Shown in pieces: positions 1 to 64,000 of a stretch of 64,000 nt of DNA (the stretch's first letter is position 1; each line of letters opens with the position of its first letter). The DNA comes from Vibrio marisflavi CECT 7928 (GTDB lineage: Bacteria; Pseudomonadota; Gammaproteobacteria; Enterobacterales; Vibrionaceae). The DNA lies in NCBI RefSeq assembly GCF_921294215.1, contig NZ_CAKLDM010000001.1, forward strand, positions 248,001 to 312,000, written 5' to 3'. The notes below the pieces were generated by a model. The model was not told the DNA's origin and did not search any database. It saw only the letters and a program-made list of their open reading frames with translations. A program made the position numbers and the translations under genes.

Positions 1-200
1 TCAACTATGGTGGTTATGGATTCTCCGAAAGATGAAAGGTAAGGGATATACAGATTACCGTCATTTACACTGTAAAAAATTCTTGGACGATAAGCTGTAC
101 GTCACAGATAGCGTTAAAGTTTTGTGAAGTTTTGAATATTGCTTCTAAAATCTAAATAAAAATACGAGCTCTTAACACATTGAACTCAAATGGATTTTAG

Positions 201-1247
201 ATGGAACGTCAAACAAGGATGAGAACGGTTCTGAGCGGGCTACTCAGCTCCCTTTGCATTTTTACGCCAAGCCTGATTTTTGCTGAAGAACTTCCAAATT
301 GCGAAGAAGACGGAGTTCAAGCTGAATGTAAATCGTCGCGCCACTCTTCTCCATTCAGAACTTACGCAGCTTCTCCGCTTCAAGCATTAAGTTTAACCAC
401 ACAACTGCGTTCTGCTGAGTTGGTTGACGATGCTGAAGTGTTCTTGGTGGGGAGCGTAGCGAGTGTATGGGCACAAGGTCGAGATATCCAGTTAGACTAC
501 TATCAAAACCAAGTGATGTCAGGAGTTGCTTGGCGTGTGAGCGAGTCTTGGAGTGCAGAGGTAAAGTATCAACTGGCGTGGTCAGCGAATAATCACCTCG
601 ATACGCTGACAATTGATTTCCATGACTTTGTTGGTATATCGCAAAACGGTAGACAGGATGAAGACAAACATCAAAACAACATCGATAGTAGCACTTACAA
701 TATAGCGATTAATGACTTTGACAGTGAGGTGATGGTCAATGCGGTGCATGGATATTTGCAGTGGCAGGCATTTCGCACATCACATCAAGCGTTCTCATTT
801 GGCGCGACTTTATATTATAACAAGGTAAGTAACTCTCCGTTTGCCGCATCTACCTTTGACCAAGCTTTTCAAATCAACTATTCACTCTTTTATGGCGCAA
901 GCTCATTTTTTACGACAATTGGTGGAACCTTACACTCTTCAGATGAGCACATATTTGAGACATTGCCAGTTAAAAGGTTCACTGGCGCATGGGCATTTGG
1001 CTATGGTTATCGTTTGGCTCGAAACCACGAATTAATGTTCGAATATCACGGCTACGAAGGCATGCTAGAGCACGACGAAGAATTTACAAAAGCCTCTCAA
1101 GAGGTTGTACTCGGTTATCGCTACTATCTAAAAGATTTAGCGCAGTTTGAGCTGTCTGCTACAGAGAATATCTATAACATGAGTAACTCTACTGACATCG
1201 TTTTTAGCCTTGGTATGAGGTTTTTCCTAGACTCTCTTTCTGGGTGA
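201..1247 (+). CDS. DUF3187-like outer-membrane protein
   Basis: A 348-residue protein with an N-terminal signal peptide (about residues 1-28, cleavage near FA-EE). The rest is rich in aromatic residues and alternating polar/hydrophobic stretches, as in outer-membrane beta-barrels, and ends in a strand-like segment with MRFF close to the C-terminus. Features such as the SPLQALSL opening of the mature part and the NNHLDTLTIDFHDFVGISQ segment resemble my memory of the DUF3187 family; that assignment is from recall, not a search. It stands alone upstream of the H-NOX gene, 163 bases away. Function is unknown. No clear Shine-Dalgarno precedes the chosen ATG. Confidence 0.6.
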   Translation: MERQTRMRTVLSGLLSSLCIFTPSLIFAEELPNCEEDGVQAECKSSRHSSPFRTYAASPLQALSLTTQLRSAELVDDAEVFLVGSVASVWAQGRDIQLDYYQNQVMSGVAWRVSESWSAEVKYQLAWSANNHLDTLTIDFHDFVGISQNGRQDEDKHQNNIDSSTYNIAINDFDSEVMVNAVHGYLQWQAFRTSHQAFSFGATLYYNKVSNSPFAASTFDQAFQINYSLFYGASSFFTTIGGTLHSSDEHIFETLPVKRFTGAWAFGYGYRLARNHELMFEYHGYEGMLEHDEEFTKASQEVVLGYRYYLKDLAQFELSATENIYNMSNSTDIVFSLGMRFFLDSLSG

Positions 1248-1410
1248 CGAGTGTTGTTCACCTTTTGCTTCAAGAGCTGTTGTGTCGCATAGCTAGGAGT
1301 GCTCTCAATCAATAAATGAAACGATATGAAAATAGTTGTTTCGTTTGTAAAATTAGAGGCTTGTGTCGATACTTCAAGAACATAGTATTGAATAGGGATG
1401 ATGGTCCAAA

Positions 1411-1950
1411 ATGAAAGGAATCATATTCACAGAGTTTCTAGAATTGGTTGAGGCGAAGTTCGGCATTGAAGTGTTAGAAAATATGCTGGAGATGTCTGAT
1501 GATACAGGAGTGTATACCGCTGTCGGAAGTTATGATCACAAAGATCTTGTAAACTTAATTGTATCGCTGAGTAAGTTAACTAAAGTTGCTGTGGAAGATC
1601 TACAGCAGGTTTTTGGCCGTGCTGTTTTTATGAATTTATACAAAAGCTTGCGTAACAGCGCACCTATTGTAGATTGCAAAACGACCTTTCAATTTTTACG
1701 TCAAGTAGAAAACTACATACATATCGAAGTTAAAAAGCTTTATCCAGATGCTAACCCTCCGAAATTTAACTTTCTTTCCGAATCAGAATCTACTTTAGAG
1801 TTCGACTATCACAGTGCTCGTTGCATGTCCCATGTGTGTCTTGGTCTCGTGCAAGGCTGTGCTGACAAACTGGACGAAACCTTGGATATAAAAATGACTA
1901 ACCAAGTGGATGATGGTAGCCATGTTCGTTTCAATTTGTCTGTCGTTTAG
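1411..1950 (+). CDS. hnoX: H-NOX heme nitric-oxide sensor
   Basis: A 179-residue single-domain H-NOX protein, the normal length for the family. The proximal heme ligand is His104 (context NYIHIEVKKLYP) and the heme-propionate YxSxR motif is Tyr133-Ser135-Arg137 (YHSAR). It is expected to bind NO on ferrous heme in the cytoplasm and to control the kinase encoded just 8 bases downstream; the two genes form an operon. In V. fischeri the homologous HnoX/HahK pair makes NO repress syp-dependent biofilm (published work by the Visick group). Here the pair lies immediately next to the syp locus, which strengthens that functional link. Confidence 0.93.
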   Translation: MKGIIFTEFLELVEAKFGIEVLENMLEMSDDTGVYTAVGSYDHKDLVNLIVSLSKLTKVAVEDLQQVFGRAVFMNLYKSLRNSAPIVDCKTTFQFLRQVENYIHIEVKKLYPDANPPKFNFLSESESTLEFDYHSARCMSHVCLGLVQGCADKLDETLDIKMTNQVDDGSHVRFNLSVV

Positions 1951-1958
1951 AGGGTGTT

Positions 1959-3665
1959 ATGGCTGGTAATTCTCCCTTAGAGCGAAAGTTAGAGCGAGAG
2001 AAAGCTGCGAGAAAAGAAGCGGAAAAGTTACTGGATAATAAATCTAGGGAGCTTTACGAGTCCAATCAGCACCTAGAAATGGCATTGAGACACCTAAAGA
2101 AGCAAACGTTAAGTGACCTAAAAAAGTTTGAGTTCGAGGAATTAATTGATAGAACTCTTATCCAATTTGGTCGATCATTTTTGTCTCACCAGCTTGATGA
2201 AGCTCAGATTCGCACTTTCTTGACGACTCTGTCTAGCGCAGAGGTGATCGCTTCTACTTACCTACGTCTTGATGTAGATGTGTTACCAGACTTGCCTGTC
2301 TGCGAGTATGGTATTAAACCGTTCGTTGAAAACCTTGGTCAGCATCTAGAAGACAGTAAAGAAACCGTGTTTTGGTTAGAAGATGTTTTGCATATTCCTA
2401 TCAATATTGATTCCGAATTTGTGGGAGAGCTGCTTTTTAAAATTAGTTTAGGTGAGATTAAAAGAGAGTTTGTTGTCAGTCAGATGGAGCTTGTAGCAGA
2501 GCTGTTTTGCAGTGCAATTAGCAGGCAAAAAATGATCACAGCTACAATTGAAGCTCGAAAACGGGCAGAAAGCTCGGAGAAGTCGATCAAAGAGTTTGTA
2601 GCGATGATTAACCACGAACTACGTACACCTTTGAATGGATTACTTGGGAGTGCTGAGTTGTTGTCAGGTACGCAATTAAGCCCGCAACAAGGAAACTATT
2701 TGACCAACTTAAAATCTTCAGGCGACTTATTGCGTGCCATCATCAATGACTTACTAGATTTTAGCAAGATGAGTGCAGATATGATGGAGCTCATCCCCAG
2801 TAAGTTTGGTTGGACACAGCTTGAATCCATGCTTACGGGAATATTTTCGATAAAAGCAGCTGAGCAGCAAATAGAGTTTAATATCGAAAAAGAAAGTGCT
2901 ATCCCAACGCACTTCATTGGAGATTTTGAAAGAGTCAGCCAAGTGTTAGTTAATATTGTCGGTAACGCTATTAAGTTTACTGAGAAAGGTAGCGTTGATT
3001 TAAGTTTTGCTTGGGAGATGACTGTTCTTAAGTGCCAAGTAAAAGATACCGGTATTGGAATACCGAAAGATGCGCAGCCAAACCTGTTCAACCCTTTTGT
3101 CCAAGCCGATCGTTCGAGCAACCGCCATCATGAAGGAACGGGTCTTGGACTCGCAATATGTAAACAGCTTATCGATTTGATGCACGGTAGTATCTCATTC
3201 GATAGCGAGCCGGGATCAGGTACAACCTTTTATCTATCCATACCCTTGATCGTGTCTGAGGATGACGAAGAGCTTGAATTGGTCGGGCCTTCAGATACAA
3301 AAGATATTGATCAACTTTCAATATTGGTTGTTGATGATATTCGAATGAACCAAATCATCATCAACCAAATGCTGCAGAAATTAGATATAAGGCCTGACAT
3401 TTCAAACAATGGAGTGGAGGCAATCGAAGCGGTAGAAAATAACAGTTATGACATCATCTTTATGGATTGTCGTATGCCTGAAATGGATGGCTTTGAAGCG
3501 ACAGAAATGCTCAGAAAGAAAGGTTATGAGACGCCAATTATTGCTCTTACAGCCGCGACAACACTGTCAGAAAGAGAGCGCTGTGTGGAGTGTGGTATGA
3601 ATGATATTTTGACTAAGCCGTATACAGGTCAAGATTTACAGGAAATGCTTAGAAAATGGAGTTAG
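1959..3665 (+). CDS. hahK: H-NOX-associated hybrid histidine kinase
   Basis: A 568-residue soluble hybrid kinase. Residues 1-60 are a charged coiled coil, 60-190 a sensor-like region with no membrane segment, His219 (context MINHELRTPLNG) is the phospho-accepting HisKA histidine, 325-430 the HATPase domain (N box GNAIKFTEKG, later GTGLGLAI), and 455-568 a receiver with Asp503 (FMDCRMPEMDG). No HPt domain is present, so phosphate must leave through another protein, plausibly SypF HPt. Called HnoK or HahK in other vibrios. The start overlaps a GAGGG Shine-Dalgarno 8 bases after the hnoX stop. Confidence 0.9.
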   Translation: MAGNSPLERKLEREKAARKEAEKLLDNKSRELYESNQHLEMALRHLKKQTLSDLKKFEFEELIDRTLIQFGRSFLSHQLDEAQIRTFLTTLSSAEVIASTYLRLDVDVLPDLPVCEYGIKPFVENLGQHLEDSKETVFWLEDVLHIPINIDSEFVGELLFKISLGEIKREFVVSQMELVAELFCSAISRQKMITATIEARKRAESSEKSIKEFVAMINHELRTPLNGLLGSAELLSGTQLSPQQGNYLTNLKSSGDLLRAIINDLLDFSKMSADMMELIPSKFGWTQLESMLTGIFSIKAAEQQIEFNIEKESAIPTHFIGDFERVSQVLVNIVGNAIKFTEKGSVDLSFAWEMTVLKCQVKDTGIGIPKDAQPNLFNPFVQADRSSNRHHEGTGLGLAICKQLIDLMHGSISFDSEPGSGTTFYLSIPLIVSEDDEELELVGPSDTKDIDQLSILVVDDIRMNQIIINQMLQKLDIRPDISNNGVEAIEAVENNSYDIIFMDCRMPEMDGFEATEMLRKKGYETPIIALTAATTLSERERCVECGMNDILTKPYTGQDLQEMLRKWS

Positions 3666-3675
3666 TGAAGTTGAA

Positions 3676-3710
3676 TGCAAGAGAATTTGGGGGAAGTAAA
3701 TTCTCTTGCA
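3676..3710. terminator. Bidirectional terminator hairpin between hahK and sypR
   Basis: A perfect 13-bp inverted repeat (arms 3676-3688 and 3698-3710, TGCAAGAGAATTT and its complement) around a 9-base G-rich loop separates two convergent genes. There is no strong T run on either side, so it may need extra factors. Confidence 0.55.
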
Positions 3711-3723
3711 AATACCAAAGCAC

Positions 3724-4359
3724 CTATCTTCCTCGTCCATCAACCATTACCAATAGTGTTTGCGAGATAATCTTCATATCTGTCCAAAACCAGTTGCTCA
3801 ATGAGTTAAGAGACAATGCGTAACTGTGGTCGAACGCTACTTTTCTTCTGACATCATCAATACAAGTATCATAACCCTGATTAACTTGAGCTAAGCCGGT
3901 TATTCCTGGCAAGACACCATATGTCCTATCAGCAAAATACGGAATAGCCGTTTCCAGCTTATTGTAAAAGCCAGGGCGCTCAGGTCTTGGGCCAATAAGC
4001 GACATGTCACCTGCAATTACATTGAAAAGTTGAGGTATTTCATCAAGGCGAGTTTTACGTAAGAAACGACCGACTGGCGTGATTCTAGGGTCATCTTCTG
4101 TTGCCCAAATTGCCCCTGTTTTCGCTTCAGCATCTTGGTACATAGTTCTAAACTTGATGATTTCGAATAGCACCATTTTGCTTGGCGTTGATTTCCCTAC
4201 TCTCAGTTGCTTGTAGAATACCGGACCAGCAGATGTCATCTTGATGGCAATTGCTATCAATGGCATCAGTGGCAATAGCATTAGAATAGCAGCACTAGCC
4301 CCAAATAAATCCAATAAACGTTTTGCTATCCATGTTGGTTTAATTGTTAAGTTACTCAT
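3724..4359 (-). CDS. sypR: SypR undecaprenyl-phosphate sugar transferase
   Basis: A 211-residue bacterial sugar transferase of the short type: one membrane helix (about residues 14-38) followed by the catalytic domain with the family blocks KFRTM, DEIPQL and SLIGPRPE. It should start synthesis of the repeat unit by moving a sugar phosphate onto undecaprenyl phosphate at the inner membrane. It is the last gene of the syp locus, 11 bases after sypQ, the same position sypR has in V. fischeri. Convergent with hahK. Confidence 0.92.
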   Translation of the reverse strand: MSNLTIKPTWIAKRLLDLFGASAAILMLLPLMPLIAIAIKMTSAGPVFYKQLRVGKSTPSKMVLFEIIKFRTMYQDAEAKTGAIWATEDDPRITPVGRFLRKTRLDEIPQLFNVIAGDMSLIGPRPERPGFYNKLETAIPYFADRTYGVLPGITGLAQVNQGYDTCIDDVRRKVAFDHSYALSLNSLSNWFWTDMKIISQTLLVMVDGRGR

Positions 4360-4370
4360 ATCTTCCTTCC

Positions 4371-5558
4371 TTATTGATTTATTCGTGACCAGCGCTCAGA
4401 TTCCATCCCCAATAGATATCTAAGTCCGCCTATCAAGTTTGCGTAGTGGCCGGTAATCATATACGCGATCAACTGACACAGTTTTATTGAGCTCATTGCA
4501 GGTATAAAAGTATTTGCAATCGCAATGGCATAACACACTACCTGCAATAGCAGAGCAGCTAAAAAGATGGGTTGAGTAGCAAGAACGGCAGATATTGTTA
4601 GACAACCTATCATCAAATACGGTGTAACAAGCCTCAGTCCTTTACCTGATAGAAAAGCAAACGCGACACCTTTGTATTTTGGCTTAAACATGCTCGCCAA
4701 TCTGATGACTTGCTGCATGTTACCTGCAGAGATTCTGAGTCGACGCTTGAAGTCGTTTGAGCAACTGGTCGCTTCCATTTCTACGGCGACCATTCTTTCT
4801 TCATGCTTTGCGATAAAACCTTGTTTAACGATCTGCATTGGTAAAACGAAATCATCGTTGATCGTGTTGCTTTTTAAAGGTGTGAATAGTCGCGTACGGA
4901 AGAGATAGAAGGCACCATGTGCACCCAGAGTGGAGCCTAACGTTGCTTCACGTTGCTTAATCTTTGATTGGTACTTCCAGTAATCCAGCTCTCCTTGATT
5001 TGCTGAGTCTAAAACTTGATAGCTAGAGTTCACCACACCCGTTCGCTCAGTTTTGAAGTGCTCTTCTGCAATAATGAGTGCGTCAATGGAAATAAGCGCT
5101 GATACATCACTCAAGCCAGTAATATCTGAATCGATGTACTGCATGTGGTGATTGAGTAAAGCAACTTTGCCGCGATTCTTACGATGGACATGTATTTCAA
5201 ATAATGTTTCGCAGCAGGCTGCTTCTTGAATTGTAGCTTGAGCTATTTCTGCTGTTTGATCAGTACAACCATCACACGCGATAATTACTTTTAATCGATT
5301 GGTTGGATAATCGAGCGTTGCTAAGTTTCGGATCTTATCTGCTATCCATCTTTCTTCATTGTATGCAGGGACAACAATCGTTATCGATGGTCTTTGGTTG
5401 TCTTGGGCCTGATCGCGATACCCTCTGCTACGAATTACCACTGGACTTTCAGGATGCCTTTTTGAATACCAAGACAGGAACAGTGGGTAAATTGCGTGAT
5501 GATAAACAATTAAGAATGAGCAAATGACAAAAGCGCAAATCAAGAAAATGTTTAACAT
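4371..5558 (-). CDS. sypQ: SypQ membrane glycosyltransferase (GT2)
   Basis: 395 residues. An N-terminal membrane helix (1-22), a GT2 domain (VVPAYNEE near residue 60, ACDGCTDQT, then a DD/D-type acceptor region) and three or so C-terminal membrane helices (residues 300-375). This is the architecture of processive or membrane-bound family-2 transferases. The ATG overlaps the end of sypP by 7 bases and has a GGAGG Shine-Dalgarno within sypP, indicating translational coupling. Expected to add a sugar to the lipid-linked syp repeat. Confidence 0.88.
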   Translation of the reverse strand: MLNIFLICAFVICSFLIVYHHAIYPLFLSWYSKRHPESPVVIRSRGYRDQAQDNQRPSITIVVPAYNEERWIADKIRNLATLDYPTNRLKVIIACDGCTDQTAEIAQATIQEAACCETLFEIHVHRKNRGKVALLNHHMQYIDSDITGLSDVSALISIDALIIAEEHFKTERTGVVNSSYQVLDSANQGELDYWKYQSKIKQREATLGSTLGAHGAFYLFRTRLFTPLKSNTINDDFVLPMQIVKQGFIAKHEERMVAVEMEATSCSNDFKRRLRISAGNMQQVIRLASMFKPKYKGVAFAFLSGKGLRLVTPYLMIGCLTISAVLATQPIFLAALLLQVVCYAIAIANTFIPAMSSIKLCQLIAYMITGHYANLIGGLRYLLGMESERWSRINQ

Positions 5559-6658
5559 GATAGTGCCTCCGACATGATCGACTGATACGCATCTACCATA
5601 TGCCTTACATCGTGCTGGCCTAAAACAAATTCTCTTGGTAAGAACGCCAGTGGTGTTTCCAATGTTTCGAAAATGATTTCCGCGAGCTCAGCAGAGTTAT
5701 TGACTTCAAAATGTTTTCCAGTTTTTGGGCAAAGTGTTTCTTTGCAAGCGCCTACATCTGAAACGACAGCCCTAATGTTGCAGGCTTGAGCCTCCAACGA
5801 AGACAGAGGAAACCCTTCCATTCGGGAAGGTAAGCAAAATAAATCGAGAGCTTGGTAGAAGCTTGCCATATCTTCAACCAAGCCTAAGAATATAACTCGA
5901 TCTTCAACGGCTAATTTCTTAGCTAGGGACTTTAGGTTGTCCACCTCGCTTCCGTGTCCTGCAATGGCGAGTGTTACGTGGGCTGGTAGGCGGGATAGGG
6001 CTTTGATCATTACATCTTGGCCTTTGACTTTTTCTATGCGTCCAGCGCAGCCGATGATACGAGCTGAAAGAGGAAGGCCAAACTTAAGTCGAGCATTTTT
6101 TTGGCAACCCGGTCGGAATTTTTCACAGTCGATACCATTTTTGATGGTGACAGTATTGTGATAATCAAACTGGGATTTAAGTGCTTTGCTGACATAGTCC
6201 GCATCACCTACTAGTACAGGCTTTACAGCTTTTAAAGCCATTTTTTGAATCTTGACGTGCTTTTTGTTGCTCAAGTGCCAAACATCGTGTTCGGTGTGTA
6301 TTCGGCAAGGGACGCCACTAATTAATGCGGCAGCCCCAGCATAGAGAAGCGGGCCAATGTGGTGAGTATGTACTGTATCCGGTTTAATGGTTGAAAAAAT
6401 CTTTGCGAGGGTCAGAACAATATCAGGTTGCACGCCAGACTTTTTTTCCAAGAACATAATGTTGTCACTGAAAGCTTTGAGCTTTGGCCAGTTTGCAATC
6501 GCTTGCTGCTTCTCACCTTCTAAGCTGAGCACTAGGACCTGAGCATTGGATGCTGCAAACCGAATCAAATCTAACGCTAGTGTTTCAATTCCACCGGGAG
6601 CTAAGTGCTGAACGACATGAACGATTTTAAAATTTTTCACCATTTCGTTTTGCTTCAT
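5552..6658 (-). CDS. sypP: SypP glycosyltransferase (GT4)
   Basis: A 368-residue GT-B enzyme of family 4. The N-terminal acceptor domain has the glycine motif PGGIETLALDL and the C-terminal donor domain has the EGFPLSSLEA form of the E-x7-E motif. First gene of a sypPQR unit, preceded by a sigma-54-type promoter (6703-6718) and a SypG-like enhancer (6761-6772), as reported for sypP in V. fischeri. It is separated from sypO by an extra binding-protein gene not present in the V. fischeri order. Confidence 0.9.
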   Translation of the reverse strand: MKQNEMVKNFKIVHVVQHLAPGGIETLALDLIRFAASNAQVLVLSLEGEKQQAIANWPKLKAFSDNIMFLEKKSGVQPDIVLTLAKIFSTIKPDTVHTHHIGPLLYAGAAALISGVPCRIHTEHDVWHLSNKKHVKIQKMALKAVKPVLVGDADYVSKALKSQFDYHNTVTIKNGIDCEKFRPGCQKNARLKFGLPLSARIIGCAGRIEKVKGQDVMIKALSRLPAHVTLAIAGHGSEVDNLKSLAKKLAVEDRVIFLGLVEDMASFYQALDLFCLPSRMEGFPLSSLEAQACNIRAVVSDVGACKETLCPKTGKHFEVNNSAELAEIIFETLETPLAFLPREFVLGQHDVRHMVDAYQSIMSEALSC

Positions 6659-6702
6659 GAATACCTCGAGTATTAGTAAAAAGTGCTTGTTTTACTCGAT
6701 AT

Positions 6703-6718
6703 TTCACGAAACGTGCCA
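6703..6718 (-). promoter_or_regulatory. Sigma-54-type promoter of sypP
   Basis: Minus strand reads TGGCACGTTTCGTGAA. The -24 element TGGCAC is perfect, but the -12 element is TGA rather than TGC. It lies about 45 bases upstream of the sypP ATG. Confidence 0.6.
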
Positions 6719-6760
6719 ATGATGAAATGGTTTTTATTTCAGTTGGTTACTGGATTTTTG

Positions 6761-6772
6761 TTCTCAGATTGT
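6761..6772 (+). promoter_or_regulatory. SypG-like enhancer upstream of sypP
   Basis: TTCTCAGATTGT fits the published V. fischeri core TTCTCA-N3-TG, with T instead of A/C at the following position. It lies about 45 bases upstream of the sigma-54 site. Confidence 0.55.
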
Positions 6773-6864
6773 TGCTTAGTCTAAATATGAGAGTCTAAAT
6801 GAAATACAATTTAAGAATACGTAGAGCTTATAGAAGGTTTCAGTTGTTGAGACAGAGAGGTACG

Positions 6865-7653
6865 TTACTCATAACCTTCCAAAAATTTCTTCAATTGACC
6901 ACTTTTACGTAGCTTAACCACCCCAGTATCCAGTATTTCTTTTAGCTGTTTGGCTTGCGGGTATTCTTTGGAGATAAGAATGAAGTTATCGTTAGTCGGT
7001 GCTCCTGGAATTGTTTTTGTGATTAGCACACCTTGAGATAGGTAATCGACGCCTTGTTCAATTTTAAATCCAATCATTATTTCGTAGTGAGTGACGAATA
7101 CCTGGCATCGACCAGCTACTGTTTTCATCACTAGTTGATTGAATGATTTCGCCGAGCGATCAACCCGATTGCTATCGAGGCCGACGCCATCGTAGTTGAA
7201 ACCATGTACACCGCATAGATGGTATTTTTCTAGATCCTTTACATTGCTAATTTGTAAGCCATCTGGAAATTGTTTTTTGGAATAAATGTAGACAGGAGTG
7301 AGAGAGTAATAGCTATCGGTAAAGATAAAGTTGCGTTTTCTTTCTTCACTGAAGGTTGCACTAAGAGCCGCGTCATATAGGCCGATTTTTGTGCCTTCAA
7401 CACAACGCTTCCAAACGGGCATTGCTATGGTGTATTTAATATTCTTGGGTCCTAGGATAGCGTTAAGTACGTCTACGTCATACCCAATAACCTCTCCATC
7501 TTTCTTGTAGGTGTACGGTGGCCAGCCACCGCCATCACCGCAGAACTTAATAGCCTGTTTGATCTCGGCAAAGCTAGTAGGGACAAAGGAAAAAAGTAGC
7601 GAAAAAATTAACGTTATCTTAAATAGTTGAAATTGTTTTTTTTTGGTATCCAT
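6865..7653 (-). CDS. Periplasmic family-3 solute-binding protein inside the syp locus
   Basis: 262 residues: signal peptide (about 1-29) followed by a single SBP_bac_3 domain (GGWPPYTYKKDGEVIGYDVDV near the mature start, AALSATFSEERK in the middle). Normal length for the family. No permease or ATPase gene is nearby, so a transport role is not supported; family members of this kind also act as sensors. It sits between sypO and sypP, a position with no gene in the classical sypA-R order, on the same strand, with 122-base and 206-base flanking gaps. It has no sigma-54 site of its own that I can see. A ligand-sensing or syp-modulating role is inference. Confidence 0.8.
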   Translation of the reverse strand: MDTKKKQFQLFKITLIFSLLFSFVPTSFAEIKQAIKFCGDGGGWPPYTYKKDGEVIGYDVDVLNAILGPKNIKYTIAMPVWKRCVEGTKIGLYDAALSATFSEERKRNFIFTDSYYSLTPVYIYSKKQFPDGLQISNVKDLEKYHLCGVHGFNYDGVGLDSNRVDRSAKSFNQLVMKTVAGRCQVFVTHYEIMIGFKIEQGVDYLSQGVLITKTIPGAPTNDNFILISKEYPQAKQLKEILDTGVVKLRKSGQLKKFLEGYE

Positions 7654-7774
7654 ACCGATGCTATTAGAAAATGCTAAATACTATCAGTATATTCTATTCT
7701 TATAATTCTGCCGTAACTCTGCGGACATTGGTAAGTATCCTCTGGAGGGAGGAGTGTCATTATCGATATAGTGT

Positions 7775-9202
7775 CTACGTGGTAATCTTTGGTATCACAG
7801 TAATGACGGGAGCTTCGGTTAACTTATATAACTCATCAGGCCTGCGGACTGATGTATCGAATAGCTCAAATAATGTTGCTAAGCCGCAGCCAAGTGCGAT
7901 TCCTGCAAATAGGCCAGCGATGATGAAAATCGCCGTAGGGAGGTTGGACGGAGCGCTAGGCGTGTAGGGTAAATCGATTATTTTTACTCGCTTATTTTGT
8001 TCAAATACACCCAACGATCCGGTTAACTGTGCCATTTCATAGCGTTCAATTAACTCATCGTAAAGCCTTCTCTTTATCTTTGCATCTCGCTCTAAGCGCA
8101 GTAACTCTTTCGCATTGTCACCAAAGTTATTTGCCTTTGACTCTAAATCAGAAATCATTTTTCTTAGGCTTTTGGTTTCTTCTTTAAGAGCCTCGAAACG
8201 GCTTCTGACCAATTGCAGACTATGTAGCTGAGTGACAAGCAGAGGCTGAGTTTCAGAGAAATCTGAAATAGAGGTGCTACTTGCTATATCCCACAGCTTG
8301 TCGCTGGTTAAGTTTGGTCTTTCTACTTTGAGTAAGAGTGCACGTTCACTTTCGAGTCGACTAAGTTCACGTTGTTTGGCTTGTACGGCACTATGATTCT
8401 CTGTGTATTTGGCTTGTAGCAAGGTCAGTTCACTGCGTATATTAATGATCTGATCTTCAATTTTGCCCACAACAGGGTTGGTCTTGGACATCTGCTCATC
8501 TAAGCTGCCTAAGCTTTTTTCTACCCCCGCGAGCTCAGCTTCTTTTTCTGATAGGTTTTGCTTTAAAGAAGCCAGTCTAGCTAAACTCTGAGTCTGCATC
8601 TCGGGGGTGACGCCAGAGTTTTGGTTCTTATAGTCAGCAAGTTTGGACTCGGCGATGTCAAGCTCATTTCTACGCTTTTCAATGTGATAAGTTAAAAACT
8701 CGCTGGAATCTTTAATAGAAGAACGTTCTGGTGCGAGAAGCTGTTCAATAAAGTGGTCGCTCACTGATTGCAACAGCTCTTTCATTCCATCAGCTTTGTT
8801 GGATATTAGCTCGATTTTTAAAAAATCTTTTCCAGCCTGAGATACGGTAATACTCGAAGATATTTTTTGAATAACATGTTCGACTTCCTGTGGAGTCATA
8901 TCATCGGTGATGAGCTTTCTCTCTACACCCACTGATTTTAATACATGCCTACTTTTCAGCAGCGTGCGCAAAGCATTCAATCTGTCTTTAAGCATTGTTG
9001 AAACCGCAATATCTTCCAAAAATGGGTTCATCTTGGCAGTCTCTTGTATCAACATGCTGGTATGAGCGTGATATTTTGTTGGTGCCAGCTTGCCGATGAT
9101 AAAGCCGACAATTGGCAGTATTAATATTGGTATCACGATCATATAGCGGCGTCGCCATGCTGAACAAAGGATAATGATCAGTCGGTATTTGAGTTCACTC
9201 AT
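7775..9202 (-). CDS. sypO: SypO chain-length determinant (Wzz/GNVR type)
   Basis: 475 residues. N-terminal membrane helix (about 20-38), a long periplasmic coiled-coil region (residues 150-390) and a C-terminal helix (about 425-447) followed by a short cytoplasmic tail: the polysaccharide co-polymerase layout. There is no fused BY-kinase domain; that function is on the separate sypD. It should set chain length and link polymerase to the SypC exporter. Its ATG overlaps the sypN stop as ATGA, so the two are translationally coupled. Confidence 0.88.
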   Translation of the reverse strand: MSELKYRLIIILCSAWRRRYMIVIPILILPIVGFIIGKLAPTKYHAHTSMLIQETAKMNPFLEDIAVSTMLKDRLNALRTLLKSRHVLKSVGVERKLITDDMTPQEVEHVIQKISSSITVSQAGKDFLKIELISNKADGMKELLQSVSDHFIEQLLAPERSSIKDSSEFLTYHIEKRRNELDIAESKLADYKNQNSGVTPEMQTQSLARLASLKQNLSEKEAELAGVEKSLGSLDEQMSKTNPVVGKIEDQIINIRSELTLLQAKYTENHSAVQAKQRELSRLESERALLLKVERPNLTSDKLWDIASSTSISDFSETQPLLVTQLHSLQLVRSRFEALKEETKSLRKMISDLESKANNFGDNAKELLRLERDAKIKRRLYDELIERYEMAQLTGSLGVFEQNKRVKIIDLPYTPSAPSNLPTAIFIIAGLFAGIALGCGLATLFELFDTSVRRPDELYKLTEAPVITVIPKITT

Positions 9203-10308
9203 AGACTCTCCAATAGCACATTTACTACTTGGGCACGAGAATCCCAGCTGTGTTCGTTCACTAAGTCTTCACAGTGATTTACTTGGCCTACTACGTTAGA
9301 TAGCTCAGTAGAAAAGCCTTGTGCAGTTTGGGCGACGTTCACGTGTGGTGAATACACTTCTAAGGCGGGAAATGGTGTCGCTATTATCGGTGTTTTTGCC
9401 GCTAAATATTCGAGGAGTTTTAATGGGTTGCAGGCTCGAATTTGTTCATTTAGCTTAAATGGGATCAAACTTGCATCCCAGTGCTGACTGTAGCTGGGTA
9501 ACTCTTGGTGAGCTTTCGGCCCTAAATAGTGAACATTTTTTAGCTGAGGTAAAGGGTAGTATGTCAGCTCATTGGGTCCAATAAATACGAACTCCCAGTC
9601 AGATCTGGCTCTGCATACTTGGTTGATTAGCTCGTAATCCAGCCATTTTGATAGGCTGCCGTAGAATCCAGCGATGGGCTTACCTGTGTTTGGAAGATCA
9701 TTTGCTCTGGGTGCTTTTTTTGAAAACAAGTCCACGTCAACGCCGTGGGGGAGGTATGCAGTTTTTTCTTCAGGGAACTTAGCGTATAAGTTTTTACTTG
9801 CTGCCAAAATTAGGTTTGCTTTGCGGGTTAATCTACGCTCGTGCGCCGAGACAACGTTATGATCAACACCTGCGAGAGAAGAAAAATCATCGCCACAATA
9901 ATACACTACAGAGTGCTCGCCTAAGTGACCAGCTAGGTCAGCAGCAGTGGGCAGAGAGGTCCACAAAATAGGTTGGCGAATGCAGCGCTTTTCCAAAATC
10001 GGCCCGAGTTGTTGCAGCATTAGTGTCCTTGCTAGCTTTCTGGCTACCCGTGACTCAGGAGCAGGAATTGTTTTGATGTTGATAACTTCAATGTTAGGTT
10101 CAACGTTGATTGTCTGATAGCCACGTTTGCTATTGCCAAACAGTTTGTTAAATGCTCTAGAAATGTCATTTACATTCAATCTAGGCTTTCTCAACCCAAT
10201 AGAGTTAATCCAAATGACGCGGCGAGTCTTAGATAGCCTAGCCACAATGTGCTGGGTACTAGATGGCAGGCCACCAAAGTCTTCACCAAATACAATAAGA
10301 TCACGCAT
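9199..10308 (-). CDS. sypN: SypN glycosyltransferase
   Basis: 369 residues from the chosen start, a GT-B enzyme of the family 4 or related type. The N-terminal part has FGEDFGGLPSSTQ and the C-terminal donor part has IRACNPLKLLEYLAAKTP, the nucleotide-sugar binding region. I chose ATG 10308 because AGGAG lies 7 bases upstream; an in-frame ATG at 10323 is possible. It overlaps the sypM end by 8 bases. Acceptor and donor sugars are unknown. Confidence 0.85.
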   Translation of the reverse strand: MRDLIVFGEDFGGLPSSTQHIVARLSKTRRVIWINSIGLRKPRLNVNDISRAFNKLFGNSKRGYQTINVEPNIEVINIKTIPAPESRVARKLARTLMLQQLGPILEKRCIRQPILWTSLPTAADLAGHLGEHSVVYYCGDDFSSLAGVDHNVVSAHERRLTRKANLILAASKNLYAKFPEEKTAYLPHGVDVDLFSKKAPRANDLPNTGKPIAGFYGSLSKWLDYELINQVCRARSDWEFVFIGPNELTYYPLPQLKNVHYLGPKAHQELPSYSQHWDASLIPFKLNEQIRACNPLKLLEYLAAKTPIIATPFPALEVYSPHVNVAQTAQGFSTELSNVVGQVNHCEDLVNEHSWDSRAQVVNVLLESL

Positions 10309-11041
10309 AATGCTTCTCCTCACTGTATGGTTTTTCTATAGAACGTATGACCTTAGCTGGGTTGCCAGCCGCTATAACAAACGGGGGCAGATCTCCCGTG
10401 ACGACACTTCCAGCTGCGACAATGGTTCCCTCACCGATAGTGACTCCATGCTTAACACTGACGTTGGTACATAGCCAAACATCTCGGCGCAATACAATGT
10501 TACCGACTTGCCACTCATCGTCCGGCTCCCCTAGGGCTCTTCGATTCGCATCAAGTGGGTGACCTGAGTAGCCAAATAGAAAAGCTCTTCCCGCGATTCG
10601 TACATTGTCTTCAATAATGACTTTTTGGCCGACCGCAATGGTTGTTTGCCAGCCGATGTCGACATTAGATCCAATAGAGAGGGACGGGGGAGTGGAATGA
10701 GTTCTACCACTTAACGTTGTTTGGCCAGAGATACGACAGTTATCACCAACAGTGATTCTTAGTGGTCCTGAAACATAGGGTAAACCTCCGTATAGAAAAA
10801 GGTGTTTCCCATAATGAGAAAGGCGACCTTTAAATGCTGGGGTATATAAAGCTATTCTGGCCGTAGTATTGATTAAGTTTGATATAAATTTATATAAAAA
10901 ATAGAAGCTTATGTTCACAACCTGTGGTGTGGGAATTTCCAAACTGCGAGTCTTTTTCAGAATGAGAAATACATTGCGATAAAACTTGTTTGGGTGGTTT
11001 TTTAGCCAAAATTTTAAGTCGTTGATATATCCTGCCAGCAT
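10301..11041 (-). CDS. sypM: SypM hexapeptide acyltransferase
   Basis: 246 residues. The C-terminal half carries left-handed beta-helix hexapeptide repeats (VGDNCRISGQT, IGSNVDIGWQT, IEDNVRIAGRA, IGEGTIVAAGSVV), the signature of acetyl or other acyl transferases that decorate sugars. Two-thirds of the way along, the GYSGHPLDANRR block resembles the WcaF/MaoA catalytic region. First gene of a sypMNO unit; the upstream gap has a sigma-54-like site and a SypG-type enhancer that overlaps the sypL stop. Confidence 0.87.
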   Translation of the reverse strand: MLAGYINDLKFWLKNHPNKFYRNVFLILKKTRSLEIPTPQVVNISFYFLYKFISNLINTTARIALYTPAFKGRLSHYGKHLFLYGGLPYVSGPLRITVGDNCRISGQTTLSGRTHSTPPSLSIGSNVDIGWQTTIAVGQKVIIEDNVRIAGRAFLFGYSGHPLDANRRALGEPDDEWQVGNIVLRRDVWLCTNVSVKHGVTIGEGTIVAAGSVVTGDLPPFVIAAGNPAKVIRSIEKPYSEEKHYA

Positions 11042-11078
11042 TATTATTCATCCTATTTTGAATTTAATGCTAACTACT

Positions 11079-11094
11079 TCAATGATTGTGCCAC
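11079..11094 (-). promoter_or_regulatory. Sigma-54-like promoter of sypM
   Basis: Minus strand TGGCACAATCATTGAA: perfect -24 TGGCAC, -12 region TTGA instead of TTGC. The sypP site has the same TGA variant. It lies about 40 bases upstream of the sypM ATG. Confidence 0.5.
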
Positions 11095-11148
11095 ATAGAA
11101 TAAATCAATAAATACAATGCGTTAACTTGTTAGATGGGCTGGGTTGTA

Positions 11149-12504
11149 TTATTGATTCTCATTTTGACAATGAATTTGCTCAAGCTTTGCTACAGCAACA
11201 GTGAGCGCGGCGAGTATATAAATTGGCCAGTTGAAGCCTTGAGTAAGAAAGGTCCCCGAGACTATGATGCCCATAAGCCCAGCATAAACAGAGTTAGCTG
11301 AAGCAATCAGATAAGGGGAGTAATTCTTATCTGAGCTCAGTGCTTTGAGGGTTGCTCGAGAGGTGCGAATGAGTGAGCCGATAAAGCAGACAAAAATGAT
11401 AAGCCCCAAGATACCAGTTTCGGCTAAAACACCAAACCAAGTGCTGTGTACTGCGTGGTTGAGCCCATCCCAGTGGGAGCTGTAGAAGTAGTAATTTGCG
11501 TAGAAGTTATTAAGGCCAACACCAGTCAATGGGTTGTCGACCGCCATGCCAATGGCGGCTTCCCACGCATACAGGCGTCCCATTGCAGAGGCGTCAATAC
11601 CTTCTTCTGCCGCGCCGCCAGAAGCTCTGTCTGATATTCCTGCAGCAGCAAATAGGATGGTCGCTGCGAGCAAGCCTAAACAGATTAGTAACGCTTTCGA
11701 GCGAATCATTTTGATTGCAAAAATGCCAAATACTGCGAGTGAGCCTAGCAAACCGCCTCGGCTTTGTGTTGCAATTACAGCAGCCATCAAAGCAACCGAT
11801 ACTAATAGGCTCAATATTCTTGTTGGGGTCTTGATTCCTTTGGTAGAGGCCATGCCTATGGAAAAAGCAAGCGGAAACATCAATACCAGAGAAAGGTCAT
11901 TTGGGTCGCCAAGCATTGAACCTAAATCTCGCCCAATCGTTACCCTTGTCCCTTCAACCATTCCGATACCGTTCACCGAATTGAATAGGGCGACGCTGGC
12001 GATCAAAAGCCCGGAAAGTACAATTAAAAATGACATATGCCCAAGCTTCTTGTCAGAGTCGACCAACCAAGTGATGGCGAGTGTCATCACGATGATTTTC
12101 CAATAGATTTCTTTGAAGCTTTTGATAGCCATGCCGATGTTCGAGGCGAATACGATACCCAAGATTACGAGCACCCAGAATACGGCTAACCATGTTAATG
12201 AGTGATGCCAGTATATGGTGAGCTTTCGACTTATCATGCTGTGCCAAAGCAACGCGAACAGTGCTCCCATAGACAGTAGTAGAGGGATCTTTAAAGAGTA
12301 AAGCGCTGGGATGGCCTCATGTATTCTAAAGAAGGAGAAGAGGACAAACAGCGTCACCAGCCAAAACGTTTGGCTCAATACAAACATGAGGCCAAGGGGT
12401 AAACAAGCAAGCACAATCACCACAAGAGGGTGTGGTACAAAGTGCCACACTATTGCGATGAGAAAAATCGCTACAAAGATGAATAAGTGCTGTGCTTGGG
12501 CCAT
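11149..12504 (-). CDS. sypL: SypL O-antigen ligase/polymerase-like membrane protein
   Basis: 451 residues with about ten membrane helices and a periplasmic loop around residues 330-370 (DNPLTGVGLNNFYANYY, then NHAVHSTWF) typical of the Wzy_C/O-antigen ligase family, which polymerises or transfers lipid-linked glycans. The segment around residues 70-140 also resembles exosortase-associated ligase-like proteins. It follows sypK with a 9-base gap. The last codons contain a SypG-like enhancer for sypM. Confidence 0.88.
   Translation of the reverse strand: MAQAQHLFIFVAIFLIAIVWHFVPHPLVVIVLACLPLGLMFVLSQTFWLVTLFVLFSFFRIHEAIPALYSLKIPLLLSMGALFALLWHSMISRKLTIYWHHSLTWLAVFWVLVILGIVFASNIGMAIKSFKEIYWKIIVMTLAITWLVDSDKKLGHMSFLIVLSGLLIASVALFNSVNGIGMVEGTRVTIGRDLGSMLGDPNDLSLVLMFPLAFSIGMASTKGIKTPTRILSLLVSVALMAAVIATQSRGGLLGSLAVFGIFAIKMIRSKALLICLGLLAATILFAAAGISDRASGGAAEEGIDASAMGRLYAWEAAIGMAVDNPLTGVGLNNFYANYYFYSSHWDGLNHAVHSTWFGVLAETGILGLIIFVCFIGSLIRTSRATLKALSSDKNYSPYLIASANSVYAGLMGIIVSGTFLTQGFNWPIYILAALTVAVAKLEQIHCQNENQ
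11156..11167 (+). promoter_or_regulatory. SypG-like enhancer within the 3' end of sypL
   Basis: TTCTCATTTTGA matches TTCTCA-N3-TGA exactly and lies inside the last codons of sypL, about 60 bases upstream of the sypM sigma-54-like site. Confidence 0.6.
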
Positions 12505-12513
12505 ATCGACTTC

Positions 12514-13935
12514 CTAAGTTAAACGTGGAAGGCGATTACTTAGAAGCTGGTACAGAGCGTCTCGTTTGAAGTACCAACATGTACCGGACACTGCTGCCAA
12601 CAAACATACGACTAGAAGAATGAGGCCAATCACCGTTGTTATCCATTGAGTTAACCCGAGTATGAATACAGCCATACACATACTTGCGACTATTCGTAAG
12701 TATTGATAGGGAATTGAATAAACGTATTGGCTAAAGTACGTAATAAGTGCCAAACGTATTGCCTGGGCGGAAATGATTGAGATTATGACGCCCCAAACAC
12801 CAAGTGATAGCGTTATCCAGCATAGAGACAATCCGACCGCAGTACTCGATATATTAATTGCTAGCAACCAATGCGTCTTTTTCTGATATAGAAGGCCGAT
12901 ATTAATCAGATCGGATATCTCTTTTAGCATTGCCATAAATATGGTGCCAATGACTAGAGCACATGCGCTTGCGTACACGTCAGGCAGCGCGACTCTTATT
13001 ACTAACTGAGCACCAATGCCAACCAAAACAGCGAGGCTACATACATAGAATATACCTAGTTCGGTAATCATAGACGCCTTGTGTACGCCACTATGATTGA
13101 GGGTTTCAAAGCGCTTTGGCATCCACCACATGCCAAACGGTTGAACCAAAATACACATGGCTAGCGCAAATTTTGCAGCGATAGCGTATAAGCCAAGTGT
13201 TTCTAAAGAGCTGCTGTAGGCAATAAACCAACGTTCCGCACCATTTAACCCAAATGCAACCAGCGCGGATAGCATTAAAGGCAAAGAGTAGATGAAATAT
13301 TTCTTTAGCTCACCGTAGCTTGGCAAAACCGGTTTAAATTGATTGATGCAGTGCAGAATTAGGAACTGAACAAATGTAGCAAATACCCCTGCGGCAAATA
13401 TGGAAGTAACCTCTGGTTTAGTCATCAGTACGGTGAGGATCAAAGTTACTTGAAGAACCGTACAAACCACGCTGACTTTAAGAAATGTCATGGCTTTATC
13501 TTGCATCCTAAGCCAGGCTGTACTGATGGCTAAGGCACTCTCAAAAAGCAACACCACAACGACCAAAATAAGCTGGTACTCTGTAAACATAGTCAGATGA
13601 TGTTTGAGCTGTTGAATCAACCAAATAAGCGCTAAACAAAGCACAGCTGAAATGACAAGGCATGAATAATATATCGATGCAGTTTGACTTAGCCTTTGAG
13701 GAGCACTTTTTATTGCGCCCACGAATCGATATAGATTTTCGTGCATAGATAAGCCGACTAAAAGACACAAAAATGCAGTTGTTGTAGCGAGAAGTTCTAA
13801 TTCTCCCAGTTGAGTTGGGGATAAGTAATTGGCCATTACAGGTAGCATCAGTAGAGAGACACCTTTCATTAGGAATAGGCTAACAGCGTAAATGCTCATG
13901 CTTTTAAAGGCGGAAAGGTCTAGTTGCTTCATCAT
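12514..13935 (-). CDS. sypK: SypK oligosaccharide flippase (Wzx/MATE-like)
   Basis: 473 residues from the chosen start, with 12 or more membrane helices of the polysaccharide-transporter (MOP) family; expected to flip the undecaprenyl-linked repeat across the inner membrane. An open frame continues upstream to 13986 and would overlap sypJ, but GAGGG lies just ahead of ATG 13935, 16 bases after the sypJ stop, so I chose this start. Confidence 0.87.
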   Translation of the reverse strand: MMKQLDLSAFKSMSIYAVSLFLMKGVSLLMLPVMANYLSPTQLGELELLATTTAFLCLLVGLSMHENLYRFVGAIKSAPQRLSQTASIYYSCLVISAVLCLALIWLIQQLKHHLTMFTEYQLILVVVVLLFESALAISTAWLRMQDKAMTFLKVSVVCTVLQVTLILTVLMTKPEVTSIFAAGVFATFVQFLILHCINQFKPVLPSYGELKKYFIYSLPLMLSALVAFGLNGAERWFIAYSSSLETLGLYAIAAKFALAMCILVQPFGMWWMPKRFETLNHSGVHKASMITELGIFYVCSLAVLVGIGAQLVIRVALPDVYASACALVIGTIFMAMLKEISDLINIGLLYQKKTHWLLAINISSTAVGLSLCWITLSLGVWGVIISIISAQAIRLALITYFSQYVYSIPYQYLRIVASMCMAVFILGLTQWITTVIGLILLVVCLLAAVSGTCWYFKRDALYQLLSNRLPRLT

Positions 13936-13951
13936 CGTTTCCCTCACTCCT

Positions 13952-15145
13952 TTATGAACGCTCAGCGTTGACTGGGTTAAGAGCACTACTTGAAGGCTGC
14001 TCGCATGGAGCCTCGATACAATGTGCTATCGCGAGGTATCTGCTTTCTGCTTGGTATTCTAGAGCAACTTGTAAGGCATTTTGGCTGAGTTGTTCCATCA
14101 TGTTTCTATCATTAAGTAGCAGGTAAATAGCGGTGCATAGCGATACAGGGTCTTCAGCTTTGTATTTAATACATTGCTGAAAATCGGTGAGAGTCTTGGA
14201 CCAATAAGAGTCATCATCTGGAAGAATGACGCACATGCCAGCGGCGAGAGCTTCTAGAATAGATAAGCCGAAAGGCTCATTGGTACTGGTTGAAATGAAG
14301 ATATTGCTTTTGCTACGTATATCATCTAGGCACTCAGGGTCTTCATACCATCTGAAGTGGCTGATGTTTTGCGGTGCTTGCGATACGGGAAGAGAAATAT
14401 CTTTTGGTCGAATGAAGCACACATTTGCTATTAAGGGGTGGGTAGGATGGATGAGCTTTGCGGCGGTAATCAGTTTGTCTAAGCCTTTCCATTTCAGTAG
14501 AGATGCACACCAGAAGATAGTAGGCAGCACCATTTGGCATCGTGTTGGCCAGTTTTGCTGACTGATGCCATTTACAAATACGTGATAGTTAGAGTGGGAT
14601 GCAACCCACGAACTTAAGCTAGATGCGTCTATGTTGCGAAACTTGGCCTGATAGTAGGTATTTAACGCCGTCAGCATCGATGGCCGAGCAGATTGCAAAT
14701 AAAACACATGATCAGCATTCGAAAGGCAGTAACCTATCGAACGTGAATTGCCTACTGGCCCGTGAATTAGCTGGATAATTTGTTTTGAAAGAAGCTTACC
14801 TAGAAAGTAGATAGGCATGTCAATGCCCGGGCCCGACGCCCCGATGAGCTTATCGACTTTTTGCATGAAGCAGAGATTAAATAGCAGTATGACAAAGTAA
14901 AAAAGTTGATTTATCCAGTATGCAGCACCGTGTTGAGCACTTGATAAGACTTTTATCGTTGGCAGTCTAACGATAGTCATGTTGTGATGGCCAGAGTGCT
15001 GCCAAGACTCAGGGTTGGCAGTCACAATGGTAAATTTCGCGTTCTCAGGCTGACAAACTAACAGTGCTTCTAACGTTGCGATTTTTGATCCGCCTTTGAA
15101 ACGAATAGGATCAAATAGCAAGCTATGGATCGTTGGATTACTCAT
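13952..15145 (-). CDS. sypJ: SypJ glycosyltransferase (GT4-like)
   Basis: 397 residues from ATG 15145, which has GGGAG 6 bases upstream and lies 2 bases after the sypI stop; a longer reading to 15211 would overlap sypI. N-terminal glycine motif RFKGGSKIATLEAL and C-terminal E-x7-E form NEPFGLSILEALAAG place it in GT4. Tightly packed with sypI and sypK, so co-transcribed from the sypI promoter. Confidence 0.86.
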   Translation of the reverse strand: MSNPTIHSLLFDPIRFKGGSKIATLEALLVCQPENAKFTIVTANPESWQHSGHHNMTIVRLPTIKVLSSAQHGAAYWINQLFYFVILLFNLCFMQKVDKLIGASGPGIDMPIYFLGKLLSKQIIQLIHGPVGNSRSIGYCLSNADHVFYLQSARPSMLTALNTYYQAKFRNIDASSLSSWVASHSNYHVFVNGISQQNWPTRCQMVLPTIFWCASLLKWKGLDKLITAAKLIHPTHPLIANVCFIRPKDISLPVSQAPQNISHFRWYEDPECLDDIRSKSNIFISTSTNEPFGLSILEALAAGMCVILPDDDSYWSKTLTDFQQCIKYKAEDPVSLCTAIYLLLNDRNMMEQLSQNALQVALEYQAESRYLAIAHCIEAPCEQPSSSALNPVNAERS

Positions 15146-15147
15146 AA

Positions 15148-16350
15148 CTAACTCCCAATCGCAAATCGGTTGACGAAATAGGTTTTGATCGGACTTAATC
15201 CTCGTAGCCAAGAGCTTTGTACAGGGGAAGGGTTGGTTAGCAATGAGGTGTATATACGTTCAATTTTGCTTGTATTAATGGAGATTTGATAATTGTCGAG
15301 AATATGCTGTTGCGCATTTTGAGCAATTTCATCAGACAGTTCTCGCTCTGACAATACGCGCTCCATTGCTTGATATATCGGGCGAATGCCGGAGTTTTTA
15401 TACAAAATTGCATTTTTTTCATGAGTTAATATTTCAGTAATGCCGCCCTCGATTGGCGCAACTATCGGTAGCTTGGCTAGTGCAGCTTCTACAAACACAA
15501 GCCCAAAAGCTTCCCGTCGCGCTCCACTAACATATCCATCGCACCCTTTTAGCCAAGCGAAAACGTTGTTTTGTTCTCCGATAAAATGGACATTGCGAGA
15601 GATTCTTAAATAGTCGGTCATGTGTTCTAAGTGGTTTCTTAAGGAACCATCACCAACTACGAGCAAATGGGTATTTGGTTTTTCAACGAGAACGTGTTTT
15701 AACGCTGAAAATACTCTGTCCAGCCCTTTTCGATGAATCAATGAGCCAACTGTGGCAAAGACGAACTGATCGTCACTTAAACCTAAGTGCTGTTTCACAT
15801 CTATCGGCTTTTGATCTGATAAGCGAGATATATTTACTCCATTGTGAACAACAGACAAATTGTGGCTTGGATAGCCATCTTGCAGCAAGTGCTCACTGAT
15901 AGCTTTACTTACTGTAATGATATGTGGCGAGTGGTGTAGCCCTAGCGTTAGCCTATCCCTTGCAGGGTAATCAGAGTGAAGCTGAGTGACCAATGGAATC
16001 CCTTCTTTCTTAGCTGCTGGAACCATCCATTGGCAAGGTGCTGCGCTATTTACATGGATTAAATCAATGTCGTGTAAGCGAATGTAAGAGCGAGCTTTAC
16101 GAATAAGTGCTCTCCAGCCTGAAATGTTCCATCTAGGAGCGGTCCAGCCGAATAGAATTGGGAATTCGTTCAGCTTACTATGGAAGCCTAGCTTACTGAG
16201 TTCAAAATGAAGACAGTGGCTATTGGTCCAAATGATTGGCGTGAACCTTGTTTTATCTAAGCTAGTGACTAAATCTAATAAACATCTCTCACTGCCACGA
16301 ATCCAGTTACCACCATAGTGTACCAACAGAACATTTTGCGGCTTACTCAT
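15148..16350 (-). CDS. sypI: SypI glycosyltransferase (GT4)
   Basis: 400 residues. N-terminal YGGNWIRGSERCLLDL motif, donor domain GSLIHRKGLDRV and RREAFGLVFVEAAL (E-x7-E). ATG 16350 has AAGGAG 9 bases upstream; a GTG two codons earlier is too close to that site. First gene of a sypIJKL unit, with an excellent sigma-54 promoter (16389-16404) and a perfect palindromic SypG enhancer (16474-16488) upstream. This matches the promoter reported before sypI in V. fischeri. Confidence 0.9.
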   Translation of the reverse strand: MSKPQNVLLVHYGGNWIRGSERCLLDLVTSLDKTRFTPIIWTNSHCLHFELSKLGFHSKLNEFPILFGWTAPRWNISGWRALIRKARSYIRLHDIDLIHVNSAAPCQWMVPAAKKEGIPLVTQLHSDYPARDRLTLGLHHSPHIITVSKAISEHLLQDGYPSHNLSVVHNGVNISRLSDQKPIDVKQHLGLSDDQFVFATVGSLIHRKGLDRVFSALKHVLVEKPNTHLLVVGDGSLRNHLEHMTDYLRISRNVHFIGEQNNVFAWLKGCDGYVSGARREAFGLVFVEAALAKLPIVAPIEGGITEILTHEKNAILYKNSGIRPIYQAMERVLSERELSDEIAQNAQQHILDNYQISINTSKIERIYTSLLTNPSPVQSSWLRGLSPIKTYFVNRFAIGS

Positions 16351-16388
16351 ACTCACTATCTCCTTATATGTGTTTGTATATTAGAGAT

Positions 16389-16404
16389 AGCAAGCTGAGT
16401 GCCA
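16389..16404 (-). promoter_or_regulatory. Sigma-54 promoter of sypI
   Basis: Minus strand TGGCACTCAGCTTGCT is a consensus match (TGGCAC-N5-TTGCT), about 40 bases upstream of the sypI start codon. Confidence 0.85.
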
Positions 16405-16473
16405 ATAGTTAATTCTGTTTAAAGTGTTGATTTGTAATAATTTTATTTTGTTGGCGTTGCTGGTGGTGGGAAA

Positions 16474-16488
16474 TTCTCAATTTGAGAA
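16474..16488. promoter_or_regulatory. Palindromic SypG enhancer upstream of sypI
   Basis: TTCTCAATTTGAGAA is a perfect inverted repeat, 6-base arms around ATT, matching the V. fischeri SypG element. It is about 70 bases upstream of the sigma-54 site. Confidence 0.8.
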
Positions 16489-16501
16489 TCAGTTTCATAA
16501 T

Positions 16502-17575
16502 TCATATTTGAGAGGTATTTTGAGTAAGTGGAGATGTACCGTAATACTGAATCAATTGCCGTACCGCAGCCTGTCTAGAATAGGACAGCTCTATGGTCCG
16601 CTGAGCATTTTCTCTAAGTGTTACTTTCTGCTCCATTGGGAGTTTTAGGCATTCCCACAATAGTTTCGGAAGCTGTTCGTCATTGTCCGCAATGAAGCCA
16701 TTGAACTTGTTTTTGATCAGCAGGTTCAAATCGCCAACGTCGAGAGAAACAACCATTACCCCGCGAGCCATGGCTTCAAGAGCTGTCATGGGTAACCCCT
16801 CAAAACGCGAACAAATAATTAATATGCCAATGTTTTCCCAAACCTTATTCATATTTTTTTGGTGGCCATGAAAGTAAATATTGCTCGAAGAGTGCTCCAT
16901 AAGTTGCTTTAGTTGCTGCTCCATGGGCCCAGTACCATAGATATGGAAGTTCTCTAGTGGGAATGATCTAGCGAGATCGATAAATCGATCAGGCGCCTTT
17001 TCTTCACTCAATCGTCCGACAAAAGCGATTTGCTTTCCACTGCTTAAGGGGGCGTTATCAAAAGAAACGAAGTTGTTTATGTGTATTGAACTAAAGGGAA
17101 GCTTGGCCTGAATTTTTCGACTGACAGCGAGACTGACATTAGACATAAAGGTTGTATATCTATCTAAGGCGTCATAGAGCTTAACGCGCCCTTTTGGTGT
17201 TTCTCCTGCGTGATAGGTAGAAATTTGTTTGATTTGCAGGGAAGGTAATAACCATTTAACTATTTTGCTAACAATACTTGCCTTGTATCCATGAGCATGC
17301 AGAACGGAGGGTTTGTATGTCTTTGCTGCTTTTTTTAGTGCCGCCAATGTGCTCAGTTTTGGGTATAGGTCATTGAGCGTTTCAAACGGGATAAGAGCAA
17401 GCTTTAGCTTTTCTAAGATCAGCTGAGTATCACTGTAACGTTTTAAAAGAATGACTCTGACAGGAATATTGTTTTCTCTAAGCCCTTTTGCGAGTTCTAA
17501 GGTATGAGTTTCGATACCCCCATACCTCAGACTATCGATGACAAGCCAGATTTCATTAGGCTGGATCTCTTTCAT
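16502..17575 (-). CDS. sypH: SypH glycosyltransferase (GT4)
   Basis: 357 residues. N-terminal DSLRYGGIETHTLELAKGL motif, donor-domain VGRLSEEKAPDRF and FEGLPMTALEAMARG (E-x7-E). The ATG overlaps the end of sypG by 20 bases and uses a GGGAG Shine-Dalgarno inside sypG, so its translation is coupled to the regulator. Probably the last gene of the sypA-H transcript. Confidence 0.88.
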   Translation of the reverse strand: MKEIQPNEIWLVIDSLRYGGIETHTLELAKGLRENNIPVRVILLKRYSDTQLILEKLKLALIPFETLNDLYPKLSTLAALKKAAKTYKPSVLHAHGYKASIVSKIVKWLLPSLQIKQISTYHAGETPKGRVKLYDALDRYTTFMSNVSLAVSRKIQAKLPFSSIHINNFVSFDNAPLSSGKQIAFVGRLSEEKAPDRFIDLARSFPLENFHIYGTGPMEQQLKQLMEHSSSNIYFHGHQKNMNKVWENIGILIICSRFEGLPMTALEAMARGVMVVSLDVGDLNLLIKNKFNGFIADNDEQLPKLLWECLKLPMEQKVTLRENAQRTIELSYSRQAAVRQLIQYYGTSPLTQNTSQI

Positions 17576-19025
17576 CTTCAGACTCCCAAGCTTGTTTTTT
17601 ACGATATACAGTCGAAGGGCTTAACTCGAGTAAAACTGCGGCGTTAAGGACGTTGCCATCACAAAAGTCTATCGCGTTTTGAATGGTCTCTCGCTCTATT
17701 TGCCACATTGGCCTAATAGGGGCTTTAGCTCCGGAACTATGGCTCGGTATACTCGTCGTTTCTTCGGATAGTTCAACTGGTGTGATGATTGTTTCTTGTT
17801 GAACAATGTGCTCAACCGCTGGTTTTGGCTTAACAACAGGTGAGGAGGGTTTCTTTCCAGAGGTAATCTGTGCAGGGAGGTGTTCAATTGACATCTTTGT
17901 TGCGTCGTTTAGCACTACAATATTTCGAATGATATTTTGGAGTTGTCTTACGTTTCCTGGCCATTGGTATTTTTTTAGTACGCTTTCTACATCTTTGTTA
18001 ATACCAGCAAATTTCTTACGATCTTCTTTGGCATATTGTTTTAGAAAATGCAGTGCTAATGTCGCAATATCGTTGCCCCTTTCACGAAGAGGTGGCATAT
18101 CAATGGGGATAACGTGAACACGGTAATAGAGATCTTCTCTAAATCGACCCTCTTCGACTTCAACCAGTGGATCTCTGTTGGTTGCGCAGATTATGCGAGC
18201 ATCTACTTTTAACTCCTTGCTGCCACCAAGAGGGGTAAAGGTGCCAGTTTGCAAAAATCGTAATAGCTTTTTCTGCATATCTAGGTCCATTTCACATAGC
18301 TCATCGAGAAATAGCGTTCCTCCATCTGCTAATGACGCCGCCCCTTTTCTGTCAGTTGTGGCGCCAGTGAATGCTCCTTTTATGTGGCCAAAAATTTCAC
18401 TCTCCATGAGATCTTTGGGTATCGCACCGCAATTGATTGCTATAAATGGTTTGTCTTTACGCTGGCTTTCTTTGTGGATAGCTTCAGCACAGACCTCTTT
18501 ACCTGTACCACTCTCCCCAACAATGAAGACACTCGCGTTAGTGGGGGCGACAGAGTCAATGACCTTATATACAGACTGCATAGGAAGGCTAGAGCCGATG
18601 AAACCATGAAACCGTGGCCTATCAATCTTGCTCTCAATATCTTCAACTAAGCTTTCTAATTTTGCTTGCTTAAGGTGTAATGCAATGGATGTTTTCAGAC
18701 GATCGGCTTTGATTGGTTTTTCGAGGAAGTCTTTTGCACCTTTTTGCAACAAGTTAACCGCAACATCAACGGAACCATGCGCAGTGGCAATAATGACAGA
18801 AGTAGGGATGTCATTGTCAACAATCCAGTCGAGAATATCCTCTCCAGACATATCAGGTAGTTTTAAATCGAGAATAACGAGTTGCGGCACGTTTCGCTCA
18901 ATAAAACTGATCGCCTCTTTGCCAGTTTCGACATGAAATAGGTCATATGGTTCATCTTTTACGTATTGTTTGTATAAGATGGAGAGTGATGTTGAGTCTT
19001 CAACTAGCAATACTTTTGAGGGCAT
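17556..19025 (-). CDS. sypG: SypG sigma-54-dependent response regulator
   Basis: 489 residues. Receiver with Asp53 (LDLKLPDMSG), AAA+ domain with Walker A GESGTGKE, GAFTGA sigma-54 contact loop and R-finger region, and a C-terminal Fis-type HTH (NAAVLLELSPSTVYRKKQ). It should be phosphorylated by SypF and activate the sigma-54 syp promoters by binding the TTCTCA-N3-TG elements found here upstream of sypA, sypI, sypM, sypP and the LruC gene. An intact GAFTGA and all receiver acidic residues indicate a functional activator. Confidence 0.94.
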   Translation of the reverse strand: MPSKVLLVEDSTSLSILYKQYVKDEPYDLFHVETGKEAISFIERNVPQLVILDLKLPDMSGEDILDWIVDNDIPTSVIIATAHGSVDVAVNLLQKGAKDFLEKPIKADRLKTSIALHLKQAKLESLVEDIESKIDRPRFHGFIGSSLPMQSVYKVIDSVAPTNASVFIVGESGTGKEVCAEAIHKESQRKDKPFIAINCGAIPKDLMESEIFGHIKGAFTGATTDRKGAASLADGGTLFLDELCEMDLDMQKKLLRFLQTGTFTPLGGSKELKVDARIICATNRDPLVEVEEGRFREDLYYRVHVIPIDMPPLRERGNDIATLALHFLKQYAKEDRKKFAGINKDVESVLKKYQWPGNVRQLQNIIRNIVVLNDATKMSIEHLPAQITSGKKPSSPVVKPKPAVEHIVQQETIITPVELSEETTSIPSHSSGAKAPIRPMWQIERETIQNAIDFCDGNVLNAAVLLELSPSTVYRKKQAWESEDERDPA

Positions 19026-19095
19026 AAAATAACATCCTTGTAATTACTTTTATTTGCTATGAACCATTATGCTTATAAGCCGATAGTATGTCAGA

Positions 19096-21408
19096 TTATT
19101 CAGTAGATCGAGTATAGGCTTCAAATCCTAGCTCTTTTCTTTCTAATAAAGCTTTGATTGAGTTGTCAGCCAGCTCTAGTAGTTCTGGGACAAGCTCAAA
19201 TGCTTGTTGTTCATCTTTTTCAATGCAGTACGTCTCAATTTTTCTAGCTAAATTAGATAGTTGTCGATTACCTAGTGCAAGTGCAGTACTGCCTAGCGTG
19301 TGAGATTCAAATTCCACAGCTTCAGCATCCTTTTTGAATGCGGCTTCGCGAATCTTAACTAGCCGGCTTTTCGACTCAAGGACATATTGATCAATGATTT
19401 CGGGCATCACTTCGACACACGTGTCTTCAATGGTCTGCTTTAGAATGGCTTCATCAACTAGGTCAATATCGAAGGCTACTTGATTCATATCGTCGCTCTC
19501 AGGGTTAGAGGTTGTCGTCGTTTCTTTGTGTTCCGGATTGTCTTGACTCTGATCGACTTGTAGATCAGAGTGCGTTTTACCTATGCATAGGCTAATTTTA
19601 TTAATAACGTGGTTGAGTCTGACAGGTTTTGATAGGTAGTCAGTCATTCCTGCGGCTAAAAACTTCTCCCTGTCTCCAGTTAATGCATGTGCTGTGAGGG
19701 CAATAATAGGAATATCAGCCTTTTCCGTTTGCTGAACTTGACGAATTTTCTCGCACGCTTGCATACCATCCATGCCCGGCATAGAAATATCCATAAATAC
19801 TAGGTCGTATTGGTTCTCTAACACTTTCTCAACAGCCTGCATTCCATTTTCAGCAATATCGATTTCAATCCCAATGTTTCGCAGCATATTTTGAATAACT
19901 AGTTGATTCGCTTTGTTATCCTCAGCTACCAATATTTTAGATTGGCTCAAATCTTGGTTAATTGCCAAGTTTTTATATTCTTTTGTGTGCTCTGCGTTGT
20001 CCGCTATTTCAAGATTAATGGTAAAGGTAAATGTGCTACCTACTTCGCTTTTACTTACTAATCGAATTTCGCCATCCATGAGTTCACACAATCTTCTGCA
20101 TATTGCTAGGCCTAGTCCAGACCCTTCTTGGGTTCGAGAATAGGTTTGGTTGACCATGGTGAATTCGTCAAAAATATAAGATAGTTCTTCTTCCTTAATC
20201 CCAATCCCAGTATCTATTACGCTACAAATGATTTGAGCTCGTTGGTTTTCTTCGCTTTTGCTATCGACAACAACGGTGATACTGCCTTGCTGCGTGAATT
20301 TGATAGAGTTACCAATCAGGTTGTGCAGTATTTGTTTTACTCGATTGACGTCACCTTTTAATAGAGTGGGGACGTCTTTGGAAATTTTGCAATGCAGGAC
20401 TAAGTTTTTCCTTTTAGCAGCAGGTACATAGGTATCCACGACATTGTTAATGCACCTATGTAGCTCGAAAGGCTGGTGTTCCAGTAACAACGTATTCGAC
20501 TCCATTCTAGTGAAGTCCAGAATATCGTTTATAACCGACAATAAGAAATGCCCTGATTCTGTTGCAGTATCAATCAACTTTGCTTGTGCTGAATCGAGTT
20601 TGGTTTCTCTGAGCAAAGATAGAATACCAAGCACACCATTCATTGGAGTGCGAATTTCATGCGACATAGAAGCCAAAAATCTACCTTTTGATTCGCAGGC
20701 ATTTTCAGCTTCAGATCTAGCATTTTCTAAGTCGTCATAACTGAACTTTAGTTTGTAAGACATCTCATTAAATGCTTTGGCTAAGCTGCCAAACTCATCA
20801 TTAGAGATTTTATTGATTTGGTAACCTGGACCTTGGGAGGTAAGCGTTTTTGTTGCTTTTGTTAATCGGACAAGGTTCTTTGATAAATAAGTCCCTAATA
20901 TAAAAGAAAATATTGCAACAAGAATAACTTCTACAGAGGCAATGGCAATTATTGAGGTTTTCGCATTGTCCAACATCATTGTAATCGCTGACGTTTCGAA
21001 GCCCATATCGATGAAGCCGTATTTTATTCCACCATTTTCTATAGCAATTCGTGTATCAAATATATTATCGGTAATTGAGCTTAAGCTGTGGTCTACTTGC
21101 ATTGGCCTTGAAAGGAGTGCCTCGTTGCCACTTTGTGCAAGGACATTGTTATTCTCCACAACTTTTACATATCTGACGCCTTCAATGTTCATAAAATCTT
21201 TGACTAGAGCATCAATGGTCGCGATATCCTGAGACAGTACGGCATTTTTTATCGCATGAGAAAACATAGTTGCTGTAGAAGTCGCACTTTGTATCATCAG
21301 CTTTTCATTCGATTTGGAAAGAAAAGACATAGAGCTAAATACGAGAAACATTAGTAAGGAGATCTCGATAACGGCAATACCCAAAATAGTCTTAGTTCTG
21401 AACTTCAT
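19096..21408 (-). CDS. sypF: SypF hybrid sensor kinase with HPt domain
   Basis: 770 residues from ATG 21408 (AGGA 8 bases upstream). Membrane helix 1 (about 8-30), periplasmic sensor (31-150), helix 2 (about 152-174), HAMP (175-225), HisKA His250 (SMSHEIRTPMNG), HATPase (GNSIKFTQQG), receiver Asp540 (FMDISMPGMDG) and C-terminal HPt with His703 (ESHTLGSTALALG). The full phosphorelay His-Asp-His is present. In V. fischeri the SypF HPt domain is the hub that passes phosphate to SypG from several kinases. The sensor module is strikingly like that of the kinase at 29457-31079. It begins 76 bases after sypD, where sypE would be expected. Confidence 0.93.
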   Translation of the reverse strand: MKFRTKTILGIAVIEISLLMFLVFSSMSFLSKSNEKLMIQSATSTATMFSHAIKNAVLSQDIATIDALVKDFMNIEGVRYVKVVENNNVLAQSGNEALLSRPMQVDHSLSSITDNIFDTRIAIENGGIKYGFIDMGFETSAITMMLDNAKTSIIAIASVEVILVAIFSFILGTYLSKNLVRLTKATKTLTSQGPGYQINKISNDEFGSLAKAFNEMSYKLKFSYDDLENARSEAENACESKGRFLASMSHEIRTPMNGVLGILSLLRETKLDSAQAKLIDTATESGHFLLSVINDILDFTRMESNTLLLEHQPFELHRCINNVVDTYVPAAKRKNLVLHCKISKDVPTLLKGDVNRVKQILHNLIGNSIKFTQQGSITVVVDSKSEENQRAQIICSVIDTGIGIKEEELSYIFDEFTMVNQTYSRTQEGSGLGLAICRRLCELMDGEIRLVSKSEVGSTFTFTINLEIADNAEHTKEYKNLAINQDLSQSKILVAEDNKANQLVIQNMLRNIGIEIDIAENGMQAVEKVLENQYDLVFMDISMPGMDGMQACEKIRQVQQTEKADIPIIALTAHALTGDREKFLAAGMTDYLSKPVRLNHVINKISLCIGKTHSDLQVDQSQDNPEHKETTTTSNPESDDMNQVAFDIDLVDEAILKQTIEDTCVEVMPEIIDQYVLESKSRLVKIREAAFKKDAEAVEFESHTLGSTALALGNRQLSNLARKIETYCIEKDEQQAFELVPELLELADNSIKALLERKELGFEAYTRSTE

Positions 21409-21484
21409 TACATCTATCCTAACTATCGTTGTTAAATTGAATGTGGCTCTTAGCAAGATTATTGCTTTCGAACTTACAAAGTCA

Positions 21485-22183
21485 CTAAGCAGATTGCGAT
21501 AGAAAACTGCTGGCTAATATTTGATGTTCAAGCTTTTTCTTGTATCTTTTGGGAAGAAAAGAGATACGTTTAAGCTGACGAACTAACTCCTGCCCTAGTG
21601 TGGGTTGGTCTTGCAAATTAAGTATAGAGCCAATCAACGAAACACGACCGGACTGTAAAAGAGTTATCGCTGTTTGTAGCTGATTATTTGTTGTTACACC
21701 TCCCTTCACGACTAACAAGGTTTTGTCACATGAACTCGCCACCGTTTGTGCAGGTATGTTTCTGCTATTTATCTGCAGTAAGGGAGATGTGTCGACAATG
21801 ACGCGTTCATATTCTTCGTTCCAACGTCGAATCACTTTGGATAGGTGACTGGGATCTCGATAAGCAATGGTTTTAGACTGAGTGGTTGGTGCTGTAACAC
21901 CAGTGAAAACCAAACCAGTTTTCGCGTGGGATACCCACTTTGTACTGTTAGTGTCGCCGCTACTTTTCTGTAGAGGCAAATCTTCCAATGAAGGGTTGTA
22001 TATATTCAAGTCGACAAGCAAGGTTTTGTGGCCAGCTAATAAGTACCTTTCAGTTAGGGCAGTGGCGATGGATGTGACACCATCGCCCGACTGACAAGAT
22101 GTGATACATAGTGATTGGCAACCAGATAGCTCGGCAGCTAAATAAATTTGTTCAATTTCCGTATGTGTGGATGGAATGGTCAT
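21485..22183 (-). CDS. sypD: SypD CpsD/BY-kinase-like ATPase with altered P-loop
   Basis: 232 residues of the CpsD/CapB/MinD-like fold, with Walker A' LLVDLNIYNP and Walker B ERVIVDTSP. The Walker A region reads SCQSGDGVTSIA: the GK of the usual GEGKT/S is GV, so the catalytic lysine is missing. There is no C-terminal tyrosine cluster (ends FLSQSA). It may be a degenerate regulator rather than an active kinase; it would pair with SypO. ATG overlaps the sypC stop as TAATG. Confidence 0.83.
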   Translation of the reverse strand: MTIPSTHTEIEQIYLAAELSGCQSLCITSCQSGDGVTSIATALTERYLLAGHKTLLVDLNIYNPSLEDLPLQKSSGDTNSTKWVSHAKTGLVFTGVTAPTTQSKTIAYRDPSHLSKVIRRWNEEYERVIVDTSPLLQINSRNIPAQTVASSCDKTLLVVKGGVTTNNQLQTAITLLQSGRVSLIGSILNLQDQPTLGQELVRQLKRISFLPKRYKKKLEHQILASSFLSQSA

Positions 22184-24276
22184 TACAGTGCTCCTATTAA
22201 AACGATGGTCGTTGTTACTCGGATAAAGTCTTCTAGACCGCTTCGAGCCTTTTCGATAAAGCTATCTTGACGATCAGGGATAAAGACCATGTCACCGGAT
22301 CTAAGGACGGGTAATAAATGTATGTTGGCTGTTTTACTGAACTTAATTAGGTCAAATGTTCTTGCCTGACCTTGGCAGCATGACATGTTGACGACAGATA
22401 TTTTTTCCAAGTATGCGTTGTCATTTGGACCGCCAGCTTGTGCGAGTAAGTCGAGAATTGTCATATTGTCATTGAATACGTATCGTCCTGGCTTATTGAC
22501 CGCTCCGAGAACACGAACCGTGGATTCTTTTGACCGATCAAGCCAGTTTTTCGATTTTTCTGGAATGTATATGGTGTCTCCAGTTTTCACTTTCGGTAGT
22601 AAGTTTTCGTCACCGGTTTCGAAGTAAAGTGAAAGGTTTAGTTTTTGAATTTGTGCATATGACTTGTCTCGGTGCGTAATCCTTATATTGTGAATATCAG
22701 CATCTTTTGTTGGGCCGTCTGCAGCGGCCAATATGTCCAAAAAATGCATGTTATTGTTGAAGCGGTATCTTCCGGGCGCATTGACTTGTCCAAAGACATA
22801 GATTGATGAATCAGAGCTTTGTCTTACCCACTGTGATTTATTGTCAGAAGGGTCTTGAGGCAAGTCGTGCAGACGCACAATGGTTCCGGCTTGTATCGGA
22901 GGCAATTTATCTGAAGGGGCGCCTTCTCGAATGAACTCATCTAAGTTAAAGATAATGGCTTTGCCCTTACGATTTGCAATTTCAATTTTGGTTGTATCTG
23001 CACGCAATGTTGGTCCGCCCACGTGAGAAAGTAAGTCCATAAAGTCCATCTCTTGTGACCACTCAATACGTCCGGGTCTCACCACTTCTCCAATGACGCT
23101 GACTGCACGGTCAGGAGAAATTTTTAGCCATGACTTTTCATTCATGTCAGTTTTCTCAGGGACAAAAATAGCGTCACCAGCCTGAATATTTGGTGGAGCA
23201 CTGCCGTCAAGACCTTCCGTATAGGCCGTTAAATCAAACTTAATGACCTTACCATCAGCTTTAAGCACTCTAATCTGGCGCGATTCTGCGAAACGAGTTG
23301 GACCGCCAGCATTGGCTAGGATATCCATGAAGGTTGCGCCTTGTTTGCCTTCATATGCTCCTGGGGCAGCGACTTCTCCCATAATGTAAACAGTGTTTGC
23401 ACCCGATTTAATCTCCTCTTCTTGCTTAGGGACAAATATCGTTGTGCCCGGAGCAAGTTCAGGTAGAAGCTGTTCGTCACCGGAATCGAGGTACTTTTTA
23501 AGGTTGAAAAGTGTTGGGACGTTATTGCTAATAATTCGGATTTGCTCGACACCCGCGTAGCGAGTAACGCCACCCGAACGCATCAGGATGTCGACTAAGT
23601 CAGTGTTAGGCTTAAAGGAGAAAGAGCCCGGAGCGTTAACTTCACCGAAAACCTTGATGGCTTTTCTACTGTCTGCACTGTCACCAGAGTTTGCCATTTT
23701 AGCTGCGTCAAACTGCTGTTCAATATTGCTAACCAAAGGCGATGCCGCGACAAAAATGGTATCAAGAGATTGAAGCTTCGGTAGCAGGGATTCGTCCCCA
23801 GTATCAAGGAATGCTTTGTAATTGAAGGTTACTTTATTGCCAGCTCGTTTCAATTGCATTTTGTCCAGTTGCGCGCCAGCACGTAGACCTCCAGCTGCGT
23901 GCAAAACCATTTGGATGTCAGCGCTTTTATTCAGAGTGTATTCTCCAGGAGAGACGACATACCCCTGAACCGATACTAGAATTTGCTGCTGAGCAATTAC
24001 TACCGTTAGATTTGATAAATCACGAAATACTTTGCTAAGAGATGAGCTAACGACACTTTTAAGTTGAGATTCTTTATAGCCCGCGACATACACTTGTCCC
24101 ACTTCAGGTAAGGCGATACGCCCCCTTTTGTCTACTTGGAAACCACGATTAAGTGTTTTCTCTCCTGGTAGGTTAACTTGAATCAAATCACCTACATTCA
24201 CTCTTTGCTCTTCAGCGTTACAGACGTTAACAGTCAGTACTAGCATGAATACCAAGATACAATTAATCCAACGCAT
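22183..24276 (-). CDS. sypC: SypC polysaccharide export protein with multiple SLBB domains
   Basis: 697 residues, signal peptide (1-21), then a Wza-type polysaccharide-export domain (residues 25-110) followed by about six SLBB repeats, each starting with a V-x-G-x-V-x-x-PG-x-Y/F pattern (e.g. VFGEVNAPGSF, VIGEVVRPGR, VFGQVNAPGRY) and ending in a DTIF/IYIPE-like strand, to the C-terminal hydrophobic TTIVLIGAL. This is longer than simple Wza. Expected to form the periplasmic/outer-membrane export channel. Start overlaps sypB by 14 bases and has GGGAGG upstream. Confidence 0.9.
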   Translation of the reverse strand: MRWINCILVFMLVLTVNVCNAEEQRVNVGDLIQVNLPGEKTLNRGFQVDKRGRIALPEVGQVYVAGYKESQLKSVVSSSLSKVFRDLSNLTVVIAQQQILVSVQGYVVSPGEYTLNKSADIQMVLHAAGGLRAGAQLDKMQLKRAGNKVTFNYKAFLDTGDESLLPKLQSLDTIFVAASPLVSNIEQQFDAAKMANSGDSADSRKAIKVFGEVNAPGSFSFKPNTDLVDILMRSGGVTRYAGVEQIRIISNNVPTLFNLKKYLDSGDEQLLPELAPGTTIFVPKQEEEIKSGANTVYIMGEVAAPGAYEGKQGATFMDILANAGGPTRFAESRQIRVLKADGKVIKFDLTAYTEGLDGSAPPNIQAGDAIFVPEKTDMNEKSWLKISPDRAVSVIGEVVRPGRIEWSQEMDFMDLLSHVGGPTLRADTTKIEIANRKGKAIIFNLDEFIREGAPSDKLPPIQAGTIVRLHDLPQDPSDNKSQWVRQSSDSSIYVFGQVNAPGRYRFNNNMHFLDILAAADGPTKDADIHNIRITHRDKSYAQIQKLNLSLYFETGDENLLPKVKTGDTIYIPEKSKNWLDRSKESTVRVLGAVNKPGRYVFNDNMTILDLLAQAGGPNDNAYLEKISVVNMSCCQGQARTFDLIKFSKTANIHLLPVLRSGDMVFIPDRQDSFIEKARSGLEDFIRVTTTIVLIGAL

Positions 24277-25099
24277 AGAAGCCTCCCGATGTATGTGGTG
24301 ATTGTTGCTTCACTGGTGAAATGATTTCGACACTGACTCTACGGTTGGTTAAGTATGTTGCTGGAGTTTCACCTTTAAAAAGGGGAAGGTTTTCTCCTAA
24401 CGAGTGAGTCTCAATACGGTTTGGTTCTAAACCAAAGATAATTAGATAGCGTTTGACTTGTTTAGCTCTAGCCATCGCAAGTTTCTGGTTGTGGTCGTCA
24501 CTGCCATTTTTGTCAGCATGTCCTGTCACCGACAGCTTTAGCTGAGAGTGCTTTCTAAGCAATGCCGCTGACTTGGATAAGTTCCCCATGAATTTAGGGT
24601 TTACTTCAGCGGAGTTGACCGTAAACTGGTTGTCGGTATTGAGTAAGTTAAACAGTGTTTCTATAACTGCAATCTGCATCTCAATATCGGAATTGTCTTG
24701 AGGTGGTGTACAGCGAGTTTGGCTGGTTACATAGTCGAGCTGGAGTTCTAGTTGATTCAGGCGCTTTCTTTGAATAATCAAATCGTTTGCCGCATCTAGT
24801 AGTAATCCACCGTCCAGTTCTCGAGCAATGCGATTTTGTTTTTCGATTGCTTGTACAACGGCTGCTGGGAAACACCATCGTGCACCTTCTTGAATAAGCA
24901 CATCTAGGTGTAGCTTCGCAAGTTGCCAGTCAAACCTTAGCCCATGCTCTGGCCCAAGTGGTTCATCTGGCATTACTGGGCTAAAGCTTTCGCTGGTGTA
25001 TTGCTCCGCTAGTCCCCCTGTTCCCTCTGGTGGATAGCTAGCACAACCAGCTAAAGTGATGTAAGCAAACAATGTTGCTAATCGAAAAAGTAACTGCAT
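24263..25099 (-). CDS. sypB: SypB OmpA-domain lipoprotein
   Basis: 278 residues. Lipobox LAGC (Cys19) for outer-membrane lipidation, a middle helical region with a coiled tendency (residues 75-140), and a C-terminal OmpA-like peptidoglycan-binding domain (TGHADKNGSDDHNQ, then MARAKQVKRYL). It probably anchors the export machine to the cell wall. The second gene of the locus; coupled to sypC by a 14-base overlap. Confidence 0.9.
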   Translation of the reverse strand: MQLLFRLATLFAYITLAGCASYPPEGTGGLAEQYTSESFSPVMPDEPLGPEHGLRFDWQLAKLHLDVLIQEGARWCFPAAVVQAIEKQNRIARELDGGLLLDAANDLIIQRKRLNQLELQLDYVTSQTRCTPPQDNSDIEMQIAVIETLFNLLNTDNQFTVNSAEVNPKFMGNLSKSAALLRKHSQLKLSVTGHADKNGSDDHNQKLAMARAKQVKRYLIIFGLEPNRIETHSLGENLPLFKGETPATYLTNRRVSVEIISPVKQQSPHTSGGFYALD

Positions 25100-25129
25100 A
25101 CTGACGTCCCCCCGAACTTTATAGTTATG

Positions 25130-25450
25130 CTATTGAGTTTGAGAATTAATCGGTATTGCTTGACCAATTCGTAGAAGGTTGATGATTTCCAAGGGCTGAC
25201 CTTTTACGTTTTCAATTCGCATGTTTCTCTTACGCTCAATGAGTCGTTTGTATAGATATACAAGAGCGCCTACACCTGATGAATCTAAGAAGCATACGTT
25301 GCGAAAATCTAACTCAACATCTGTGAAGTTTTCGAGCGCAATTACCTCGTCAATATGCGGTTGTGCGTGTCGGCTTCCTTCCGCATCTAAGCTTCCGTTG
25401 ATTGATAACGTTAAAAGGTTGTCAGTTGCTTGTGTGGTTTGTAATTCCAT
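25130..25450 (-). CDS. sypA: SypA STAS-domain regulator
   Basis: 106 residues from ATG 25450 (AAGGA 9 bases upstream); an upstream open stretch to 25594 overlaps promoter elements and is not used. A single STAS domain; the phospho-acceptor region is FLDSSGVGAL, giving a target serine at about residue 57 (homologous to Ser56 of V. fischeri SypA). There SypE phosphorylates that serine and turns biofilm formation off. No sypE gene exists in this window, so its control must be different or missing. First gene of the sypA-H transcript, driven by a sigma-54 promoter at 25511-25526. Confidence 0.9.
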   Translation of the reverse strand: MELQTTQATDNLLTLSINGSLDAEGSRHAQPHIDEVIALENFTDVELDFRNVCFLDSSGVGALVYLYKRLIERKRNMRIENVKGQPLEIINLLRIGQAIPINSQTQ

Positions 25451-25510
25451 TTTGCGTATTCCTTTTTGGTTAATTATCAGAGCCAGTTTTTGCTCTCCTA
25501 TATGGTAAAG

Positions 25511-25526
25511 AGCACGAAGCATGCCA
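25511..25526 (-). promoter_or_regulatory. Sigma-54 promoter of sypA
   Basis: Minus strand TGGCATGCTTCGTGCT has GG-N10-GC spacing. The predicted 5' end is about 50 bases before the sypA ATG. Confidence 0.75.
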
Positions 25527-25597
25527 AATGAAATATTTATAAAAAACAAAAAGATATGTTGGATGCTGGACGGATTCTTAATTTGATATGTCAATAA

Positions 25598-25609
25598 TTC
25601 TCAAATTGA
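25598..25609 (+). promoter_or_regulatory. SypG enhancer copy 1 upstream of sypA
   Basis: TTCTCAAATTGA matches TTCTCA-N3-TGA exactly. It lies about 75 bases upstream of the sigma-54 promoter, a normal enhancer distance. Confidence 0.75.
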
Positions 25610-25620
25610 AAAATGAGTAG

Positions 25621-25632
25621 TCAAATTGAGAA
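25621..25632 (-). promoter_or_regulatory. SypG enhancer copy 2 upstream of sypA
   Basis: On the minus strand TTCTCAATTTGA, an inverted second copy 11 bases from copy 1. Paired inverted elements suit a dimeric or hexameric activator. Confidence 0.72.
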
Positions 25633-25714
25633 ACCTACTTAACTCAATGAAAAATAATAAGATAGAAGCTTTGAGCAGTAGAGTGGGTTCTTGAGCCGAT
25701 AGCGAGCGTTTTCT

Positions 25715-25757
25715 ACAAAAGAAATGCAGCTTAAACAAAGTTGCCTAAGCCGCATTT
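25715..25757 (-). terminator. Rho-independent terminator of the lipoprotein gene
   Basis: Arms 25722-25733 and 25746-25757 pair over 12 bases with one G-U pair, followed on the minus strand by CTTTTG. It sits between the lipoprotein stop and the sypA enhancers, so it insulates the two transcripts. Confidence 0.6.
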
Positions 25758-25774
25758 AGGGGGGTAGGGTCTAG

Positions 25775-26275
25775 TTAAAATGTCCAAGAGCTTTCGCTAG
25801 TCGACAGTTCACTTTGTAAAGGATTACTACCATCGTAAAACTGAACTTCTGCCAAAACAGAATTGATTCCACTAGAAACTGAAAACTCTAGCGTTGCAAG
25901 CCCACTTGTTAGAGATGATGCCGCAACCCTGCTATTAAAGTGAGGAGTGTAACTTCCATCAGTTTCCTTTGTATAACTTGTATAAACAGAGATGTAAGCG
26001 TTGTCGGTTGAATACCCACTGACATCGATGTTGTAAATAAGGTTTGAGTTCTGATCGTAGTTAAAGCCATCGGGCACCGTTAGCTCTGACATTGTTCTTG
26101 TCGACACCACGGTAGGAGTCTCAGGAATATCTTCATCAGAGGAATCCGTTACAGTGGGAACTGCATTTGTGTCTGCACTGCTACTGGCACCAGTTCCAGC
26201 CTCACCGTCGCCTTCTCCGCCACCGCAAGCAAAGAGAAAGAAAGAACTTAGAAATATCAATATCATCCGTTTCAT
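25775..26275 (-). CDS. Putative lipoprotein in the LruC operon
   Basis: 166 residues. Lipobox LFACGGG (Cys17) after a short hydrophobic signal, a low-complexity linker rich in G, S, T, E and D, then a compact beta-rich domain (residues 80-166). I do not recognise a family. It lies 3 bases after the LruC-domain gene and so shares the sigma-54-like promoter near 28445; co-transcription and the SypG-type enhancer suggest a surface or matrix role. That role is inference. Confidence 0.75.
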   Translation of the reverse strand: MKRMILIFLSSFFLFACGGGEGDGEAGTGASSSADTNAVPTVTDSSDEDIPETPTVVSTRTMSELTVPDGFNYDQNSNLIYNIDVSGYSTDNAYISVYTSYTKETDGSYTPHFNSRVAASSLTSGLATLEFSVSSGINSVLAEVQFYDGSNPLQSELSTSESSWTF

Positions 26276-26278
26276 TGT

Positions 26279-28402
26279 CTACTCCTCTGGTATGAATATG
26301 TTGCTCTGTACTGCATTCTCATCTAAATACCAATCTTGACTAAACTGTCCGCCGGATTCCGCATAGGTAGCAAACTCTGGGTAGGCAACAACTAAGTCGA
26401 CACGTTCAAGAGGCCACTGCCATTCACTAGGCACCACTAAAGCCCATGGTAAATTTCCAGCTGTTTTAAAGTATTTGTTTTGATTCGGTTCACTAGCATC
26501 AACGCCAAGCCCATATAGGTTTTCATCGTCGAACTTTTCGGTGGGTGCATGATCCGCTAGGTGAATTTCTAATGTTCGTCCCGGATGAAGTGGTAGCCCA
26601 TCCCCATGGTACTGACCTGGTGTTGCAAAAATAAATGGGTCGTAAGGCATAGACATTAGGTTCGAAGTATCTGCGCTTTCAGTGGTGGCTATATCAAGCT
26701 CAAAGGAAAAGTTTATTTCCTCTTGGCACCATTGTACTGAGCGGTAAAAGTTGCATTGTTCTGTTTTATTGGTCGACAAGTCAGTCGAGACAATCAAAAT
26801 TGCACTTGTAGAGTCTTGCTCAAGGCCATTTGATTCTAGCTTCTCACCATTATGGTATTGATAAGTTAGATCACTATTGATGTCTGTTCGATTGATCCCT
26901 GATAGGTGAATAGCAAAGCCACTCGGGTAGCTTGCTCCGTAAGCCGCTAAATATCCTTGAATGACCATTCGTGCAACCCTGCCATCCTTTATGGTCTCAG
27001 TAACACGGTAGCGTACCACGACGTCATTCATATCGTAGTCGGCGGTATAAGGCCAGTTATCCTCGTAAGCGATGGTTGCATAGCCAGATGAACTAGGGTA
27101 GTAGCGAACAGCGGTACCGTCTTTGGTGATAAGTAAAGGGTGATCCTCAACTTCGCCAGAAGTTGAACCACCAAAATATTCTAGGTTACTTTGTTCACTA
27201 AACCTGAAGCGGCTCCAAGTAGATCCTACAACCGCATTATTAGGTACTTCTAATATGAGTGAGTTTCGCCCGGCTGAGAGTACAACATCAGAAAACACCT
27301 TTTCTCCACTATCGGCAAAATCTCCATCTTGGTTCCAGTCTATCCATGCAGAAAGGTATCCTTCTCTAGAAGCCGTGACAGAAACGATGGCGTTCAGGCC
27401 AGCTTCAACAGCTGTAACAAAACCCACGCCGTCTTCATCTTGTAAACCTGCTTTATTGTCATCGAGCGGTGCGAGAAGTCCATCGCCCTCACCATCAGGT
27501 GCAATGGCACCCAACCAGTAGTCAGTGTCTATTGTGTGTCTTGGACCATTTGAATCTAAAGTTGTTTGATAGCTATCCGGAGCATCACCGAAGTCGATGG
27601 TAGAGTCTTCATCAATGATTGGAGCGTTAGCACAGCGAGCGCCATCATTTTGGTTAGAGTATGGTCCAACAGCAAAGAGCTGAACGTCTATAATGCCATT
27701 GGCAATATTGTCTTCATCAGATAGGTCTATTCGATATATATGTCCATCAGAGTTTCTCGATATGTAGTAGTAGCCGTTAACATCAAAATATCCCGCTCCA
27801 AATGTCCCCGTATGGCCCACATCTCCAATATAGCTTTCTGCGCCAGTGGTTAAATCAAATTGATATAGATAACCTGAAGAGTTATCTATACCGTACAGGT
27901 TTCCATTTTGTGGGTGAAATGCAAAGTCAGTCAGCCGAACTGAGGCTTGACTAGAAATTTTCTCCACCACCAAGGTGGCTGAAGGGTTTGAATCTAGTGG
28001 TGACAAGTCGACTTTAAAAAGCCCTCTTCCCTGACGGTAAAGGTAATAGACGTGATTGTAGACGTCACCAACAAAGAAGGTGTGGTCTGTGGGTAAACCA
28101 CTTGTGTTAAGAACCTGAGCTTTAAAGTCTTTACCGAGTCGAACTAACTGTTTATTGGTTGTATCGTACCCGTATATGTAGCGGTCTTCAAAATCAAAGC
28201 CCACGCCGTTTATGTTAGCGTTAATGCCAGTGTCTGACTGTATAAGGGCTGTTGCACCGGTGACAAGATTGACGCCATATACTTGAACAGGGTTTGCCTG
28301 AAATAAGTAAGCTTTACTCGGGCAGGTATCGAATGGAGCCGCATTTGCGTAGCTACTAACGAGTAGCATTGAAAACAACGTTAAAAGTGATTTCCCTGTC
28401 AT
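26279..28402 (-). CDS. Secreted LruC/GEVED-domain protein, candidate biofilm matrix protein
   Basis: 707 residues with a signal peptide (1-21, ANA-AP). N-terminal repeat region (residues 25-255) resembles DUF6923-type beta-propeller modules with YxYDTTN and GIDNSSGYLYQFDLTTG units. Middle GEVED-type domain (residues 270-425: FGDAPDSY, AWIDWNQDGDF, SGEVEDHPLL). C-terminal LruC/DUF4842 domain (YYPSSSGYATIAYEDNWP, YDMNDVVVRYRV). Acidic DxD-rich loops suggest calcium binding. Start follows a GGAGC Shine-Dalgarno. Upstream are a sigma-54-like site and an exact SypG enhancer; expression together with the polysaccharide genes is predicted. Confidence 0.82.
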   Translation of the reverse strand: MTGKSLLTLFSMLLVSSYANAAPFDTCPSKAYLFQANPVQVYGVNLVTGATALIQSDTGINANINGVGFDFEDRYIYGYDTTNKQLVRLGKDFKAQVLNTSGLPTDHTFFVGDVYNHVYYLYRQGRGLFKVDLSPLDSNPSATLVVEKISSQASVRLTDFAFHPQNGNLYGIDNSSGYLYQFDLTTGAESYIGDVGHTGTFGAGYFDVNGYYYISRNSDGHIYRIDLSDEDNIANGIIDVQLFAVGPYSNQNDGARCANAPIIDEDSTIDFGDAPDSYQTTLDSNGPRHTIDTDYWLGAIAPDGEGDGLLAPLDDNKAGLQDEDGVGFVTAVEAGLNAIVSVTASREGYLSAWIDWNQDGDFADSGEKVFSDVVLSAGRNSLILEVPNNAVVGSTWSRFRFSEQSNLEYFGGSTSGEVEDHPLLITKDGTAVRYYPSSSGYATIAYEDNWPYTADYDMNDVVVRYRVTETIKDGRVARMVIQGYLAAYGASYPSGFAIHLSGINRTDINSDLTYQYHNGEKLESNGLEQDSTSAILIVSTDLSTNKTEQCNFYRSVQWCQEEINFSFELDIATTESADTSNLMSMPYDPFIFATPGQYHGDGLPLHPGRTLEIHLADHAPTEKFDDENLYGLGVDASEPNQNKYFKTAGNLPWALVVPSEWQWPLERVDLVVAYPEFATYAESGGQFSQDWYLDENAVQSNIFIPEE

Positions 28403-28437
28403 TTGAAGCTCCTAAAAAGAAGTGTTAGAGCCAATAA

Positions 28438-28453
28438 AACAAGGATTGTGCCA
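28438..28453 (-). promoter_or_regulatory. Sigma-54-like promoter of the LruC operon
   Basis: Minus strand TGGCACAATCCTTGTT: perfect -24 TGGCAC; the -12 region is TTGT instead of TTGC. It lies about 40 bases before the LruC ATG. Confidence 0.5.
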
Positions 28454-28503
28454 ATTTTATGTTATTGAAAAATAAGGAATAAAAAATTGATTTTTTGATT
28501 TTA

Positions 28504-28515
28504 TCAATGTGAGAA
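28504..28515 (-). promoter_or_regulatory. SypG-like enhancer upstream of the LruC operon
   Basis: Minus strand TTCTCACATTGA matches TTCTCA-N3-TGA exactly, about 50 bases upstream of the sigma-54-like site. It could also act on the divergent binding-protein gene, but I see no sigma-54 site in that direction. Confidence 0.6.
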
Positions 28516-28626
28516 TCAAATTAAAATTCATTATCTTCGTTTGACTCATCATTGCTGCACCTGAAAATAGAAAATTGTCAGAACTTGTCTAAGCTTAATT
28601 TGAGCTAGGAAAACAAGGTGTTATTA

Positions 28627-29454
28627 ATGAAACGACTGATAATTTTATTTGTAAGTTTGTTCTTTTCTATCACAACTTACGCAGAACAGATTACTTTTGG
28701 TATTGTTCCTCAGCAATCAGCTATTACGCTTGCTAATAACTGGGGGCCGATACTTAAGTATTTGTCAGAACAGACCGGAGAAGAAGTAGTCTTTAGAACA
28801 GCCAAAGATATCCCTGAATTCGAGCGGAGAGTAGCAGCGGGCGAGTATGATATTGCTTATATGAACCCTTATCACTACACGGTTTTCCACCAGAAACCGG
28901 GCTACAACGCAATCGCAAAACAAAAAGATAAAAAGATTCGCGGAATAATCGTGGTTCGCAAAGATTCAACTATTAAAGAATTGTCTGAACTCTCAGGAGA
29001 AAAATTGGCATTTCCTTCGCCCGCAGCATTTGCCGCGAGTGTGATTCCTAGAGCGGTTCTCGAGCAAAAAAGTATCTCATTTGAACCCAAATATGTCTCC
29101 TCTCATGACTCTGTTTATTTGAATGTGAGCAAAGGGTTCTTTGCAGCGGGAGGTGGAATAGAGCGGACACTCAACAATACTTCCGAAAATGTTAAAGACC
29201 AACTCAAAGTACTTTGGCGTACGCCAGCCTATACGCCCCATGCGTTCGCAACCCATCCAGATATGCCTATTGAACAGCAAAAGCGAATTGCAGAAGCCTT
29301 GTTGTCTCTGAATAACACCGAGGGGGGAAGGGAGTTACTTAAAAGAATCAACTTTAAAGGGATAGAAACGGCGTCAAACAGTGAGTGGGATGACGTCCGA
29401 TCTTTAGACATTAAATTGCTGAACCATCTTTTGGCTACTAACAGTACCCAATAA
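28627..29454 (+). CDS. PhnD-like periplasmic binding protein paired with a kinase
   Basis: 275 residues from ATG 28627 (AAGGTG 8 bases upstream). Signal peptide (about 1-19, TYA-EQ) and a PhnD/SsuA-type periplasmic-binding domain (FGIVPQQSA, AYMNPYHYTVF, FPSPAAFAASVIPRA). Members bind phosphate, phosphite or phosphonates for ABC transport, but there is no permease or ATPase here. The gene ends 2 bases before a membrane histidine kinase, the arrangement of sensor/binding-protein pairs such as TorT-TorS or NspS-MbaA. It therefore most likely presents a ligand to the kinase rather than importing it. Confidence 0.85.
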   Translation: MKRLIILFVSLFFSITTYAEQITFGIVPQQSAITLANNWGPILKYLSEQTGEEVVFRTAKDIPEFERRVAAGEYDIAYMNPYHYTVFHQKPGYNAIAKQKDKKIRGIIVVRKDSTIKELSELSGEKLAFPSPAAFAASVIPRAVLEQKSISFEPKYVSSHDSVYLNVSKGFFAAGGGIERTLNNTSENVKDQLKVLWRTPAYTPHAFATHPDMPIEQQKRIAEALLSLNNTEGGRELLKRINFKGIETASNSEWDDVRSLDIKLLNHLLATNSTQ

Positions 29455-29456
29455 AA

Positions 29457-31079
29457 ATGTCGTTACGACTAAAAACAATACTCGGTGTGGCCTTTATAGA
29501 GGCCGTTCTATTAGCGATACTGCTCTCTTTGACACTTAACTACCTTCAAACTACCAACTATGAGGGTATGGACCAACGAGCGACATCTACTGCTCGTTTG
29601 TTCGCTTCCACGGTTAAAAATGCAGTACTTTCTTATGACCTTGCAACAGTCGATTCATTTACCCATGAGCTTTTGAATAACAAAGATATTGTCTATGTTG
29701 TCGTTTTCGGAGAAGGGAAACAATTGCTTGCGTCCGCAGGAAAGGTACCAACAGATTATTCGCCAAATATGTTGGAAGCAGGCTCTGAAGTGGTGCGGGA
29801 TAGTACTTTTGATGTGAGTTCATCTATCGAAGAATCTGGACTGAATTACGGTTCAGTTTGGATAGGCTTTGATATGGATAGGCTGAATCAACAGATTAAA
29901 GCCGCTAAACATTGGAGTACTTTGATTGTGATAGGTGAGATGGTGCTTGTTGCACTGTTTTCCTATGTGTTAGGAGCCTATTTAACTGGAAGGCTGGCGG
30001 AGCTTAAGAGAGCTGCGAATACTGTTGCTAGAGGTGATAGAGATATTGAACTCAATGTAAAAGGGAGTGATGAGCTTGCGACTGTATCGATAGCATTTAA
30101 GAACATGGTAGAGCAGCTGAGCCACTCGGAATCGCTGACGAAAAGCTACCAAGAGCAACTAGAAGAAGCCAATCAATCTCTTGAAGCAAAAGTGGCAAAG
30201 CGTACCAAAGATTTGCTTCTCGCTAATCAAAAGTTAACTGAGACCAACCAAGAGTTGAAAGAAACGCAAGACAAGTTAATTGAATCTGAGAAAATGGCCT
30301 CAATCGGTACAATGGCGGCAGGTGTCGCCCATGAGATAAACAACCCGATGGGGTCTGTAAGCAGCAATATCCAAATGAGTTTGTCTTACCTCTCTCAGTA
30401 TCGCCAATGGCTTGATAAGTCTTTGCCAGCACTGTCTTCTCAACTGTCGGAAGAAGAAAAAAGCGAACTTGTTTCTTGGTATGAAAGCAATCACATGAGT
30501 TATATTGCTGATGATTTTCGTGACAGTCTGAAAGATGCAAGTAAGGGTATTGAAAGGGTAAAAAATATCGTTACTGCTCTGCAAGAGTATTCAAGTCACA
30601 ACTATTTAGTCAAAGAAGAGTTTAGCAAGGTCAATGTATACCAAACTGTAAATGAGTTAGTACGAGAACTCGATATCCCCACTGAAATAAGCATCGAGAT
30701 ACATCCAAATGTTGAACAGCTGACCGCTGTTTTGGGTATACCGCAAGAGATTAAACGCTTGCTGAATGAGATATTAAAGAATGCGATTCAATCGTGTTCC
30801 CGCAATACCAGTGAACCTTCGAAAAGAATTTCAATTGTTGCTAAAGAGAAAGATGCCATATCGGCTTTGCAAGTTATTGACAATGGAGTCGGAATCGCGC
30901 CTCAAATGATAAAGCGTGTATTTGATCCATTTTACACTACATTACCTGTTGGAGATGGGCTAGGAATGGGACTTACCTATTGTTACGACATCATGCAACA
31001 CCATGGTGGAAGAATTACGTTAGCAAACCGAGAGCAAGGCGGTGTTGTCGTTTCGTTAGTGTTTATAAATCAAGTTTAA
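29457..31079 (+). CDS. Membrane sensor histidine kinase with a SypF-like sensor
   Basis: 540 residues. Helix 1 (about 7-30), periplasmic region (31-150), helix 2 (about 153-175), HAMP (176-228), coiled coil (230-278), then HisKA with His292 (GVAHEINNP) and HATPase (ILKNAIQSC, GMGLTYC). No receiver. The first 180 residues align without gaps at the motifs ATSTA (42-46) and KNAVLS (54-59) with SypF, so the two kinases share one input module. The gene begins 2 bases after its binding-protein partner and its 3' end overlaps the convergent response-regulator gene by 4 bases. Confidence 0.9.
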   Translation: MSLRLKTILGVAFIEAVLLAILLSLTLNYLQTTNYEGMDQRATSTARLFASTVKNAVLSYDLATVDSFTHELLNNKDIVYVVVFGEGKQLLASAGKVPTDYSPNMLEAGSEVVRDSTFDVSSSIEESGLNYGSVWIGFDMDRLNQQIKAAKHWSTLIVIGEMVLVALFSYVLGAYLTGRLAELKRAANTVARGDRDIELNVKGSDELATVSIAFKNMVEQLSHSESLTKSYQEQLEEANQSLEAKVAKRTKDLLLANQKLTETNQELKETQDKLIESEKMASIGTMAAGVAHEINNPMGSVSSNIQMSLSYLSQYRQWLDKSLPALSSQLSEEEKSELVSWYESNHMSYIADDFRDSLKDASKGIERVKNIVTALQEYSSHNYLVKEEFSKVNVYQTVNELVRELDIPTEISIEIHPNVEQLTAVLGIPQEIKRLLNEILKNAIQSCSRNTSEPSKRISIVAKEKDAISALQVIDNGVGIAPQMIKRVFDPFYTTLPVGDGLGMGLTYCYDIMQHHGGRITLANREQGGVVVSLVFINQV

Positions 31080-32368
31080 ATAAATACTATCATTGGTTGG
31101 TCATTGTCTTTCTCGATTTGTCTTAATTTCTCTAGCATCTGTCTGCTTATTTCTTGCCCTGCGGTCACCATGATTTTCCCATTTGGCAAATATAGATCCT
31201 GCTTTAACACATCGCCTTCTTTTAATCTATCAAGACCTATGCAAGCGTCAGCTTTAAGCTCTGTTGCTTCATTTTCTACTATATAGCGAAAAGCTTTAAC
31301 TATATTCGGGTCATAGAGTTTACCAGTGTGATCTTTGATGAAGCTCCTCGCACTATCAGGAGTCATGCCGAAGCGATTATCGTTTTTGGAGATAAAAAAC
31401 TCATAGTTTTTTGCCACTCGCAGAATTTTAGAACCGATAGGTATTTCATCACCTGCTAGGTGGTCAGGAAGACCTGTACCATCGTAATTTTCATTTTGGT
31501 GAAGAATAATATCCACTATTGGCTCAAACTGAGCGATCTGACGAATAATTTCGGCACCGAGTTTTGGGTTGTCATCAGGAATTTTGATACCGTCTATTGA
31601 TGAAGTAGTGGGAGCTCTAGTTTGGTCGACCATACCTATTTGATGAACAAGCGCGGCAAGGTATATGTATGCTATCTCTGAATCAGAAAGCTTCAACCGT
31701 TTAGCCACTGCTTTAGATATTTCCGCGATTCGTTCTATGTGTAAGCTCGATTGGCCTGTTGAATGTTGTATGACAGCTTGTAGGGTTAAAAGAATATCTT
31801 TAAATGCTTTTGTACGATGTTTGAACAGTTTTTGTAATTTATTGTTGGTCATTAGTAACTGTTTAGTCCGCAGAGCCACCTTTTCTTCTAGGCTTTCATT
31901 TAAAGCAGATAGCTCCTCATTTTTGCTTTCCAATTCTGCCATTAACAATTGTTTTTCATGCTTGAGTCGAAACACTTCGGCGGCTTTAGATAAAGTCTCC
32001 TTCAGTGCATTGTTATCCCAAGGCTTAGCTATATAGGTGTGAATACCACCTTCATTAACAGCAGAAATGGTTGATTCGATATCACTATATCCAGTGAGCA
32101 AGAACCGAATCGATTCAGGTGCTATAGCCTTGGCTCTAGATAGAAACTCAGCACCATCCATTTCGGGCATTCTCATGTCTGATATGATGAGAGGTACATG
32201 GTTTTTCTGCAAATGCTGCAAAGCCTCTGAGCCTTTGGTAAATGAGCTCACGTCATAGTCATAGCGTAAAACCCTTGTGAGAGAATTAAGAATGTCTTGC
32301 TCGTCATCCAGCAAAAGGACTTTAAGTTTTGGACATTGTTTTTCTTCCACCTTAAACTCTTGACCCAT
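31076..32368 (-). CDS. Response regulator with a degenerate HD-GYP domain
   Basis: 430 residues. Receiver with Asp64 (IISDMRMPEMDG), a coiled coil (residues 125-190) and an HD-GYP-type output domain (200-420). The catalytic motifs are altered: HD is HQ (VHQIGMV), the GYP triplet is GLP (GTGLPDHL) and the distal VAD is VAK. It is thus probably not an active c-di-GMP phosphodiesterase but a binding or protein-interaction output. Co-directional with the soluble kinase just upstream (21-base gap), so likely its partner. AGGAG precedes the ATG. Confidence 0.88.
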   Translation of the reverse strand: MGQEFKVEEKQCPKLKVLLLDDEQDILNSLTRVLRYDYDVSSFTKGSEALQHLQKNHVPLIISDMRMPEMDGAEFLSRAKAIAPESIRFLLTGYSDIESTISAVNEGGIHTYIAKPWDNNALKETLSKAAEVFRLKHEKQLLMAELESKNEELSALNESLEEKVALRTKQLLMTNNKLQKLFKHRTKAFKDILLTLQAVIQHSTGQSSLHIERIAEISKAVAKRLKLSDSEIAYIYLAALVHQIGMVDQTRAPTTSSIDGIKIPDDNPKLGAEIIRQIAQFEPIVDIILHQNENYDGTGLPDHLAGDEIPIGSKILRVAKNYEFFISKNDNRFGMTPDSARSFIKDHTGKLYDPNIVKAFRYIVENEATELKADACIGLDRLKEGDVLKQDLYLPNGKIMVTAGQEISRQMLEKLRQIEKDNDQPMIVFI

Positions 32369-32389
32369 ATAAACTCCTTTGCATCACCT

Positions 32390-33619
32390 TTAAGCGTTTA
32401 AACCATTAATGGGCAATAACACGATAAATTTTGTCCCTTTCCCAAGTTCACTTTCCACTAGGATATCGCCGTTGTGTGATTGAATAATATCCCTTGAAAT
32501 AGAAAGGCCTAACCCCGTTCCTTCACCAACTACTTTTGTGGTAAAGAAAGGCTCATAAATACTAGCAATCTTTTCTGGTGCAATTCCCTTGCCATTGTCA
32601 GAAAAAATAATTTGCACAGTCTCTTCGTCGAATTTGTTTACTGTGATTTCAATCAGGCCATCTTTCTCGATTGCTTGGCTCGCATTTATCAAAATATTCA
32701 TAAAAACTTGGCTGATCTTGGTAGGTTGACACATCACTTTGGGGGTGTCTGGAGAGTAATGTTTGACGATTTTTGTTGTGTACTTTATTTCATTGTTGAT
32801 GATTTTTAGGGTGTTATCTATGCCTGCTGTAATATCAGTAGAGACACGCTTAGCGTCGTCGGTATGAGTAAACTCTTTTAAGTTTTTAATGATGTCGGTG
32901 AGCCTTTCTGCCCCATCGAGCGATTCTTTCATCGTTTCTTTTGCATCAGACAAAATTAACTGAAATTGTGAGCTTTCTAGCTCCTGCGCAAGTTGTTTAT
33001 TAAGTTCTTCGTTACCTAAATCTGTGACTAATCTACGTAAGCTTTCGAACCCCTGTTCTATCGTCTCCAAATAGTCGGACAGTGTTTGGATGTTGGAGGA
33101 TATGAAACCGACAGGATTATTTATCTCATGAGCAATGCCCGTTGAAAGCTGGCCTATTAACGCAAGTTTCTCTGATTGAAAAAGTTGTTTATAGGCCTTA
33201 TCTCGCTCTGATTTCAGCTTCTCAACATATGACTGGTTCGTATTGATAGGGATAAAGGTGAGCTTTAATACTGCAGCACCGTTTGTATTTAGACTTGTCG
33301 GTTCTAGTTTAAGATCTAGTGCATTGCAAATGTATGAATTTAGCAATTTAAACACAGGGTTAAGAATGGGTTTATATTCTTGCCATGTAAAATACTGTTG
33401 GCTTGGAGGGACACCTATATTATCTGAAGCAGAATGACTCGTACTAAATAAGGTTGCTAAAGAGGGAAGCACCACACCTAGTGGTTTATTGAGGACTGCA
33501 TGATTTTCTTGAACGAAAGCATCGGAGAATGCGTTGTTACATTCAACGATTAGAAAGTTGCGTGTCATTGTGCAACTTGGGTTCTCCACTGAGTCGACGG
33601 AAAGTACATTGCCGTTCAT
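32390..33619 (-). CDS. Soluble histidine kinase with PAS-like sensor
   Basis: 409 residues, no membrane segment. N-terminal PAS-like region (about 15-125), coiled coil, HisKA with the AHEINNP signature shared with the kinase at 29457-31079 (QLSTGIAHEINNPVGF), and HATPase (NILINASQAI, GTGLGLSISRDI). GGAGAGC precedes the ATG. It is encoded upstream of, and on the same strand as, the degenerate HD-GYP regulator, which is its likely phosphorylation target. Confidence 0.87.
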   Translation of the reverse strand: MNGNVLSVDSVENPSCTMTRNFLIVECNNAFSDAFVQENHAVLNKPLGVVLPSLATLFSTSHSASDNIGVPPSQQYFTWQEYKPILNPVFKLLNSYICNALDLKLEPTSLNTNGAAVLKLTFIPINTNQSYVEKLKSERDKAYKQLFQSEKLALIGQLSTGIAHEINNPVGFISSNIQTLSDYLETIEQGFESLRRLVTDLGNEELNKQLAQELESSQFQLILSDAKETMKESLDGAERLTDIIKNLKEFTHTDDAKRVSTDITAGIDNTLKIINNEIKYTTKIVKHYSPDTPKVMCQPTKISQVFMNILINASQAIEKDGLIEITVNKFDEETVQIIFSDNGKGIAPEKIASIYEPFFTTKVVGEGTGLGLSISRDIIQSHNGDILVESELGKGTKFIVLLPINGLNA

Positions 33620-33922
33620 TTGCTCTCCATGATCGGTTTGATCAACCTAGCACTTATATTTTTAGACTCGAGACTTACAACTCCTAACTACAAAATTGTT
33701 TTTCAGCTCGTTTACACAAGTAAGGATAGTTTATTTTCTCTATAAGAACAGCAGTTTAATGATTCGTCTTGTGCAAATGAATGTGAACTTTAGCATCAGT
33801 AGTATACGAAATGAGTGCCATAAGTGACAAGTCGCACATTTTTGCATCTTTATTTCTTGTCTGTATATGCTTTATGCAATATATATTTAGATAAAATTAT
33901 AAATAACCAAGGGATGGCTAGT
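33620..33922. other. Intergenic region between divergent genes
   Basis: About 300 AT-rich bases between the soluble kinase (minus) and the PilZ gene (plus). It must hold both promoters. I see no TTCTCA-N3-TG element, sigma-54 site, ORF or strong hairpin in it. Confidence 0.5.
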
Positions 33923-34678
33923 ATGACTCAGTTAGTGGAAAACGAGACTGTGTTGAAATCTCAACATATTGAAAGTGAAGCAAAAGACTCTTCTATCGCT
34001 GTTAAAGAAAGCCATGTTCTCAATGGAGAGGATGCATTTGCTCAAGTTAGCTCTATGAGTGACATGGCGTACAACATCACAACACCAACCGGAAAAACCC
34101 TCCGCTGTAGATCGAAATATATTGGTATGCATTCCAATAATCTGCTCTTTATAGAAAGCCCGCTTGTGACACCGCAAGAGTTTGCTGTGTTCTTTCAGCG
34201 AGGGTATCCAATCAAGGCTTGCGCTATATCTCAAAAGGGTGAGGGCGCAAGAATCTATTTCAAAAGTAAAATTGAGTACGTTGTTCAAGCTGGGATGAAC
34301 AGTGTTGTGATTGTATCTTTGCCTAGTGCGACTCAAATTGACTATAAATTGCGCTCTGAGGCTAGGTTAGAAATCTCATTGGAAGGAATCCTAGAGCCAG
34401 AAGAAAGAAAGTTTCTTTGTGAAATCCGTGATATTTCTGCACAAGGTTGCCAAGTTGTGGTCAACCGAAATGCCAGAGAATACAAAGTAGGAAACCCAAT
34501 TGAGTTGCAGATCTTATCCGACAATATGCCAACTGTTCAGGGTATCGTAAAAAATAAGAAGCGCTCCAATCAGTACTGGAAGTACGGAGTGTTGTTTGAC
34601 GAATCATGCAGGCAGAGTTCGAAAGACTTAGTAGAAAAACTGAGCTTTGATCAAGCCCACCAGAAATACCTTTTATAG
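33923..34678 (+). CDS. PilZ c-di-GMP-binding protein (YcgR-N-like)
   Basis: 251 residues from ATG 33923 (AAGGGA 8 bases upstream); an upstream in-frame ATG at 33914 is within the ribosome site and the frame further upstream lacks one. N-terminal flagellar-brake-like beta domain (about residues 45-135) and a PilZ domain with both c-di-GMP motifs intact: RxxxR at Arg144-Arg148 (RSEAR) and D-x-S-x-x-G at Asp170-Gly175 (DISAQG). It reads c-di-GMP in the cytoplasm; target unknown. Its place beside biofilm signalling genes suggests motility or matrix control. A strong terminator follows. Confidence 0.88.
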   Translation: MTQLVENETVLKSQHIESEAKDSSIAVKESHVLNGEDAFAQVSSMSDMAYNITTPTGKTLRCRSKYIGMHSNNLLFIESPLVTPQEFAVFFQRGYPIKACAISQKGEGARIYFKSKIEYVVQAGMNSVVIVSLPSATQIDYKLRSEARLEISLEGILEPEERKFLCEIRDISAQGCQVVVNRNAREYKVGNPIELQILSDNMPTVQGIVKNKKRSNQYWKYGVLFDESCRQSSKDLVEKLSFDQAHQKYLL

Positions 34679-34742
34679 GATAGCCACTGGTTTTTAGTCA
34701 AGGGTGAGCAATTTAGTTATACAAAAGTTACACCGCATAATA

Positions 34743-34776
34743 TCTGGTCTCATTTTTGTGAGGCCAGACGTTTTTT
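34743..34776 (+). terminator. Rho-independent terminator after the PilZ gene
   Basis: A 10-bp stem (34743-34752 with 34759-34768, one G-U pair) closes a T-rich loop and is followed by CG and six Ts. Confidence 0.85.
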
Positions 34777-34869
34777 GGAATAAACATTTATATTGATCGG
34801 CAAGAAACCGCGTAGACAACATAAAATATTAATATAGACTACCAAAAAAACGTGAAACCTATTACTACT

Positions 34870-35172
34870 ATGAAAATAATCGCAGTTACTGCTTGTCCTA
34901 CTGGTATTGCTCATACCTATATGGCAGCAGACTCCCTTAAGAAAGAAGCACAAAAACGCCATATTCACTTGAAAGTAGAAACCCAAGGTGCGATGGGTGT
35001 TGAGAACCAACTCACATCGGCTGACATCACTCAAAGTGACGTGGTTTTAATTGCCTCTGATGTAGATGTAGAGCAAGCAGAACGCTTTTCTCACAGCAAA
35101 GTATTACGTGCTTCGATAGAAGACGTGCTGACTAACGTGAGCTCTGTTCTAGATCGCTGCCTCTCTGCATGA
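34870..35172 (+). CDS. PTS fructose-type EIIB component
   Basis: 100 residues from ATG 34870. A single EIIB-fru domain with the phosphorylated cysteine in AVTACPTGIAHTYMAADSL (near residue 9). It is free-standing, with no fused IIC. An upstream in-frame GTG (34852) has no Shine-Dalgarno either. The next gene overlaps it by 4 bases. Probably accepts phosphate from the downstream IIA-type protein and may donate to the IIC of the transporter at 37106. Confidence 0.87.
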   Translation: MKIIAVTACPTGIAHTYMAADSLKKEAQKRHIHLKVETQGAMGVENQLTSADITQSDVVLIASDVDVEQAERFSHSKVLRASIEDVLTNVSSVLDRCLSA

Positions 35173-35948
35173 TCGCTAGCCGCGTAACATTTTATTTAGC
35201 CAGCCAAGGTATCCCAGGCTGGCAACTCAATGAAATCAAACATCTCGCAAGTTTATTTCGCTCAGTCGTTGTGCTGGTCAACATCACTCAATGTAAGCGG
35301 GCGAATATCGAGCACAGCTTGAAAATCCTAAGCATTAAGAACTGTGCTGGTGATATGTGCCAGCTTGTGATTGAAGGCTTAGATGCTGAGCTAGCTTGTA
35401 TGGTATTTAGTGAGTACTTTTCTGAAAAGCACTACCTAATCGCCACAACTCATAGCCAAAAAAGAATGACGGAAGAAGATATACAAGAGCTTCCAGTCAA
35501 AAGCTTAAAAGTACCTGCTAGTTGGTTTTTTATTGAAGAAGCATCGAGTTGTATAGAGGAAGTTTTGGCTCAAGCCGCTATATTGGCGAGCACGACGCAT
35601 TACGATGAGATACTCAACGCCTTATTGAGTCGGGAAAAAGTCTCCTCAACACAAATTAGCGACAGGTTTGCCTTACCTCATGTGATGACTCCTCATGTCG
35701 ATGAGATAGTTGTGATTACACATTTTATTGATTGTTCTGTTCAGTGGACAGAAAACAAAGCTAAGCCCGAGCTTGCATTGACGTTGCTGATTCCTGCAAA
35801 CAAAGACACCGAAACGCTGCAAGCTTGTGTTCGGTTAACCCGATGGCTGCTCGATTCTGGCCATCAGCAGTTAATCATCGACAACCGAGAAGACTTTCTT
35901 ATCAAAGAAATAACCACTCATATCATGGCATGTTATCAGCCGACATGA
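35169..35948 (+). CDS. Pseudo-HPr/EIIA-fru fusion PTS protein
   Basis: 259 residues. Residues 1-90 look like an HPr fold (SLFRSVVVL, SLKILSI, LVIEGLDAELACMVF) but the usual GLHARPA active site is replaced by QGIPGWQL, so the phosphorylatable histidine is missing. Residues 140-259 are an EIIA-fru/ntr-like domain with its histidine at His171 (FALPHVMTPH). The fusion of a dead HPr to IIA is unusual. Coupled to the IIB gene by a 4-base overlap. Likely shuttles phosphate to the IIB partner or senses PTS state. Confidence 0.78.
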   Translation: MIASRVTFYLASQGIPGWQLNEIKHLASLFRSVVVLVNITQCKRANIEHSLKILSIKNCAGDMCQLVIEGLDAELACMVFSEYFSEKHYLIATTHSQKRMTEEDIQELPVKSLKVPASWFFIEEASSCIEEVLAQAAILASTTHYDEILNALLSREKVSSTQISDRFALPHVMTPHVDEIVVITHFIDCSVQWTENKAKPELALTLLIPANKDTETLQACVRLTRWLLDSGHQQLIIDNREDFLIKEITTHIMACYQPT

Positions 35949-36787
35949 GCACTAGCGCGGTACTCGGTTGGGGTTAATCCAGTTTTTGACTTAAATACAC
36001 GGAAAAAATAGTTCACATCTTGAAAACCACATCGCGTTGCCACTTCTGATAGCCTAAAGTCATAGCGTTTAAGCATAAATTTGGCTCGATCAATTCTTAC
36101 CCAAGAAATGTAATCAGCAAGCGTCATATGTCCCTGTTTACGGAACATTCTGGACAGATGATTTGGCGAGATATTAAATCGATTCGCGATGTTGGCTCGA
36201 GTGATGGAACGGTGGAAGTTTTCCTGAATATAGATACAGATACCTTGGTAGAGATCTTCACCTCTATTGTTTGCGGCATTGTTTGGTTGGTCGAGTATGC
36301 TACTGCAGTAATTGAGTAGAGCGAGAAGTAGATATTCATCCATTGGCTGTTTGTGAAGCTCATGTGCCAACGCGTTAATGGCTTCTAGAATATGATCAAT
36401 CGCGTGACCTGTACGAGTGGGTACACTGTGCTTGCGTACATCCGTGAAGCCTTCCAATCCTTTCTTTTTGCTGACTAAGCTAAAACCCAGCTGCCGGCGG
36501 CCAAATAGCAAACTTAACACCGAGCAAGATTCGTCCCACTGTGGTTTGTTCCAGCAGTTTGGTGGTACGTAGAGTGCGTCACCTTCGTGGATGGTTACGG
36601 TATTAATGCCGTGTCCTTGATCTTCAATTTCATTGACGTAGGTTCCTTTCAGCACAAGTTCTAAGCGAGGGAAGTTTACTTGATAACTAAATGGTGGAGG
36701 AGTGTAGCTGTCTCCTCCAAACCAAATGCGATTGAAGCTATTTCTTTTCTTGAGCAACCCTTCAATAAGATGCTTAAAAGTATTCAT
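35936..36787 (-). CDS. AraC-family regulator of the PTS cluster
   Basis: 283 residues. N-terminal cupin-like sensor (VTIHEGDALYVPPNCWNKPQW) and C-terminal AraC HTH pair (ANRFNISPNHLSRMFRK and LSEVATRCGFQDVNYFFRVFK). Divergent from the IIABC transporter gene and convergent with the IIB/IIA pair, whose end it overlaps by 13 bases. V. cholerae has an AraC regulator in the same position beside its mannose PTS. Expected to sense the sugar or its phosphate and control these genes. Confidence 0.9.
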   Translation of the reverse strand: MNTFKHLIEGLLKKRNSFNRIWFGGDSYTPPPFSYQVNFPRLELVLKGTYVNEIEDQGHGINTVTIHEGDALYVPPNCWNKPQWDESCSVLSLLFGRRQLGFSLVSKKKGLEGFTDVRKHSVPTRTGHAIDHILEAINALAHELHKQPMDEYLLLALLNYCSSILDQPNNAANNRGEDLYQGICIYIQENFHRSITRANIANRFNISPNHLSRMFRKQGHMTLADYISWVRIDRAKFMLKRYDFRLSEVATRCGFQDVNYFFRVFKSKTGLTPTEYRASAHVG

Positions 36788-37105
36788 ACTACTTACCTAT
36801 GCCAAAGTTGGTGTTGATACTTGAGTCCAATTCTAAATTTTTTCGTATGGTTTAAAAAATGTTATTTCTTTATGGTTGATTAGTTTGTGATTTTAAGTGA
36901 CTGAAAAATAAGGACATAAACATACATTAAATATTATTAGCACTATTAATAGAAATAAGACCAAGATCACACTTAGCTAATGATGTTACAATAATCCAGT
37001 AAATGCATTATTCCTACACTGTTGTTTCCCTCCCTCATCAGCCAGAATGCGTTCATCAAATAAATAGAAAAATCTTTTTACATATTTTCCGACAAGGTGG
37101 GGCCA
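36788..37105. other. Divergent promoter region
   Basis: About 320 AT-rich bases between the AraC gene (minus) and the IIABC gene (plus); must hold both promoters. Contains a half CRP-like TGTGATCTTGG (minus strand near 36965), but no complete palindrome. No ORF or strong hairpin seen. Confidence 0.4.
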
Positions 37106-39007
37106 ATGATCACCCAATTAATAAATGAGAATTTAATCAATTTAAATCTCAAAGCGACCAGCAAAGACGAAGTATTTAAGGAGCTCATTGAGATTCTTCA
37201 TAGTCAAGGTCGTATCAACGATAAAGAACAATTTTTGACCGATGTGCTAGCTCGTGAAGAGCTTGGCAATACTGGCTTCGAAGATGGTGTGGCGCTACCA
37301 CATGCTAAGAGTGCAGCGGTAGTTGAGCCAGCAGTTGTTATTGGTGTGAGCAAACAGGGCATCGAATATGGAGCAGAGGATGGCCAACCATCAAAACTGT
37401 TCTTTATGATTGCTTCGCCTGATGGCGGTGCAAACCACCACGTGGAAGTATTAGCAGAGCTTTCTTCAAAGCTGATTGAAGACGGCTTCATTGAGAAGTT
37501 TCTAGCTGCGAGTAGTGAGAAACAAGCGCTTGAATTGCTGCTACAAAAAGACACCTCAGAACCGACTTCGACAGAAGTAAACAATGGCTTCTTAATTGGT
37601 GTAACAGGTTGTCCCGCTGGTGTCGCACATACCTATTTGGCTGCAGAGTCTCTAGAGAAAGGTGCTGCGGAGTTAGGTTACAAAATAAAAGTTGAAACTA
37701 ACGGCTCGATTGGTGTGAAAAACAGCCCAACAGCTGAGGAAATTGCTCAAGCCGATGCCGTAATTGTTTCTTGTGATAAGCAAGTCGACATGGCTAGATT
37801 TGCTGGCAAAAAACTAATCGAAACTGGTGTGAAAGCGCCAATTAAAGATGCAACAGGCGTTATTAAGCAAGCATTAGACTCTAGCCCATATCAACCAAAA
37901 GAACGCAATAAAGCAGCAAGTCCGGCTGAGAAAGGATCGAGCACGCGCTCTGAGCTATATCGTTATCTGATGAACGGTGTATCTCATATGATTCCGTTTG
38001 TTGTGACTGGTGGTCTTCTTATTGCTCTGTCACTGGCTATTGGTGGTCAACCAACGCCTTCTGGCATGCAAATCCCGCACGGTAGCATGTGGAACCAAGT
38101 ACTAAATGTTGGTGTGGTTGCATTCCAACTAATGATTCCAATTCTTGCAGGTTACATCGCTTATGCAATTGCGGATAGACCAGCACTTGCACCAGGCTTG
38201 ATCGGTGGCTGGATTGCTAACAACGGTTCTTTCTACGATGCTCACGCAGGTACAGGCTTTATCGGCGCAATCATCGCCGGTCTGTTAGTGGGTTACTTTG
38301 TGAAATGGATTACTAGTATTAACTATCACAAGTTTATCCAACCTTTGGTGCCAATTATGATTGCGCCAATCACTGGTACGCTATTTATCTCTAGCTTGTT
38401 CATCTTTGTCATTGGTGCACCAATTGCCAGCCTAATGCATGAGCTAACAGGTATCCTGACGGCGATGAGTACAGGTAACGTTGTATTGCTAGGTATAGTT
38501 CTTGGTGGTATGGCTGGCTTTGATATGGGTGGACCATTTAACAAAGTAGCATTCTTGTTCTCTGTGGGTATGATCGCAAGTGGGCAAACACAGTTCATGG
38601 GTGCAATGGCTTGTGCGATCCCTGTTGCTCCTCTAGGTATGGCTATCGCTACTGTTATCGGTCGTAAACTTAACATCTTTGAAGAAGCTGAAATTGAAGC
38701 AGGTAAAGCTGCTGGTGCGATGGGCTTAGTTGGTATCTCAGAAGGCGCAATTCCGTTCGCAGCATCAGATCCTATTTCTGTGATCCCTGCCAACATGATT
38801 GGTTCAATGGTAGCAGCAGTTATGGCATTCTCATTCGGTATTACTGATAGCGTGGCGCACGGTGGACCAGTTGTAGCTCTACTTGGCGCGATGAATAAAC
38901 CAGAGCTTGCATTGTTCAGCATGCTAGTTGGTGCAATTGTGACGGCTTTAGTCTGCGTAGCATTAAAGAAATTCCGTAAGCAAAAAGCAGAATTAGCAGT
39001 TGCTTAA
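37106..39007 (+). CDS. PTS fructose/mannose-type EIIABC permease
   Basis: 633 residues from ATG 37106 (AAGG 8 bases upstream; the GTG at 37097 lies within that site). EIIA with His66 (VALPHAKSA), EIIB with Cys169 (VTGCPAGVAHTYLAAESL), and EIIC of eight or so membrane helices from about residue 275 (VVTGGLLIALSLAIGG; GVSEGAIPFAASDP-type loop near the end). The neighbouring manA and AraC genes and the V. cholerae arrangement point to mannose (giving mannose 6-phosphate), though the domain family is fructose-type. Confidence 0.92.
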   Translation: MITQLINENLINLNLKATSKDEVFKELIEILHSQGRINDKEQFLTDVLAREELGNTGFEDGVALPHAKSAAVVEPAVVIGVSKQGIEYGAEDGQPSKLFFMIASPDGGANHHVEVLAELSSKLIEDGFIEKFLAASSEKQALELLLQKDTSEPTSTEVNNGFLIGVTGCPAGVAHTYLAAESLEKGAAELGYKIKVETNGSIGVKNSPTAEEIAQADAVIVSCDKQVDMARFAGKKLIETGVKAPIKDATGVIKQALDSSPYQPKERNKAASPAEKGSSTRSELYRYLMNGVSHMIPFVVTGGLLIALSLAIGGQPTPSGMQIPHGSMWNQVLNVGVVAFQLMIPILAGYIAYAIADRPALAPGLIGGWIANNGSFYDAHAGTGFIGAIIAGLLVGYFVKWITSINYHKFIQPLVPIMIAPITGTLFISSLFIFVIGAPIASLMHELTGILTAMSTGNVVLLGIVLGGMAGFDMGGPFNKVAFLFSVGMIASGQTQFMGAMACAIPVAPLGMAIATVIGRKLNIFEEAEIEAGKAAGAMGLVGISEGAIPFAASDPISVIPANMIGSMVAAVMAFSFGITDSVAHGGPVVALLGAMNKPELALFSMLVGAIVTALVCVALKKFRKQKAELAVA

Positions 39008-39127
39008 TCACGACTAACAAGTTTGTTTGGCTCTTGCATTGCTAGGGCCAATTTTCAACAACGGGCTAGGTAAATAACATATGCTCCTGGTTTAGTCTCC
39101 TCCCGCAAGACGTAACCAATTGTTGTA

Positions 39128-39159
39128 CTCCCGGCTAGTAAAGTTCGGGAGATTTTTTT
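39128..39159 (+). terminator. Terminator or attenuator before manA
   Basis: CTCCCG and CGGGAG (39128-39133 and 39146-39151) form a 6-bp GC-rich stem followed by seven Ts. It lies 16 bases before the manA ATG, so it may end or attenuate transcription from the permease gene. Confidence 0.7.
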
Positions 39160-39174
39160 ATTAAGGTGGATACA

Positions 39175-40374
39175 ATGTCGAATCAATCAACCCCATGTTT
39201 TTTTCCAATGAACAATGTTATTCAAAATTATGCTTGGGGCAGCAAAACATCAATACATGAATTGTTTGGTATTGAGAATAGCCAAGAGGAGCCTCAGGCT
39301 GAAATATGGATGGGGGCACATCCAAACGGTTGCTCGGAAGTGCAATTTAACGGCAACAACCTGCTTCTATCGCAGCTTATCGATAACGATAAAGCTGCTT
39401 TTTTGTCTTTAGAAACGGCAGAAAAATTTGGCCAGCTACCGTATCTGTTCAAAGTCCTTGCTGCAGCGAGTGCGTTATCTATTCAAGTTCACCCTAGTAA
39501 AGAAATGGCTGAGCAAGGCTTTGCTAAAGAGGAGTTGCAAGGCATACCACTGAAAGCTGCACACCGTAACTACAAAGATCCAAACCACAAGCCAGAGCTT
39601 GTATTCGCACTGACGGATTATCAAGCGATGAACGGGTTTCGTAACTTCGACAGTATTATTTCTTTATTTAAGCAAGCCAACATAGAAGCATTGGAACAGT
39701 TAGTTGCTGAATTTGCATCCAATGTAACATCGGTTGGTTTACGCTCCTTCTTTACCAAACTGCTTTCTTTAGAAGGCGATGAGAAAGCACTGGCGGTTGC
39801 TCAGCTCATGGCATTTGCGGAGAAAAATAGCGACTCAACACTGTATTCTTTGATTCTTAAGTTAGAGAAGCAATATCCGGGTGATATCGGTTTGTTTGCG
39901 CCATTAATGCTGAACATCATCACTCTTAAACCTGGTGAAGCGATGTATTTGGACGCGCTGACGCCACATGCTTATATCGAAGGAACTGGGCTTGAAATCA
40001 TGGCCAACTCAGATAACGTACTGCGCGCTGGCTTGACGCCAAAGCATATGGATGTTGAAGAGCTAGTTGGCTGCACGTTGTTCCAAGAAAAGCCAGAAGG
40101 CACTCTATTGCTTAAGCCACAAGAGCTGGAAGGCGCTCAGCACTACGCGATTCCTGTGCCTGATTTCAATTTCTCGGTCTATACCGCTTCGGAAGATCGT
40201 CTAATCGAAGTTACGAGCGCAGAGATTTTGTTACCAATTGATGAAGCGTTGGTTGTTAAGCATGAATCGGGCGAGTCCATCACTATTGAAAAGGGTCAAT
40301 CTGTGTTTATTCCAGCTTACACTAAATCTTATACGTTAAGTTGCGCTGGTCGTGTAGCAAGAGCCTATAACTAG
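39175..40374 (+). CDS. manA: Mannose-6-phosphate isomerase, type I
   Basis: 399 residues from ATG 39175 (AAGGTGG upstream; the GTG at 39166 is within that site). Zinc ligands of the type I family are present: IQVHPSK with His, then NHKPELVFAL (His/Glu), and GLEIMANSDNVLRAGLTPKH near the middle. Converts mannose 6-phosphate to fructose 6-phosphate in the cytoplasm. Follows the PTS permease at 167 bases with a terminator between; the next gene is a ROK kinase 69 bases on. Confidence 0.93.
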   Translation: MSNQSTPCFFPMNNVIQNYAWGSKTSIHELFGIENSQEEPQAEIWMGAHPNGCSEVQFNGNNLLLSQLIDNDKAAFLSLETAEKFGQLPYLFKVLAAASALSIQVHPSKEMAEQGFAKEELQGIPLKAAHRNYKDPNHKPELVFALTDYQAMNGFRNFDSIISLFKQANIEALEQLVAEFASNVTSVGLRSFFTKLLSLEGDEKALAVAQLMAFAEKNSDSTLYSLILKLEKQYPGDIGLFAPLMLNIITLKPGEAMYLDALTPHAYIEGTGLEIMANSDNVLRAGLTPKHMDVEELVGCTLFQEKPEGTLLLKPQELEGAQHYAIPVPDFNFSVYTASEDRLIEVTSAEILLPIDEALVVKHESGESITIEKGQSVFIPAYTKSYTLSCAGRVARAYN

Positions 40375-40443
40375 AGTATTGACCTGGAAGGTCGAACGTT
40401 GTTCTAAAGTTACAAATTCTAATTAATAAACAAGGGGATAGTT

Positions 40444-41349
40444 GTGTTAATCGGTTTTGATATTGGTGGTACAAAAATAGAGGTTTGTGTAATGGATGAC
40501 GCAGGCAAGGAGCTAAAAAAACGACGTGAACCCACTCAGAGAAACTATTCGGGCTTTATTGAACAGATTTCCGCAATGGTTGCTGAATGTGACCAAGAAT
40601 TTGGCCGTATTGAAAAGATTGGAATGGGGTTGCCCGGTGCGATTAGCCCAGCCACTGGCTTGGTGAAAAATGCGAATAGCACTTTTTTGAACAACAACGA
40701 CTTAAAGCACGATTTGGAAGTGAAGCTAAATCGTCAAGTGAACATTGCAAACGATGCGAACTGCTTTGCTTTGTCTGAAGCAGTTGATGGTGCAGGTAAA
40801 GATGGGCAGCTGGTATTTGGTGTTATCGTAGGTACGGGTTGCGGTGGCGGCTTTGTATTTAACAAACAAGTCATTGTAGGGCCAAATGCGTTGTGTGGTG
40901 AATGGGGTCACAATCCGCTGCCAAGTTACAATAGCGAAATCGATGGGCCTGATCGTGAGTGTTACTGCGGTAGAAAAAACTGTATTGAAACCTTTATTTC
41001 GGGTACCGGCTTTGGTGTAACAGGAGAACAGTTGTTCGGCAAACCTATTGCAACGAAGGACATTATCGAAAAGTACCGTAAAGGTGATGAGCTTGCTAAA
41101 AAAGCTTATCAGACTCTCGTCGATCAGATGGCACGTTGTTTAGCATCCATAGTGAATATTCTCGATCCAGATGCCATCGTACTTGGTGGTGGTTTATCGA
41201 ATGTCGATGAGTTGTATCAAGATTTGCCGAAAGCAATGGAGCCTTATATTTTCTCAGACTCTGTTCAGCTGAACGTTCTAAAAGCAGAGTATGGCGATAG
41301 CAGTGGCATTCGTGGTGCTGCTTGGCTGTGTTCCGACGAAGTAAAGTGA
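40444..41349 (+). CDS. ROK-family sugar kinase (Mak/NagK-like)
   Basis: 301 residues from GTG 40444 (GGGG 6 bases upstream). Residues 5-10 hold the ATP-binding DIGGTK, the middle has the sugar-binding GTGCGGGF and EWGHNPLP, and the ROK zinc motif CYCGRKNC follows, with the zinc His in GHN. Length fits E. coli Mak/NagK. It phosphorylates an unmodified hexose; from its position beside manA and a mannose/fructose PTS, fructose or mannose is the likely substrate (Mak-type). NagK is the alternative. Confidence 0.85.
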   Translation: MLIGFDIGGTKIEVCVMDDAGKELKKRREPTQRNYSGFIEQISAMVAECDQEFGRIEKIGMGLPGAISPATGLVKNANSTFLNNNDLKHDLEVKLNRQVNIANDANCFALSEAVDGAGKDGQLVFGVIVGTGCGGGFVFNKQVIVGPNALCGEWGHNPLPSYNSEIDGPDRECYCGRKNCIETFISGTGFGVTGEQLFGKPIATKDIIEKYRKGDELAKKAYQTLVDQMARCLASIVNILDPDAIVLGGGLSNVDELYQDLPKAMEPYIFSDSVQLNVLKAEYGDSSGIRGAAWLCSDEVK

Positions 41350-41525
41350 TTTGCTTGGTAATAGCTTAAAGCTAAATGGTAAAAGTGACAACGGTGGGTG
41401 CTAATCAGCACCCATTTCTGTATGCGTAGGTTGGATTGGCTATACGCTGTTTAGAGTCACTCAAACACTGCATATTGAGGCTGTTTGAGTATAATAAATA
41501 CGTGAGTGTTCTATTGAGATCGTAA

Positions 41526-42176
41526 GTGAGTATGAGAAAAGTTGGCCGCCCAAATATTGACCATAATTTAAGTGAAAAGTTGCTTCTTTGTGCTCGTGAT
41601 TTGTTTGCAAATATGCCGTACGAAAAGGTATCGATTCGAATGATTGCCAACAAAGCTGAAGTAAACAGTTCGATGATTGGTTATTATTTTGGCAACAAAG
41701 AAGGGCTCTTTGAAGCGATGTTTTTATATACAACAGAGCCTATCTACAAAAAAATGCAGGAGTTAGCGAAAAACCCTACTGGGGAGTCGTTAATAGAACT
41801 TATAAGTAAGATGTCTGACGAGTTTTTGAAAGCGCCGATGATCCCAAGGTTGCTCACGCAGGCGATGAACATGCCGCCATCTGACTCTAAGCGTAAGCTC
41901 GTTGAACGGTTGATGGAAGAATTTTCTAAGCCTTTACGCGATATGGTGTTTAGTCAACTTATTGAAAATGGTGTGATTCGAGACGACATGGATCCGCAAC
42001 TGTGCCGCTTCTCATGGGTTAGTTTAGTGATGTTTCCTTTTTTAATCCCATCGGGTGCATACGAAATATCGAAAGGTATTGATCAGTCTGAAGAGTTTTA
42101 CAAAAAATTGATGGAACATAATATAAAACTGATGACTCATGGTTTTATTAAAACTAATCCATCGGGTGAAGATTAA
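41526..42176 (+). CDS. TetR-family regulator, paralogue 1
   Basis: 216 residues. N-terminal TetR HTH (KVSIRMIANKAEVNSSMIGYYFGNKEGLF). Start is GTG 41526 or ATG 41532; neither has a strong ribosome site. The C-terminal ligand domain ends LMTHGFI, shared almost exactly with the next gene. Target unknown; likely candidates are the neighbouring paralogue or the TauE/SafE gene. Confidence 0.85.
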   Translation: MSMRKVGRPNIDHNLSEKLLLCARDLFANMPYEKVSIRMIANKAEVNSSMIGYYFGNKEGLFEAMFLYTTEPIYKKMQELAKNPTGESLIELISKMSDEFLKAPMIPRLLTQAMNMPPSDSKRKLVERLMEEFSKPLRDMVFSQLIENGVIRDDMDPQLCRFSWVSLVMFPFLIPSGAYEISKGIDQSEEFYKKLMEHNIKLMTHGFIKTNPSGED

Positions 42177-42260
42177 ATGCCTCAAATATAGTAGTTAACT
42201 CAGCGTTAACCTGTTTCGACCTAGTATTCTGCTACCTTATTAACTCACAAGTTTCCAAGT

Positions 42261-42902
42261 ATGCAGGTAAAAACAAAAAAGCTAGGCCGTCCAGTCAATA
42301 GTGAAGTAGACATGCGACTTCAACTAATTAAGCACGCTCGCCAACTGTTTTTAACCATGCCATATGACAAAGTTTCGATCAGACTTGTGACACGTAAAGC
42401 TGGTGCAAGCAGTGCGCTTATTCGTTACTATTTTGGAGACAAAGAAAGGCTATTTGAATCCACGGTAATGAGTATTGCTGAGCCAATATTTGACGAAGTT
42501 CGAAAGAGTAGTAAGTGCAACAGCTACGAGCAATTTATCACGCTAGCGACGTCACTTTTCCAACAAATAAAAAATACGCCTCAGTTACCTGCATTTTTAT
42601 CGAATATTATGCAGTTGCCACCCCAAGATTTTAAAAGGGTGATTGTCGAGCAAGCTTTTATTGACCTGAGTATTGAGTTATACGATGAGGTCTTTTCCCA
42701 GCTTTCATGCGCAGGCTTATTGCGCAAGGACATGGATGCTAAGCTCTGTAGATTTTCTTGGGTGAATTTTATCTTCTTTCCGTTCATTGTGCCGAGGGAG
42801 CGATATGGCTTGCAAGATATCGAAATGGAGGGCCAGTTTCTAGACAAGATTTTTCAGCATAATCTGCAACTGATGACCCACGGGTTTATCCTTCCAAAGT
42901 AA
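42261..42902 (+). CDS. TetR-family regulator, paralogue 2
   Basis: 213 residues. Same layout as the preceding gene: KKLGRP start, HTH with VSIRLVTRKAGASSALIRYYFGDKERLFES, later LCRFSWVNF and final NLQLMTHGFI. The two are 84 bases apart, same strand, and clearly a tandem duplication with substantial divergence. Upstream of a TauE/SafE-type exporter in the same direction, a plausible target. Confidence 0.85.
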   Translation: MQVKTKKLGRPVNSEVDMRLQLIKHARQLFLTMPYDKVSIRLVTRKAGASSALIRYYFGDKERLFESTVMSIAEPIFDEVRKSSKCNSYEQFITLATSLFQQIKNTPQLPAFLSNIMQLPPQDFKRVIVEQAFIDLSIELYDEVFSQLSCAGLLRKDMDAKLCRFSWVNFIFFPFIVPRERYGLQDIEMEGQFLDKIFQHNLQLMTHGFILPK

Positions 42903-43044
42903 TTTTTTGACTCCACTCTTACGGCAAAAAAATGATACTCTTGGGGAATCTTTCGCTGTTGGTTCATTGAAGGCTTTTCTTGCTCATCGATTTCCAACGG
43001 TTTTTTCTTCTTATTAGAGTGTATTTACAAATTGGAGGTAAGTT

Positions 43045-43773
43045 GTGTCCGAGTGGTTTACTACTTCTGGGATTATTGCCATGTCGTTGATTTTTATTGG
43101 AGCATTTGTTCAAACCTCTATCGGTTTTGGTTTAGCGATAATCTCTGCTCCGTTGTTATACCTTATCTCGACAAAATACGTTCCAGCTCCGATTGTCATG
43201 GTGGCTCTATTTGTATCACTGCTCAATGCGTATAAGTATCGCTCAAACGTGTCGGTTGGTGGCCTGAAAATGGCTTTGATTGGTCGCGTTCCTGGATCTC
43301 TAGCTGGTGGCGTATTGCTCGTCATGGTTTCAACGAAAATGTTGTCTCTTTGGTTAGGGCTTCTAGTGCTGTTTTCTGTTGTAGTGAGTCTGTTGCCTTT
43401 TCGCATAGAGCCGACTTCAACTCGTATGGGCATTGCAGGTTTCTTCTCTGGTTTTTTTGGCACAAGCTCTGGGATCGGTGGTCCACCAATGGCGCTGCTT
43501 TTACAGCATCAGGAGGCCAATCAGCTTAGGGGGAATTTGTCAGCTTTCTTTGTGTTTAGCTCGATTATCTCGCTGATTGTACAAATCCCGTTTGGTTATC
43601 TCACGCTTCACCATGTTTGGATAACGATACCTTTGATACCAGCTGCTTGGCTAGGTTATCTTTTAGCACTCAAAACGACTCAATCATTACCTAAAGAAAA
43701 AATACGTTATGGCGCTTTAGTTTTATGTTTGGTTAGCGGCCTGACAGCTGTATGGCAAGGGATAGCTATGTAG
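43045..43773 (+). CDS. TauE/SafE-family sulfite/sulfonate exporter-like protein
   Basis: 242 residues from GTG 43045 (GGAGG 6 bases upstream) with eight or so membrane helices and the family motifs GFGLAIISAPLLYLI near the start and GFFSGFFGTSSGIGGPPMALLL in the second repeat. Family members export sulfite, sulfoacetate or related anions, or take up unknown anions. No sulfur genes nearby. The tandem TetR regulators are immediately upstream. Confidence 0.88.
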   Translation: MSEWFTTSGIIAMSLIFIGAFVQTSIGFGLAIISAPLLYLISTKYVPAPIVMVALFVSLLNAYKYRSNVSVGGLKMALIGRVPGSLAGGVLLVMVSTKMLSLWLGLLVLFSVVVSLLPFRIEPTSTRMGIAGFFSGFFGTSSGIGGPPMALLLQHQEANQLRGNLSAFFVFSSIISLIVQIPFGYLTLHHVWITIPLIPAAWLGYLLALKTTQSLPKEKIRYGALVLCLVSGLTAVWQGIAM

Positions 43774-43958
43774 CGCTGGAAAATAATTAATACTAAATAT
43801 GATTTTTCTTGAAATTTATTCGTTGAGTGAATTCATGTTATTGTGAAACATGACAGGAATTTTACCATTGAAATGTTTTTGTCGCGCATTATAGAAACAG
43901 CTGTATTGATGAAAAACATCGATGCGAACTAAAGAAAGAGCAATTTTAGGTAAAGCGT

Positions 43959-44384
43959 ATGCGAACAATTGGCAACATAATCTGGTTTTTGTTGGGCGGG
44001 GTAGTGATGGGCCTTTTATGGTGGATGTTTGGTCTTATCGCTTTCATCAGCATAATCGGGATTCCTTGGGGTAAAGCCTGTTTTGTTCTAGGCCGTTTTT
44101 CTTTTTTCCCATTTGGTTACGAAGCTGTATCGCGAAGTGAAATTTTTCGCGAGCAAGATATCGGTACTGGCCCCTTAGGCTTCATCGGCAATGTTATTTG
44201 GTTTTTTGTCGCGGGAATTTGGTTATCACTCGGTCACTTAATCTCAGCCGTCGCATGTTTTGTGACAATTATCGGTATTCCTTTTTCTCTGCAGCACTTA
44301 AAGCTTGCTGTCATTTCTCTTGCCCCTATTGGAAAAACAGTGGTTTCTAAGCAAGAAATGTCGTGGGCTAAGTATTCACGATAA
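43959..44384 (+). CDS. yccF: YccF-family inner membrane protein
   Basis: 141 residues with several membrane helices and the doubled DUF307 motif GNIIWFLLGG and GNVIWFFVAG, each followed by IIGIPWG or IIGIPF. Single gene, AGG upstream of the ATG. Function in bacteria unknown. Confidence 0.9.
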   Translation: MRTIGNIIWFLLGGVVMGLLWWMFGLIAFISIIGIPWGKACFVLGRFSFFPFGYEAVSRSEIFREQDIGTGPLGFIGNVIWFFVAGIWLSLGHLISAVACFVTIIGIPFSLQHLKLAVISLAPIGKTVVSKQEMSWAKYSR

Positions 44385-44444
44385 ACTAAAGTTCTGGTGT
44401 CGTGATATGCGGCACCAAAGCTTCCCTATATAGCCAAAGTACAT

Positions 44445-45314
44445 TTAATAAGCTTTTATTCCATACTTTCGCAGTTTTTTCGGCAGCACTTCATCTAACT
44501 TATCAATGTCTTGCAAGTAGACTTCGATTAAGTTGAGCCCATTACCTTGATAGCTCATTCTAATTTTTGTGATTTGTTCTTCTGTCATTGCACCAGAATC
44601 CGTTGCAAAGTATTGCAGGTAAACTTTTCCGACAGGAAGGTAAAAATCACTGACTACATCATGCTCAATAGGTAATGGTCTATTGTAGGCATGCACGATA
44701 CCGTTCATATAGAGCCAATTATCAATCACTAACTCGCCAGTTGAATGCACATAATGTCCGTCTAATGTGCGATGTTTTGCCTCGAATTTTTGCCTAAAGC
44801 TACTGATTGAATGATCTGTTGAATGGGCGATGGCGTCTTTGCCGAGAAATTCACTAATGGTTTGTTTTAACCGTTTGTTCTTTACAATTGACTCGTGCCA
44901 AATAACAAAACGTTGTTTAGAAGTCGCGTCAGCTTTCTGGGTTCCGCCAGCTGTTAAACCTAGGCCTGTCACGTTCCAGCCTTGCGCATCTTTATCAATC
45001 CAGCCTAATTCATTGAGCAGTTGATTTACCTTTTTGGCGCTTATCTTAAAACGCTCACCAATTTGTGTTGCTGAGAGTTTGATATCGCTGGACAAGTTGT
45101 CGTCGATAACTAGGTTAGTAGGCCATACGATAAATTGGCCAAACTTTTTGTGGTCTACGTATTCTCCGCCAAATCGTTGCCCTTGGGAGGTCAATACCCA
45201 GCTATCACCATTACGGTTGATATACCCAGCCAGTTTAAGATCGGAGAACAGCTGCTTAGGATCGAGTCCTCTCTTTTTTGCTAGAGCTGTTGTTGATAGT
45301 TTGTCTTTATCCAT
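44445..45314 (-). CDS. Duplicated HTH module plus degenerate PD-(D/E)XK-like nuclease domain
   Basis: 289 residues. Two tandem wHTH-like modules (about 5-70 and 80-150) share a pattern of LS-x-T-x-(L/I)-(A/G)...K-x-(L/V)...L-x-x-x-G-(Y/W)-I...W-x-(L/V)-T..G...F-x-(I/V)-W. The C-terminal domain (about 175-289) resembles a DUF559/restriction-endonuclease-like fold: STGELVIDNWLY, SDFYLP, VYLQYF and final KLRKYGI. At the usual E of the E-x-K strand there is Gln (VYLQYF), so catalysis may be lost. Family not recognised; some genomes may carry it under misleading names. Single gene. Confidence 0.6.
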   Translation of the reverse strand: MDKDKLSTTALAKKRGLDPKQLFSDLKLAGYINRNGDSWVLTSQGQRFGGEYVDHKKFGQFIVWPTNLVIDDNLSSDIKLSATQIGERFKISAKKVNQLLNELGWIDKDAQGWNVTGLGLTAGGTQKADATSKQRFVIWHESIVKNKRLKQTISEFLGKDAIAHSTDHSISSFRQKFEAKHRTLDGHYVHSTGELVIDNWLYMNGIVHAYNRPLPIEHDVVSDFYLPVGKVYLQYFATDSGAMTEEQITKIRMSYQGNGLNLIEVYLQDIDKLDEVLPKKLRKYGIKAY

Positions 45315-45368
45315 GCGAACCTAAGCTTTGTCGTACTTAAGCGTATTTTAGCCAAAAAGATGAGACCC

Positions 45369-45405
45369 CAGATAGAGCAGTGTCACAAGGTGACTGCTCT
45401 ATCTG
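45369..45405. terminator. Hairpin between glgX and the HTH/nuclease gene
   Basis: A 13-bp perfect stem (arms 45369-45381 and 45393-45405, CAGATAGAGCAGT and its complement) downstream of glgX. There is no long adjacent T run, so it may be a weak terminator or an RNA-stability element. Confidence 0.5.
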
Positions 45406-45435
45406 ATCGTTGATTCTAAAGATTCAAGCTGGCAT

Positions 45436-47406
45436 TTAGTCTGGGTCGTAATAGAAGATTGCCATAGATGTCGAGGCCAGCAATAACGTCTCTTTATCCA
45501 CCAATACGTTTAAGTCATTGCAGGCGGTGTTGCAAATCATCGTCCATTTTTGCTCATTGTCGTTGGGCAGAGTAAAGCGAGTAGGAGTGTTAGTTTGATT
45601 GATACAATACAGCAGCTCCTCTCCTGTACCGTCTTGGCCGATACAAATATGCAGTGCAAGAGAGTTTAGCTGGTTCCAATCGTCATAATCCATTACCTCA
45701 CCACTGCAACGTTTCCAAAAAATCCGATTGTGGTTTCTTCTTTCGCCGCAAAAGGCTGAGATTATGGGTGACATATATTGTTGTCTAGCGGCGATCATCC
45801 CAGACAACCAGTGCTGGAATTGGCATTTTGTACTGGATTCACTCCAATCTAACCAACTGATACCATTGTCTTGGCAGTAGGCGTTGTTGTTACCTCGTTG
45901 TGTATGCGAGAGTACGTCAGCCATCAAAATATGTGGGATACCAAATGAGAATAGAAGGCTAGCCATTAGGTTACGCTTTTGCTTCTCCCGAATAGCAATA
46001 ATTCTTGGGCTATTTGTTTCTCCTTCGACACCATAGTTCTCTGAACGGTTGTCTCCATGGCCATCTCGGTTCTCTTCTCCGTTAGCTTCATTGTGCTTAT
46101 GCTTGTAGGAGACAAGATCTTGCATCGTGAAACCATCGTGGTAGGTAATGTAGTTGACGGTAAGGTTATAAGGCCAATGAGCCGCGCTATACAAGTCTCG
46201 AGACCCCATGAGCCTTGTAGCAAAGTCTTTCATGAATCCATTGTCACCACGCCAAAAGCTTCGAGTGATATCTCGCAGTCTATCATTACATTCGTTCCAA
46301 CCTATCGGGAAATTCCCAACTTGATAGCCATTTGGCCCGATGTCCCATGGTTCGGCGATGAGCTTTACTTCACGTAATATAGGGTCTTGTTCAACGGCTT
46401 TAAAGAAAGCCGATTCGCGATTAAAGTCGTTGCCGTTTCTCCCCAACGTAGCGGCTAAGTCGAACCTAAAGCCATCGATGTGATACTCGGTTACCCAATA
46501 TCGAAGTGTATCCATCACCAAGTTCAGACTCGGTTGATAAGTTAAGTCGACCGTGTTGCCGCAACCCGTGAAGTTCACATGATGCTCATCGTGCAGCAAG
46601 TAGTATTTCTCATCTAGTCCTTTGAGGTTGAATGTGGGCCCATCAGTACCGCTTTCGGCGGTATGGTTATAGACAACGTCTAAAATAACTTCGATACCAT
46701 TTCTGTGGAGCTCACGAATTGCTGTTTTTAGCTCAATGGTGGCATCATCTACGGCGTAGCGAGGGTCAGGCACCATAAACAAAAATGGGTTGTAGCCCCA
46801 GTAGTTCACCTTTTCCATTTCAAGCAAATGAGGCTCGTGCATGCAGGCTGCAATAGGAAGAAGCTGAAGGGCGGTAATATTTTGCTGCTTATAAAACTCC
46901 AGCATAGCAGGGCTTACCAACCCCAAATATTTACCCCTATGCTCAGCTTCCACAAGAGGGTTTAATTGAGTCACACCTTTTACATGGGTTTCAAACAATA
47001 CCAACTTTTGTCGTGGAATATTAGGGCGTTGGGTATCTTGCCAGTCGAAGCTATCATTAATCACCACAGATTTAGCAATCTGAAAACTTTGTAGAGATGA
47101 AAATGGTGGATGATAAGTAAGTGTGTGATCAATGGATTTAGCGTACGGATCAGAAATTAAGTGGGGCACGCCATCTAGCTCGATAACGTAGCCGTATCTT
47201 TGCCCAGCTTGAATATCAGGAATGAAAGTGTGTCGAACCCCTTTATCAACACCATCTAACAAATGGAGAGAATAGTGGTGCCCAGAGCCTTCAAATAGAG
47301 CTAACCTGACATTATTGTTTGGAGCATACACTGAAAAATTACAGCCATTAGTGTCTAATGTGGCGCCAAGAGGGTACGGGCGAGAACGCATTTTAGTCAT
47401 GTTCAT
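45436..47406 (-). CDS. glgX: Glycogen debranching enzyme GlgX
   Basis: 656 residues: N-terminal CBM48 (SVYAPNNNVRLALFEG near residue 28), GH13 barrel with conserved blocks VVYNHTAE, GFRFDLAATLGR (nucleophile Asp), AEPWD (Glu acid) and YHDGFTMQD. Cuts alpha-1,6 branches of limit-dextrin glycogen in the cytoplasm. E. coli GlgX is about 657 residues. It is not clustered with glgA/B/C/P here. A palindrome at 47525-47544 upstream could bind CRP. No strong Shine-Dalgarno at the first ATG; ATGs at 47400 and 47391 are alternatives. Confidence 0.92.
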   Translation of the reverse strand: MNMTKMRSRPYPLGATLDTNGCNFSVYAPNNNVRLALFEGSGHHYSLHLLDGVDKGVRHTFIPDIQAGQRYGYVIELDGVPHLISDPYAKSIDHTLTYHPPFSSLQSFQIAKSVVINDSFDWQDTQRPNIPRQKLVLFETHVKGVTQLNPLVEAEHRGKYLGLVSPAMLEFYKQQNITALQLLPIAACMHEPHLLEMEKVNYWGYNPFLFMVPDPRYAVDDATIELKTAIRELHRNGIEVILDVVYNHTAESGTDGPTFNLKGLDEKYYLLHDEHHVNFTGCGNTVDLTYQPSLNLVMDTLRYWVTEYHIDGFRFDLAATLGRNGNDFNRESAFFKAVEQDPILREVKLIAEPWDIGPNGYQVGNFPIGWNECNDRLRDITRSFWRGDNGFMKDFATRLMGSRDLYSAAHWPYNLTVNYITYHDGFTMQDLVSYKHKHNEANGEENRDGHGDNRSENYGVEGETNSPRIIAIREKQKRNLMASLLFSFGIPHILMADVLSHTQRGNNNAYCQDNGISWLDWSESSTKCQFQHWLSGMIAARQQYMSPIISAFCGERRNHNRIFWKRCSGEVMDYDDWNQLNSLALHICIGQDGTGEELLYCINQTNTPTRFTLPNDNEQKWTMICNTACNDLNVLVDKETLLLASTSMAIFYYDPD

Positions 47407-47524
47407 AAGTGTAGTGCTGTATTCACGAAGTTTTAGTAAATAACTTTCTTAATTAATGTTTAAGGCCATTTATAGTACATTTTTACTGAAATATTATTTC
47501 ACCTATCCACATGATATATAAGAA

Positions 47525-47544
47525 ATCGTGATAGCAGTCACGAT
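47525..47544. promoter_or_regulatory. Candidate CRP-like palindrome upstream of glgX
   Basis: ATCGTGA-N6-TCACGAT is a perfect 7-base inverted repeat with the CRP spacing (GTGA-N6-TCAC). It is 120 bases before the glgX ATG. The outer base differs from TGTGA/TCACA. Confidence 0.45.
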
Positions 47545-47571
47545 GTGTAGTGGCGCTTTATGTTTGTTACA

Positions 47572-47688
47572 TTGAGGTGATTTATAAGGGAGGGGGTGGC
47601 ACGATTGGTAAGCGTGTACGTTTAGTAAGTTGAATGCGGGCCAACAATTCTTTTGTATAACCCGCATGCTAGGAATGACTCACCTCAA
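47572..47688. ncRNA. Possible structured RNA of about 117 bases
   Basis: A 9-bp terminal inverted repeat (TTGAGGTGA at 47572-47580 and TCACCTCAA at 47680-47688) encloses a second stem (ATGCGGG at 47634-47640 and CCCGCAT at 47661-47667) and, near 47602-47618, a stretch CACGATTGGTAAGCGTG that looks like a D-arm. It is GC-richer than its surroundings. It lies in the gap between glgX and the DUF3012 gene. It is not a tRNA: there is no T-arm and the length is wrong. Transcription and strand are unknown. Confidence 0.3.
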
Positions 47689-47742
47689 GAATAGTTTACG
47701 TCAGCAATAATTTGAGTCTGAGGGGCTTGGTATGAAATGGAA

Positions 47743-48006
47743 TTACAGCACGCAATATTTTGCGTATTCAAGTGCTTCGTTGCCAGTCCAGTCTCCTTTC
47801 GGCTTTTCATTCATGGCTTTACACCACTTTTTGCTGCCAATCTCATTTTGGAATACACAGTATTGAGCAAAGTTAACGGCATTGTCCGTCGTCCATTCTG
47901 ACTTTGGTTTTTCTTTTATGTCTTTACACCACTTTACCGAGCCTACTTCATCTGTACATGCACTCAATGCGGCTACAACAAAGGCTATAAGTAGAAGTTT
48001 TTTCAT
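47743..48006 (-). CDS. Tandem DUF3012 lipoprotein
   Basis: 87 residues from ATG 48006. Lipobox LSAC (Cys near 17) then two copies of a 35-residue module: GSVKWCKDIKEKPKSEW, then GSKKWCKAMNEKPKGDW, each followed by a YC end (AQYCVF, AKYCVL). Two Cys per copy suggests disulfides. DUF3012 proteins are usually a single repeat. Function unknown; probably an outer-membrane or periplasmic lipoprotein. A longer reading to 48084 is unlikely. Confidence 0.75.
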   Translation of the reverse strand: MKKLLLIAFVVAALSACTDEVGSVKWCKDIKEKPKSEWTTDNAVNFAQYCVFQNEIGSKKWCKAMNEKPKGDWTGNEALEYAKYCVL

Positions 48007-48270
48007 TTTGGGTTGTCCATGATTAGATTTACACAGAACTATAGCGTTATCACACCTGTCAAAACAAGCAGCAATCGTCGACATATTAATTTCCTAACTA
48101 TCGTAATTTAATCAATAACATTCTATCGAGTGAGTGATTTAAAAAGATGTTCAAAACCACTAATCGCATTGGATTAGACACGTGGGAATTCGCTAGCTAT
48201 TATCTGCTGACACTAAAATTATGGGATATGGCAGCTTTCATGTGTTTTGAATGCGCTAGGTAATAATTAT

Positions 48271-49110
48271 ATGAATATCCGTTCTATTGCGATCATTGGT
48301 TGTCTGCTTTTATCTGGCTGTGTAACCACTACCGTTGAAGACTCAATTCCTGTTAGCCAACGTACAGCTCACTCAGTATTTGAACTTCAAAGAACTACAC
48401 TCAGCGTGCCTAGTACCGCTACGATAGAGATAAATCAGCACACGCAGTACCTTAAGTCTCGTTTTATCGACAGTCCTGTGGCTGCTTTCAATATCCCCGC
48501 TGACAGCGGGACGGTAGATATAAAAATATCCAGTACAGTCAACAACAGTGTTTTCTACCCGTCAGCTGTGATAATGAGTGCCCGAGGCACTATCCTCAAA
48601 TCGTTTAATAGTTCAGAGTTTAAATATAAGTTGCCAAACTTTGGATTAAACGGTCACCTAGTTGCTGAAACGTCGTTCCAGCCTCCATTTGACAGCGCTC
48701 AAGTTTATTTGATCGTGTATACGAATAAGTCTTCTCTTGGTGATTCGACTAAAATCGTTAACCCTAAGTACTTAGCTGCGCAGGCGAAAGGTACTACCTT
48801 ACCGAAGCAGCAATATATTCAGGTACCTCATTCTGAAGAAGGCGTCATTACGGTCAATGTGGAAAACTCAAACGCGAGTGTGAGTCATTACAATCGAACG
48901 AGTCGCCCAACACCGATCGTTACACCTCAACCTAGATCAACCACAGTATTCTCTAAATCTGAATACTATAGAGTTGCAATTCAAGCAGCTGTTGATGCGA
49001 ACAATGTTCCGCGCGCGTTAGATTTAGTCAAGGAAGCGAAAGCGGAAAACATTGAAGGCATGGAGCAAGTATTTGTCAATGCAGTCCAAAATCAGAGTTC
49101 AAAGCAATAA
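48271..49110 (+). CDS. malM: MalM-like lipoprotein
   Basis: 279 residues from ATG 48271. Lipobox LSGC (Cys near 17), then the MalM fold, recognised by segments aligning to E. coli MalM: VAAFNIPADSGTVDIKIS, FYPSAVIMSARGTILKSF, YLIVYTNKSSLGD, NPKYLAAQAKG and the C-terminal helix YRVAIQAAVDANNVPRALDLV. E. coli MalM is a periplasmic protein of unknown role in the maltose operon; here it is a lipoprotein and no malEFG or lamB is adjacent, so any maltose link is unproven. Confidence 0.83.
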   Translation: MNIRSIAIIGCLLLSGCVTTTVEDSIPVSQRTAHSVFELQRTTLSVPSTATIEINQHTQYLKSRFIDSPVAAFNIPADSGTVDIKISSTVNNSVFYPSAVIMSARGTILKSFNSSEFKYKLPNFGLNGHLVAETSFQPPFDSAQVYLIVYTNKSSLGDSTKIVNPKYLAAQAKGTTLPKQQYIQVPHSEEGVITVNVENSNASVSHYNRTSRPTPIVTPQPRSTTVFSKSEYYRVAIQAAVDANNVPRALDLVKEAKAENIEGMEQVFVNAVQNQSSKQ

Positions 49111-49141
49111 CGGGATATTGCTGTGCTTGTACAGCGTTTAT

Positions 49142-49297
49142 ATGACGATTTGGATTGAACAACTCAAAATTTTATTGACGGTTTTCCTAATATCTTTATT
49201 ATTAATTTCAGCTGGTTACATGTGTAAATGTACTGTTTATCCATGTTGCATGCATATTAAAAACATAATGCAGAATATATTAGGAGAAGAAAAATAA
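49142..49297 (+). CDS. Small putative membrane protein
   Basis: 51 residues, ATG 49142, with one hydrophobic helix (KILLTVFLISLLLISAGYM) and several cysteines. It lies between malM and the Mrr-like gene, ending just before the latter. No clear ribosome-binding site, no family recognised; may be spurious. Confidence 0.3.
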   Translation: MTIWIEQLKILLTVFLISLLLISAGYMCKCTVYPCCMHIKNIMQNILGEEK

Positions 49298-49332
49298 TTA
49301 ATTACAATCATATCGCTTGGTTAGGCTTACTT

Positions 49333-49923
49333 TTGCATGAAGTAGCAAGAAAAGGGCTTATATATGCGAAGTTTTTGTTCTCCCTTGTTGGCAGTGTATT
49401 GGCTGTCATAAATGTATGGTGGTTTATTGCGGCATTTGGTCTTTTCTTGCTGAGTATTTTCCTACGCTTAAGTAAACGAAATAACTTAGGATCATTACCT
49501 CAGTCTCATCAGGAGTACATTGGTCAAGCGCAACGTGCATTTAAGCGCGTGAGGAGGTTTGCACCAAGACGTGCCATGTCCTATATGCGTAAAATGAGCC
49601 CGTATGCCTTTGAAGAGCTTGTGCTTTTAGCTTTTGAAGATCAAGGCTATAAGGTGAGAAGAAATCAATCATACAGCCACGATGGTGGGCTTGATGGGCA
49701 AGTAAGAATTAGAAATAGTTGGTACTATATTCAATCGAAAAGGTATTCAAACTATATCAATGCTAATCATGTAAAAGACTTCGACGAGCTTTGTAGGAAG
49801 AATAGAACTAAGGGCTATTTTATCCACACAGGGAAGACTGGCTCTCTGTCGAAAACTTATACAAAGAATACCGTTATTATTAGTGGAGATCGGCTGCTAA
49901 AACTGATTGGAGTCGTCAGATAG
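49333..49923 (+). CDS. Membrane-anchored Mrr-like restriction endonuclease domain protein
   Basis: 196 residues. N-terminal hydrophobic region (about residues 8-45) with one or two membrane helices, then an Mrr_cat/PD-(D/E)XK domain (residues 85-196): AFEELVLLAFEDQGYKV, DGGLDGQVRI and the QxK motif YIQSKR. Catalytic D, and Q/K of the family are present. TTG 49333 has AGG 7 bases upstream and is my start; there is no ATG before the catalytic domain. A strong AGGAG at 49282 precedes ATA/ATT codons in the same frame. Substrate unknown; may cut modified DNA. Confidence 0.8.
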   Translation: MHEVARKGLIYAKFLFSLVGSVLAVINVWWFIAAFGLFLLSIFLRLSKRNNLGSLPQSHQEYIGQAQRAFKRVRRFAPRRAMSYMRKMSPYAFEELVLLAFEDQGYKVRRNQSYSHDGGLDGQVRIRNSWYYIQSKRYSNYINANHVKDFDELCRKNRTKGYFIHTGKTGSLSKTYTKNTVIISGDRLLKLIGVVR

Positions 49924-49948
49924 TAGTTGTTTAGAACAGTTAAGCAAA

Positions 49949-49972
49949 AGGGCTAGCAAAAATGCTAGCCCT
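49949..49972. terminator. Bidirectional hairpin between the Mrr-like gene and nagB
   Basis: Perfect 10-bp stem (AGGGCTAGCA at 49949-49958 and TGCTAGCCCT at 49963-49972) between two convergent genes, with a four-A loop and short U runs on each side. Confidence 0.65.
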
Positions 49973-49997
49973 AAATTTATCTAGTAATCAAAAGGAA

Positions 49998-50798
49998 TTA
50001 GAATCCTTTGATGTTTTCCGCTTCTAGCTCAGAAAAGTACTTCACAGTTTTCACTTTCAACTCTTGCGTCGCTGGCTCATCACAAACAATAACTGATTTA
50101 GGATGAAGCTGAAGTGCAGAAACAGTCCAAAGGTGATTTACAGAACCTTCAACCGCAGCTTCAAGTGCTAGCGCTTTGTTGTGTCCTGTCACCAAGATCA
50201 TGATTTCTTTTGCATCAAGTAGAGTACCAACACCTATAGTTAGGGCGTATTTTGGTACTTGGTTGATGTCGTTGTCGAAGAATCGAGAGTTTGCAATTCG
50301 AGTATCTTCAGTCAATGTCTTGATTCGAGTTCTAGAAGATAACGAAGACGCTGGTTCATTGAATGCAATGTGTCCATCGTTGCCCACGCCACCCATGAAT
50401 AGGTGGATTTGTCCGTAAGATTTGATTTTATCTTCGTAACGTTGGCATTCAGCTTCGTTGTCAGCAGCATTGCCATCTAAGAGGTTAATGTTTTTCTCTT
50501 GGATATCAATGTGATTGAAGAAGTTGGTGTACATGAAAGTACGGTAAGACTCTGGGTGATCGGCTGGAATACCGATGTATTCATCCATGTTGAAGGTCAC
50601 TACGTGTTTAAAGCTAACTTCGCCAGCTTTATGCATCTCAATCAGCGCCTTATATGTTGCTAAAGGAGTACCGCCGGTAGGTAGTCCAAGAACAAAAGGA
50701 CGATCTTCAGATGGATTAAAATCGTTAATACGTTTCACTATGTGTGCAGCAGACCACATGCCTACTTGGGATGCTTTACGTAGTGGGATCAGTCTCAT
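49998..50798 (-). CDS. nagB: Glucosamine-6-phosphate deaminase
   Basis: 266 residues, the standard length. Conserved blocks [37 protein letters not shown] and the catalytic Asp/His/Glu region around residues 70-150. Converts glucosamine 6-phosphate to fructose 6-phosphate plus ammonia in the cytoplasm, the exit from chitin and amino-sugar catabolism in vibrios. Single gene, no nagA nearby. A NagC site is likely upstream but I could not identify one with confidence. Confidence 0.95.
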
Positions 50799-50914
50799 TG
50801 TGTGCCCCTATTCCAAATCAGTTTGGCTCAAAAGATAATTTGCATTATAAATTAAGTTTTCCGGCAACGCCATTTTTTTCCGATAAAATGCAAAAAGAAG
50901 TGGTGTATTGGTAT

Positions 50915-50953
50915 AAATAAAGAAAAAGCCACCTAAAATCTAGTGGCTTTTTT
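50915..50953 (-). terminator. Rho-independent terminator downstream of maoP
   Basis: AAAAAGCCAC (50923-50932) and GTGGCTTTTT (50943-50952) form a stem. On the minus strand it ends in TTTTTCTTT, so it terminates maoP; on the plus strand it also ends in T6. Confidence 0.75.
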
Positions 50954-51005
50954 AACGAAATAAATTATAAGCTTAATGAGCAGAGCGTTACTTGCTTCGC
51001 TCTAC

Positions 51006-51353
51006 TTAAGCGACACTAGATAGGTTGCTAGCGCCTGCTTTTTTCTTGTCCATTTGCGCCCCACTTAGAGAGTGGAACTGCTTTCTTCCTCTCGACAATT
51101 GTATGTATTTGACCCACACACGTTCTAGCTTCGATTTCGCTTTGCTTGGGTTAGACAACACTTTTACAAAGTGCTTTTCTTCAGAATTCGTTGGTTCAAG
51201 CTCACCACTTTCTAGCGCCAGCATAGTGTCACCGTAAAGTGTCAGCAATTCTTCTTCTAAAAGAGTGAAGTCTCCAGATTTAGCGAAGCCTCTTGGGAAT
51301 TTTGTATTGTCATAAAAACGCTTTTTTCCAAATCGGAATTCAACTTCAGACAT
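51006..51353 (-). CDS. maoP: MaoP/DUF413 family protein
   Basis: 115 residues from ATG 51353 (GAGGTGG upstream); a longer reading to 51386 has no Shine-Dalgarno. DUF413 signature: FRFGKKRFYDNTKFPRGF, SGDFTLLEEELLTLYG, and a basic C-terminal tail VWVKYIQLSRGRKQFHSLSG. E. coli MaoP binds the maoS site to organise the Ori macrodomain; the vibrio homologue presumably has a similar nucleoid role. Single gene. Confidence 0.88.
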   Translation of the reverse strand: MSEVEFRFGKKRFYDNTKFPRGFAKSGDFTLLEEELLTLYGDTMLALESGELEPTNSEEKHFVKVLSNPSKAKSKLERVWVKYIQLSRGRKQFHSLSGAQMDKKKAGASNLSSVA

Positions 51354-51674
51354 AGCCACCTCAGTTAATGAAAGTTGTTTATTCAACCTGAACTTAGGTA
51401 AGTAGGTTGGAAAGTATGCACCGATGTTTTTTATTGGGAATGTTGTCGATGTACACGGGCACTATTATGCGTATTTGTCTTTCATCTTCATGACAATCTA
51501 GGAAGCGAGCGTCAAAGTTGTGACAAAAATTAAGTTACGCTGTGAACGCATAATTACATTACATTCGATTCGTGCTTTGCTGTCAGAGAAAATTGAGGCG
51601 TGAAGTTTGTGGTTAAGGTGAGTGTTGTACTAAATAGCCACCCTCAAAATTGAGGATGGCGAAAATTGAAAAGC
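51354..51674. other. Intergenic region between maoP and a small gene
   Basis: About 320 bases. Holds the maoP promoter and, at 51637-51660, an imperfect 11-bp hairpin (GCCACCCTCAA with TTGAGGATGGC, one mismatch) that probably terminates the small gene at 51675. Nothing else recognisable. Confidence 0.5.
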
Positions 51675-51878
51675 CTATAAGTTCATTAAGCTCTCAATGG
51701 ACTCTTCTAACGTTAAGTGTTGATACGTTTTAATGTCAGTTCCGTCCTCAACATCAAGGATAACATTGCTAATATTATCCAATGCCTCAGATTCAATAAT
51801 TCCGAGTGATTGTTCGACGGTTTTGCATTTCAATATCTTATTGTTATTTAGTTTAATAGTGCATGTATGTAGGACCAT
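51675..51878 (-). CDS. Small hypothetical protein
   Basis: 67 residues from ATG 51878, which has AAGGA 9 bases upstream. Acidic, no signal or membrane segment, predicted mixed alpha/beta. No family recognised. Downstream hairpin at 51637-51660 supports a real gene. Its neighbours (maoP, Ada/AlkA fusion) give no functional hint. Confidence 0.55.
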   Translation of the reverse strand: MVLHTCTIKLNNNKILKCKTVEQSLGIIESEALDNISNVILDVEDGTDIKTYQHLTLEESIESLMNL

Positions 51879-52053
51879 AGCCAATATCCTTAAGTATTAT
51901 TTTTGTTTGTTAATAAATTTTGTGACGTTGTCCTAGAAAATTTAGTAAAAACTCAGGGGGTTTGGCAAGGATTATTTTCAGTTCCGAATGTGGCTAGTTG
52001 GTTTTTTGTGGACCGATACAATATAAATATTGGCGGAAATTAGGGATTTAGTG

Positions 52054-53427
52054 ATGAGCTTATCAAGTTATTCGACGTTAACAAAAAAACAGTGCCAGCA
52101 AGCAAGATTGGCACGTGATGCTCGATTTGATGGTGTTTTCTATGTTGCAGTGAAAACCACCGGAATTTTTTGTCGTCCAATATGCCCGGCCAACCTGCCT
52201 AAAGAAGAAAACGTCGAGTATTTTGATACCCAAGCACAGGCTATGGGTGCAGGTTATCGTCCATGCCTACGTTGTAGGCCAGACAGTGCCCCAAGTTCGT
52301 GGGCATGGCGCGGAGTTGAAACCACGTTCGTCAGAGCGCTTAAGATGATTGATAGCGGTGAGCTGCAACGAGGAAGCGTGAGTGACCTCGCTGAGCGGCT
52401 GGGAATAAGCGACAGGTACTTGAGACAACTGTTTAGCAAATATTTGTCAATGTCGCCTAAACAATACGGGATATACTTGCAACTCATGTTTGCTAAGCAG
52501 CTACTCAGCTCAAGTTCTATGAATGTGACAGATGTCGCGTTTGCTAGTGGATTTAACAGTCTACGCCGATTTAATGATGCTTTTGTTAAGCAAATGAAGT
52601 TAACACCTTCAGATGTTCGTTCATCAAGTTCAGAGCCACAAACCCAAAATTTTGTCGACCTAATGATTCACGGATCAATAAATTGGAACTTCATGTTAAA
52701 TTTTTATCGCAGGCGGGCGATAACAAAATTAGAGCAAGTTGACGAACGCAGTTATAAGAGAAATTTCAAGCTCAATGATTGCAATGGATATTTTAAAGCG
52801 TATTTAAACAAACAAAAGCTAAGAGTTGAATTCGAGATGTCGGATATCTCGATGCTGAGGAGTTTAGTATCCAAAATACGCAGAATGTTTGATTTAGATA
52901 CGGATATTTTTTTGGTTGAACAGCACTTAAGTACGTTATCGGATCAGCTCATAAAGGTACCGGGGCTAAGGATTCCAGGAGTTTGGAATACATGGGAAGC
53001 TGGGATTAGAGCTATTTTAGGCCAGCAAGTATCGGTTGATAATTCTATAAAGCAGCTAAATGTTTTAGTGGAAAATATAAATAGACAAAGCGGTGGCGAA
53101 TATCGGTTCCCAACACAAGAGGATATTTTGTCATCAAATCTAGACTTTCTAAAAATGCCAGCAAGTCGCAAAGAAACATTAAAAGCTTTTGCTGCGTATT
53201 TTAAAGAACAGCCGAATGCAGATTTGAGTGAGTGGGAAAACATCAAGGGAATTGGTCCTTGGACTGTCAGTTACGCAAAATTGCGAGGAGAGTCTCAGCC
53301 CAACTGTTTTTTGGACGCTGATCTTGTCGTAAAAAAAGCGTTAGACCAATTCCCACAATTAAATGCAGAGGTAGTGTCACCTTGGGGAAGTTACGCAACG
53401 TTTCATTGCTGGAGTCATCAGTCATGA
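52054..53427 (+). CDS. Ada-N/AraC/AlkA fusion methylated-DNA repair protein
   Basis: 457 residues from ATG 52054 (AGGGA 7 bases upstream). Ada-type zinc domain with four Cys, Cys40/44/71/74 (FFCRPIC... PCLRC); Cys40 matches the methyl-phosphotriester acceptor of Ada. AraC HTH pair (residues 95-190; LGISDRYLRQLF, NVTDVAFASGFNSLRRFNDAF). C-terminal AlkA glycosylase (IRAILGQQVS, IKGIGPWTVSYAKLRG, catalytic Asp in LDADLVVKK). A sensor-activator joined to 3-methyladenine glycosylase, known in other bacteria. Coupled to ogt by ATGA overlap. Confidence 0.92.
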   Translation: MSLSSYSTLTKKQCQQARLARDARFDGVFYVAVKTTGIFCRPICPANLPKEENVEYFDTQAQAMGAGYRPCLRCRPDSAPSSWAWRGVETTFVRALKMIDSGELQRGSVSDLAERLGISDRYLRQLFSKYLSMSPKQYGIYLQLMFAKQLLSSSSMNVTDVAFASGFNSLRRFNDAFVKQMKLTPSDVRSSSSEPQTQNFVDLMIHGSINWNFMLNFYRRRAITKLEQVDERSYKRNFKLNDCNGYFKAYLNKQKLRVEFEMSDISMLRSLVSKIRRMFDLDTDIFLVEQHLSTLSDQLIKVPGLRIPGVWNTWEAGIRAILGQQVSVDNSIKQLNVLVENINRQSGGEYRFPTQEDILSSNLDFLKMPASRKETLKAFAAYFKEQPNADLSEWENIKGIGPWTVSYAKLRGESQPNCFLDADLVVKKALDQFPQLNAEVVSPWGSYATFHCWSHQS

Positions 53428-53903
53428 ACAACATGTATAGCTGCTTTGACAGCCCACTGGGACAGGTAACCCTACAGTTTAATGAGAACGGCATTTTGGG
53501 ACTTTGGTTTGAAACTCAAACGACTCAACCTGCTGAATTAGGTAAACGTTGTGACAGTGCCGAGTTGGTTGTTCAAGTGAGAGCGCAAATGGATGAATAC
53601 TTTGCAGGGAATAGACAAGAGTTTGAATTGCCTTTAGCTGCTGTAGGAACAAAGTTTCAAAATGCAGTGTGGCAAGCACTTATCACTATTCCCTACGGTG
53701 AGACAATCTCTTACCAAGATCTCGCCAATCGAATTGGTAACCCAAAAGCAGTTAGAGCTGTCGGGCTCGCAAATGGAAAAAACCCTATTTCAATAATTGT
53801 TCCGTGTCATCGGGTGATAGGTAAAAGTGGAAAACTAACTGGCTATGCGGGTGGAGTGGATCGCAAGGCGCAGTTGTTAAAGTTAGAAGGTGCTCTGAAG
53901 TGA
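53424..53903 (+). CDS. ogt: Methylated-DNA-protein-cysteine methyltransferase
   Basis: 159 residues. Active-site motif VPCHRVIG (acceptor Cys) and the upstream helix PYGETISYQDLANRIGNPKAVRAVG. Removes O6-alkylguanine. ATG overlaps the stop of the Ada/AlkA gene as ATGA, and the next gene begins just beyond its stop, so the three are one repair operon probably autoactivated by the fusion protein. Length is typical for Ogt. Confidence 0.94.
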   Translation: MNNMYSCFDSPLGQVTLQFNENGILGLWFETQTTQPAELGKRCDSAELVVQVRAQMDEYFAGNRQEFELPLAAVGTKFQNAVWQALITIPYGETISYQDLANRIGNPKAVRAVGLANGKNPISIIVPCHRVIGKSGKLTGYAGGVDRKAQLLKLEGALK

Positions 53904-53911
53904 GGGTCAAT

Positions 53912-54292
53912 ATGGACATAGGATGTTTAGCTAAAGGTGCGATTGTTGGGCTGTTTTCCTTGTCGTTACAGGGATGTCTGCAAGACGAAATTGAGCGCTG
54001 GGCTGATAGCGATACCTACAATTTTAATGGTATTTATCAGAGTGATGACGAAGACGCGAGTTTTCTGAGTTTTGAAAACGGTGTGATGAGGTATGTGACG
54101 CCTTTAAATCAAGTCACAAAAAACTATAAAGTAGTAAAGGGCCAAGTGCATATTATTCTCAGAAACTCTTCGATGGAAAAAAGAGATGATCTTGTGATGA
54201 GCATCCATGGAACTGGAGAGTTTTTAACTTGTGTATCTTGCCCAAAATATAAAATGGCCAATCGCTGGCATAGAGCAGTGCCTCAATCATAA
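53912..54292 (+). CDS. Small lipoprotein at the end of the repair operon
   Basis: 126 residues from ATG 53912 (GAGGG 5 bases upstream; GTG 53900 overlapping the ogt stop is the alternative). Lipobox LQGC (Cys near 22), then a small domain of mostly beta content containing two more cysteines (CVSC near residue 112). No family recognised. Operon with ogt by close spacing, with no obvious link to DNA repair. Confidence 0.6.
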   Translation: MDIGCLAKGAIVGLFSLSLQGCLQDEIERWADSDTYNFNGIYQSDDEDASFLSFENGVMRYVTPLNQVTKNYKVVKGQVHIILRNSSMEKRDDLVMSIHGTGEFLTCVSCPKYKMANRWHRAVPQS

Positions 54293-54308
54293 AGTCTTCA
54301 AAATCGTA

Positions 54309-54335
54309 GGGCTGTTAACTTCTCGCTAACAGCCC
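54309..54335. terminator. Hairpin between the lipoprotein gene and nhaD
   Basis: A 9-bp stem (GGGCTGTTA at 54309-54317 and TAACAGCCC at 54327-54335) between convergent genes. No T run, so moderate confidence. Confidence 0.5.
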
Positions 54336-54345
54336 CATCCATCAT

Positions 54346-55788
54346 CTAAATAAACAGATATGAGTTAAGCGTTAAGTGAACTAAGATACTTGCCATGTAT
54401 CCCAGCATAATTACCGGTGCCCACTTTAAATGACCAAAGAAGGTATATTTGCCATGCGCTGCTCCCATCAGAGCAACGCCAGCAGCAGAGCCAATAGACA
54501 ACAAGCTACCACCAACACCTGCGGTTAAAGTAACTAACAACCAGTTGCCCATCGACATGACGGGATCCATGGTTAGCACTGCGAACATGACTGGAATATT
54601 GTCGACGATAGCAGATAGCACACCAACCACAATATTTGCCCAAATTGGGTCCCATTGGGTATACATAATGTCAGAGACCATCGCTAGGTAACCTAACAGG
54701 TTTAACCCTCCAACACACATTACAACGCCGTAGAAGAATAGCAATGTATCCCACTCGGCATGGGATACCCTTCTAAAGACATCAAATGGTACAACTGAAC
54801 CCAAACGTTTCAGAGCGGCATCGTCGCCTTTGGCGATGGCTTGGTGTGCCTTTCTAGACAATGAACGTTTTAGAGTGGTTCTTAGGAAGTAACCAAAGAA
54901 CTGCAGGTATGCCAATCCCATCATCATACCAATCACTGGTGGGAAGTGCAGTACAGCATGGAATGCGACAGCTGTTGCAATTGTCAGAATAAACAAACCG
55001 ATGATTCTCTTAGCGCCACGTTTTAGTTCAACATGTTGGTGAGTGGTTTGTGGCTTAGAGCTAGGTAGGAAAAACGACATGATCAATGCTGGAACGAGAT
55101 AGTTGATCACTGAAGGCAAGAATAGAGGTAGGAATTCAGCGAATGAGACATGGCCCGCTTGCCAAACCATCAATGTTGTAATGTCTCCAAATGGGCTAAA
55201 TGCTCCGCCAGCATTGGCCGCAACGACAATATTGATACACGCAATATTGATAAATCGAGTATTGCCACCTCCAACTTTCAATACCACTGCACACATTAAA
55301 AGTGCCGTTGTTAGGTTGTCGGCAATAGGAGAAATAAAGAAAGCCAAAATACCTGTTAGCCAAAACAGTGATTTGAAGTCGAATCCTTTCCCGACCATCC
55401 AAGCCTGCAGAGCGTCAAACAAACGCCGTTCTTCCATCGCGCTGATATAGGTCATGGCTACGAGCAAAAATAGCAACAGCTCAGCGTACTCTAACAGGTT
55501 ATGTTCAAGTGCGGAGATCGCTATATCAATGTGCCCTTGTTGCTGATAAACAAAGCCGATCATCGCCCAGATGATCCCCGCTGCTAATAAGACTGGCTTG
55601 GACTTGCGTAGTTGAAGAAACTCCTCAAGCATTACGACAATATAGGCAACGGTGAATATAATGATCGCCACTATACCGATTGTTGAACCCGTCATCGAAG
55701 GCATATTGGAAGAGGCAGTAGCGGCATAAGAAGGGGGTGCAATTAGGGCAATCACACCGATAAAAATTGCCCACCAACGTCGATCCAT
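54346..55788 (-). CDS. nhaD: Na+/H+ antiporter NhaD
   Basis: 480 residues, about 12 membrane helices and the IT-superfamily motifs FFISPIADNLTTALLM, NIVVAANAGGAFSPFGD and PVMFAVLTMDP. Length and sequence fit Vibrio NhaD, a Na+ and Li+ extruder at alkaline pH. N-terminal signal-like helix. Single gene, convergent with the repair operon. Confidence 0.93.
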   Translation of the reverse strand: MDRRWWAIFIGVIALIAPPSYAATASSNMPSMTGSTIGIVAIIIFTVAYIVVMLEEFLQLRKSKPVLLAAGIIWAMIGFVYQQQGHIDIAISALEHNLLEYAELLLFLLVAMTYISAMEERRLFDALQAWMVGKGFDFKSLFWLTGILAFFISPIADNLTTALLMCAVVLKVGGGNTRFINIACINIVVAANAGGAFSPFGDITTLMVWQAGHVSFAEFLPLFLPSVINYLVPALIMSFFLPSSKPQTTHQHVELKRGAKRIIGLFILTIATAVAFHAVLHFPPVIGMMMGLAYLQFFGYFLRTTLKRSLSRKAHQAIAKGDDAALKRLGSVVPFDVFRRVSHAEWDTLLFFYGVVMCVGGLNLLGYLAMVSDIMYTQWDPIWANIVVGVLSAIVDNIPVMFAVLTMDPVMSMGNWLLVTLTAGVGGSLLSIGSAAGVALMGAAHGKYTFFGHLKWAPVIMLGYMASILVHLTLNSYLFI

Positions 55789-55972
55789 AACAGTTTACTC
55801 CGTGATATTCCGTTGGCAGTCAGTGTAACGGTTATTTGTAAATTTGGGCGTGAGATGTATCGAAACTGTTAAATTTAATGACTAAGTAACATCATGATTC
55901 TATGGGTTATATGAAATTAAACGCATCCAAATATCTAAGTCAGTTCTAGAGTAATTATTTTTCCTTGTATAC

Positions 55973-56006
55973 AAAAAAACCTCGAGGCCGTTAGGCTCTC
56001 GAGGTT
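55973..56006 (-). terminator. Rho-independent terminator of the dicarboxylate symporter gene
   Basis: Arms AACCTCGAG (55978-55986) and CTCGAGGTT (55998-56006) form a 9-bp stem; on the minus strand it ends in a run of seven Ts (A run at 55973-55979). Confidence 0.85.
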
Positions 56007-56022
56007 TGTGTCTAGTAAAAGA

Positions 56023-57324
56023 TTATTGTGCGTGGGAAAGGTGGACTTTTTCTTCCTTTTCACCCGCTTTTGGATCTTCAAATCGTGTTTGGTCGAACGC
56101 ACCTTCTGATTTGCCCACAATAATAGTTACGACACTGTCTCCAGTGATGTTAACTGCAGTACGAATCATATCGAGTAGACGGTCAACACCCATGATAAGT
56201 GCAATGCCTTCTAGTGGTAGACCAACTTGGTTAAGAACCATAGCCAGCATGATTAGACCAACACCTGGAACACCCGCAGTACCAATCGAAGCAAGCGTTG
56301 CTGTTAAGATAACAGTTAGGTAATCCGTCATGGATAGATCAACGTTAAACGCTTGAGCGATGAACACTGTCGCAACGCCCTGCATGATTGCGGTGCCGTC
56401 CATGTTAATTGTAGCGCCTAGTGGAACCGTGAATGATGCGACTTTGTTGTCAACACCCATGCGGTTTTTCGCCGTTTCCATAGTTACAGGAATAGTCGCA
56501 TTTGATGATGCTGTAGAGAAAGCGAACATAACTGCATCTTCCATTTTCTTGAAGAAAGTAAATGGATTTAGACCAGTGAAGCCTTTTAGCATCAAACCGT
56601 AGGTTACAAAACCGTGGATAAGCAGTGTGCCTGCTAGAACAGCGAAGTAAGCTGCTAAGTTAAAGATGGCTTCGATGCCTAGGCCAGTAAACAGTTTCGC
56701 CATCAAGAAGAATACGCCGTACGGAGCAATGTGCATTAGTAGAGCAACAAGCTTCATGATGACTTCATTTAGGTCGGCAAACACTGCTGCGATGCGCTCG
56801 CCTGGTTTTCCTGCAGCACTGATTGCAATACCAAAAAGGATTGCGAATACAATGATTTGTAGAGTATTTCCTTGTGCCATTGCATTGATAGGGTTAGTCG
56901 GGAACATGTTCACGATAACCTGACCTAAAGAAGGAGCTTCGGTCGACGCGAAAGTAGTAGCTGCTGCTAAATCAGCACCTGCACCTGGCTGGAAAATAGT
57001 ACCCATAGTCAGCGCTAACGTAATTGCAACAGCGGTAGTACCAACATACAACCCTAGCGTTTTACCACCCATACGACCCAACGTAGAGAGGTCCTTCAGT
57101 GAGCTTGTTCCACATACTAGGGAAACAAACACGAGAGGAACAACTAGCATTTTTAAACTTGCGATGAAAATTTTTCCACCGACTTCAAACAACCCGTGAA
57201 CTAGATAGTTATCAACAAATCCGTTGTCAGCGAATAAAGTTCGAATGACGAACCCCGTCAAAATACCGGCGACCATACCAAGGATGACGCGCCCGGTAAG
57301 AGACATTGGCTTTTTGGTATTCAT
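56023..57324 (-). CDS. Dicarboxylate/amino acid:cation symporter (DAACS)
   Basis: 433 residues from ATG 57324 (GGAG 8 bases upstream; GTG 57333 is less likely). Several helices, the re-entrant loop SSNATIPVTMETAK, NMDGTAIMQGVATVF in TM7 and the NITGDSVVTIIVGKSEG end. GltP/GltT/DctA-like, Na+- or H+-driven uptake of glutamate, aspartate or C4-dicarboxylates; substrate not resolvable here. A CRP-like site lies about 110 bases upstream. Confidence 0.9.
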   Translation of the reverse strand: MNTKKPMSLTGRVILGMVAGILTGFVIRTLFADNGFVDNYLVHGLFEVGGKIFIASLKMLVVPLVFVSLVCGTSSLKDLSTLGRMGGKTLGLYVGTTAVAITLALTMGTIFQPGAGADLAAATTFASTEAPSLGQVIVNMFPTNPINAMAQGNTLQIIVFAILFGIAISAAGKPGERIAAVFADLNEVIMKLVALLMHIAPYGVFFLMAKLFTGLGIEAIFNLAAYFAVLAGTLLIHGFVTYGLMLKGFTGLNPFTFFKKMEDAVMFAFSTASSNATIPVTMETAKNRMGVDNKVASFTVPLGATINMDGTAIMQGVATVFIAQAFNVDLSMTDYLTVILTATLASIGTAGVPGVGLIMLAMVLNQVGLPLEGIALIMGVDRLLDMIRTAVNITGDSVVTIIVGKSEGAFDQTRFEDPKAGEKEEKVHLSHAQ

Positions 57325-57944
57325 TGTGAACACTCCTTTTTCTTATAATGATCCAGACTTATTCTGAAACAGCGAAGAAGGTTAACAGGCGATTTCCGAA
57401 AGTTTAAAACAAATAAGAAAAAGTTAACAAAGGTTGTGAAGGTTATCACGACTATGTGTCATTTTTTGGTTAAGTTATTTGCTTGGCGATTAAATAATGA
57501 GCGGGCTGGTGTGTTTTTTATAACATAATCGTATACTTTTCTGCTTAAGCAATACATTGCATTTCTATAGCTGATGTGTAGGTCTGTAGTCTTACTATTA
57601 TCTAATTTAATGGTGTTCGGGGGTGTATCGGTTGATGTCCCAGAAAGTTCATCGTTTTCCTAACAGATGTTTTTTTTGAAATGGGTGTGGCTAAGGAGTT
57701 GTACCTCTTATTATCTTCAGTGTTATTAGTCCCCTAATTTAATAAAACTATGGCTCATATTATTTCAACTTAGTTCATCACAAATATAGAAATTAATGTT
57801 CAACAATTATATAGATCATTATAATAATCAATAATCCAACTTATCTAATATTGTTTAATATCAATATGATTTAATCTAATAGTAATAACATTGACCTTTA
57901 CTCAATCTATTGTCGTAGTGGAATAATTGTATTAAGGATGATGT
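57325..57944. other. Divergent intergenic region of the dicarboxylate transporters
   Basis: About 620 AT-rich bases between the DAACS gene (minus) and the Dcu gene (plus). A CRP-like site is at 57436-57451. Otherwise I see no ORF of note, no sigma-54 site and no FNR palindrome with confidence. Confidence 0.5.
57436..57451. promoter_or_regulatory. CRP-like site upstream of the DAACS gene
   Basis: TGTGA-AGGTTA-TCACG matches TGTGA-N6-TCACA with one mismatch. Located about 110 bases before the DAACS start, within the divergent region. Confidence 0.6.
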
Positions 57945-59273
57945 ATGTTTTATGTTCATTTATTGCTATTACTCGCCGTTATATTTGTGGGTATTCGGTA
58001 TGGTGGAATCGCGTTTGGTTTATTGGGAGGGTTAGGAGTATCCGTACTAGCGTTCTTCTTTGGAGTAACACCGGGCACCCCTCCCGTCAGTGTGATGCTC
58101 ATAATTATGGCGGTGGTCGCCGCATCTGCAACATTAGAAGCAACGGGCGGACTAAACTTATTGGTAAAATACGCCGAGAGGTTACTTCGTAAGCACCCTA
58201 GCCAAATCGTTTTTCTAGGACCACTTTGTACTTATTCACTGACTGTTCTTGTTGGAACCGGGCATTCTGTTTATCCACTTTTGCCTGTTATTTATGATGT
58301 GGCTTATAAAAAAGGGATTCGTCCTGAACGCCCGATGGCGATGGCGACGGTTGCATCTCAAATGGGTATTACAGCAAGTCCTATCGCGGCGGCAGCGGCA
58401 GTAGTGATGGCCACAGCTGTTGATAACCATTTGGACATTGGTTTAGTTGACGTACTAAAAGTGACAATACCTGCTACTTTGTGCGGAATCTTAATTGCTT
58501 GCACATGGAGCTTAAAAAGAGGCAAAGACTTAGACAAAGACACCGAGTTTCAAGAGCGTTGCCAAGATGAAGAGTTTCGCAATAGCTTGGTTGACTCTTC
58601 TCCTAGTGTTTCTGCTGAAGAAGATAGCGCAGCAGACAAAAAGGCAAGGGTTGGTTTATCGATTTTTGTGTTAGGTATTTTATCGGTTGTTTTTGTCGCA
58701 ATGTTCAATAAGTCGTTAGGTCTATTGCCCGATGGCGTGAAAATGTCAGTTGCAATCGAGTTCTTAATGCTCTCGGTGGGCGCAATTATTTTGATGTCGA
58801 CCAAAATTGAGCCAAAGAAAATCGTCACGACAAATGTGTTCATAGCAGGCATGACGGCCGTAATCATTATTTTCGGTATCGCTTGGATGAGTAACACCAT
58901 CATCAATTACAACAAGCCTTATTTAATTGAATTAGTTAGTGATATTGTTCATTCTCACCCTTGGACGTTTGCCATTGCTATGTTTGCCGCTTCGGTGTTC
59001 CTGAAAAGCCAAGCTGCCGTGTTAACCATTATGTTGCCGTTAGCGTTTTCATTGGGAATACCTGCTCCAGTAATTATTGGTGTCATACCTGCCTGCTATG
59101 CTTATTTCTTTTTCCCATTCTACCCAAGCGATCTTGCCGCAATTACTTTCGACCGATCAGGCACTACGCGAATTGGTAAATATGTACTAAACCACAGCTT
59201 TATCATGCCGGGCTTTATTGGAGTGGTATCTGCAACCACGATTGGATATTTTATTTCAATAACAGTTAATTAA
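57945..59273 (+). CDS. dcuB: Anaerobic C4-dicarboxylate transporter, DcuB-like
   Basis: 442 residues with about ten helices and Dcu motifs: GTGHSVYPLLPVIYDVAYKKG, VVAASATLEATGG, and the C-terminal YPSDLAAITFDRSGTTRIGK. These agree better with DcuB than DcuA of E. coli. DcuB exchanges fumarate for succinate in anaerobic respiration. SD AAGG 7 bases upstream. A fixed substrate is not proven by sequence. Divergent from the DAACS gene. Confidence 0.85.
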   Translation: MFYVHLLLLLAVIFVGIRYGGIAFGLLGGLGVSVLAFFFGVTPGTPPVSVMLIIMAVVAASATLEATGGLNLLVKYAERLLRKHPSQIVFLGPLCTYSLTVLVGTGHSVYPLLPVIYDVAYKKGIRPERPMAMATVASQMGITASPIAAAAAVVMATAVDNHLDIGLVDVLKVTIPATLCGILIACTWSLKRGKDLDKDTEFQERCQDEEFRNSLVDSSPSVSAEEDSAADKKARVGLSIFVLGILSVVFVAMFNKSLGLLPDGVKMSVAIEFLMLSVGAIILMSTKIEPKKIVTTNVFIAGMTAVIIIFGIAWMSNTIINYNKPYLIELVSDIVHSHPWTFAIAMFAASVFLKSQAAVLTIMLPLAFSLGIPAPVIIGVIPACYAYFFFPFYPSDLAAITFDRSGTTRIGKYVLNHSFIMPGFIGVVSATTIGYFISITVN

Positions 59274-59323
59274 GCTTGGTCTGCATAGAGCAACGTTAGA
59301 TAGCTTATAGTGAAATTCAAAGG

Positions 59324-59369
59324 CAGCTAGGGCTTGCAGACATTCAATAATGTCAGAGTGCCCTAGCTG
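59324..59369. terminator. Bidirectional hairpin between dcuB and the OPA transporter
   Basis: 10-bp arms CAGCTAGGGC (59324-59333) and GCCCTAGCTG (59360-59369) with a nested 6-bp hairpin (GACATT 59339-59344 with AATGTC 59349-59354) in the loop. Converging genes on either side. No U run. Confidence 0.55.
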
Positions 59370-59379
59370 TGTTTGGAAG

Positions 59380-60705
59380 CTAATCTGTATGGGGTTTGTA
59401 AGTCCGCTCTATCTTAATAATCGCAATTGTCATTGCGATTAACAAAAATGAAATGACACTTAACACGGTAAAGACACCAGACCATCCATATGAAGTTTGC
59501 ATGATGGCGATAGGAGCGCCAGCAAGTGCAGCACCAATGTATGTAATACCACCTTTTAACCCTGTTGCTGCACCTGCGCCATCAGAGTGGGCGGCTTCAA
59601 TGATACCTAGCGCAAACAACATTTGTGGTGCGTAGATACCAACGCCAATAACAAAGAAACACAATGAGAGAATAAAGTAGCTTAGGTTTATGCTAATGAC
59701 AACGCCAACCATGCCCGCCACCAAGACTAGGCAATATATCAAAATCGTTTTCCAGCGGTCTGCCTGAAAGAGCTTATCAGAAATGAACCCTGAAGATAGC
59801 CCACCGAGAATACCACCAATTTCGAACCAAGATACTAAGCTGTTCGATTTGACAAGATCCCAACCCAACTCTTTAACAAAGTAAACAACAACCCAGTCGT
59901 TCGTCACAGTGCGTATGATGTAGATACATAGGTCACCGCCGACTGCTAGCCATATGATAGGGTTAGTTAAAATGTAGCGCTTGAACATTACCCATAGAGA
60001 CAAGTTGGTTTCAGAATTAGCGTTTATTTCCAATTGTTTCTTATCATTTTTCCATTCACCAACGTTAGGTAAACCACATGACTCTGGTGAACCTTTCATA
60101 AAGATGGCAGCTAAAATTGCTTGGATCGCTGTTATGATAGCAGGTACGTAGAATGCCATCCGCCAGTCACCTGTAGTCGCAATCACACCGGAAGCGATTA
60201 ACGGAGCTAGAGCACCTCCAACATTGTGGGAAGTATTCCATATAGAGTACCAGCCACCACGTTCGCTTTTTGAATACCACTGAGAAAGCGCTTTAGCTAT
60301 TGGTGGAAAACCACACCCTTGGACGACTGCCATTAGACAGTACATGGTCAAAAGCATAGTGACATTATTACTTGCACCAATACCAGCACTGATTACCGAG
60401 ATAATGATTAGGATTGGAGCCAGCATTAACCTAGGGCTAATGCGGTCCGCAGCAAGACCAGATGAGAATTTTGCTACACCATACAGAATATAATAAACCG
60501 AAGAAGCAAAGCCAAACTGAACGGCAGTCATACCTAAATCAGACATTAGCATTGGTGCTACGGCTGAAAAGGATTTTCGGCTAATATACATAACTGTATA
60601 AACCATAAATGTTGTGACGATAATTTGCCAGCGGTAGCGGCGATAATCAGCATCAAGTTTTCTATTAATTTTTACAGAGCAATTTTGCGTTATATTTCTA
60701 TTCAT
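59380..60705 (-). CDS. OPA-family organophosphate transporter or UhpC-like sensor
   Basis: 441 residues, 12 helices, MFS organophosphate:phosphate antiporter family: MYISRKSFSAVAP, WYSIWNTSHNVGGALAPL and GLKGGITYIGAALAG. Similar to UhpC, PgtP and GlpT; I cannot tell which. It may import glycerophosphate, hexose phosphate or phosphoglycerate. Clusters with the secreted apyrase and uhpT, all minus strand. No Shine-Dalgarno at the chosen ATG. Confidence 0.82.
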   Translation of the reverse strand: MNRNITQNCSVKINRKLDADYRRYRWQIIVTTFMVYTVMYISRKSFSAVAPMLMSDLGMTAVQFGFASSVYYILYGVAKFSSGLAADRISPRLMLAPILIIISVISAGIGASNNVTMLLTMYCLMAVVQGCGFPPIAKALSQWYSKSERGGWYSIWNTSHNVGGALAPLIASGVIATTGDWRMAFYVPAIITAIQAILAAIFMKGSPESCGLPNVGEWKNDKKQLEINANSETNLSLWVMFKRYILTNPIIWLAVGGDLCIYIIRTVTNDWVVVYFVKELGWDLVKSNSLVSWFEIGGILGGLSSGFISDKLFQADRWKTILIYCLVLVAGMVGVVISINLSYFILSLCFFVIGVGIYAPQMLFALGIIEAAHSDGAGAATGLKGGITYIGAALAGAPIAIMQTSYGWSGVFTVLSVISFLLIAMTIAIIKIERTYKPHTD

Positions 60706-61029
60706 AGTGAATTTAAACCATGGTAATGGGGATGAAAGAGGACAATGCCCTAAATAAATATTTAGGCTGCTTTATAAAATAGAAATTAAGTAGGAGAAAT
60801 GGCGAGTTATCAATAAATGATAGATGACACAATTATAAAGCTAAACTAAGAAGTAACCATAATTTAAGTGTTCATTGCTTTATTGATATATCCTAGGGGC
60901 CTTCTACCCCTAGGATATATACATGGTTCACTTATTCTCTGTTTTAGCTTATATATCAGGCTTTGTACTTATCAGCTATTTTACTTTACACAAATTATCC
61001 TGATTCTTTTTGAAAGAAGGTTTATGCCT
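60706..61029. other. Intergenic region with a long perfect hairpin
   Basis: About 325 bases upstream of the OPA gene and downstream of the apyrase. The one notable item is a 14-bp perfect inverted repeat, ATATATCCTAGGGG (60886-60899) and its complement (60907-60920), with a 7-base loop. No adjoining U run; it could be an mRNA-end structure, an operator or a terminator. Confidence 0.55.
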
Positions 61030-62124
61030 TTACAATGTTGGAGAAAGAATCGGGCCTAAAGTCCAACTAATACTTTGGTCATTGATTTTTTTAGTAGGAG
61101 CAATTGCATTGTTGGCATCGGTCATTTGGTAGCCCCTAGACAACAATGTATATTGATACGCTGCATTAAAGCAGTACGTATAAAGATAATCATTAACTGC
61201 GTAACCTGCCGATCCATCAGTTAGGCTATTCCAATCGCTTTTACAGAATTTTTTACCCTCAACGGCTAGGTTTGCGATCGAGAAGTTGTCGGTTAGGTTA
61301 AGCTCTCCCGCGGTGTAATAGAAGCCAGCGATGGAATAGAAATCTTGAACAGGCATCTTAAGGCCCACTTTGGACTTCACACCGTGAACTTTTTGAATCA
61401 ACTTGTTTGTGTGCTCTACGCAGCCATCAAAGCCGCCGTTACCAAGTTCACCATTTGGCAATGTATAGCCTTCTGGGAAGCAGTAAGGATCGTTCATAAA
61501 TTGGCCTAATGCTTGATCTTGCCCCATCCCAAGGAAGCTGGTAGAAGAAAGCTGATAGCTGTGATTGCCACTATTTACAGTGATAGAGTCTGGACCATCT
61601 TGCTCGAAAGTAATTTGAGTAGAAGCACCGCCTAAATCCATGATACCTTTAGTTTCACTTTCGCTTTCCAAAGCGCCGTTAAGGTAGTTTGCAGCAAGCC
61701 ACGCGTACGCACCTTCTGTTTGACCACTGATTGTTTTAACGCTGACGGTAGCGGCTGGGTAGCGAGTTTCAATCCAACTTTTTACTGATGCGTTGGTTTC
61801 ATCTCTTTGCGGAGCAGAAATCAGCCTCATTCCCGCAGTCGAGTAAAAATCAATGCGCTCCGGAGAGCCAGAAACATTGGCAAACAGCTCAGTTAAGTAA
61901 GCGTCAAGATCGGTACTGCTGACATCCTGAATACCACCAGAAACCTTGGTACTGTCACTGCTATCAATGGTTGGGAATCCGTTACGTTCTGTGTCGTAGT
62001 GATATTGGTAGTCATAAAGCCTTGAGCCAGAACTACCAGCATCAATGACCAAAGTGTTTTCAGCGAAAGCAGATAGAGGAGATAACAAAAGTGCTGCGCT
62101 AATCGCTGCGGTTAGTTTTTTCAT
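61030..62124 (-). CDS. Secreted CD39/GDA1-family nucleoside triphosphate diphosphohydrolase (apyrase)
   Basis: 364 residues with a signal peptide (1-21, AFA-EN). All apyrase-conserved regions are visible: ACR1 IDAGSSGSR, ACR2 YSTAGMRLI, ACR3 GQTEGAYAWLAANYL, ACR4 MDLGGASTQITF, and ACR5 near the end WTLGPILS. Expected to hydrolyse extracellular or periplasmic NTPs and NDPs to NMP and phosphate. This family is mainly eukaryotic and rather rare in bacteria; Legionella uses secreted members in infection. Between an OPA transporter and uhpT, so phosphate/nucleotide scavenging is plausible. AAGGA before the ATG. Confidence 0.92.
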   Translation of the reverse strand: MKKLTAAISAALLLSPLSAFAENTLVIDAGSSGSRLYDYQYHYDTERNGFPTIDSSDSTKVSGGIQDVSSTDLDAYLTELFANVSGSPERIDFYSTAGMRLISAPQRDETNASVKSWIETRYPAATVSVKTISGQTEGAYAWLAANYLNGALESESETKGIMDLGGASTQITFEQDGPDSITVNSGNHSYQLSSTSFLGMGQDQALGQFMNDPYCFPEGYTLPNGELGNGGFDGCVEHTNKLIQKVHGVKSKVGLKMPVQDFYSIAGFYYTAGELNLTDNFSIANLAVEGKKFCKSDWNSLTDGSAGYAVNDYLYTYCFNAAYQYTLLSRGYQMTDANNAIAPTKKINDQSISWTLGPILSPTL

Positions 62125-62148
62125 TTCTATATCCTTATTTTAAATTTG

Positions 62149-62180
62149 AAAAAATTCAGGGGCGGTTTAGCTGCCCCTGA
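62149..62180 (-). terminator. Rho-independent terminator of uhpT
   Basis: TCAGGGGC (62156-62163) and GCCCCTGA (62173-62180), 8-bp GC-rich stem, with six Ts following on the minus strand (A run at 62149-62154). It separates uhpT from the apyrase. Confidence 0.85.
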
Positions 62181-62205
62181 TTTATATTCCATTTGTTACA
62201 TTGAT

Positions 62206-63603
62206 TTAGCTTGCTTGGATGGCTTGCAGGTGTTTCTTTTTGGCTTTGCGAATTTTCTTTTCTTCAGCTACGGCTACAAAGGCCATCAATACCAAGCAAC
62301 ATGCAGCAGCCGTATCAAGTGCTGCGAAGGTTCCAGCCCAGCCAGTTAGGCCGAAAATTGGTGTACCGTCAGCAATCAGGCCAAGACCAAGTTTTGCGAA
62401 GCTGTCGCCAATTAGGTAAGCAAAAGTACCTTTAATACCATCTGCCGCACTTAGGCCTTTTTTCGGTACAAAGCCAATAGCTGCAACACCGATTAGTAAT
62501 TGAGGACCAAAGACTAAGAACCCTAGAGCGAAAAGAGATGCTAGATAAGTAAACTCAGTATTCGCGTGTTGGTAGATAGATAGAGTAAAGATAATGAGTG
62601 CTAGCGAAACACATGAAGTAAGGCCACGGCGACCGTTTGCTAAGTCAGAGAGGAAACCCCACATTAACGTTCCTACAAGGGCTCCCACTTCAAACATTGT
62701 GAAGCCTTGAATAGCAACTTCTTTGGACAAGCCAAGTTCTTGATAGGCATATACAGTAGACCATTGGTCGATACCGATACGTACGACATATAGGAATACG
62801 TTGGCAAAGCATAGTAGCCAGATGACTTTGTTTTTTAACACAAACTCAACGAAGATTTGCCATTTAGTCATCTTGTCATCTTCAGCTTTTTGGTCTTCTT
62901 CACCAATTTCTTCATCAAACAACTCTTCTACAGGGCCTAAGCCGTATGCTTCTGGAGAGTCATTTCCCACGAACAAGCCGATACACCCGATTACTAGAGC
63001 AATTGCGGAAGGGAAGATAAACATACCAATCACATCGCCATTAAATAGGTAGTTTGCACCAAATAATGCTACCGCTGCGGCACCTGCACCACCGATGTTG
63101 TGCGACATGTTCCAAAGGCCAACGAATGAGCCACGTTTGTTTTTTGGCGTCCATTTGGTAATGGTTGTGACACTGTTTGAGCCACCGACACTTTGGAATA
63201 GGCCGCTTAGTGAGTAGAAACCGATCATGAAGATCAGGTTAATAAGTCCGCCGCCCATCGCGATACTAAAGCCAATCATAGCAATACCTGAGAGGATAAG
63301 CATAAACGGCAAAAACTGTTTGCTGTTCTTGCCATCGGCGTAGTAATTCATCACCGTTTTACCGATTCCGTAGGTAATCGAGAAGCCAAGGCCAATCAAA
63401 CCTAATTCGGTCATCGACAGACCATATTTATTAATCATATCCACTTGGGCAATGTTGAAGTTTTTGCGAATAAAGTACATCGCCATGTAGCTGAGAAAGA
63501 CAACAGCATACGAATACATAAACCGTTTGAGCCACATTTTTTTGCGGATTTCTAAAGGTAGGTCGAGGGTAGGAAGACGGACCTGTTCCAGGAATTTTAA
63601 CAT
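62206..63603 (-). CDS. uhpT: Hexose-phosphate:phosphate antiporter UhpT
   Basis: 465 residues, 12 helices, and very close to E. coli UhpT throughout, for example [31 protein letters not shown] and [17 protein letters not shown]. Imports glucose 6-phosphate and other sugar phosphates by exchange for phosphate. No uhpA/uhpB is visible in the window, so regulation is unknown; the OPA protein upstream could be a UhpC-like sensor. AGGA precedes the ATG. C-terminal lysine-rich tail is cytoplasmic. Confidence 0.95.
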
Positions 63604-63941
63604 AACGATTTCCTATCTAAAGCAGAGGTTATTTTTATTAAAAGCTTGTCTGACAGGAATGCTAATCGTCCACGTATTAGAAGACATGAGAATTTTTCCT
63701 ATAGGGATTAGGGAAATGACTTTAAAGGTGCAAAAGTGTGAGTTCAGTCTTGAATTGTTTCTATGAAAGAGTGGATGTTAGGCCATACAGCCTATCTGAC
63801 ATTAATTTTACCCCCAATGAACAGTCAGTTTTTCTATTTACTACATTATTCACTCTGTTGAGTAATTGCGAAGCAAATATTAGTTATTGCCCATATTACT
63901 CTTAGCCAATGTTTTACCAAGTATTTTCTAAGGAACGTAAA
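63604..63941. other. Intergenic region upstream of uhpT and the next gene
   Basis: About 340 bases between the divergent uhpT (minus) and the partial gene (plus). Contains both promoters; I see no UhpA-type site or hairpin that I can support. Confidence 0.4.
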
Positions 63942-64000
63942 ATGTCTGAAGTGCAATCAAAATATTTCTGTACCAATGACCACGTAAAATTGCACTACTT
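63942..64000 (+). CDS. Start of an alpha/beta hydrolase-like protein (partial)
   Basis: Only the first 19 codons are in the window. AAGGAA precedes ATG 63942. The fragment ends near VKLHY, which resembles the start of alpha/beta hydrolases. Too short to assign firmly. Confidence 0.35.
   Translation, partial: MSEVQSKYFCTNDHVKLHY

Follow-up and report, generated by a model that had tools for sequence, protein, structure and literature searches.

Periplasmic binding proteins (SBPs) that work together with a membrane sensor are known from LuxP-LuxQ (AI-2) and TorT-TorS, and LuxP and TorT belong to SBP families other than the PhnD type. In V. cholerae, NspS-MbaA places biofilm control under an SBP, with a GGDEF/EAL output and a polyamine ligand. 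Taken by its general description, NspS-MbaA would share with the locus considered here the coupling of an SBP to biofilm control in Vibrio. By contrast with LuxP-LuxQ and TorT-TorS, the sensor here appears to be a single PDC-like domain.

Transporter-less SBPs of the PhnD fold that feed kinases are already known, namely AioX and ArrX (excerpts of PMC5908839). As in the AioX-AioS-AioR, ArrX and ArxX systems, the SBP gene described here stands beside a sensor kinase gene and not beside a transporter. Loci of the AioX type have arsenic enzyme genes as neighbours, whereas the neighbours of our SBP gene are EPS and c-di-GMP genes. Within Vibrionaceae, a lone ‘PABC’ gene between D and F of the eps/syp clusters was left unexplained in the sections of the report at hand, which describe it in 17 strains of six clades and name V. 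natriegens (Lebellenger 2018, PMC5801674); to judge by its position and annotation, this gene is the syp-type SBP discussed below. In the open-licence literature we found neither a printed link of the syp SBP to SypF nor an experiment on the SBP-sensor coupling. As far as our literature searches go, the tie between the SBP and the SypF sensor and the residue that marks it (A63) are new, as are the repeated loss of the SBP, probably including its loss in the model genus, and the changed ligand pocket.

The locus lies in a stretch of 64,000 nucleotides from Vibrio marisflavi CECT 7928, called the window throughout. We think it very likely that its features are, as a whole, best explained by an SBP and a sensor kinase that form a co-receptor pair, a SypF sensor of the same family and, in the window, a SypF that lacks an SBP of its own.

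The binding protein, its pocket and the sensor it precedes

The SBP gene occupies positions 28627 to 29454 of the forward strand (ATG at 28627, with an alternative GTG upstream at 28618) and encodes a protein of 275 amino acids with a hydrophobic leader at its N-terminus. A profile search places it in PF12974 (E 9e-68), and its predicted fold is that of PhnD. The kinase gene follows on the same strand at 29457 to 31079, leaving a gap of 2 bases. Its product, 540 amino acids long, is a membrane histidine kinase with TM1, a sensor domain predicted to have a PDC/Cache-like fold, TM2, HAMP, a HisKA-like domain (His292) and HATPase; the HisKA match is weak, and a domain scan of the protein returned no receiver domain.

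No transporter genes are found among the immediate neighbours of the SBP gene. Genome-wide, the best match to the PhnE profile (TIGR01097) reached 72.6 bits where the cut-off is 216.7, and none passed. The initial annotation had read the SBP gene as ending 2 bases before the kinase gene and as having no transporter partner, and it had named a transporter partner elsewhere as the observation that would count against it; the open reading frames lie where it placed them, and no PhnE above the cut-off came to light.

The initial annotation also stated that the first 180 residues of the kinase and of SypF align without gaps. The window's SypF, a hybrid kinase encoded at 19096 to 21408 of the reverse strand (ATG start), does align with the 540-residue kinase from residue 1 in BLASTP (E 1e-40, 26% identity over 545 columns). 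The alignment of the sensor domains that the annotation called for gives 36% identity (E 1e-30) for the first ~190 residues. The motifs ATSTA (42-46) and KNAVLS (54-59) carry identical numbering in both proteins, as had been claimed, but a gap of one residue falls at about 85-87. This likeness lies far beyond chance and is common to many relatives, and by sequence comparison the two periplasmic modules are homologous.

What might the SBP bind? The SBPs of transporters, PtxB, HtxB and PhnD, have the same fold; the window's SBP differs from them in that the genome has no PhnE above the cut-off and the pocket is changed. Its sequence matches PtxB at E 3e-15. According to the sections of PMC5700983 available, phosphite is held in Te_PtxB by Y55, Y100, S130, T131, S132 and H160; in our alignment these correspond to I62, I104, A134, F135, A136 and H160 of the window's SBP. 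Five of the six residues named there are thus replaced and the histidine alone is kept. Each of I62, F135, A136 and H160 is shared by 82 or more of 83 Vibrio SBPs; for I104 and A134 the share is at least 90% in an SBP alignment (A2). The pocket of the arsenic sensors AioX/ArrX gives a similar picture as far as it is set out in the excerpts of PMC5908839: Cys106, Tyr131, Ser161, Ser163 and His192 correspond to N80, I104 or K103, A134, A136 and H160, and again only the histidine is retained. This mapping was made through the ArrX row of the alignment, and between the PtxB and ArrX alignments there is a shift of one position (I104/K103). An arsenite ligand of the AioX kind was rejected, as N80 stands in the place of Cys106. 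The phosphite or phosphonate ligand that the initial annotation had in mind is disfavoured, on the residues listed for PtxB. Because the pocket residues are changed, the ligand is probably neither a phosphorus nor an arsenic oxyanion.

It could be argued that the SBP is a stray component of a phosphonate or phosphate transporter, or is tied to phosphonate bound to EPS. It does belong to a Pfam family of the PhnD type, and the part of PMC5801674 at hand discusses a phosphonate link for the syp copy. We regard this as highly improbable given the absence of any PhnE above the cut-off in the genome, the kinase partner at nearly all SBP places and the replacement of five of the six oxyanion ligands given for PtxB. 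The default phosphonate annotation of this SBP should be treated with caution.

Neighbourhood and co-inheritance across Vibrio

A Vibrio sample, 118 genomes in a first draw and then 227, was searched for the SBP family at E<=1e-60, and all 84 places found, in 81 of the 227 genomes, were inspected with their neighbourhoods. Each of them is directly followed, on the same strand, by a gene with the sensor module (84/84; 48/48 plus the other 36). The partner is SypF at 44 places, a kinase of the 540-residue type at 27, and another hybrid kinase at 13; five of these 13 were domain-scanned, four of which have PAS and one of those four also Hpt. The outputs behind the sensor therefore vary, from a short kinase through SypF to hybrids with PAS or Hpt, and the pair of SBP and sensor stays constant. 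Outside Vibrio, the sensor follows the SBP at 19 of 20 loci inspected in other Vibrionaceae genera (20 of 30 matches) and at 78 of 79 loci with intact frames on named contigs (the best 80 of 573 matches), a set that includes Marinomonas, Pseudoalteromonas, SAR324 and Desulfosediminicola, with 15 of the 79 loci coming from Vibrio itself. Only L200 and L215, both in the sets outside the 227 genomes, break the rule and have no adjoining sensor. Since the sensor follows at nearly all places, the SBP tracks the sensor and not the syp genes. Such conserved pairing of an SBP gene with one sensor module is what is expected of SBP-coupled sensor kinases and, together with the absence of PhnE above the cut-off, it upholds the earlier view of the SBP as a transporter-less partner of a sensor.

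Among side observations, a frameshift affects one of the 84 SBPs: at L144 (G162) the syp SBP is split into frames of 180 and 84 amino acids next to a SypF that is intact and retains A63, a probable recent loss. Upstream of the SBP-kinase pair at L232 (V. nereis) there is a further sensor kinase, of 720 amino acids and with weak similarity. Two loci of another Vibrionaceae genus (L192 and L197) combine a syp cluster and SBP with a SypE-like gene that bears a receiver, and their SypF is longer (~1030 amino acids).

The initial annotation had proposed that its idea would fall if the pair did not co-occur with syp. In the strict sense the pair does not: only one of 27 kinase-type pairs, that of the window, lies beside syp, in fetched stretches of ~15-24 kb on each side for 15 kinase-type relatives and of 4-9 kb for 11, and no second such pair was seen within those stretches. 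The SBP family does co-occur with syp, at 44 places, where its gene is part of the syp operon, with sypD on one side and sypF on the other.

The two halves of the pair have been inherited together. Distances between SBPs correlate with distances between sensors at r 0.83 over 83 pairs, and none of 999 permutations was as high. For the 43 syp pairs, the partial correlation of SBP and sensor given the kinase core is 0.42, compared with 0.23 for SBP and core given the sensor. Adjacency might then mean only that an old gene pair has been passed down vertically, with no functional coupling, and much of the correlation is indeed shared descent, as sensor and core correlate at r 0.83 within the syp pairs. 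Yet the pair stays intact across differing outputs and distant bacteria, and residue A63 changes only where the SBP gene is not adjacent; we therefore consider inheritance alone improbable as an explanation and retain the co-receptor reading.

Full-length SypF (E<=1e-100, with the top four candidates scored per genome) is present in 56 of the 227 Vibrio genomes. Directly before sypF there is an intact SBP gene in 43 of these, a broken one in one and none in 12; with an SBP gene in this position in 44 of 56 genomes, the placing of the SypF module within the SBP-linked sensor family is supported. The 12 genomes without an adjacent SBP gene comprise nine, the window's included, with a kinase-type pair elsewhere, and three (G067, G088 and G090) that lack a strong SBP altogether. 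SypF persists in these three, and therefore the sensor can exist without the SBP. Ignoring descent, any SBP elsewhere was found in 9 of 12 genomes lacking the adjacent gene versus 3 of 44 with it (Fisher 5e-6). For kinase-type pairs alone the figures are 9 of 12 versus 2 of 44 (G069 and G138), and 16 of 171 for Vibrio genomes without full SypF.

Clusters that have lost SypF are also informative. The first draw contained 48 genomes with SypG and no full SypF, a few of which have only 53-55% matches. None of the 37 clusters inspected from these 48 has an SBP gene between sypD and sypG, and thus the SBP within syp accompanies the SypF sensor. In 29 of the 37 all that is left of SypF is a stand-alone Hpt frame of ~118-160 amino acids (L103-L115, L117-L119, L121, L124, L126, L127, L129 and L131-L138); in the other eight nothing recognisable as a SypF remnant was seen among frames of at least 100 amino acids. 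As a separate observation, genes of ~330, ~299 and ~410 amino acids are inserted in the sypD-sypG region at L080, L083, L103, L104, L117, L124, L136 and L138, at the first two after full SypF and before a second Hpt. They are probably the ProVWX-like insert described in the part of PMC5801674 at hand.

Residue A63 and the SypF of the window

Alanine 63 of the kinase (codon at 29643 to 29645, forward strand) lies in the turn K-[DN]-A-V-L-x-x-D-x-A, which is predicted to be an outer turn of the module. It was chosen after the first draw. All 83 intact SBP-linked Vibrio sensors have alanine here, as do 19 of 19 linked sensors of other Vibrionaceae and 79 of 79 sensors on named contigs, the last set overlapping the others and including one upstream second sensor. 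Where SypF has no adjacent SBP, alanine is found in only 4 of 20, these being 4 of 12 in Vibrio and 0 of 8 in another genus. The four are the window, G003, G093 and G105, the last three of which lack the otherwise conserved K54 in SypF; the remaining eight Vibrio proteins have S, S, V, S, S, Q, Q and Q.

The other genus, previously unused, was added later as 14 genomes, eight of them with SypF, and is probably Aliivibrio. A receiver-bearing gene precedes sypF at all eight loci, A63 is lost in all eight proteins (D, D, D, T, P, Q, T, K) with the surrounding turn scrambled, and no SBP was found at 1e-60 in the 14 genomes. Weak SBP relatives do occur in two of them, G252 and G271 (37% identity, ~1e-55), and that of G252 (L285 neighbourhood, G252:C1:280665-281450) is ~6 kb from a sypF without A63.

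On raw Vibrio rows the association of A63 with adjacency has a Fisher value of 4e-9, which is inflated by relatedness. In a SypF tree of 56 Vibrio and two outgroup rows, with the broken SBP counted as adjacent, adjacency changed at least six times (four forced by supported branches) and A63 four times, and all four changes of A63 fell within lineages without an adjacent SBP. The independent supported tree pairs number four, too few for p 0.05. A63 was kept in two of four lineages with an SBP elsewhere and in none of three without a strong SBP. Our prediction, made before the larger draw, that A63 is kept wherever a genome has any SBP is contradicted by G118, G177, G171, G172 and G173. The first seven non-adjacent SypF proteins score 167-192 bits against the sensor profile, inside the linked range of 143-212, so that the sensor domain as a whole shows no decay without an adjacent SBP.

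Because of the strict pairing, the SBP in the syp operon and the A63 pattern, SypF most likely descends from SBP-coupled receptors and has lost the coupling repeatedly. In the window there is no SBP gene before sypF; the sypD-sypF junction (21409 to 21484), in which 43 Vibrio relatives have an intact SBP gene, measures just 76 bases. The window's SypF nevertheless has the same sensor module with A63 kept, and an SBP gene lies 7 kb away. At position 41 it has S, compared with R or K in the other 11 non-adjacent Vibrio SypF proteins and in all 70 linked sensors of the syp and kinase types. Twelve sites separate syp-type from kinase-type SBPs, two of which fall in a C-terminal tail missing from most SBPs of the syp type, and the window's SBP has the kinase-type residue at all 12; adaptation to SypF is nowhere apparent at these sites. 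Forty sites form a common SBP core, each identical in 82 or more of 83 SBPs, which suggests that both types bind one ligand or a related set.

These facts can be read in two ways. There is about an even chance that the SBP serves the adjacent 540-residue kinase only, and that the window's SypF is orphaned, fed at its Hpt by other kinases, with an A63 that has not yet drifted. This would accord with the purely kinase-type SBP, with the serine at position 41, with the loss of A63 in SypF of five genomes that have a kinase-type pair elsewhere, and with the Hpt alone left of SypF in 29 of 37 clusters inspected. It sits less well with the retention of A63 in the window, on an end branch of 0.8, as well as in G003, G093 and G105, and with the excess of kinase-type pairs in genomes whose SypF has no adjacent SBP, descent being ignored in that comparison. 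Alternatively, and more tentatively, the SBP may be shared, so that one ligand signal would enter both a c-di-GMP branch (kinase to HD-GYP) and a syp branch (SypF to SypG). The common sensor family and the common SBP core would allow for such sharing, and the kept A63, the physical nearness of the SBP gene and the enrichment of 9 in 12 are consistent with it; the SBP's lack of SypF-type residues and the loss of A63 in two of four lineages with the same opportunity speak against it.

A model for the pair, its outputs and the syp regulon

We propose that the SBP is a periplasmic co-receptor and not part of a transporter, and that it binds a small ligand, which is probably not a phosphorus oxyanion. 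The SBP would dock on the 540-residue kinase at the outer turn of its PDC/Cache-like sensor, and the docked SBP would set the kinase or phosphatase state, with the ligand presumably doing the switching. The SypF sensor belongs to the same SBP-coupled family, with the gene for its co-receptor directly before sypF in most Vibrio genomes that have full-length SypF. In the window, where that copy is absent and A63 is kept, SypF may be served by the neighbouring SBP or may do without it. A bolder version, which we think rather unlikely, holds that SypF, the kinase at the centre of Vibrio symbiosis and EPS biofilms, is SBP-gated by descent, that the model genus lost both the co-receptor and the docking turn, and that the window's SBP gates SypF together with the c-di-GMP branch. 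If it is true, the lost co-receptor in the model genus would help to explain why the signal for SypF stays unfound there.

Our model makes the lone binding-protein gene of the syp operon a testable co-receptor and offers in A63 a single-residue marker that tracks the SBP. Species with a retained co-receptor would be a better place to look for the signal for SypF than the model squid symbiont.

The 540-residue kinase most likely acts on the product of the convergent gene at 31076 to 32368 (reverse strand), a target suggested by its neighbourhood. This is a REC-HD-GYP response regulator of the NosR family (NF053512, 432 bits, cut-off 400). Of the 27 kinase-type loci, counting the window's, 23 have this regulator with an identity of at least 39%, and a twenty-fourth (G163) has it at 30%. 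The HD dyad of a catalytic HD-GYP phosphodiesterase is not intact; it reads H-Q in the window and is replaced by H-E, H-Q or H-K in 23 of 23 aligned relatives. Since the dyad is non-canonical in all 24, the regulator may bind c-di-GMP rather than cut it. A soluble histidine kinase gene of the same group follows at 32390 to 33619 (reverse strand), and similar genes stand beside most kinase-type pairs. The expected output of SypF is SypG, a sigma-54 activator encoded at 17556 to 19025 (reverse strand), with relatives of ~66-81% identity in syp clusters.

Divergent from the SBP-kinase pair lies a gene for a LruC-domain protein (26279 to 28402, reverse strand; TIGR04456, E 2e-81), a possible SypG target. 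A sigma-54-like element with one mismatch, at 28438 to 28453 (reverse strand), is aimed at this gene, and none aimed at the SBP gene was seen in the interval between the two. The consensus used was the generally known one, and the scan of the window gave 46 matches at up to two mismatches against 38 expected, which alone is not significant. The function of SypG and its binding motif are described in PMC10162802, and with the motif as given in the excerpts at hand the window has five exact matches against 0.88 expected, a number that none of 100 shuffles reached. Those at 10955, 16474/16475 and 25598 are in the syp cluster; another, at 28502 to 28515 (reverse strand), lies between the SBP and LruC genes. 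Because of this exact SypG motif and the sigma-54-like element, the LruC-domain gene may belong to the syp regulon. With it, upstream of sypA, is a gene for a small lipoprotein-like protein (25775-26275, reverse strand), and this region (26279-28402 and 25775-26275) possibly encodes matrix protein of the syp regulon.
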